From: a virus
Direction: 5' to 3' (one strand)
IMG/VR virus record: IMGVR_UViG_3300025128_000300
Coordinates: 1-25,418 of that record
DNA: 25,418 nucleotides
Shown: positions 1 through 25,418 of the stretch, piece after piece
Layout of the letters: every line of letters starts with the position of its first letter
How positions within the stretch are numbered: position 1 is the first letter of the stretch
Notes under the pieces: generated by a model
The model's input: only the letters and a program-made list of their open reading frames with translations
The model's database searches: none
What the model was told of the DNA's origin: nothing
Program-made: the position numbers and the translations under genes

Positions 1-194
1 GTAGAAGCATGAGAAGACCTTTCTTACACGTAAGATACAGAGCTTCTCAAACTGATGACAGAAGAATGAAAACATGGATAACAGGTTCAGTAGGTGGAAA
101 CATCACATCTGATCTTGATGCTATGGAGATCAACTTCTTATCAGAAAGATGTCTAGTAGTACAAGGAGCTAATAACTTCATGTTACTTAACTAA
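1..194 (+). CDS. Major capsid protein, C-terminal end (partial)
   Basis: The frame is open from the window edge (first whole codon at 3) to TAA at 192-194, so this is the 3' end of a longer gene and the ATG at 9 need not be the start. The last 60 residues include DRRMKTWITGSVGGN, then a segment describing a dimer- or loop-like end, DAMEINFLSERCLVVQGAN. From memory this tail resembles marine phage major capsid proteins. The position supports that reading: it is the gene immediately upstream of the neck and tail genes and is followed at once by a strong terminator, as is usual for the most heavily expressed late gene. The fragment is too short to show the HK97 fold, so another head protein is not excluded. 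Confidence 0.62.
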   Translation, partial: RSMRRPFLHVRYRASQTDDRRMKTWITGSVGGNITSDLDAMEINFLSERCLVVQGANNFMLLN

Positions 195-202
195 TACTTT
201 TT

Positions 203-247
203 AAAAGAGTTAGGCGCTTCGGCGCCTAGCCCTTTTATTTTTTTAAT
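203..247 (+). terminator. Intrinsic terminator after the capsid gene
   Basis: A perfect 7-bp stem TAGGCGC/GCGCCTA (211-217 with 222-228) closes on a TTCG loop (218-221), the very stable cUUCGg type. The stem extends outward through G-T, G-C, one A/C mismatch and an AAAAG/CTTTT pairing (203-207 with 232-236). It is followed by ATTTTTTT. It stands 9 nt after the capsid stop codon, and the GC-rich stem contrasts sharply with the surrounding A/T-rich DNA. Confidence 0.93.
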
Positions 248-265
248 ATTTAATTTTATTATATC

Positions 266-1066
266 ATGGCAAAAGCAAAAAAGAAAGCGGCAGCTGCAGA
301 AGCACCTGTAGTTGAAGCTATAAAACAAGAACCCAAGAAAACAAACACTTGGGAAATAAAGGATAGAAACTACTTTTTACTTAGAAATTTAAATCCTTTA
401 ACATACACTATAAGATCAAGAGGTATATTTTACTTTGATGAGGAGAAGGGATATGAGAGAGAGTTGAAATACACAATTAACCAAAGAACACCATTTGTAG
501 ATGAGTTCAAAGGTGAAGCAAGACTTGGTCATATTGTATTTGAAAACGGTGCACTGTATGTACCAAAAGAAAAACAAACATTACAGAAACTATTATCACT
601 ATATCATCCAGATAGAAACACTTTGTTCCAAGAACAAAATTTAGTTAAAGAAGCTGAAGATGATATGGATTACCTTAACTTAGAAATAGAAGCTTTAAAT
701 CTAGCTAGAGATATGGAGATCGATAGAGCAGAAGCGATACTAAGAACAGAACAAGGTAGTGAAGTTTCTAACTTAACTTCTAAAGAACTAAGAAGAGACA
801 TATTAGTGTTTGCTAAACAAAATCCAGAATTACTGATTGAGTTAGCAAATGATGAAAATGTTCAGCTTAGAAACTTTGGAATCAAGTGTGTTGAATTAGG
901 ATTAATAACTTTATCTGGCGACAACAGAACATTTACATGGGCTAAGACAGGTAGAAAAGTTATGAACGTTCCATTTGATGAGCATCCATATTCAGCTTTA
1001 GCTGCTTGGTTCAAAACCGATGAAGGTTTAGAAGCTTATAACAATTTAGAAAAAAGATTAAGCTAA
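266..1066 (+). CDS. Conserved phage protein between capsid and ring genes
   Basis: I do not recognise a defined family. Residues 1-26 are a Lys/Ala-rich, probably disordered lead. Residues 28-105 are a compact mixed region (NYFLLRNLNPLTYTI, then TPFVDEF and ARLGHIVFENGALYVP). Residues 106-165 are acidic and strongly helical. Residues 170-266 form a second domain rich in Leu and ending in FDEHPYSALAAWFKTDEG. There is no signal peptide or membrane segment and no catalytic motif. It lies just after the capsid terminator and ahead of the ring genes, so a head decoration, head-completion or connector role is plausible from position only. ATG at 266 is preceded by an A/T-only leader (ttattatatc) with no Shine-Dalgarno. 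Confidence 0.85.
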   Translation: MAKAKKKAAAAEAPVVEAIKQEPKKTNTWEIKDRNYFLLRNLNPLTYTIRSRGIFYFDEEKGYERELKYTINQRTPFVDEFKGEARLGHIVFENGALYVPKEKQTLQKLLSLYHPDRNTLFQEQNLVKEAEDDMDYLNLEIEALNLARDMEIDRAEAILRTEQGSEVSNLTSKELRRDILVFAKQNPELLIELANDENVQLRNFGIKCVELGLITLSGDNRTFTWAKTGRKVMNVPFDEHPYSALAAWFKTDEGLEAYNNLEKRLS

Positions 1067-1076
1067 TTAATCACTT

Positions 1077-1113
1077 TATAGAGTAGTCATCTCTATGAGG
1101 TGACTACACTATA
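1077..1113 (+). promoter_or_regulatory. Long intergenic RNA hairpin before the ring-protein gene
   Basis: 1083-1093 (GTAGTCATCTC) pairs with 1097-1107 (GAGGTGACTAC), giving 11 pairs with one G-T wobble around a three-base TAT loop. After a single A/A mismatch, five further pairs (1077-1081 with 1109-1113) extend the arm to 16 of 17 positions. No U-tract follows on either strand (downstream is TATAAAAAGAAATT), so it is not a standard terminator. It fills most of the 59-nt gap and ends 12 nt before the ATG at 1126. An RNA-processing, transcript-stability or translation-control element is the likeliest role. Confidence 0.7.
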
Positions 1114-1125
1114 TAAAAAGAAATT

Positions 1126-1875
1126 ATGGCAGTAAATATAAACACAGTATACACTAGAGTTCAGTCAATTGCAAACAAAGAGCAAAGAGGTTATCTTACA
1201 CCTATTGAATACAACAGGTTTGCAAACCAAGCACAATTAGAAATATTTGAACAGTACTTTTATGATTTAGATCAATATCTTAGAAGACCAGGTAATGATA
1301 CTAGACATGCTGATGCTGTAACTAGCTTACAAGAAAAAATAGCACTGTTTGAAGTTTTTGAAACAAACTTAGGAGATTATAACAGTGGTTATGATTTACC
1401 AGCCGCGCTACATAAATTATCAACAGTAGAATTATCATACTCAACAATTGATGGTACTGGAGCTAATTGGCACGAGGTTGAAGGTCTTACAAAAAAAGAC
1501 TGGAGGTTAATTAGAACAAGCAACATATTACTACCAACAGATACGCAACCAGTATATATAAGAGAAGCTAATAAACTAAAAGTTTATAAAGGTAAAGCAA
1601 CAACACCTTTCTTTGAAGAGTTAACAATCAATGAGGCAATAACAGTAGATTATATAAAAAAGCCTACAACTGTTAATTGGGCTTATTACTTAGATGGAAA
1701 TGACGCCGCGTTATACAATGCAACTGGATCAACTAACTTTGAGCTACATGGATCAGAAGAGCCAAACTTAGTTATTAAAATATTAGAACTAGCAGGTGTA
1801 GCAATGAAAGCATCTGATGTTTATCAAGTGGCTGATAAAGAAAATATTGAAGATATACAACAACAAAAAGCATAA
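1126..1875 (+). CDS. Probable neck/tail ring (tail tubular) protein
   Basis: A 249-aa soluble protein. Its helical N-terminus, VNINTVYTRVQSIANKEQ then GYLTPIEYNRFANQAQLEIFEQYF (roughly residues 3-45), has the helical-bundle start seen in podovirus head-tail connector and ring proteins (T7 gp11, P22 gp4 and the crAss-like ring proteins). Residues 70-190 are beta-rich and include a phrase, LPAALHKLSTVEL, of the kind that precedes the beta-sandwich in these proteins. Residues 205-249 return to helix. It is 249 aa long, against about 196 aa for T7 gp11. It is the first of two ring-type genes and is followed by the second after 4 nt. The family call rests on position, length and remembered motif style, not a search. 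Confidence 0.66.
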   Translation: MAVNINTVYTRVQSIANKEQRGYLTPIEYNRFANQAQLEIFEQYFYDLDQYLRRPGNDTRHADAVTSLQEKIALFEVFETNLGDYNSGYDLPAALHKLSTVELSYSTIDGTGANWHEVEGLTKKDWRLIRTSNILLPTDTQPVYIREANKLKVYKGKATTPFFEELTINEAITVDYIKKPTTVNWAYYLDGNDAALYNATGSTNFELHGSEEPNLVIKILELAGVAMKASDVYQVADKENIEDIQQQKA

Positions 1876-1879
1876 TTAA

Positions 1880-3034
1880 ATGGCAGGATTATTTCAAAAA
1901 ACACAAGAAGCATATTACCAACAAAGCCAAAGTAGCTTTAGTACAGAACCAAATGGCAGTCAACTTACGTTTACATTAACAAATGTTTTCTTTCCTAGTG
2001 TACCAAGCGCTAAGACAGATATAAGAATTTTTGTTAATGACGTTGAAATAGATACTGATAATTACAGCTACTCATCGCCAACAATAACTTTTTCAGGTAA
2101 CACAAATAACACTAATGAACTTGAAAGTGATGGAGCACCAAAAGCAAACGCTACATTAAAAGTACAAGAGCGAGCATTAAGTGAAAGCTTTGGTACATAT
2201 CAATATGTTTCTTTAGATGATGTTGTTAATAACTTTTTAATAGCTTATGTAGGTGAAAACAAAGTAATACCAAAAGTAAAAAGAACAGATGTTTTATTTC
2301 ATGCTAGAAGAGGTTTAGCTGAGTTTAGTTATGATACATTAAAGTCTAGAAAGTCACAAGAAATAGACGTACCACCATCACTTATAATACCTTTGCCTCA
2401 CGATTATGTTAATTATGTCGGTTTACAATTAGTTGATGGGCAAGGTATATACAAAAAATTATACCCAACGCGATATACAAATAACCCTACATCTTTATTA
2501 CAAGATGATAATTATAATTATCTATTTGATGGTGATGGCAATGCTTTAACTAAATCACCTTCAGAGGCTTGGAGTAAATTTAAAGAAGCAAACAACACAG
2601 GCACCGAAACAACACAAAGATCATTAAACCTTAGTGATGATACAGACATTGAGTTTCGATTTAATGAAGGTAAACGATATGGATTAACGCCAGAGTTTGC
2701 GCAAGATAACGGTACTTTTTATATTGATGAAGTACAAGGTAGAATACATTTAAGTGGTGATTGCAGCGGTCATCATTTAGTTATTAACTATATATCAGAT
2801 AGTTTAGGTACAGATGGTGAAATGCAAATACATAAATTTGCTGAAGAGGCTTTATACAAACATATAGCATACTCTATAGCAAGCACACACACATCAGTAC
2901 AACCAGCGTATGTTGCATTATTAAAAAAAGAAAGATTTGCAGCATTACGTAACGCTAAAATAAGATTATCAAACCTTAAGTCAGAGGAGTTAGCTCAGAT
3001 AATGAGAAACAAATCTAAATGGATAAAACGCTAA
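1880..3034 (+). CDS. Ring/tail tubular protein with T7-fibre-N-like leading domain
   Basis: Two parts are visible. Residues 1-110 are beta-rich: GSQLTFTLTNVFFPS, then TDIRIFVNDVEI, NYSYSSPTITFSG, LKVQERALSESFGTYQYV. This order resembles the N-terminal attachment domain of T7 tail fibre gp17. Residues 111-384 start with LDDVVNNFLIAYVGE and DVLFHARRGLAEFSYDTLKS (137-156). They continue with IPLPHDYVNYVGLQLVDG and a C-terminal helical part (HKFAEEALYKHIAYSIAS and later), as in head-tail adaptor or ring proteins of the gp4/gp11 type. The ATG lies 4 nt after the previous stop within cataattaaATG. The next gene follows after 6 nt, so it is co-translated with its neighbours. The fusion is my reading of the sequence; the second part is the more secure. 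Confidence 0.66.
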   Translation: MAGLFQKTQEAYYQQSQSSFSTEPNGSQLTFTLTNVFFPSVPSAKTDIRIFVNDVEIDTDNYSYSSPTITFSGNTNNTNELESDGAPKANATLKVQERALSESFGTYQYVSLDDVVNNFLIAYVGENKVIPKVKRTDVLFHARRGLAEFSYDTLKSRKSQEIDVPPSLIIPLPHDYVNYVGLQLVDGQGIYKKLYPTRYTNNPTSLLQDDNYNYLFDGDGNALTKSPSEAWSKFKEANNTGTETTQRSLNLSDDTDIEFRFNEGKRYGLTPEFAQDNGTFYIDEVQGRIHLSGDCSGHHLVINYISDSLGTDGEMQIHKFAEEALYKHIAYSIASTHTSVQPAYVALLKKERFAALRNAKIRLSNLKSEELAQIMRNKSKWIKR

Positions 3035-3040
3035 TAGAAT

Positions 3041-6000
3041 ATGCCAGAGTTTAGACGAGAATTTTTAAAATCCAAGATGAATAAAGACTTGGATGAAAGG
3101 CTAATACCACAAGGTGAATATAGAGATGCCTTGAACATTGAAGTTTCTACATCAGAAACGTCTGATGCTTTTGCTATAGAAGCGTCCAATGGTACCAAGC
3201 TGATAAAATCAATGCCTTCAAATTATGATGAGCCTAAGTGTATTGGAGCGGCTAGAGACACAGAGAACAATAAGATCTACTGGTTTGTTGCATGTAACAA
3301 TAGAGATGCTATTCTAGAATATGACGTTGAAGCAGATGTAGTTTCACCGGTTGCTGTTGCTGTTAAAGCGACTAGCGATGTATTTAAATTTAATAAAAAC
3401 TTTTTTATAACAGGTATAAATATAATTGATGATTTATTGTTCTTTACTGATAATAACTCTGAGCCTAAAAAAATAAATATAAATAGATTTAAAGCAGCTA
3501 CTAACGGTGACTTTGAGGCACACACACAAATATACGGCGGTAATTTATTAGAAGAACATATTACTGTAATTAAAAAATATCCAAAAGCCGCACCAAACTT
3601 AGTTATAAAAAGAACATTACGAGACGGTATAGTGGATGCTACATTTATTGATACTGACGGTGATGCATTTGTTGACGCTGATGAATCAACAACGCCAAAA
3701 TCTATAGGTAGTGAAATATCTTTGATATTAACAGGACAACCAGATTACAAGGAAGATGATATATTAAAGATTACAACTACAGATAATTCAAATGTATACA
3801 CAGCTAGAGTTGTTGTAAAATCTATAGACGATGTTACTAGTATCAGTCAAAGAGTGACGGTTATATTGTTATCAACATCAGAAGAAATGATAAGTGTTGA
3901 TAAGCAGCTGTGGAATGTTGAGCTTGAAGAAGGTGATTCATTTTTTCAAGACAAGTTTCCTAGATTTGCTTATAGATGGAAATATAATGACGGTGAATAC
4001 TCTGCGTTTTCTCCGTTTACAGGCGTTGCGTTTATACCTGATGATGAAAATTTTGTTTATAACATGGAAGAAGGCCATAATGTTAATATGGTTAATAATG
4101 TTAGAAAAATAACACTTAATACTTTTGACACGCTACCACCTGATGTAGTTGAGGTTGATGTGTTATATAAAGAATCAAACGCCGCAAATATATATTTAGT
4201 ATCTACACTAAAAAATAAAGAAAAGTCTATAGTAATTACATCTGAACAAATAGAAAAAACTATTGAGTCAAACCAGTCACTAAGACCTTATGATAATGTA
4301 CCACGTAAAGCTAAAGCACAAGAGATAACAGCTGGTAGGTTGATGTATGGTAACTATTTACAAAACAATACATTTAGAGATGACGTTGTAATAAAACTAA
4401 CAGTCACACCAACAGAAGTTGATAGAAACAAACCTGAACCATCTGCTAAAAGTTTACGAACATATCAAGTTGGTGTTGTTTATTTAGATGAGTTTGGTAG
4501 ACAGTCACCTGTATTTGCAAGCTCAAAAGGTGGCTCATTAAAACTAGACGGCACGTACGCTGATAAAAAGAACACACTAAAAGCAAAGATAAATTCCGAT
4601 GCTCCGACTTGGGCAACTCACTATAAATACTACATAAAAGAAAATTCAAACGAATATTATAACGTTATAATGGATAGGTTTTATGAAGGTGAAGAAGATA
4701 ACTTCTGGTTAAGTTTTCCATCATCAGAAAGAAACAAAGTAACTACAGATGATTACTTAATACTTAAAAAACAAAACGGTAAAAACGTAGCTTTTGATCC
4801 TGATGAATATGGTGTTAAGTCTCAGAAGTATAAAATACTAGACATACAAGATGAACCTCCTGAGTTTATAGCTAAGAAAAAAGAATTATTAGGTGAGCTA
4901 GCCGATTCTAGTAGATTATTTCCAGATACTTTAGTTGGCCACCCTCGTGAAGGTTTTAGAACATTTAGAGTGGCTGGTGATAAAATAGGTGTTGATGATA
5001 GTGAATTAAGAGACATAGCAAATAACGATAACTTTATTAATCAAAATAAGTTTATACGTATTACAGATATAACAGATGTTCGTGCTACTAACTATTACCA
5101 AATAGAAAAAGTATTAAAGGTTGATGCTAATGATGATGGGGATTTTAAAGATAGTGGTGATTACTATGAGTTTACACTAGCGAAAAAATTTGGCGCTGAT
5201 GTTAACTGGGTAGGAACAAAAGATAATAGAGTTACTGGTTTAAAGTTACAGTTATTTTCTGAAGAAACTATAATACAAAATGAAGAGTTTTCAGGTAGAT
5301 TTTTTGTTAAATTAAAACGTGATAATATCATAGCAGAAAATATATTTGGCGGGCCAACAGATGAATTTGATCAAGTTGGTGAGGCTAAATTTAAGCTATT
5401 TGATTTTAACGATAGTAAAGGTGCTACTAAAACCTTAACAGCAAAGCAAAGAGGTTTGTCCACTATATATATAGATGACGCAAGAAGAAGTGACTTTGCT
5501 GGTGCTGGTTTCGTTATAGAGCATGACTTAGATAAAGATGGTAACAAACCAACTGGTGATTTAGCGTCTGGTACTACAGCGTTTACAGTGAATAACGCAA
5601 ATGGCAGCGTTGTTCTTGAAAATAACATTGTTGGCCCTAAGAAAGGAAACAACAGATTAATGTTACGTTATATAGATTATGGTGATGATAGAAAAAACTC
5701 AGACACAACAGCACCAAAAGAAAGAGATTTTACAGCGAGAAACGATGAGAACAAAAGAATAACAGGCCAATCAGATTTTCAGTTTCATGAGATGTTAAGA
5801 GGTCAAAAGGGCTTATATTTATCGTTTGCTGGTGATCCAGATCAACATAGAATACGAATAAAAAACGTATTTATAACAGCTGTAAGAAATTTTAACTCTA
5901 CAAGAAGACATAGTAGTAGCGCTAATAGAGGTATAAGATACGATATACTTTTAGAAAAGCCAATTCCATGGGGACCATTAGCATCACAAACTGGCGGTAC

Positions 6001-9000
6001 AGATGGTGGTAACTTACGTGTAGATGGTTTAGGTACTAGTCAGGTGTTTCCTATAAGAAAAAGATTAAACTATGCTACAATAAAGTTATGGAGAAAAAGA
6101 ACTAATCAAGTTCAAAAGAAAACAGGTAACCCAGCTGTGTGGGAAACAGAACCAAAACCTTCTATAGTAGATCTTGATTTATATCATGAGGCAAGTGACG
6201 CTTATCCAATAGCAGACCATGGAACAGAGCAAGCGTTGGGTAACAATAGAAATGGTAGTAAGATATGGTACAACTGCTTTAGTTTTGGTAATGGTGTAGA
6301 GTCAGATAGGGTTAGAGACGATTTTAATGGTATACGTATAGATAAAGGCGCCACAGCATCAACAACATTAGACGAGCCATTTGCTGAAGAAAGAAGAAAA
6401 ACAAGTATTACATATTCTGGTTTATTTAACTCTACAAGCGGCGTTAATAAGTTAAATCAATTTATACAAGCAGAAAACATAACAAAAGAAATAAACGATG
6501 CGTATGGCTCTATACAGAAGTTACATGCTAGAGATAATGATCTTACCGTTTTATGTGAAGATAAAGTATTAAAGGTACTTGCAAATAAAGACGCTGTGTT
6601 TGAAGCAGATGGCGATGCTAGATTAGTATCGACAAATAATGTTTTAGGTCAGGCCATACCTTACGCTGGTGATTTTGGTATAAGTAAAAATCCTGAATCA
6701 TTTGCTGATTTTAGTTATAGAAGTTACTTCTCTGATAAAGATAGAGGTAAGGTGTTAAGGTTATCAATTGATGGTTTAACTGATATATCTAACAAGGGTA
6801 TGGGTGATTACTTTAGTGATCATTTAGCAGAAGCCGATACTAGTGTTATTGGTAGTTATGACGAGAATACTAACAGCTACAACTTAACATGGTCAAACGC
6901 TTGCCATTCAGATACTATTAGTTTTAAAGAAGCTGTAGATGGTTGGCCAAGTAGAAAATCATTTCACCCAGATTATGGTATATCACTTGACAATACGTAC
7001 TACACGTTTAAAAATGGTGACTTGCATAAACATACACACGAGGTTAACAAAAACACGTTTCATGGCGCCGCACAAGCAGACTCAACTATAGACATTATAT
7101 TTAATGAAAATAGAAACGCTATAAAGAAATTTAAAACACTTAACTACGAAGGTGACAGTGGTTGGGTTGCAGACGAAATAACAACAGATCAAGAAACTGG
7201 AGCGGACGTTACGTTTAAAGCAAAAGAAAATAAGTACTTTGCTCACATGAAGCATGTTAAGAAACATAAAGTTACTGTCACTGTTGATAATAGTGACGAT
7301 GGTCCTGTAGATATAGGTGTTGGTACTGTTTCTTTTAAAATAACACCTGGAACAACCGCGACAAACACATATACGTTTATTGCCAAACCAAAATCAGGAA
7401 CTACGTTTGATTCAGTGTTTACATTTGGAAGTTACAATACAACGTACTTATCTAGCTCTGATACATCAGCATCAATAAACTCAGATGGTAACATGGTAAT
7501 TACTACAAAGTTAAATAGTTTTAAAATGCCACCTGAAAATATTGACTTAACGTTACCTATTGTAACGTCTGGTAAAACTTCTAATTCTTCATTTACTCTA
7601 GCTGGTACGTTCAATAAAAGTGTAGAAAACTCTTCAATAAACGATATTAATAGCGGTGGCCTTATATCAGCTTCAGCAACTGACGGATCTTCATGGACAA
7701 CATCAGGTAGTAGCAACACTAGCGTAACATTATTAGATGTGTTAGTTACACCTCACTCAAACCATGAGTTCACAGATGATAACTTACCACAGTTAATAGT
7801 AACAGGTGACATTGAAGATAACTACGAAGTAACTGGACCAACAGCACAGGGCACGGGATATACATTTAAAGTTGTTGGATCAAGAGTTAATAAAAATCTT
7901 ACAGCTGAAAATATTAAACTAATATCTAAACCAAACAAAGCTGTTAGTCTTGAAACTAACGCTATATTTGCCGCAGAAATATCACAAGAAGATTTTGCTA
8001 AAGATGAAGAAGAAAGAGAGATAATAGTTAGAGGATCTGTTGGAGCACAAGTTTTATTAGGTGCGAGTGTTGTTTCGTCAACAGGCACTGATCTTGCTAT
8101 CAATATATTAGACGGTAATGGGTTTTCAACAGGCCAAAAAACATTAACAGTAGGTGATAATGGACAAGCAAAAGCAATAATAAAAGTTACGGCTAACAGT
8201 ACAAGTGCAAGACGAAACGTGTTTATATTACTTAGTGAAGCTACAGGATACGTAATAACAGACGAGTTTGATAACTCTGATGGTACAGATGATTCTAAAG
8301 TTTTATTTACTATACCTCAAACATTATTAGTACATATCAGTGGATTTTTAATAGTATCTGAATCTACATTTCCACATAATACGTTTAGCTCGCTACCTGC
8401 TGGACCAAACAATAGTATACAGTTCCAAGCCCAGTTAACAAACGATTCGGTACTAGGTACAAACCCAGGTACATCTGTGCAAATGAACGAAGCACAAGCT
8501 TCTACTAGTTTAATGAGGATGCCTGCTAACACAGAGTTTCCTACAGAAAACAATAGGTTCTCTCAAATATTCAGTGTTGCAAGGCACAATGCAGCTGATA
8601 ACCAAAGTTTAATTGTTAAGGTAGACGATCTTGATGTAGAAAATGATTTCTTAAAAACTGATGGTACTAACGCATACGATTCTAGCACTGGTAACCTTGT
8701 GCTGGCTAACGGTAGTATATTAAAGGTTGTTGATCATAGGTTTGGTATAATTGGTACAGGTGGTAGAGGTAATATAACTGTACAATTTGACATACTTAAA
8801 TACGGTACAGCTGATGACTACGTTGTACTAAAAACACAGAACGTACTTGAATTATCTCAAAACGTTGGTGGCTCAGGCTCTACAGTGTCAACAACAACAT
8901 TAACTGGAGCAGGTAGTTATATTAATAGCGATATAGATGAAAGAGCTGGTGGTGTGTTTGCTACACTAGCAGATAACGGAGCATTAGAGTTTCAGTATAC

Positions 9001-9250
9001 AGTAACATTTTTAGCTGCTGCTGCAGGTAAGTTTGTTGATGAGTTTCAAGTTGCTTACAGCTCACTTAGTGCAAATATAGATAACAACACATCAGATACT
9101 TACCTTGTACTAGATAGTGGATCAGGTGATAAGTTTGGTAGAATAAGAGAAGGTGATACAGCGACAGCTAACTTTAAAGTGTTAGCCAACGGTGCAATAA
9201 CAGGTGGTACGGCAGTAAGTGCAACAGTAACAGTAAGTTTATTAAATTAA
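3041..9250 (+). CDS. Giant tail hub/nozzle protein with beta-rich C-terminal extension
   Basis: A 2069-aa protein. The N-terminus has MNKDLDERLIPQGEYRDALN (13-32) followed by VSTSE and, near residue 70, a blade-like stretch ENNKIYWFVACNNRDAILEY. I remember this signature from large structural proteins of marine and crAss-like phages that form the distal tail (P22 gp10 / crAss muzzle type). A second recurrent block is SFHPDYGISL (from 1307), YYTFKNGDL and FKTLNYEG (1364-1371). Residues about 1410-2069 are Thr/Ser/Asn-rich, low in Cys and full of alternating beta patterns (KVTVTVD, VSFKITPG and others), like stacked Ig-like domains. This is several times longer than P22 gp10 (about 470 aa). It sits where T7 has gp12 (nozzle), between ring genes and ejection genes. 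With no separate tail-fibre gene in the window, the C-terminal part is a candidate receptor-contacting region. Confidence 0.72.
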   Translation: MPEFRREFLKSKMNKDLDERLIPQGEYRDALNIEVSTSETSDAFAIEASNGTKLIKSMPSNYDEPKCIGAARDTENNKIYWFVACNNRDAILEYDVEADVVSPVAVAVKATSDVFKFNKNFFITGINIIDDLLFFTDNNSEPKKININRFKAATNGDFEAHTQIYGGNLLEEHITVIKKYPKAAPNLVIKRTLRDGIVDATFIDTDGDAFVDADESTTPKSIGSEISLILTGQPDYKEDDILKITTTDNSNVYTARVVVKSIDDVTSISQRVTVILLSTSEEMISVDKQLWNVELEEGDSFFQDKFPRFAYRWKYNDGEYSAFSPFTGVAFIPDDENFVYNMEEGHNVNMVNNVRKITLNTFDTLPPDVVEVDVLYKESNAANIYLVSTLKNKEKSIVITSEQIEKTIESNQSLRPYDNVPRKAKAQEITAGRLMYGNYLQNNTFRDDVVIKLTVTPTEVDRNKPEPSAKSLRTYQVGVVYLDEFGRQSPVFASSKGGSLKLDGTYADKKNTLKAKINSDAPTWATHYKYYIKENSNEYYNVIMDRFYEGEEDNFWLSFPSSERNKVTTDDYLILKKQNGKNVAFDPDEYGVKSQKYKILDIQDEPPEFIAKKKELLGELADSSRLFPDTLVGHPREGFRTFRVAGDKIGVDDSELRDIANNDNFINQNKFIRITDITDVRATNYYQIEKVLKVDANDDGDFKDSGDYYEFTLAKKFGADVNWVGTKDNRVTGLKLQLFSEETIIQNEEFSGRFFVKLKRDNIIAENIFGGPTDEFDQVGEAKFKLFDFNDSKGATKTLTAKQRGLSTIYIDDARRSDFAGAGFVIEHDLDKDGNKPTGDLASGTTAFTVNNANGSVVLENNIVGPKKGNNRLMLRYIDYGDDRKNSDTTAPKERDFTARNDENKRITGQSDFQFHEMLRGQKGLYLSFAGDPDQHRIRIKNVFITAVRNFNSTRRHSSSANRGIRYDILLEKPIPWGPLASQTGGTDGGNLRVDGLGTSQVFPIRKRLNYATIKLWRKRTNQVQKKTGNPAVWETEPKPSIVDLDLYHEASDAYPIADHGTEQALGNNRNGSKIWYNCFSFGNGVESDRVRDDFNGIRIDKGATASTTLDEPFAEERRKTSITYSGLFNSTSGVNKLNQFIQAENITKEINDAYGSIQKLHARDNDLTVLCEDKVLKVLANKDAVFEADGDARLVSTNNVLGQAIPYAGDFGISKNPESFADFSYRSYFSDKDRGKVLRLSIDGLTDISNKGMGDYFSDHLAEADTSVIGSYDENTNSYNLTWSNACHSDTISFKEAVDGWPSRKSFHPDYGISLDNTYYTFKNGDLHKHTHEVNKNTFHGAAQADSTIDIIFNENRNAIKKFKTLNYEGDSGWVADEITTDQETGADVTFKAKENKYFAHMKHVKKHKVTVTVDNSDDGPVDIGVGTVSFKITPGTTATNTYTFIAKPKSGTTFDSVFTFGSYNTTYLSSSDTSASINSDGNMVITTKLNSFKMPPENIDLTLPIVTSGKTSNSSFTLAGTFNKSVENSSINDINSGGLISASATDGSSWTTSGSSNTSVTLLDVLVTPHSNHEFTDDNLPQLIVTGDIEDNYEVTGPTAQGTGYTFKVVGSRVNKNLTAENIKLISKPNKAVSLETNAIFAAEISQEDFAKDEEEREIIVRGSVGAQVLLGASVVSSTGTDLAINILDGNGFSTGQKTLTVGDNGQAKAIIKVTANSTSARRNVFILLSEATGYVITDEFDNSDGTDDSKVLFTIPQTLLVHISGFLIVSESTFPHNTFSSLPAGPNNSIQFQAQLTNDSVLGTNPGTSVQMNEAQASTSLMRMPANTEFPTENNRFSQIFSVARHNAADNQSLIVKVDDLDVENDFLKTDGTNAYDSSTGNLVLANGSILKVVDHRFGIIGTGGRGNITVQFDILKYGTADDYVVLKTQNVLELSQNVGGSGSTVSTTTLTGAGSYINSDIDERAGGVFATLADNGALEFQYTVTFLAAAAGKFVDEFQVAYSSLSANIDNNTSDTYLVLDSGSGDKFGRIREGDTATANFKVLANGAITGGTAVSATVTVSLLN

Positions 9251-9254
9251 TAAT

Positions 9255-9767
9255 ATGGCAAACGGAACAATATCATTTAGTGAAATACCAGCAGACATAG
9301 AAGCAAAAAATGCAGCTGGTTATAACGGTTTTGACGTAGACGATAGAGCGTACGATCTATTGTATGTTTCAGATATATCATCTGGCACAATGGCTACACC
9401 TTATTTAGTTGGCCCTATAGTAGCAAAAAGCAAAACAGTATTAACAATAGACACAAGTGTGTATGATACAGCATCATATAACGGTTCATTATCAGAGCAC
9501 ACTATAGATTTAAAAGATATACTTAATATTGGTTTAGGTATATCAACGGCTAATAGTGATGTTTTTGAAGTTGTGGGAGCCACATGGCCTTTTGCAGATA
9601 GTGCAGCCAGACACAACTATTACTTCTTTGTTGTTAAAGATAGGGTAGCACAAAACAATGGTTTACTGGGTTACTACATGCAAGTTCAAATGAGGTTAAC
9701 ACCTGGTAGCACTAAAAAGACTGAACTATTTGCGGTAGGTACTGAGATATTTGAGAGTAGTAAATAA
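9255..9767 (+). CDS. Small virion protein of unknown fold
   Basis: A 170-aa protein that I do not recognise. It is beta-rich: TISFSEIPADI at the start, then DLLYVSDI, PYLVGPIVAKSKTVLTIDTSVYD, and later YYFFVVKDRVAQNNGLLGYYMQVQMRL. It ends in ELFAVGTEIFESSK. It has no Cys, signal peptide or membrane segment. It starts 4 nt after the hub gene (aattaataatATG) and precedes the ejection genes by 40 nt. That is the relative position of T7 gene 13 (138 aa). A small tail or capsid-associated virion protein, perhaps a partner of the hub, is likely from context only. Confidence 0.82.
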   Translation: MANGTISFSEIPADIEAKNAAGYNGFDVDDRAYDLLYVSDISSGTMATPYLVGPIVAKSKTVLTIDTSVYDTASYNGSLSEHTIDLKDILNIGLGISTANSDVFEVVGATWPFADSAARHNYYFFVVKDRVAQNNGLLGYYMQVQMRLTPGSTKKTELFAVGTEIFESSK

Positions 9768-9807
9768 TATGAAATTTAGGTAATTATAATAAGATAAGAA
9801 TAATAAT

Positions 9808-10425
9808 ATGGGATTTTTTCAAAATTTAAATTTAGATACTTCGGTTGGTATGTCCGGCGCCGCAGACGTTGCGGGTGGCTTAGCTAACGTTGTAAGTGGA
9901 ATAGTAGGTGGTAGAGAGAGAAGAAAAGAACAAGCTTTAGCTAGGGAAGAGTTTGAAAGAAGAAAAGCACAATTTGAACAAGCTGATTACTTTGGTACTG
10001 TTATGGCAAACCCATTTGCTAATGTTACTGTAAATCAAAGACAGGCTAATTTCTTAGCAAGACAACAACAACAAGGTTTAGGTAATACTATGGCACAACT
10101 AAGAGGTGCTGCAGGTGGATCAGGTATTGCAGGCTTAGCGCAGTCTATATCACAACAACAAATGTCAAACCTAGAGCAAATATCTGGAAGTATTGGCCAA
10201 CAAGAGTCTGTAAATCAAAGGTTAATGGGTCAGGGTAACATATACAGAGCTCAATCATTAGCAGACGCGGAGCAGAGAGTAAGAGACAAAGGAGAAACAA
10301 TATATACTTTAGCAGCACAAAGAAAGCAAATAGCAGATCAAGCTAGAAAAGATGCAACAGAAGCATTAGCTGGTGGTATAATGGACGTTGGCGTTGGTGT
10401 TGGTAAAATGTTAATCGGAGCATAA
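9808..10425 (+). CDS. Internal virion/ejection protein, T7 gp14-like
   Basis: A 205-aa protein with a Gly/Ala-rich hydrophobic segment at 11-35 (SGAADVAGGLANVVSGIVGG). A charged helix with RERRKEQALAREEFERRKAQFEQ follows at 36-58, then a Gln-rich helical middle (80-180, e.g. ARQQQQG and SISQQQMSNLEQ). A second Gly-rich hydrophobic end (188-205) reads GGIMDVGVGVGKMLIGA. Paired hydrophobic ends around a coiled, Gln-rich core are typical of small ejection proteins such as T7 gp14 (196 aa) and P22 gp7, which are thought to enter the outer membrane and start the DNA channel. It is the first of three consecutive candidates. Homology to gp14 itself is not proven. Confidence 0.72.
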   Translation: MGFFQNLNLDTSVGMSGAADVAGGLANVVSGIVGGRERRKEQALAREEFERRKAQFEQADYFGTVMANPFANVTVNQRQANFLARQQQQGLGNTMAQLRGAAGGSGIAGLAQSISQQQMSNLEQISGSIGQQESVNQRLMGQGNIYRAQSLADAEQRVRDKGETIYTLAAQRKQIADQARKDATEALAGGIMDVGVGVGKMLIGA

Positions 10426-10435
10426 ATATAATAAC

Positions 10436-12577
10436 ATGGCATTAGATAGTACACAATTTTTATTAGACGCGCAGAAAGCAGCATTACAAGGTGAAAAGTT
10501 TGTAGCGTGGGGAGACTTTGCTAAACGAAGAGTTGGTAAGAAAGTAGATGCGGCTATAAATATAATAAAAGAAAGAGAGAAAAAATATCAAGAACAAATG
10601 GTTGATCTTGATAGTAAAGTAAAAAATGCTCAGTTATTAGCTAAGGATAACCCCGTTCTTATTAAGGCATTGGAGGATATGAAGGATGATTATGCAAACC
10701 TAAGAAAAGATTTAACACTGACGGGTGAAGGTAGTAGAAGAAGAATAGCGGCTAATGAAAAAATAACAGGTATTAAAAATTCAATAAAAAGTCTTGCAGA
10801 CCAACAGTCAAACTATCAAGATAAAGTTATATTATATAACGAAGTAAAGTCTAGTGGTAACATGTCTGGCGCTGTTTCAGCTATAGACATAGACGAAGCA
10901 AACGCTTTTTATAATCCTGAGGGATCATATGCTTTTGTTGACAAAGATGAAAACAGCGTATATACAATAGGTAGAATGTTTGAATCTACAAATTTTGATG
11001 GTGAAAGAATAATTAAAAAGGTTGTAGGTGATAAAGTATTTACATATCTTGACACCAAGGACTTTAAGGACGTTGATTGGAGACTTGATAACGATCCAGA
11101 TTTAAATAAAGAAGACTTTTACAAAACAATAGAAGGTAACAGTAGATACAAACTTATAGACTCAGACAACGTTAATAAGCTCTCACCTATATTTGAACCA
11201 TCTAACTCTAAAGAACTAGAGTACTATGATACTATAACAAAGACATTACAAAATTCATTAAAACTAGAGATGAATGATGATGAAATTGAAAACGAAGTTT
11301 ACAGAGCGTTTCAATCGTTAACAGATGAAAAGAATTTAAAAGGTGTTGACTTACAGAGTTTTCTTTCTGACTTTTCAAACAGAGGAACTGGTGAAAATTA
11401 TTTAGAGTGGGCTGAACGTACGGCAAAGGAAAATAAAGGCGTAAGCATGCAAACACAGTGGAAAGCAGCATTAGATAATTTACCACAGTGTAAAGGTGTG
11501 GATGGACTAAATGCTGAAGAGTGTAGACTTGAAAGAGCAAAATATAGAGAGTTGTGGTATACAAATACAGAGGTACCAGAAAATTTTACTGATGCTGACG
11601 GTAGACCTATAAACATAGTGCAAGAAGCAAGAAAAGAACTATCATTATTTTTATCTGACACAGAGTGGCCTAGTTTAAAAGCACAAGTCGAAGATGAAAA
11701 GACAAAAACAAAAATTACAACTGGCCTTAGCTCAGGAACTAGAAAAGGTGTAAATACTAGTATTAATGCTTATGTTGATAACACGCTTAACAAAGCGCTT
11801 AGCGCACCACAAAATTTAGTTAACGCTAGCTCAGATTATCATACGGTAGATGCGACAGGTAAAAAAACAGCACTACCTAAAGATCACCCAGCCAGTGTTG
11901 GTCCAAACGATATTATATTAAGTAATTTTAAAGAAACAATGGAGGCTATTTTTCCATCTGAAATAGGTGAGGTTAACTTATTTGTTCAACACGCAGACTC
12001 ACTAATAGACTTGCCAATAAATCCAGACACAGAAAAACCATACAACTCATTAGACGAGCTACGGTTAGCAAATCCAAATAACGCTGAATACATGGAGCAG
12101 GTTGCTAATCACGTACTAAAAGTTTCTAATGAAAACTTTAGGGTATACGGTGGAGGTGAAGGTAAAAATGCGCTACATGTTGTTAATGGAGTACCAAAAC
12201 CAGTCTTCGATGGAAACGGCATGAACGTAAAGATACCTGAAAAAATATCAAAAGGTGATGTGGTGTTTGTTGCGTTTGGCGGCAAAACAGATAAAGTGAT
12301 ATATGATTATAGTGTATCTGTTGATGACCAGGATTTTGCAAAGAAAGTAACAGAAACGCCGGGTATGATATACGCTGTTCCAGTAGGTGATCTTGAGAAC
12401 TTTAGAAAAGCTTTTGCGGATATGGCAAGTGCTCACATGACAAAACAAACTGAAATAGCTTTACCTCCTGGTCTTATAGCCCAGTATGGTAATCTTATTC
12501 CAGGTAATTTATACGGAACACCAGGAACAATAAACAACAAAGGAGGAATAGACCTAACAGGCGGACAAAATAATTAA
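10436..12577 (+). CDS. Large internal virion protein, T7 gp15-like by position
   Basis: A 713-aa soluble protein starting 10 nt after the 205-aa gene (aaatataataacATG). Residues 1-35 are short amphipathic helices (MALDSTQFLLDAQKAAL, then FVAWGDFAKRRVG). Residues 36-135 look like a long coiled coil (INIIKEREKKYQEQM, EDMKDDYANLRKDL). The middle is acidic and mixed, and the C-terminus is Gly/Asn/Pro-rich (NNKGGIDLTGGQNN). It has only two Cys, close together near residues 345-360, and no catalytic motif that I can see. It is second in a 205/713/2892 trio, matching T7 gp15 (747 aa), the periplasmic part of the ejection channel. Role inferred from order, size and helical character. Confidence 0.62.
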   Translation: MALDSTQFLLDAQKAALQGEKFVAWGDFAKRRVGKKVDAAINIIKEREKKYQEQMVDLDSKVKNAQLLAKDNPVLIKALEDMKDDYANLRKDLTLTGEGSRRRIAANEKITGIKNSIKSLADQQSNYQDKVILYNEVKSSGNMSGAVSAIDIDEANAFYNPEGSYAFVDKDENSVYTIGRMFESTNFDGERIIKKVVGDKVFTYLDTKDFKDVDWRLDNDPDLNKEDFYKTIEGNSRYKLIDSDNVNKLSPIFEPSNSKELEYYDTITKTLQNSLKLEMNDDEIENEVYRAFQSLTDEKNLKGVDLQSFLSDFSNRGTGENYLEWAERTAKENKGVSMQTQWKAALDNLPQCKGVDGLNAEECRLERAKYRELWYTNTEVPENFTDADGRPINIVQEARKELSLFLSDTEWPSLKAQVEDEKTKTKITTGLSSGTRKGVNTSINAYVDNTLNKALSAPQNLVNASSDYHTVDATGKKTALPKDHPASVGPNDIILSNFKETMEAIFPSEIGEVNLFVQHADSLIDLPINPDTEKPYNSLDELRLANPNNAEYMEQVANHVLKVSNENFRVYGGGEGKNALHVVNGVPKPVFDGNGMNVKIPEKISKGDVVFVAFGGKTDKVIYDYSVSVDDQDFAKKVTETPGMIYAVPVGDLENFRKAFADMASAHMTKQTEIALPPGLIAQYGNLIPGNLYGTPGTINNKGGIDLTGGQNN

Positions 12578-12582
12578 TTATA

Positions 12583-15500
12583 ATGAATGAAAAATTTATA
12601 CTTGGGCTATATAAGAAATACGCTCCAAACATTACTATTACTGATAACAAGCTAACAGAAATACAAGAGTATTACCAAGGTAATATGACAGCTTTTGTTC
12701 AGGACTTTAATAGCCAAGTACTAAAAGACTCAGACATAAAACTAGATCCACTAAAAACATCTGATTACGGTAAAGACCTATCAAACAAACTATTCGATAT
12801 AACTCAACAAAACAAAGACTATCAAAAAGAACTAAAAGAGTTTAGAGATACACAAGAAGAAAGAAGGGCAGACAAAGAATCAAAGACTATTGATCCTACT
12901 AAGTTTGATCCTTTATCAGGTATAACAAATCAATTATTAAGCGGTAACCAAACATACACAAAAGACTTTTTTCTATTAAAAGAAATCTTTGAACCATTTG
13001 ATTTTGAGGTTGAAATGATAAATGATAATAGAGAGGATATTAGTGACGAAGAGTATCAAGAGTTTCTAGATGACGCAGCAAACAACATAAATCCAATACC
13101 AACCGACTATGACTTTGATACAAAACCTACTATAAGACTAAAAAAGGGTGATCAAGTTTTTGAAATACCTTTAAACCTTGATATACTTGCTCAAGGAAAT
13201 AATGTTGAAAACTTTGAAGAGATACAAGAAAACTTAAAAAAGTTTTTTACTGATAATGTAGATCAGTCATCAGAGGAGTATCAAAACACAACAAAATATT
13301 TATCACAAGAATATCAACAGCTTGTGAGAGATAAACTACTTGTCGAAACGTTATCAGAAGAAGAGATAAACAGCATAAATAATCTTGTTGACAACACTGA
13401 CATACTAAATGAGTCTGCAGATAAATTTCACTTTTCTCAGTTTACGGGCGCAGGTCAAAAGTATACTCAACTTATAAAAGACGCAAAAGAACAACTATCT
13501 GAGGATGGTGTTAATGACCCAACAGACGGCCAAATTGAAGAGGTTGCTAAAAACTTACTTCAAAGACAGAAAGTAAACGAATTAAAAAAACAAAAGTTAG
13601 AAGATTTTCTCAGTGAAAAGGGTGAAGAGTACAACGCTCGTTACTTCGTATCAGACATGCAGCTTGCAACTCAGCAAGCACAATTAATAGCAGATGAATT
13701 ACCATTTTTAGAGTTTGACATAGAAACGTTTAGCAACGACACTGATGTTAAAATGCTTGACTTAGTTAACAGAAGTTATGACGTATTAACTAATTCAAGA
13801 CAAGCTAGATATAACATGACAGAAGAAGATCAAGCAAACATTAACTCGCTAGCTAAAGCAGTTAGTGAAAAAATATATGATCTAAATAGTAGATTAAAAA
13901 CTAACGCTGCTAAAATAGAAACTGTTTCAAACATTGAAGATGGTGTCCAGCTTAGCTTAAAAAACTATAACCAAGCATTAAGATTTGTAGATAAAATATC
14001 AACTTTTGCATCAGCTATGCCAAAAGCCATGCTTAGTGCAGCGGTAAGAACACCACAAGAACTAGCTTTATTAGCAAACGTACTTAACTTTACTAAATCC
14101 AAAGAAACTGTAAAGGAAATTATAAAGGATCTTTATTCGCCAGACAGCGAGATGTCAAAGTTTGAAGCTGATTTTTTTGAAGATATAATGAAATCAGCAA
14201 ACAGGTATGAAGACTCAGCTGCAAGCCTTGGAGCTATAGAAGGTGGAAGAGACTTTGGTAATCTAGTTATAGACACAACCGCGCAGTTTTTACCTTTAAT
14301 TGGAATAACAGCAGCTGCAACATACCTTGGAAGAGGAGCTGGTATAGTTCCTTTCTTAACTATGTACGGTATAGGTAAGGGTATGAAGATGGGTGAAATA
14401 AGCTATGAGAACAAACTAAAACCACTTGCTGACCGAATGTCACCTGAGCAGATAGCCATGGTTTCTAGTGGCCACGGGTTAGCTGAGGCAACGTTTGAAT
14501 ACTTAACTACAGTTCAGTTAATAAAAAGAATAGCTAGACTTAAACAAACGGGTAAAGTGGGTAATCTAAAACCATTTGGAAAAAAGGCATTAGGCCCAGA
14601 CGCTGAAGAGTTTGTGAAGAGTAGATACACTTGGGGTACGTTAGGTTACGGTCTTGTAGCTGAACCTCTTGGTGAATTTTTTACTGAAATAACACAAAAC
14701 GCTATTGATGGTGAACCTTTACTACAAGGTGCAGATATAGCTGCTTTTGGTGGTTTATTAATGGGTGGTGGCGTAGGTGTGTTTAGTGCTTTACAAGGAC
14801 TGTCAACAGCTTATTTAAGTGATGCGCAAGCTTTTAAAGACATAAAAGATGACCTTAGAAAAAAGCGTTACCTTGAAAAGAAGCTGGAAGATATAATACG
14901 TTTAAGAGAACGTGGTGCATTTACTAGGTTATCTGAAAAACAAAAAGCTAAGATAGAACAAGATGCCAGAAAAGAACTAGAAGCTTTTGATAAAGAGTTT
15001 GCAAAAAAATACAAAAGGCTTGTTGAGACAAGAAAAATAAGTAAACAAGACCTTGCATTACTAATGCGTATAGATGCTCAACAACAAAAGCTTAGAGATG
15101 ATAATCAAAGATTAGAAGATGACTATAAAAATAAATCTATACCATACGAGGTTTATGACGCTCGTAAAACTGCTGTTGCATTAGAAGCTGAGTTAAACCA
15201 AAAGCAAAAAGATGCTTTTCTTCAAGTAGATGGTAGTTACTTTATAGCTTTAAAAGCTGGTGATGAAAAAGATATTGAAACATATAATAAATACATAGAC
15301 AAAGCTAGACAAGAGGGTGTTGCACCTGAGGGTGTAGAAAAAAGAGCTGAACAATTATTTATTAAAGATGAATACTTAAAATCATTAAAAGAGTTTAAAG
15401 AGTTGTACAAAGATACAAAAGATCTTGTAATAAAGAACTTTACAATAAAACAAGCTGTAGATTTTTATAAAAAATTAAAAGCACTTAAACCAGCTGAGAT

Positions 15501-18500
15501 AGAAAAAGCAATTGTAGAAATAAGATCTGGAAAGTTAAATGGGTTTGAAATACCATCATCAGAATCAAATGATGGTAAATATTATGTCGTAGGTATTCAA
15601 GAAAACGCAATTAAAAATAACAGGCCTTATACTATACCACATGAGATAACTCACTATGTGTTTGATAAAAGTTTTTCAGAGTTAGGACTTGACAAGAAAC
15701 AGGCTGCAGAAGCTACTAAAACTCTTGCAGAGGGTTTAATACTATATAGTAAAGAACAGCTGCCAGATGTTTATAATAAACTTGAGGCGCTTGGTTTAGT
15801 AGAAGGAAGGTTACGTAAAAAGCTTGATATACCTATTGATTACGTTGAGGTTCCACCTGTCTGGTTTGAAGCGTTTAAAGAGGGTAATCATAAAGTAGAA
15901 GATCACGCAGAGTTATTTCACGCTGTTATTAAACAGTTTGAGGGTGAATTTAATACTGACTTTAAATTAAGAACACCTCGTGAGCTTGTTACATGGTGGC
16001 AAACTTACATAAATGAATACATATCAACAGTAGCTAGTAAAGCTAAAAGAGCTGTAAACGCGCCGGTTAAAAAAAGTACACAAGCAATAGTTGATAACGA
16101 TCCAAGAGGCTACGCTGTACGTAGAGATAAAATAAATGAGTTTGTAAAAGACATAAGCGTTAGCATTGAAGCGCAAGAAGAAGAAACTGAAAAGCCAGTA
16201 TATAATTGGGATGATGACATAGCAAACGCAGTTATGAAGTATGCGATAGATAATAAAATATTTAACACATATATACTTGGTAAACAAATGGATAAATCTC
16301 AACCACCATCGCAGTTTATACAAGAAGTTTATAGGGAGTTAAGTGTAGGTCCTGCAAGAACTTACGATCCAAATAAAATTCTTGATAATAAAAACAGACC
16401 TGACTTCTTTGGTTGGATAATGAAAAACCTAAGGTTTAACGCCTTAGACGTTAGTCTTGAGTCTATAAAACAAAAAACACAAGAAGGTAAAACTGTTGAC
16501 ATTGAAGAGGCAAGAGGTATAGCGGCAGAAACAGGTACAACAGTAGAAGACTTTGGTTTTACACAAGTAGCAGATAAAATAGGTGTAACACCAGAACAGT
16601 TAAAAGCCATAAGTGATGTTGTATTTAATGAAATGGCTAGATATAAAAAAGGTGTAGATGAAGGCGTAACATATGACGCAGATCTATCACCTATATATTC
16701 AGAGTTAAATAAAAGATTTGCACAAGCTACAGATAAAAATCCAGGTGGTGGTAACTGGAGGGCTATAGCACCTTTATTAAAAGATTTAAAAACATTTATA
16801 GAAGGTAACACATCAACTATATTAACAGAAGTTACTAATGAGTACGCTTCTAAAAACATACCACAGATTATAGAAAAAGTAATTGATGGTCAAAGAGATA
16901 AAGGGTTTGTACCTTATCCGCAGTGGGTAGGTAAAAAAATAGCTAGAGAGTTAAAGTCAGAAACAGGTAAGAAATCTGGACCGCAACTAATGCGAAAGAT
17001 ACCATCGGAAATAACAAAGCTTATAAGCAACCCACAGCCTCTAGTAGATATATACATGCCTAAGGGTAAAGCAAGCCAAGGTAAAAAAGAAGGTTTGGCT
17101 ATACAGCTAGCACAAAGAGTAGCAAGAGAAGCACTACAAAACGACTTACTTAACTTTATAAAAACAGGCGATTTAAAAAACTCACCTATAACAGAAAGAT
17201 TACAGCAAACGCAAAGTTTATTTGATAGAGTTTTAAGTGAAGCTAAAGCCGCAGAAGTGCTAAGACAAGGAGACAAAATTAAAAAATCTTTTTCAGGTTT
17301 TTCTACGGTTGATCAACAAAAGATATTTGAAGCATCAGGCTTAATTATTGATGCAATAGCAGATGGAGCGTTAGTAGAAGCAGCTGTTAGAATGAATTTA
17401 AACTTTAGAGCTGAAGATAAAATAAAGAAAATAGTTAGAGCTTTTGGAAGAACCATATTTATATACGACAAGTTTAGAAAGCTAGCTAAAAAATTAAAGC
17501 TAGATATAACGGGTAAAAATATAATTAGCCTTGAGGATTTTATAAAAGCTCAAAAAGATGATTTGACAAGTGATCGTGAGGTATTTAATCAAACTTTAAA
17601 ATCAAAACGATACACAGACAAGAGCATGAAGGACTTAGAGGAAGGCGGTAGAGTTACAGAGGCACGTTTAGCAGAGCAAGATTATGCTAAAAAATTATTT
17701 AAAGACTTTGGTAACAATCCAAAAAAAGTATTTGTTTATCTTACTAAATTTCAACAAGGCCATACATATACCGCTTCTAAAATACGTGGCGGAAGAAGTC
17801 AAAACTACGCAAGCGTAGGAGATTACAGAAAAGATATATTTGAGAACACACTTGGTATAAAGATAGAAAAAGTAAGTAAAGGTTTTAATCTAATATATAA
17901 CAATGAAACAACATTTGTTTCTAGCGAAGAATATAAATTAAACAAAGTTACAGGAGGAAAAGATGATATAGGTGCAGTAATGAAATATACTTATGGTCAA
18001 AGTAACGCAGAAGCAGCACCACAGAGAGAAGCTTTCTTTAATTGGTTTGACTTTCTTTCTAAAAGAATAGGAGCTCAGGATGAGTATGGTAATGTAATAT
18101 ATAATAAAGAAGACTTTATAAGAGCTTTAATGGGTCAGCAGGGTAGCACAAAGAGCATGCTAAGAAGAATGGCACCGGTTAGATGGAAATTTATTGGTCA
18201 ATACACGGGTCAGGTAAGATACGAACATACCATACCAGCACAATGGGTTTTGACATACGTTGCTGATATGTATTTAGGAGATGGTAGTGTAACAAGAGCA
18301 ACTGTTGACAAACTATTAACACAATATGAAGTTGCGTTGATACCAAAAACAATGGATGATCAGATACCTATGGGAGCTTTAATGGCTAGAGGTTATAAGC
18401 CTGGTGACAGCGCGTTAAGAAATAGATACTATACTATAGAAAACTTTGGTAAAAAAGATTTTTATGCTGTACAAGATTTAAAAAATCCAAAAGTTATACT

Positions 18501-21261
18501 TGGTAGAGCATTTACAAAACAATCTCTTGCAAAATTAGGAATAAAAAAGAGTTCACAACAAGCATCAGATTCTAATGCATCACAGAAATTTATACTAGCC
18601 ATGAAACGATCATTAGATCCTAACGCTAAAAGAAAAGGAGCTAGTATCATAGACTTTGATGACACATTAGCTAAGACTAAATCTAACGTACTTTACACGC
18701 TTCCTAACGGCGCGAAAGGTAAAATAGATGCTACAGACTTTGCTTTGCGCTCTGAAGCCTTAGAGGATGAAGGAGCGGTTTTTGATTTTAGTGAGTTTAG
18801 TAAGGTAAAAGCTGGTAAACGTGGGCCTTTCTTTAACAAAGCTAAGGCACTAAAAGATAAGTTTGGTAACACAGATATATTTGTTTTAACAGCAAGGCCA
18901 CAAAACGCTGCGCCAGCTATACAAAAGTTTTTAAGTGGTGTTGGTCTAGATTTAAAATTAGAAAACATAGTTGGTTTAGAAAACGGTACACCTGAAGCTA
19001 AAGCAGACTGGATAACAGGTAAAGTTGCTGAAGGTTATAATGATATATTGTTTGCTGATGATGCTATAAAAAATACTAAAGCAGTGGCTAAAGTTTTAGA
19101 TGTGTTTAACATTGGCGGTAAAATATATCAAGCAAGAATTAAGTTCAGTCAACAAGGAGCAACGTCAGAAAACTTAAATAAAATACTAGATGAAAACAAC
19201 CCTGATAGCCCTGTAGTTGGTAGAGATGTAGACAAAACAGAAGCAGCAGAGAAAGGTAGACCAGGATTTTGGTTAACAGAGTTATTTAACTTAAGATCAA
19301 AAGTAAATTTAGTTTTTGTACCACCATCAGCAGAAGATTTAAAAGGTTTATGGGATAATCATATAGCAGGTAAAGGTAGAAAGGGTGAATCTGATAAAGT
19401 ATGGTTTGAAGAAACTATATTAAGGCCGTATGCTAGAGCTGAAAGGGCAATGGACAGAATAAAGCTAAGAGTTAGAAATCAAATTAATGACCTTAAAAAG
19501 AGGTACGGTAAAGACTTTGTGAATAATTTATATACTAATAACGTTACACCAGAGTTTACAGAGATGGACGCTGTTAGAGTATATTTATTTCAACAAGGTG
19601 GACATGATACACCTGGTATAACAACGCAAGAGTTTGACAAGCTTATTGATTACGTCATGAAAAATGATAGAATAAAAAGCTTTGCTGATGATGTATTCTC
19701 AGTATTAAATACAAACATAGATACAGCTCTATACCCAGAGGCAACGATATACCCACCACCAACACAATATTGGAAACAACAAGATATAAACTCTGATGTT
19801 GAGTTTATATTCAAGATAATAAGAGAGGTTGTTCATGGTGAGTTTATAGAAAATAGATATAGTGTTTTTACACCTGATAACATGAATAAAATTGAGGCAA
19901 TATACGGCACTCAATTTAGACAAGCACTAGAAGACATGTTCTATCGTATGGAAGAAGGTGTTAATAGAAATCAAAGTCAAATTAATAACCCTTGGATTAA
20001 GTGGTTAAACTTTGCTACAGGTAATATAATGTTTGTTAACGTTAGATCTGCTTTACTACAGTTTATATCATCAACAAACTTTATTGAATTAACTGGGCCT
20101 AACAATTTATTTAATACATTAGCAAGAGTTTTAGACAGTAAACAATGGGCAGCAGATTTTAAAACAGTTTGGAACTCAGAGTTTTTAAAAGTAAGAAGAG
20201 GTAGAGGTAAAATTGATGTTGTACAAGAGGAGATACAACGAGCTGTGTCATCTGAAAAAGATCCATTTTTACGCTTAGCAAGTATACTACAAAATAAAGG
20301 ATACGCACCTACTAGATTTATGGATAGTTTAGCTATCGCGTTTGGTGGTGCTGCATATTACAGAAACCAAGTAAACTACTATGTAGAACAAGGTATGAAT
20401 ATAGTTCAAGCAGAGAGAACAGCGATGAGAGATTTTAGAGAAAAAGCAGAAGCATCTCAGCAATCAGCAAGAGCAGATCTAATATCTATGCAGCAGGCTA
20501 GTGTTGCAGGTAGAATATTCTTAACGTTTCAAAACGTTACAATGCAGTACACTAGATTGGGTAAGAAAGCACTTAGCGACATGAAAAATGGTAGAAGAGT
20601 CAGAAATGCAGATGGTACATTTAAGTCACTAACTGATAGTAGATTAGAACAAGCTTGGCAAATGGGTCAGTTCTTAATGTATCAAAACTTATTATTTGCT
20701 GGACTACAAAAAGCTATAATACTGTTATTTGCTTTAGGTGAAGGTGACGAAGTTGAAGAAAAACAAAAGGTAGATTATTTAAACGCTGTTCTTGATTCAG
20801 TATTACGAGGTAGTGGTATAGTTGGTGGTATGTTATCAGTAGCTAAGAATATAGGTATTGAATTATCAAGAGGTAACAGAAGTAATTTAGATGTTAAAGT
20901 ATTAGATATATCACCTACGATATCTACTAAATTTAGAAAAGCAGCAAAGATAATTAACGCTATAGGTAGAGGTGATAGAATAGATGATCTATTAATTGAA
21001 GTACCATCATTCGTATATGGTCTTCCTACAGATAGAGTTGTTAGATTAATAAGACAAATTGAAGCAGCGATTGATCTTCATGATCAAGGTTATAAATCGT
21101 ATGAGAGAATACTAATGGGTCTTGGTTGGTCAACATATGACTTTGGCTTACCTTATCCTCCTAGTATAATAGAAAATATTAACATTGATGATGATGGGCC
21201 GAAAAAGAAAAGTAAAAAGAAATCAAAGTCTAAAAGTAAATCAAGGGCTAAAAAGAAGTAA
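12583..21261 (+). CDS. Giant ejected polyvalent protein: metallopeptidase plus HAD domains
   Basis: At 2892 aa this one gene takes a third of the window. It starts 5 nt after the previous stop. Visible parts in order: an acidic helical N-terminus (1-540); Gly-rich hydrophobic segments at 567-604 and 716-740; a highly charged coiled coil at 747-890; a zinc-peptidase motif HEITH at 1020-1024, with E1110 in DHAELFH as a possible third ligand; a HAD-phosphatase domain with DFDDT (2024-2028), T2103 in VLTARP, K2140 and DD 2159-2160. A long helical C-terminal part contains WIKWLNFATGNIMFVNVRSA, and it ends in a Lys/Ser tail with 13 Lys/Arg in the last 19 residues. Position matches T7 gp16 (1318 aa), the DNA-translocating ejection protein, but I see no lytic transglycosylase motif. 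The multi-enzyme layout fits large polyvalent proteins that phages inject with DNA. Domain motifs are seen; the injected role is inferred. Confidence 0.8.
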   Translation: MNEKFILGLYKKYAPNITITDNKLTEIQEYYQGNMTAFVQDFNSQVLKDSDIKLDPLKTSDYGKDLSNKLFDITQQNKDYQKELKEFRDTQEERRADKESKTIDPTKFDPLSGITNQLLSGNQTYTKDFFLLKEIFEPFDFEVEMINDNREDISDEEYQEFLDDAANNINPIPTDYDFDTKPTIRLKKGDQVFEIPLNLDILAQGNNVENFEEIQENLKKFFTDNVDQSSEEYQNTTKYLSQEYQQLVRDKLLVETLSEEEINSINNLVDNTDILNESADKFHFSQFTGAGQKYTQLIKDAKEQLSEDGVNDPTDGQIEEVAKNLLQRQKVNELKKQKLEDFLSEKGEEYNARYFVSDMQLATQQAQLIADELPFLEFDIETFSNDTDVKMLDLVNRSYDVLTNSRQARYNMTEEDQANINSLAKAVSEKIYDLNSRLKTNAAKIETVSNIEDGVQLSLKNYNQALRFVDKISTFASAMPKAMLSAAVRTPQELALLANVLNFTKSKETVKEIIKDLYSPDSEMSKFEADFFEDIMKSANRYEDSAASLGAIEGGRDFGNLVIDTTAQFLPLIGITAAATYLGRGAGIVPFLTMYGIGKGMKMGEISYENKLKPLADRMSPEQIAMVSSGHGLAEATFEYLTTVQLIKRIARLKQTGKVGNLKPFGKKALGPDAEEFVKSRYTWGTLGYGLVAEPLGEFFTEITQNAIDGEPLLQGADIAAFGGLLMGGGVGVFSALQGLSTAYLSDAQAFKDIKDDLRKKRYLEKKLEDIIRLRERGAFTRLSEKQKAKIEQDARKELEAFDKEFAKKYKRLVETRKISKQDLALLMRIDAQQQKLRDDNQRLEDDYKNKSIPYEVYDARKTAVALEAELNQKQKDAFLQVDGSYFIALKAGDEKDIETYNKYIDKARQEGVAPEGVEKRAEQLFIKDEYLKSLKEFKELYKDTKDLVIKNFTIKQAVDFYKKLKALKPAEIEKAIVEIRSGKLNGFEIPSSESNDGKYYVVGIQENAIKNNRPYTIPHEITHYVFDKSFSELGLDKKQAAEATKTLAEGLILYSKEQLPDVYNKLEALGLVEGRLRKKLDIPIDYVEVPPVWFEAFKEGNHKVEDHAELFHAVIKQFEGEFNTDFKLRTPRELVTWWQTYINEYISTVASKAKRAVNAPVKKSTQAIVDNDPRGYAVRRDKINEFVKDISVSIEAQEEETEKPVYNWDDDIANAVMKYAIDNKIFNTYILGKQMDKSQPPSQFIQEVYRELSVGPARTYDPNKILDNKNRPDFFGWIMKNLRFNALDVSLESIKQKTQEGKTVDIEEARGIAAETGTTVEDFGFTQVADKIGVTPEQLKAISDVVFNEMARYKKGVDEGVTYDADLSPIYSELNKRFAQATDKNPGGGNWRAIAPLLKDLKTFIEGNTSTILTEVTNEYASKNIPQIIEKVIDGQRDKGFVPYPQWVGKKIARELKSETGKKSGPQLMRKIPSEITKLISNPQPLVDIYMPKGKASQGKKEGLAIQLAQRVAREALQNDLLNFIKTGDLKNSPITERLQQTQSLFDRVLSEAKAAEVLRQGDKIKKSFSGFSTVDQQKIFEASGLIIDAIADGALVEAAVRMNLNFRAEDKIKKIVRAFGRTIFIYDKFRKLAKKLKLDITGKNIISLEDFIKAQKDDLTSDREVFNQTLKSKRYTDKSMKDLEEGGRVTEARLAEQDYAKKLFKDFGNNPKKVFVYLTKFQQGHTYTASKIRGGRSQNYASVGDYRKDIFENTLGIKIEKVSKGFNLIYNNETTFVSSEEYKLNKVTGGKDDIGAVMKYTYGQSNAEAAPQREAFFNWFDFLSKRIGAQDEYGNVIYNKEDFIRALMGQQGSTKSMLRRMAPVRWKFIGQYTGQVRYEHTIPAQWVLTYVADMYLGDGSVTRATVDKLLTQYEVALIPKTMDDQIPMGALMARGYKPGDSALRNRYYTIENFGKKDFYAVQDLKNPKVILGRAFTKQSLAKLGIKKSSQQASDSNASQKFILAMKRSLDPNAKRKGASIIDFDDTLAKTKSNVLYTLPNGAKGKIDATDFALRSEALEDEGAVFDFSEFSKVKAGKRGPFFNKAKALKDKFGNTDIFVLTARPQNAAPAIQKFLSGVGLDLKLENIVGLENGTPEAKADWITGKVAEGYNDILFADDAIKNTKAVAKVLDVFNIGGKIYQARIKFSQQGATSENLNKILDENNPDSPVVGRDVDKTEAAEKGRPGFWLTELFNLRSKVNLVFVPPSAEDLKGLWDNHIAGKGRKGESDKVWFEETILRPYARAERAMDRIKLRVRNQINDLKKRYGKDFVNNLYTNNVTPEFTEMDAVRVYLFQQGGHDTPGITTQEFDKLIDYVMKNDRIKSFADDVFSVLNTNIDTALYPEATIYPPPTQYWKQQDINSDVEFIFKIIREVVHGEFIENRYSVFTPDNMNKIEAIYGTQFRQALEDMFYRMEEGVNRNQSQINNPWIKWLNFATGNIMFVNVRSALLQFISSTNFIELTGPNNLFNTLARVLDSKQWAADFKTVWNSEFLKVRRGRGKIDVVQEEIQRAVSSEKDPFLRLASILQNKGYAPTRFMDSLAIAFGGAAYYRNQVNYYVEQGMNIVQAERTAMRDFREKAEASQQSARADLISMQQASVAGRIFLTFQNVTMQYTRLGKKALSDMKNGRRVRNADGTFKSLTDSRLEQAWQMGQFLMYQNLLFAGLQKAIILLFALGEGDEVEEKQKVDYLNAVLDSVLRGSGIVGGMLSVAKNIGIELSRGNRSNLDVKVLDISPTISTKFRKAAKIINAIGRGDRIDDLLIEVPSFVYGLPTDRVVRLIRQIEAAIDLHDQGYKSYERILMGLGWSTYDFGLPYPPSIIENINIDDDGPKKKSKKKSKSKSKSRAKKK

Positions 21262-21280
21262 AATCAAGTAATTATAAATT

Positions 21281-21337
21281 ATGGCAGCAAAAACACAACA
21301 ACTAAATCACTTTCATAATGGCAGAAATATTAGATAA
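21281..21337 (+). CDS. Possible 18-codon leader ORF before the lysis cassette
   Basis: ATG at 21281 opens a frame MAAKTQQLNHFHNGRNIR that stops at 21335-21337, 20 nt inside the next gene. Its upstream sequence (taattataaattATGGCAG) matches the start contexts used elsewhere in the window better than the ATG at 21318 does (ctttcataATGGCAG). It could be a translated leader that feeds ribosomes to the downstream start, a remnant of a lost gene, or chance. Only the start context supports it. Confidence 0.3.
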   Translation: MAAKTQQLNHFHNGRNIR

Positions 21338-21611
21338 ACAAGTAGGTATTGATATAGATGGCGATAAAAAGCCAGATATAAAACTCGATATTAAGAGTAT
21401 AGCTATCGTTGTAGGTTTTATTATTAGTGGCTCTATGGGTTATCAAAGCCTAAAACAAGAGATAGAGCTTGCTAAAGAACTACCTGTTTACGAAGTTAAA
21501 GAAACCTCTGATGGTTTATTACTTAAACAAAAGGTTGAATATCTTGAGAAAGAAATAGAAAACCTAGAGGACAAAGTAAAAGATATCGAGAACAAAGTAT
21601 ACAAAAGATAA
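21318..21611 (+). CDS. One-TM coiled-coil protein, holin or inner spanin candidate
   Basis: A 97-aa protein. Residues 12-24 form an Asp-rich loop IDIDGDKKPDIKLD (D12, D14, D16 and D20), similar to EF-hand or dockerin calcium loops. Residues 26-44 are one hydrophobic helix (KSIAIVVGFIISGSMGYQS). Residues 67-97 are a heptad-type coiled coil (LLKQKVEYLEKEIENLEDKV). It opens the lysis cassette, 4 nt before the endolysin. One N-terminal TM helix followed by a periplasmic coiled coil is the layout of an Rz-type inner spanin; a class III-like holin is the alternative. Sequence alone does not decide. Confidence 0.72.
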   Translation: MAEILDKQVGIDIDGDKKPDIKLDIKSIAIVVGFIISGSMGYQSLKQEIELAKELPVYEVKETSDGLLLKQKVEYLEKEIENLEDKVKDIENKVYKR

Positions 21612-21615
21612 ATAA

Positions 21616-22077
21616 ATGATTAGTAAACACATAAGTATGCGTGAAGGCACGTATAGCGTTACAGCAACAAGATTAGGTTTAGAAAACAAACCAACTGAAG
21701 AACATCTTAACAACATGAAGTTGTTAGCTGTAAAAGTGTTTGAACCACTTAGAGAGTGGGTAGGTGGTCCTATTAGAATAAATTCATTTTATCGTGGACC
21801 AGAGTTAAACAAAGCTATCGGCGGTAGTAATAAGTCACAACATTGTCACGGGCAAGCTGTTGACATAGATGACGTGTATGGACACAAAACAAACGCTGAG
21901 ATGTTTAACTATATAAAAGATAACTTAGAATTTGATCAAATGATCTGGGAGTTTGGCGATAGCAAAAATCCAGACTGGGTACATGTAAGTTATGTTAATC
22001 CAGGCGAAAACAGAAACAGATGCTTAGTAGCGTTTAGAAAAGATGGAAGAACTCAGTACGCAAACTACGCAGCTTGA
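21616..22077 (+). CDS. M15-type peptidase endolysin
   Basis: A 153-aa zinc peptidase of the M15 (D-Ala-D-Ala carboxypeptidase / L-Ala-D-Glu endopeptidase) type that cuts peptidoglycan cross-link peptides. The family signature SxHxxGxAxD is intact at 74-83 (SQHCHGQAVD), giving zinc ligands H76 and D83. The third ligand is H123 in DWVHVSY, with the probable catalytic E112 in MIWEFGD just before it. The preceding GGPIRINSFYRGPELNKAIGG (50-70) is the usual lead-in to the motif. It has no signal peptide, so it needs a holin to reach the wall. Length fits single-domain phage M15 endolysins. It starts 4 nt after the one-TM gene, and its 3' end overlaps the next small gene by 35 nt. Confidence 0.93.
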   Translation: MISKHISMREGTYSVTATRLGLENKPTEEHLNNMKLLAVKVFEPLREWVGGPIRINSFYRGPELNKAIGGSNKSQHCHGQAVDIDDVYGHKTNAEMFNYIKDNLEFDQMIWEFGDSKNPDWVHVSYVNPGENRNRCLVAFRKDGRTQYANYAA

Positions 22078-22174
22078 TATAATAGTATTTTCAGTTTTTG
22101 TTGCGTTAGCGTACATAACAAAACTTCTTGTAACTAATATCCCAGAAGATAATGATACAAACAATAAGGAATAA
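22043..22174 (+). CDS. Tiny one-TM protein overlapping the endolysin
   Basis: A 43-aa frame, ATG at 22043 to TAA at 22172-22174, beginning 35 nt before the endolysin stop in a different frame. It has a short polar head (MEELSTQTTQ), one hydrophobic helix at 12-30 (DIIVFSVFVALAYITKLLV) and an acidic polar tail (NIPEDNDTNNKE). This is a well-formed small membrane protein. It fills what would otherwise be a gap and lies in an overlapping chain of lysis genes. A holin, antiholin or lysis accessory role is likely from context. No family recognised. Confidence 0.66.
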   Translation: MEELSTQTTQLDIIVFSVFVALAYITKLLVTNIPEDNDTNNKE

Positions 22175-22286
22175 ATGGAACAATAAAAAACCAGAAAGTA
22201 AAGTAGTATTTATAATATTTGTACTACAGATCACCTGGTTAATAACCATACTTGTTGCACATTACATTTTTAAACTTTGGACATGA
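22152..22286 (+). CDS. Second tiny one-TM protein of the lysis cassette
   Basis: A 44-aa frame, ATG at 22152 to TGA at 22284-22286. It overlaps the preceding 43-aa gene by 23 nt and shares an ATGA stop/start overlap with the lipoprotein gene. A basic N-terminal head (MIQTIRNKWNNKKPESK) is followed by one strongly hydrophobic helix at 18-40 (VVFIIFVLQITWLITILVAHY) and a short tail KLWT. The basic head predicts N-in topology. A small holin-like or accessory lysis protein is plausible; no family recognised. Both the overlaps and the composition argue that it is real. Confidence 0.66.
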   Translation: MIQTIRNKWNNKKPESKVVFIIFVLQITWLITILVAHYIFKLWT

Positions 22287-22750
22287 CAGATAAACAGAGA
22301 GACTTAGGTAGACTTATAACGTTAGCAATACTACTCAGTGTATTACTTATAGGTATATTATCTAGTTGCTCACCTTTGTTATATGATCGTAATCAAGTTA
22401 TGGTAACGCATGTATTAGCGTTAACTGAAATGGGTGACACTGTTAAAATAAGAATACAAGATATACAACCACAAAGGATGTACAACGTAGTTGGCTACGA
22501 CTTTGTAAGATGGCAAGATAACAGGTATTATGTACCACACTATGATCGTCATTACGATTATAGATATCATGACAGCAGGTGGAGATACCATGGTAGTCCA
22601 AAAGGTAACTACGGTTACATAACACCAAACCCTAATATAAATAATAGCCCACCTATATCTGTAGGTAGTGGCCAAACTACTGGAGGTAGCGGTGCTCCTG
22701 TTGCAAGTAACCCTGTTACTTCAACTGGTGGAGGTAAAAAATTTAATTAA
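22283..22750 (+). CDS. Outer-membrane lipoprotein in the lysis cassette (outer spanin candidate)
   Basis: I place the start at ATG 22283, inside the ATGA overlap with the previous stop; an in-frame TTG at 22277 is less likely. The 155-aa product has a lipoprotein signal: basic head, hydrophobic LITLAILLSVLLIGIL and lipobox LSSC with C29 as the lipidated residue. After it comes a Tyr/His/Arg-rich stretch (VPHYDRHYDYRYHDSRWRYHG) and a Ser/Gly/Pro/Asn-rich disordered end. The residues after C29 (SPLLYDRN) lack the acidic export tag of surface lipoproteins in Bacteroidota, so it probably faces the periplasm. A lipoprotein after an endolysin suggests an outer spanin working with the coiled-coil TM protein at 21318-21611. 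Confidence 0.74.
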   Translation: MTDKQRDLGRLITLAILLSVLLIGILSSCSPLLYDRNQVMVTHVLALTEMGDTVKIRIQDIQPQRMYNVVGYDFVRWQDNRYYVPHYDRHYDYRYHDSRWRYHGSPKGNYGYITPNPNINNSPPISVGSGQTTGGSGAPVASNPVTSTGGGKKFN

Positions 22751-22751
22751 T

Positions 22752-23003
22752 ATGCCAGAGATAAGAAAAACAACAAAAGGTAAAGGAAGAAATTTTAGAA
22801 CTACAGAAGAAGGAGCAGGCATGACTGAAAAGGGTGTTAGAGCTTACAGAAAGAAAAACCCTGGTAGTAAATTAAAAACAGCCGTAACAGGTAAAGTAAA
22901 ACCTGGTAGCAAAGCAGCTAAGCGTAGAAAGTCATTTTGCGCTAGATCAAAGGGATGGAAAAGTAAAAGAGGTCTTGCGGCAAGACGTAGATGGAAATGT
23001 TAA
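22752..23003 (+). CDS. Small basic Cys-containing phage protein (DUF6321-like)
   Basis: ATG at 22752, one base after the lipoprotein stop. A longer reading from 22668 in the same frame would overlap the lipoprotein gene and is not needed. The 83-aa product contains GAGMTEKGVRAYRKKNPGSKL, KPGSKAAKRRKSFCARSKGW and a closing RRRWKC. I remember this motif set (KAYRxxNPGSKLKTAVT then KRRKSFCAR) from a family in marine phages annotated, I believe, as DUF6321; the number should be checked. It is very rich in Lys and Arg with two Cys near the end, so nucleic-acid binding is possible. Function unknown. Confidence 0.82.
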   Translation: MPEIRKTTKGKGRNFRTTEEGAGMTEKGVRAYRKKNPGSKLKTAVTGKVKPGSKAAKRRKSFCARSKGWKSKRGLAARRRWKC

Positions 23004-23006
23004 GAT

Positions 23007-23165
23007 ATGAAATCAAGAGGACTAGGAGATAGTATACATAAGTTCACGAGCAAAACAGGTATCAAGTCTGTAGTAGACAGAGTATCAAACGGCTTAAATA
23101 TACCTTGCGGATGCGAAGGTAGACGTGAAGCTTTGAATATGTTGTTTCCTTATAAAAACAAATAA
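23007..23165 (+). CDS. Small CGC-motif protein
   Basis: A 52-aa frame from ATG 23007 (gttaagatATG) to TAA 23163-23165. The sequence MKSRGLGDSIHKFTSKTGIK is followed by VVDRVSNGL, IPCGCEGRREALNMLFPYK. The arrangement GLGDxI...TGIKxVV...CGCxxRxxxLNxLFPY recurs, as I remember it, in phages of Bacteroidota and marine phages. The Cys-Gly-Cys with flanking basic residues could hold a metal, but two Cys are too few for a zinc finger alone. It is in a run of tiny genes with 3-nt gaps on both sides. Function unknown. Confidence 0.8.
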   Translation: MKSRGLGDSIHKFTSKTGIKSVVDRVSNGLNIPCGCEGRREALNMLFPYKNK

Positions 23166-23167
23166 TT

Positions 23168-23311
23168 ATGGGTAAAATTAGTCCGGCGTGTAAAGCCGCA
23201 GCAAAACGTAAATTTAAAGTATGGCCTAGTGCATATGCTTCAGGATGGGGTGTAAGATGTACTAAAGCAGGTGGTCCAGGTAATTACGGTGGAGGTAAAA
23301 AGAAAAAGTAA
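23168..23311 (+). CDS. Tiny basic protein with FKVWPSAYASGWGVRC motif
   Basis: A 47-aa frame from ATG 23168 to TAA 23309-23311, sharing one base with the next start (TAATG). It reads MGKISPACKAAAKRKFKVWP, then SAYASGWGVRCTKAGG, and ends GNYGGGKKKK. The VWPSAYASG-x-x-V motif between two Cys recurs in short basic proteins of phages and some large viruses, from memory. No function is known to me. It is part of the tightly packed basic-protein run. Confidence 0.8.
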   Translation: MGKISPACKAAAKRKFKVWPSAYASGWGVRCTKAGGPGNYGGGKKKK

Positions 23312-23418
23312 TGCCAGGTCAACACGCTAAAAAACCAAAATGTTGGAAAGGTTATAGAAGAAAACCAGGTACAACCAGGTATTCTAAGGGTAGTTGTGTA
23401 AAAATAAAAAAGAAGTAA
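23311..23418 (+). CDS. Tiny basic protein with CWKGY...KGSC motif
   Basis: A 35-aa frame, ATG 23311 to TAA 23416-23418, joined to both neighbours by one-base TAATG overlaps. It has KPKCWKGYRRKPGTTRYSKG, then SCVKIKKK. CWKGYxRxPGTxxxSKGSC is a motif I remember from many marine phage genomes. Two Cys 18 residues apart in a Lys/Arg-rich chain suggest a metal-bound or disulfide-bridged mini-fold. Function unknown. Confidence 0.75.
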   Translation: MPGQHAKKPKCWKGYRRKPGTTRYSKGSCVKIKKK

Positions 23419-23840
23419 TGTTAAAAGATAAACAATTAAAACAAGTCGTTAAAGAGCTTAAAGGCGCGTCAAAGATGCACGCACAACAAGCAAAAAAAGT
23501 ACAAAAGCATATAGATGCTATGAAGAAACCTAAAATGCAAAACAAAAAAAAATATGGCGAGTACTTAACTAAACATGGTTTAAAGCCTTATGAGTTTGAA
23601 TATCGCGATTATTTAAATAAAGCAAAAAAAGATTCTCTTAAAAATAAAGTTGACACTGTACACTATAAAGATGTTAAAGGTCAATACTACGAGTTAATAA
23701 GAAAAGGTGGTAAGAAACAATCTGAAAAAAAAGTTGAAACAGACTACGCTAAGAAAAAGATAGCTCAGCGAATAGCTAAAATTAACGCTGAGTATAATAA
23801 GCCTAAAATGCTTAGAAATAAAAGAAAAAACTACTGTTAA
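23418..23840 (+). CDS. Basic coiled-coil protein with KPKM tail
   Basis: ATG at 23418 overlaps the previous stop by one base; an upstream in-frame TTG (23394) is less likely. The 140-aa product opens with a Lys-rich helix KQLKQVVKELKGASKMHAQQ (5-24). It continues with KKPKMQNKKKYGEYLTKHG, a mixed middle (DTVHYKDVKGQYYELI) and a helix ending in KPKMLRNKRKNYC. The opening helix (KQLKxVxKxLKGASKMHAxQAKxxQKxI) resembles small helical proteins recurrent in marine phages. No catalytic motif. It shares its C-terminal tail with the next gene product. Function unknown; nucleic-acid or virion-interior binding is possible given the charge. Confidence 0.82.
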   Translation: MLKDKQLKQVVKELKGASKMHAQQAKKVQKHIDAMKKPKMQNKKKYGEYLTKHGLKPYEFEYRDYLNKAKKDSLKNKVDTVHYKDVKGQYYELIRKGGKKQSEKKVETDYAKKKIAQRIAKINAEYNKPKMLRNKRKNYC

Positions 23841-24048
23841 CATGGAAACAATAGGTAAGCCAAAAAGAAAAATAACATCAACGGGAAGAAGAAGAAGAGA
23901 CTGGAAAAGCTGTAGAACATTTGGTCAGAAGGTAGGTCACATTGCTAGACAAATACCTAAAGTAGTTTTACCTGTGGCTGCTGGTTATGCTTTAATTAAA
24001 GGACTAAAGAAACCAAAGATGCTCAAAAATAAAAGAAAATCCTGTATA
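23799..24048 (+). repeat. Duplicated KPKM...KRK C-terminal tail (two copies)
   Basis: Copy 1 at 23799-23837 encodes KPKMLRNKRKNYC and copy 2 at 24010-24048 encodes KPKMLKNKRKSCI, each at the extreme 3' end of its gene. DNA is similar in the middle (AAAATGCTTAGAAATAAAAG against AAGATGCTCAAAAATAAAAG). A shorter version, KKPKMQNKKK, occurs at residues 36-45 of the 140-aa protein. Confidence 0.7.
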
Positions 24049-24051
24049 TAA
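23842..24051 (+). CDS. Basic protein with short hydrophobic helix and KPKM tail
   Basis: A 69-aa frame starting 1 nt after the previous stop (gttaacATG). Residues 1-35 are very basic (GKPKRKITSTGRRRRDWKSC). Residues 40-54 are a short hydrophobic helix (IPKVVLPVAAGYALIKG), long enough for membrane contact but marginal for a span. The end KPKMLKNKRKSCI nearly repeats that of the preceding protein. Its stop shares one base with the next ATG. No family recognised. Confidence 0.78.
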   Translation: METIGKPKRKITSTGRRRRDWKSCRTFGQKVGHIARQIPKVVLPVAAGYALIKGLKKPKMLKNKRKSCI

Positions 24052-24305
24052 TGCCAAAGAGTAAAGTAAAAGGTGGTGGAACAAGAAAGGTTTGTTTGCC
24101 ATACGCAAAATATAAGAGTATGAGTAAAGCAGAAAGGCAAAAAGTAATTAATGCCAAGAGATCTGCTGCAGCTCAAGGAAAATATAAAAGATCTAGTAAG
24201 TCAAATGTAAAAGGTGCTAGGAAAAAAGGCGCTACATTACGTGACTGGTTCCAAAAAGAAAACTGGGTTAACATAGCCAACGGCAAGCCTTGCGGCGCAA
24301 AATGA
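24051..24305 (+). CDS. Small basic protein with LRDWFxKENWV motif
   Basis: An 84-aa frame from ATG 24051 to TGA 24303-24305. It contains GGGTRKVCLPYAKYKSMSKA, a Lys/Arg/Ser helix (QGKYKRSSKSNVKGARKKG), and a closing LRDWFQKENWVNIANGKPCG. The combination GTRKVCLP...KSMSKxxRxKVxxAK...RSSKxNVKGARKKGATLRDWFxKENWV recurs, from memory, in marine phages. The last segment also resembles a short motif in other phage and large-virus proteins. Two Cys lie at the two ends. It ends in an ATGA overlap with the membrane protein gene. Function unknown; DNA or RNA contact is a guess from charge. Confidence 0.83.
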   Translation: MPKSKVKGGGTRKVCLPYAKYKSMSKAERQKVINAKRSAAAQGKYKRSSKSNVKGARKKGATLRDWFQKENWVNIANGKPCGAK

Positions 24306-24439
24306 AATTTAACTTTTTTGATTTAAACGAAAATGGTAAATATGATTGGTGGGAATATATACTACCGATATTAATATTGTTAATTATTGAAGTTATAGCT
24401 GAGGTTATAGCTAGATTTTTGACACAGCCGTTTTTTTAG
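24302..24439 (+). CDS. Tiny membrane protein with EF-hand-like loop
   Basis: A 45-aa frame from ATG 24302 (ATGA overlap with the previous stop) to TAG 24437-24439. It opens MKFNFFDLNENGKYDWWEYI. D7, N9, N11, K13 (backbone position), D15 and E18 occupy EF-hand loop positions 1, 3, 5, 7, 9 and 12, with Gly at 6. A hydrophobic helix follows at about 19-40 (ILPILILLIIEVIAEVIARF) carrying two glutamates, E30 and E34. It is the last + strand gene, and its final 29 nt overlap the convergent glycosyltransferase gene. No family recognised. Confidence 0.72.
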   Translation: MKFNFFDLNENGKYDWWEYILPILILLIIEVIAEVIARFLTQPFF

Positions 24440-25205
24440 CCACACTTCTTATTATCTTCTGGCCTTTCATCCAGCCAGTATATTCAACTTTTTTTCTAGA
24501 CATATCGCTTAACACGTGCCACGTAAGCAAACCATCACGGTCTAATTTACTAACATATTGGTTTTCTAATATACGATCATGAGCCGAGTGCTTTGTAGTA
24601 TATAAAGGTAAATGCCAACTGTGAGGATCACACTCGCCGTTACCATCTTTTACGTTCTTAGCCATGTATGAATTTTTCTTTACACTCTTATGAAAGAAGT
24701 CAAAGCCAATAATACTCAAGTTCTTATGAGTTTTAATTTCCCTAATAAAATATAGTATTGTTAAAAACCCAGCTGAAGGCCTGAGTTGTAAACTGTATAA
24801 TGAATTACCAAAGCCGTTCCATAATTCTTCTAGCTCTGCATCTGACCACATCTGAGTATAAGGCATACCCTTTGGCAGGTGATCTTCTAATATCCAGTTC
24901 TTAAGTAAAAAATTACCACGACATCTATTAAGTAATATTTCAACGTCTTTAAACTTACCCTTTGTAAATTCTTCATTACGTCTTATCCAAACAGGCGCTC
25001 TAAATTGACCAGTAACCCATATGTTTGTTTTACTACCTAATTGTTTTGTTTTATCATCTGCTACTGTATCAACAGCTCTACCAAAGCGCACAACGATATC
25101 ATGACTGTCTATAAACTTACCATGATCATGGTGCATTAATTCTACAGAGTTGCCAACAAGTATTACTGATTTATTTTTTACAAGCTGTTGTATACGTTCC
25201 ACCAC
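24411..25205 (-). CDS. GT29 (sialyltransferase-fold) glycosyltransferase
   Basis: A 264-aa protein with the sialylmotifs of glycosyltransferase family 29. Motif L at 13-45 reads SVILVGNSVELMHHDHG then IDSHDIVVRFGRA. Motif S at 143-171 reads PSAGFLTILYF then LSIIGFDFF. Motif VS is H209-x4-E214 (HDRILE). Known GT29 enzymes use CMP-sialic acid, where the His of VS is the catalytic base; the donor here may be another sugar. It has no signal peptide or TM segment, so it is cytoplasmic. Its GTG start at 25205 (or 25202) overlaps the upstream gene by 28 nt; a TGA lies upstream in frame and there is no ATG. The stop overlaps the convergent membrane gene. Likely targets are lipopolysaccharide, virion glycans or modified DNA bases; the sequence does not say which. 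Confidence 0.86.
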   Translation of the reverse strand: MVERIQQLVKNKSVILVGNSVELMHHDHGKFIDSHDIVVRFGRAVDTVADDKTKQLGSKTNIWVTGQFRAPVWIRRNEEFTKGKFKDVEILLNRCRGNFLLKNWILEDHLPKGMPYTQMWSDAELEELWNGFGNSLYSLQLRPSAGFLTILYFIREIKTHKNLSIIGFDFFHKSVKKNSYMAKNVKDGNGECDPHSWHLPLYTTKHSAHDRILENQYVSKLDRDGLLTWHVLSDMSRKKVEYTGWMKGQKIIRSVAKKTAVSKI

Positions 25206-25418
25206 TCTTCTGATAACTCTCCATCTTTGTATTTGTCAAACCAAGGACCGCCGTTAGTATAATGTATTGCCTTTATGTTATCATGCTTTTCATAATAACC
25301 TACTAAGTGATTATACTCAACTGGTATCTCAGCTATTTCACTCTCATCTATCCACTCAAACTGATGTAATTGTTGTGGTGTAGCATTATCTAAATATTCT
25401 TTAGTTAATATATCTTTT
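25178..25418 (-). CDS. C-terminal part of a second glycosyltransferase (partial)
   Basis: On the - strand the frame is open from the window edge to TAA at 25180-25178. The last 79 residues include EIPVEYNHLVGYYEKHDN, then IKAIHYTNGGPWFDKYKD and a closing SEEWWNVYNSL. The block VEYNHLVG...AIHYTNGGPWFDxY matches, from memory, the C-terminal end of GT8-like or related phage glycosyltransferases, where the His and the GGPW segment lie near the metal/donor site. It is upstream of the GT29 gene and overlaps it by 28 nt, so the two are probably translated as a pair. Confidence 0.66.
   Translation of the reverse strand, partial: KDILTKEYLDNATPQQLHQFEWIDESEIAEIPVEYNHLVGYYEKHDNIKAIHYTNGGPWFDKYKDGELSEEWWNVYNSL

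Follow-up and report, generated by a model that had tools for sequence, protein, structure and literature searches.

The region around the M15 endolysin gene of an uncultured marine tailed phage, whose host is probably a member of the Bacteroidota (Flavobacteriales-like), is well supported as a phage lysis cassette, and two tiny membrane genes within it, mini1 and mini2, are, on the sequence evidence, both real genes. The cassette is a variant of an already known type of gene cassette and not a new kind of system. Its assignment follows from the presence of an M15 endolysin with conserved zinc-ligand motifs and neither signal peptide nor SAR helix, accompanied by membrane and lipoprotein genes in lysis-associated slots; at the level of the single genes the lysis reading is weaker than at that of the cassette, and is best called plausible. 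The sequence analysed, by computational means, is the entire 25,418-base IMG/VR virus record (the window). No cultured close relatives of the window phage were found, and its 97-aa coiled-coil protein, lipoprotein and minis could not be credibly matched to any of 50,697 phage records.

Cassette layout, endolysin and probable host

An initial annotation had described five tightly packed genes, and their coordinates, lengths and 35-, 23- and 4-nt overlaps were all reproduced to the base. The gene order is 97-aa one-TM coiled-coil protein, M15 endolysin, mini1, mini2 and 155-aa lipoprotein, and one further small gene, which closes the gene run, enters the discussion below:

21318..21611, + strand: 97-aa protein with an N-terminal DxDGDxxxD loop, one TM and a C-terminal coiled coil (phrog_10340, AF2)
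21616..22077, + strand: M15 endolysin, 153 aa, with motifs SQHCHGQAVDID and WVHVSY (PF08291, phrog_894, alignment)
22043..22174, + strand: mini1, 43 aa, one TM (13-31), 35-nt overlap with the endolysin gene (homologs, coding constraint)
22152..22286, + strand: mini2, 44 aa, one TM (18-36), 23-nt overlap with mini1 (homologs, coding constraint)
22283..22750, + strand: lipoprotein, 155 aa, starting at ATG 22283, lipobox LSSC (Cys29) (homolog alignment, AF2)
24302..24439, + strand: protein of 45 aa, one TM, whose 12-residue loop is EF-hand-like (DLNENGKYDWWE), end of the gene run

The coiled-coil and endolysin genes do not overlap but are separated by a 4-nt gap, and the 4-nt overlap of mini2 with the lipoprotein gene reads ATGA. 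The 97-aa gene is preceded by an 18-codon ORF (21281-21337, starting MAAKTQQ), apparently a relic of a 100-aa gene (MAAQKN...) sited there in the related records L018 and L019.

The endolysin matches Peptidase_M15_3 in Pfam (PF08291, 5.2e-15) and the endolysin family phrog_894 (9.4e-32), and lacks a signal peptide or hydrophobic N-terminus, as is characteristic of muralytic enzymes without an export signal. Its best cultured match, 52% identical, is found in Bacteroides phage BF10P2. Among the genome matches of its family in GTDB, 33 of 40 are Bacteroidota MAGs or genomes, and the cultured homologs of a 71-aa protein encoded by relatives of the window occur in Flavobacterium phages, which together support, without proving, a Bacteroidota host. 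Downstream, on the minus strand (24411-25205), lies a gene of the window that Pfam matches to sialyltransferases (GT29); in L005 a sialyltransferase-type gene is followed by genes for KDO-8-phosphate synthase and KDO cytidylyltransferase (8947-10324, minus strand), so that phages of this group carry lipopolysaccharide-sugar genes.

Conservation and loss of mini1 and mini2

That the minis are genes is argued by their persistence in divergent IMG/VR phages and by purifying selection in frame. Conservation in relatives, on which the initial annotation had staked both frames, was borne out: the mini1 homologs of L013, L017 and L019 are 42-47% identical, with the same 43 codons and the same start/stop frame, mini2 is retained in these three records at 34-39% identity and is also present in a second set of relatives, and gene order and frames are kept throughout the three. 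When dS and dN were estimated by the Nei-Gojobori method in the non-overlapped parts of the genes, synonymous change was in clear excess for mini1 (window versus L085, dS 0.96 and dN 0.15; window versus L005, dS 0.185 and dN 0.038) as well as for mini2 (L006 versus L014, dS 0.98 and dN 0.155; L013 versus L017, dS 0.45 and dN 0.15). This excess is confined to the annotated frame, the other two frames showing none in most comparisons; the pairing of the window's mini2 with the mini2 set of shortened spacing (below), whose alignment was off by one codon, is left out of these results. Both minis are small membrane proteins beside an endolysin and under selection, as expected in a lysis cassette. 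Constraint within the overlaps, the other check proposed for them, has some support in the 35-nt one: beneath the mini1 start the endolysin Gly codon reads GGA wherever mini1 is present (six sequences) and GGT wherever it is absent (five), and loss of the mini1 ATG is limited to the latter. This is the pattern expected if mini1 constrains the endolysin codon, and it is supportive rather than decisive since the mini1-negative sequences are few and related and may share one event.

Neither mini family has a match in Pfam, PHROGs, NCBIfam or cultured phages, and neither resembles a described holin family in the three databases. The minis occur in a single clade only, in some 20 records, profile and tblastn searches placing mini1 in 9 and mini2 in 18 IMG/VR loci, with L016 and L019 added for mini2 by a whole-record search; two further profile scans beyond the clade returned only L013, L017 and L019. 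Disrupted frames in close relatives, which the initial annotation had considered fatal to its proposal, were found for one gene and not for the other. In L006-L012 and L014-L016, whose endolysins are about 88-95% identical (86-95% across the relatives with a broken mini1), mini1 is disrupted, its TM gone and its frame closing early, and the spacing is 93 nt shorter, but mini2 is undisrupted in every relative that has it and is kept under selection in the shortened set as well. In that set mini2 has no ATG, and the only plausible start would be a TTG, part of a TTGA in which the gene overlaps the endolysin stop. L018 lacks both minis, while L085 retains both and has lost the lipoprotein. Judging from these losses, mini1 is dispensable, which is compatible with an antiholin role but no proof of it, and the weak resolution of the endolysin tree does not allow the gain or loss of mini1 to be dated. 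Since the endolysin stop often directly overlaps the lipoprotein ATG in relatives further away, the minis have the appearance of an insertion specific to the clade at this junction, a feature that the initial annotation had missed.

The lipoprotein, the coiled-coil protein and the spanin slot

An o-spanin-like role is supported for the lipoprotein by its invariant lipobox cysteine, its Pro-rich disordered tail and its slot right after the endolysin. Cys29 is invariant in 37 diverse homologs with differing signal-peptide regions, as would be required of the SPII lipobox of an o-spanin, and the AF2 model, mostly disordered (mean pLDDT 49.7), has a helix at the N-terminus and a small beta hairpin, the Pro/Asn-rich tail being disordered. 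The protein has a short periplasmic domain and no C-terminal TM, again as in o-spanins, and the absence of this TM led us to reject a unimolecular spanin. In L004 (1158-1534) the lipoprotein ORF is only 107 aa long and the signal-peptide part from the ATG is missing, owing to a frameshift, a sequencing error or decay.

By synteny with other Bacteroidota loci, the slot after the endolysin is a spanin slot. In three loci from Bacteroidales or other Bacteroidota MAGs (L301, L302 and L307) the M15 endolysin is followed by a u-spanin-like lipoprotein with a C-terminal TM, and in two further Bacteroidota MAG loci (L300 and L323) by an N-TM coiled-coil protein and then a lipoprotein, the L300 coiled coil matching an Rz-like spanin PHROG (4e-4). 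The post-endolysin gene of phage BF10P2 likewise encodes an N-TM coiled-coil protein.

The 97-aa protein has its TM at about 23-41 and is predicted, from a weak charge bias, to be N-in/C-out. Its AF2 model (mean pLDDT 74) has helices at 25-54 and 64-95, and a structure search with it against the PDB returned nothing useful. A DxDGDxxxD calcium-loop-like motif lies right before the TM (window 21318-21380), and paralogs lacking this loop adjoin the coiled-coil gene in relatives. The protein is a candidate for either an i-spanin-like or a class III holin-like part, and the former is plausible. The proposal that it and the lipoprotein bracket the endolysin as a spanin pair therefore stands in part: the lipobox and the slot support the o-spanin-like half, while the pairing is no better than plausible in view of unpaired loci and missing cysteines. 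Co-occurrence of the two genes is common in the window's group, yet of 27 loci that carry the coiled-coil protein with a GTA-type holin 25 have no such lipoprotein, and neither has L085. No periplasmic Cys is present in either protein of the window; in known two-component spanins such residues are typical (507 of 528) without being strictly defining (PMC6139136).

The arrangement resembles two-component spanins such as lambda Rz/Rz1, T4 PseT.3/PseT.2 and those of B40-8 in having a lipobox lipoprotein with Pro-rich disorder beside the endolysin, a partner with an N-terminal TM and a coiled coil, and a combined periplasmic length of about 50 + 127 aa, which falls inside the published range of 62-300 (PMC6139136). 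It differs from them in that the endolysin and two mini genes separate the partners (about 670 nt apart), in the lack of periplasmic Cys, in pairing that is not strict among relatives, and in having no sequence match to known spanin families. With the unimolecular spanins of Bacteroidota phages the lipoprotein shares the slot right after the endolysin and the N-terminal lipoprotein signal but not the C-terminal TM. According to a 2025 survey the spanins of Bacteroidetes phages are exclusively unimolecular (PMC12596118), and such spanins were predicted in two North Sea flavophages, with TM proteins around the lysins (PMC8776804); for Bacteroides phage B40-8 an earlier survey had predicted an i- and an o-spanin about 1 kb apart (PMC6139136). 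The separated arrangement of the window is thus unusual but precedented.

Candidate holins around the lysis core

The coiled-coil TM protein (or proteins), the endolysin and the lipoprotein form a core common to many divergent records, around which the small membrane genes vary. In relatives, secreted thioredoxin-like (Pfam, 3.6e-7) or heavy-metal-associated-domain (HMA; 2.7e-8) proteins are often encoded between the coiled-coil and endolysin genes (examples are L005 4674-4994, L006 4673-4993 and L028 4091-4501); the window has no such gene there. The 71-aa protein, with two TMs, is absent from the window, and its only cultured homolog, in Flavobacterium phage immuto, directly precedes that phage's endolysin and holin. 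A 59-aa one-TM protein is another variable gene near the core, and a family of 54-56-aa membrane proteins is encoded directly before M15 endolysins (L187 2018-2182, L195 3132-3296 and L301 3809-3979), the L187 copy having no PHROG match. The 45-aa protein is conserved in about 100 IMG/VR stretches (for example, L079, L125 and L203), and its family has no match in Pfam, PHROGs, NCBIfam or cultured phages; its canonical 12-residue EF-hand-like loop, DxNxNGxYDWWE, points to a possible calcium-binding mini membrane protein. The 45-aa and 71-aa proteins are candidate holins, rivals to the minis, that the initial annotation had missed. A strict mutual exclusion of the 71-aa protein, the 45-aa protein and the minis was considered and rejected, several records carrying two or all three. 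In particular, L005, L006, L013 and L017 combine the 71-aa protein with at least one mini, which argues that the minis are not simple replacements for it, and L018 has the 71-aa protein and no minis.

Both minis are small, have at least one TM (from hydropathy only) and neighbour the endolysin, as holins do. Mini1, with an acidic N-terminus, is predicted to be N-out/C-in and mini2, with a basic N-terminus and a short tail (about 8 residues), N-in/C-out. The suggestion that they may be holin and antiholin fits their one-TM form, their opposite predicted topologies and their presence and absence, but mini1 is dispensable; mini2 is the stronger holin candidate and mini1 a candidate accessory. Two small TM genes within one lysis cassette are also known as LysF1a/LysF1b of Mycobacterium F1 phages, where LysF1b has, like mini1, one TM and a predicted N-out/C-in topology, but where LysF1a, unlike the minis, has two TMs and 88 aa and the host is of Gram-positive type, and no homology is claimed (PMC13056207). 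Mini2 and the 97-aa protein resemble class III holins (T4 T, T5) in their single TM with predicted N-in/C-out orientation, but these holins, unlike mini2, have a large periplasmic domain (PMC9636201).

From the genes, their conservation and coding constraint, the lipobox, synteny and presence or absence, we infer a scheme for topology, hole formation, regulation, coupling and spanin pairing, which has roughly an even chance of being right. The M15 endopeptidase would build up in the cytoplasm and, having no export signal, would need a membrane hole. The small one-TM proteins would meanwhile accumulate in the inner membrane, their translation coupled to that of the endolysin by overlapping start and stop codons; mini2 would be the most likely hole-former, and mini1 its dispensable tuner, as antiholin or co-holin. 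The endolysin would then get out and cleave peptidoglycan, and the lipoprotein would act from its outer-membrane anchor as o-spanin, its coiled-coil partner in the inner membrane being most simply the 97-aa protein. The 63-kb record L019 speaks for the minis: it has both of them but lacks the 71-aa protein, the 45-aa protein and any other recognised holin candidate; if lysis is canonical there, the hole should come from a mini or from the coiled-coil protein, and the minis are favoured since the latter adjoins a separate holin in other phages.

It is unlikely, though far from absurd, that the 97-aa protein is itself the holin, class III-like with N-terminus in and a periplasmic C-terminus, and both minis are lysis-timing accessories. 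This protein is the sole membrane protein present throughout the clade, it matches phrog_10340 (holin/anti-holin) at 1.4e-4, and L014 and L018 lack the minis in part or altogether. Yet the coiled-coil protein often occurs in relatives in two or three paralogous copies, the periplasmic part of T4 T is larger than its own, and in distant relatives it adjoins a separate and convincing GTA-type 3-TM holin (phrog_3427, 5e-25), making it an unlikely holin there. Quite unlikely is a scenario in which the 45-aa EF-hand-loop protein makes the hole and the minis do another membrane job such as superinfection exclusion. Its conservation reaches far past the mini-bearing clade and it is present in the window, where the 71-aa candidate is missing, but its gene lies 1.5 kb past that of the lipoprotein and is lacking from L019, whereas the minis occupy the interval from endolysin to lipoprotein, their overlaps suggesting co-expression. 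That mini1 and mini2 make up one split antiparallel two-helix holin, or a frameshift-joined two-TM protein, would agree with the opposite charge distribution across the TMs of their homologs and with the adjacency and overlap retained in divergent relatives; the survival of mini2 alone once mini1 is lost renders it very unlikely. Finally, it is hardly credible, and was rejected in view of conservation in divergent phages and in-frame purifying selection, that the mini frames are merely chance openings in AT-rich DNA, common as short ORFs with TM-like stretches are in the window.

Beyond this preferred scheme, in which mini2 would form the hole, it is possible, though we put it forward with more doubt than confidence, that marine Bacteroidota phages combine a fixed lysis core (coiled-coil protein, M15 endolysin and separated lipoprotein o-spanin) with freely swapped, unrelated tiny membrane proteins; the small membrane genes seen near the core are the GTA-type 3-TM holin, the 71-aa two-TM, 45-aa EF-hand-loop one-TM and 59-aa one-TM proteins, and mini1/mini2. 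If so, mini2 (about 37-47 aa) would rank with the smallest holins, at times alongside a partner of opposite orientation. For most phages of Bacteroidota, annotations of holins and spanins are lacking. In the present group a candidate two-component spanin arrangement recurs, against the survey conclusion that only unimolecular spanins occur, and there are several unrelated tiny holin candidates overlooked by length cut-offs, for which natural presence and absence may serve as a guide.

Follow-up and report, generated by a model that had tools for sequence, protein, structure and literature searches.

The window, meaning the whole 25,418-base virus record analyzed here, carries structural genes for tail and virion, a 2892-aa open reading frame (ORF), and holin-like, M15 endolysin, and lipoprotein-like genes, followed by a packed run of seven small genes (p1 to p7; positions 22752 to 24305). 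The 2892-aa ORF is a single frame in the structural region (12583 to 21261), and its residues 1 to 1139 had no PHROG match at an E value of ≤0.01; Elemovirus phages hold a giant structural gene in a similar place. The endolysin gene (21616 to 22077, plus strand) matched PF08291 (E value, 5e−15) and the endolysin family PHROG 894 (E value, 9e−32). The lipoprotein-like gene (22283 to 22750, plus strand), recognized from the ORF list and its translation and with homologues at 30 of 82 loci, is the immediate upstream neighbor of p1. Two relatives of the window, L005 (3502 to 3822) and L034 (2367 to 2687), encode a small heavy-metal-associated-like protein (GLTCSMCSFS) between the holin-like and endolysin genes. 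After the run, on the opposite strand, lies a glycosyltransferase family 29 (sialyltransferase-like) gene (24411 to 25205, minus strand). Past this glycosyltransferase, genes in L005 (7128 to 9152) and L011 resemble Kdo-8-phosphate synthase and CMP-Kdo synthetase (N-termini), and their sequences suggest a phage sugar-modification cassette. The promoter scan of the run gave nothing above chance, and no terminator was found on the plus strand within the seven genes. The nearest relatives of the window structural proteins are those of Flavobacterium, Maribacter, and Cellulophaga podophages, and a search of bacterial genomes with p7 returned one MAG contig only, from a Cryomorphaceae bacterium; the window virus therefore likely infects a member of the Bacteroidetes.

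The seven ORFs encode products of 83, 52, 47, 35, 140, 69, and 84 aa, joined by gaps of 3, 2, and 1 nt and by three 1-nt overlaps (TAATG or similar). All are basic (pI 9.9 to 11.7; K+R content 19 to 37%), with net charges at pH 7 of +24.5, +5.6, +11.5, +12.6, +26.8, +18.6, and +20.5 from p1 to p7, which sum to about +120. Cys residues number 2, 2, 2, 2, 1, 2, and 2 in the same order. This composition goes beyond what chance would give: among 1378 other small predicted genes from comparable viral loci, pI exceeded 10 in 340 and 51% lacked Cys. ORF coordinates and pI values bear out the preliminary description of seven tiny, very basic proteins with joints of ≤3 nt, and the four motifs it quoted (CGC..LFPY, VWPSAYASG, CWKGY..KGSC, and LRDWF.KENWV) occur in the products. 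Its wording "mostly Cys-bearing" was right as to the presence of Cys and too weak as to its extent, given that all seven carry it. Pooled dN/dS ratios, covering the five genes with diverged homologues, were 0.16 (p1), 0.14 (p2), 0.13 (p3), 0.39 (p4), and 0.07 (p7), which supports these five as coding sequences under purifying selection; the full-length homologues of p5 and p6 are identical copies only.

By profile score, p1 (22752 to 23003, plus strand; GAGMTEKGVRAYRKKNPGSKLKTAVTG..RRKSFCARS..RRRWKC, with Cys63 and Cys83) is a DUF6321 protein, matching PF19846 at 44.4 bits (E value, 2.6e−11), above the Pfam gathering threshold of 28.5 bits; the module is termed M1. DUF6321 is known mostly as a C-terminal domain of long cyanophage proteins, whereas p1 is a free 83-aa protein. 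Matches to p1 were found in 134 phage records at an E value of ≤1e−3, and DUF6321-like p1 matches in 424 of the searched phage records at ≤0.01. An AF2 model of p1 (pLDDT 85) has three helices. The CGC..LFPY module of p2 (M2; 23007 to 23165, plus strand) has relatives at 62 of 81 p7-seeded loci and at 78 of 80 loci seeded with the unrelated M8 module, and its CxC is retained in 100 of 101 distinct sequences; tblastn of p2 against phage records gave two records. The VWPSAYASG module of p3 (M3; 23168 to 23311, plus strand), which bears one Cys pair, has relatives in all five seeded sets. For p4 (CWKGY..GSC; 23311 to 23418, plus strand) the matches are weak but specific, to positions 755 to 778 of PHROG 3477 (E value, 0.002) and to an intermediate sequence at L054 (phmmer E value, 6e−4; Z=1e5), so that its sequence is probably an M4 module.

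The first 35 residues of p5 (23418 to 23840, plus strand) match a recurrent helix module (M5; KELKGASKMHAQQAKKV) seen in relatives including Pelagibacter phage HTVC027P; next come an extension peculiar to the contig and, last, a KPKMLRNKRK tail, and the full-length homologues of p5 are confined to the near-identical contigs L002 to L004. The copies of p6 (23842 to 24051, plus strand; RRRRDWKSC plus the tail KKPKMLKNKRKSCI in common with p5) come from the same contigs, and no diverged homologue was found, making p6 the weakest and least certain member of the run. The two tails, KPKMLRNKRKNYC in p5 (23800 to 23840) and KKPKMLKNKRKSCI in p6 (24008 to 24048), are nearly alike and share KPKML(R/K)NKRK; L005 and L010 have a 49-aa protein with this type of tail too. 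From its sequence the tail looks like a duplication or an addressing tag. Several pelagiphage-type module genes (L235, 3593 to 3865; L293; L137; L163; and others) end in a single-Cys tail, ARGCGxVMxxRRKKTK, which may be an addressing tag.

The last gene, p7 (24051 to 24305, plus strand), encodes CLPYAK..MSKAERQ and LRDWFQKENWV..PCG (M7) with one Cys pair. It has 396 relatives in IMG/VR, and tblastn against phage records returned none. Its half-motifs stand in reverse order in HTVC027P and in Prochlorococcus T7-like phage P-SCSP2. When p7 was compared with the pelagiphage type using a model built without p7 relatives, the N half scored 14.1 bits (best of 5000 shuffles, 12.3) and the C half 9.8 bits, below its best shuffle of 12.0; the C half alone matched P-SCSP2_22 (E value, 0.004) and L388 (E value, 0.006). 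At most, these scores suggest that the two types are related by circular permutation.

Two further Pfam families bear on the run. Against DUF5872 (PF19197; threshold 27.5 bits), p3 scored 15.5 bits and p7 had no match, placing both window genes below the cut-off, which P-SCSP2_22 (53.3 bits) and L388 (51.3 bits) exceed. The family corresponds to an M3-M7 fusion: p3 aligns to positions 10 to 38, whereas P-SCSP2 and HTVC027P proteins of the p7 type cover 53 to 112 and fused freshwater phage proteins 7 to 112 (E value, 2e−13). In freshwater-type phages the p3 and p7 modules form one 111-aa protein (L388, 6418 to 6750, and about 36 similar loci) that passes the DUF5872 threshold. Thus, p3 and p7, separate genes in the window, resemble the two halves of a single fused family, p3 at a subthreshold score and p7 through its P-SCSP2 and HTVC027P relatives. 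DUF5754/Tlr6F (PF19058; threshold 27.4 bits) had no match in p1 to p7; it is weakly matched, at 18.2, 18.1, 17.0, and 19.5 bits, all below the cut-off, by the M8 module of relatives of the locus, a module missing from the window. Tlr6F has been reported in polinton-like viruses, virophages, giant viruses, and phages, with no function given (PMC4642659; PMC12220804). A full-text literature search turned up just two papers that name DUF6321, DUF5872, or DUF5754, and no functional work on them.

To place the run among other viruses, 13 module profiles (14 models, with two forms of p7) were scanned over loci gathered from five seeds: the window p7, a pelagiphage p1, a Prochlorococcus-phage p3, a pelagiphage permuted p7, and an M8 (DUF5754-like) protein. 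The seed module was accompanied by one or more of the others at 77/81, 59/80, 80/80, 74/74, and 80/80 loci, respectively, each set comprising the 80 best matches, with loci inside a set related to each other; around phage thymidylate synthase (thyX), a control gene taken from a phage that itself carries p1, at least one module was present at 5 of 80 loci. Module density was 1.8 to 5.1 per 10 kb in the seeded sets versus 0.07 in the control, the profiles having been trained on the same loci except the control. Nearly all extra module matches lay ≤2 kb from the seed module (1047 of 1099; 95%) and on the same strand (1094 of 1099), in 84 distinct orders and 63 distinct sets. The surroundings of p7 relatives hold p1 to p3 together with further small basic Cys proteins that have no counterpart in the window. 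These comparisons support the view, at the level of sequence, that the seven genes are drawn locally from a kit of short basic modules that viruses of several unrelated bacteria have in common. The preliminary description gave the motifs as recurrent in marine phages, and the co-occurrence count it proposed as a check upholds this, at frequencies far above the thyX control.

Modules of the kit occur both as separate genes and as parts of one chain. HTVC027P carries p3-, p7-, p5-helix-, and p1-like genes in a single run; P-SCSP2 has p3-, helix-, p7-, and p1-like separate genes in the interval between the scaffold and major capsid protein genes, and in P-SCSP1c p1 directly follows the major capsid protein. 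In the T4-like cyanophage proteins S-RIM8 gp114, Syn9 gp114, S-SM1_115, and S-SCSM1_29, M3, M4, and M1 are fused, with an LRDWF/p7-like stretch upstream. Profile matches in S-RIM8 gp114 (591 aa; charge, +47) had E values of 1e−13 (M3), 1e−14 (M4), and 5e−22 (M1), the LRDWF stretch being seen by eye, and the window p1 and p3 matched the same protein directly by phmmer (E values, 4e−4 and 5e−5; Z=1e5). The window shares M1, M3, M4, and M7 with this cyanomyovirus gp114 type (PHROG 727/3477; T4-GC 119), clearly for p1 and p3 and weakly or through intermediates for p4 and p7; the cyanomyovirus form is one long protein encoded between the terminase genes, whereas the window has small separate proteins. 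In S-N03 and S-CREM2, M1 stands at the C terminus of an acidic protein. In S-RIM8, S-RSM4, S-SM1, S-N03, S-CREM2, and Syn9, the fused or M1-bearing gene is flanked by the genes for the small and large terminase subunits. For M8, a match to PHROG 220, "minor head protein and DNA pilot," was obtained (E value, 2.9e−12); in Aeromonas phage 4L372XY, an M8 domain is part of a protein of 308 aa whose gene is the second one past the portal gene, and in Elemovirus phages the M8 gene, annotated as hypothetical, adjoins GroEL. The fusion of four of the seven kinds in single cyanophage proteins argues for a shared job, as had been proposed from the co-location of the genes.

Across distinct sequences, the two Cys residues of each module are present or absent jointly, often at distant positions. 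In M3 the pair occupies alignment columns 4/33 in some sequences and 7/32 in others, a further form has neither pair, and the alternatives are never mixed save in three rows that resemble alignment shifts. Both Cys are present in 22 M9 sequences and neither in 17, with no singles; M8 has two pairs, each lost as a unit; and the extra pair of M1 arises in two ways, as NINC..RIC or as TNCK with RWCC, separated by about 45 columns. When the Cys columns were left out of tree building, these changes fell into a small number of distinct events, one each for M9, each M8 pair, and M1 39/86, two for M1 69/79, and more for M3. Among Cys-bearing module genes, even counts outnumber odd ones (870 versus 95, figures inflated by shared ancestry), compared with 256 even and 413 odd among other small genes from comparable loci; most of the odd-Cys module genes encode M3 plus an additional tail bearing one Cys. 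Such joint gain and loss is difficult to account for unless the two Cys are in contact, and it points to one intramolecular disulfide per module as the simplest reading, a shared metal site being less likely. An AF2 model of a fused M3-M7 relative (pLDDT 74; pTM 0.43) shows M3 as a helical hairpin (residues 4 to 12 and 19 to 31) with Cys in the first and last turns, at the open end, a predicted placement such as a staple would need. A sequence search of solved structures with p1, S-RIM8 gp114, P-SCSP2_22, and an M8 protein gave no match, and neither Foldseek and VIA-align with the p1 model nor Foldseek with the fused M3-M7 model gave a credible one (best E values, 5.8 and 7.8; Z score, 2.1), which is no proof of a new fold. 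No nucleic-acid-binding fold was recognized among the modules.

Evidence from virions concerns larger proteins than p1 to p7. S-CREM2 ORF137 (108049 to 109521) was detected by mass spectrometry in CsCl-purified virions with four peptides and 4.1% coverage (PMC10665884, Table 3); only the last ~80 residues of this protein are the DUF6321 module, and the region of the detected peptides is not given. The whole protein is acidic (pI 5.0), and the charge argument therefore does not extend to it. S-SCSM1_29, with p7-, p3-, p4-, and p1-like modules, is labeled "virion protein" in its record, and the S-SCSM1 study included virion mass spectrometry (PMC9602691). Virion association of the fused relatives is thus supported, and since these long versions are found in purified particles, the kit is probably carried within the virus alongside its DNA; by extension, we infer that the separate miniproteins of the window are virion proteins too. 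The cryo-EM capsid of P-SCSP1u has no cement protein (PMC10575957), which excludes an ordered icosahedral decoration there and is still compatible with a disordered interior protein.

The reading that we favor, at about an even chance, is that the modules are late, virion-associated, disulfide-stapled basic units that bind packaged DNA or head proteins, the binding being predicted. They would be made late, alongside structural and lysis genes, and each would fold as a small, mainly helical unit with a single disulfide staple, formed after the particle leaves the reducing cytoplasm. Carried in or on the head, they would use their positive charge to bind packaged DNA or the head-protein surfaces that face it. 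Bacteroidetes-type phages, pelagiphages, and T7-like cyanophages would use them as separate miniproteins, and T4-like cyanophages as beads strung along one long protein. Condensation of DNA or binding of RNA, which had been suggested at the outset, is a prediction from charge, position, and virion presence; an interior head location, DNA binding, and a disulfide in preference to a metal site are likewise readings of these data. Shutdown of the host, suggested with them, is unsupported: the genes sit with lysis, capsid, and terminase genes, outside the early region, and early shut-off was set aside because of this late-gene setting. Basic proteins packed with DNA are familiar from the T4 internal proteins, the adenovirus core proteins, and sperm protamines, of which protamines use disulfides. 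The modules may work likewise, by analogy rather than by any shown sequence similarity.

The detection of fused relatives in virions would also suit proteins that, in the manner of T4 internal proteins, ride in the head, enter the next host with the DNA, and are freed by disulfide reduction, their targets being host nucleic acids, nucleases, or polymerase. The Cys pair would supply the redox switch, and the variability of the kit (its 84 orders) fits host-facing functions; however, strong purifying selection and near-identical motifs over hosts of several phyla better suit a conserved physical job, and the L/I-x-E prohead protease motif of T4 internal head proteins is absent from translated p1 to p7. 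We regard such packaged effectors as unlikely, although the proteins may still play some part once ejected into the next host. Somewhat doubtful too, and rather unlikely overall, is a role as head or neck accessory proteins that bind capsid, portal, or terminase and aid assembly or stability with no DNA binding. Relatives of the genes adjoin those for terminase, portal, scaffold, and major capsid protein, and M8 falls within a minor head protein family and in the 4L372XY protein near the portal, but +5 to +27 per small protein, at 19 to 37% K+R, exceeds what protein-protein contacts need, and the P-SCSP1u capsid is without cement density.

A metal-binding role, with two Cys completing a zinc site by dimerization or with His in late nucleic-acid-binding regulators, draws on the small size and basic charge of the proteins, on Cys pairs that stay together, and on the CxC of p2. 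In most modules, however, there are just two Cys, set far apart, and the consensus shows no conserved His to partner them. The M3 pair shifts position and is lost as a unit, which suits a disulfide; we consider this role very unlikely. Least probable is that unrelated small late genes have gathered at a hotspot and resemble each other through low-complexity Lys-rich sequence. All are Lys-rich, and p5 and p6 are poorly conserved, but the invariant non-Lys positions (PSAYA, LRxWF, SKLKTAVT, CARS, and RWxC), the single-chain fusions, and the nearly module-free control loci run against such chance likeness.

With the packaged, disulfide-stapled modules as the favored reading, what is new is the uniting of these families as one shuffled kit and the pairing of their Cys, no single protein being novel. 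The kit motifs are very common in aquatic viruses, and separate families to which no function is attached become a single testable question of how viruses hold or protect DNA in oxidizing water. More speculatively, and as a minority possibility, viruses at large may use a redox-timed nucleoid in which interchangeable basic modules are packed with the genome, locked by disulfides while extracellular, and loosened as these are reduced upon entry; it would serve phages infecting Bacteroidetes, SAR11, cyanobacteria, and Roseobacter and, via DUF5872 and Tlr6F/DUF5754, giant algal and polinton-like viruses. If true, such a nucleoid would be the first clue to what these conserved families do.
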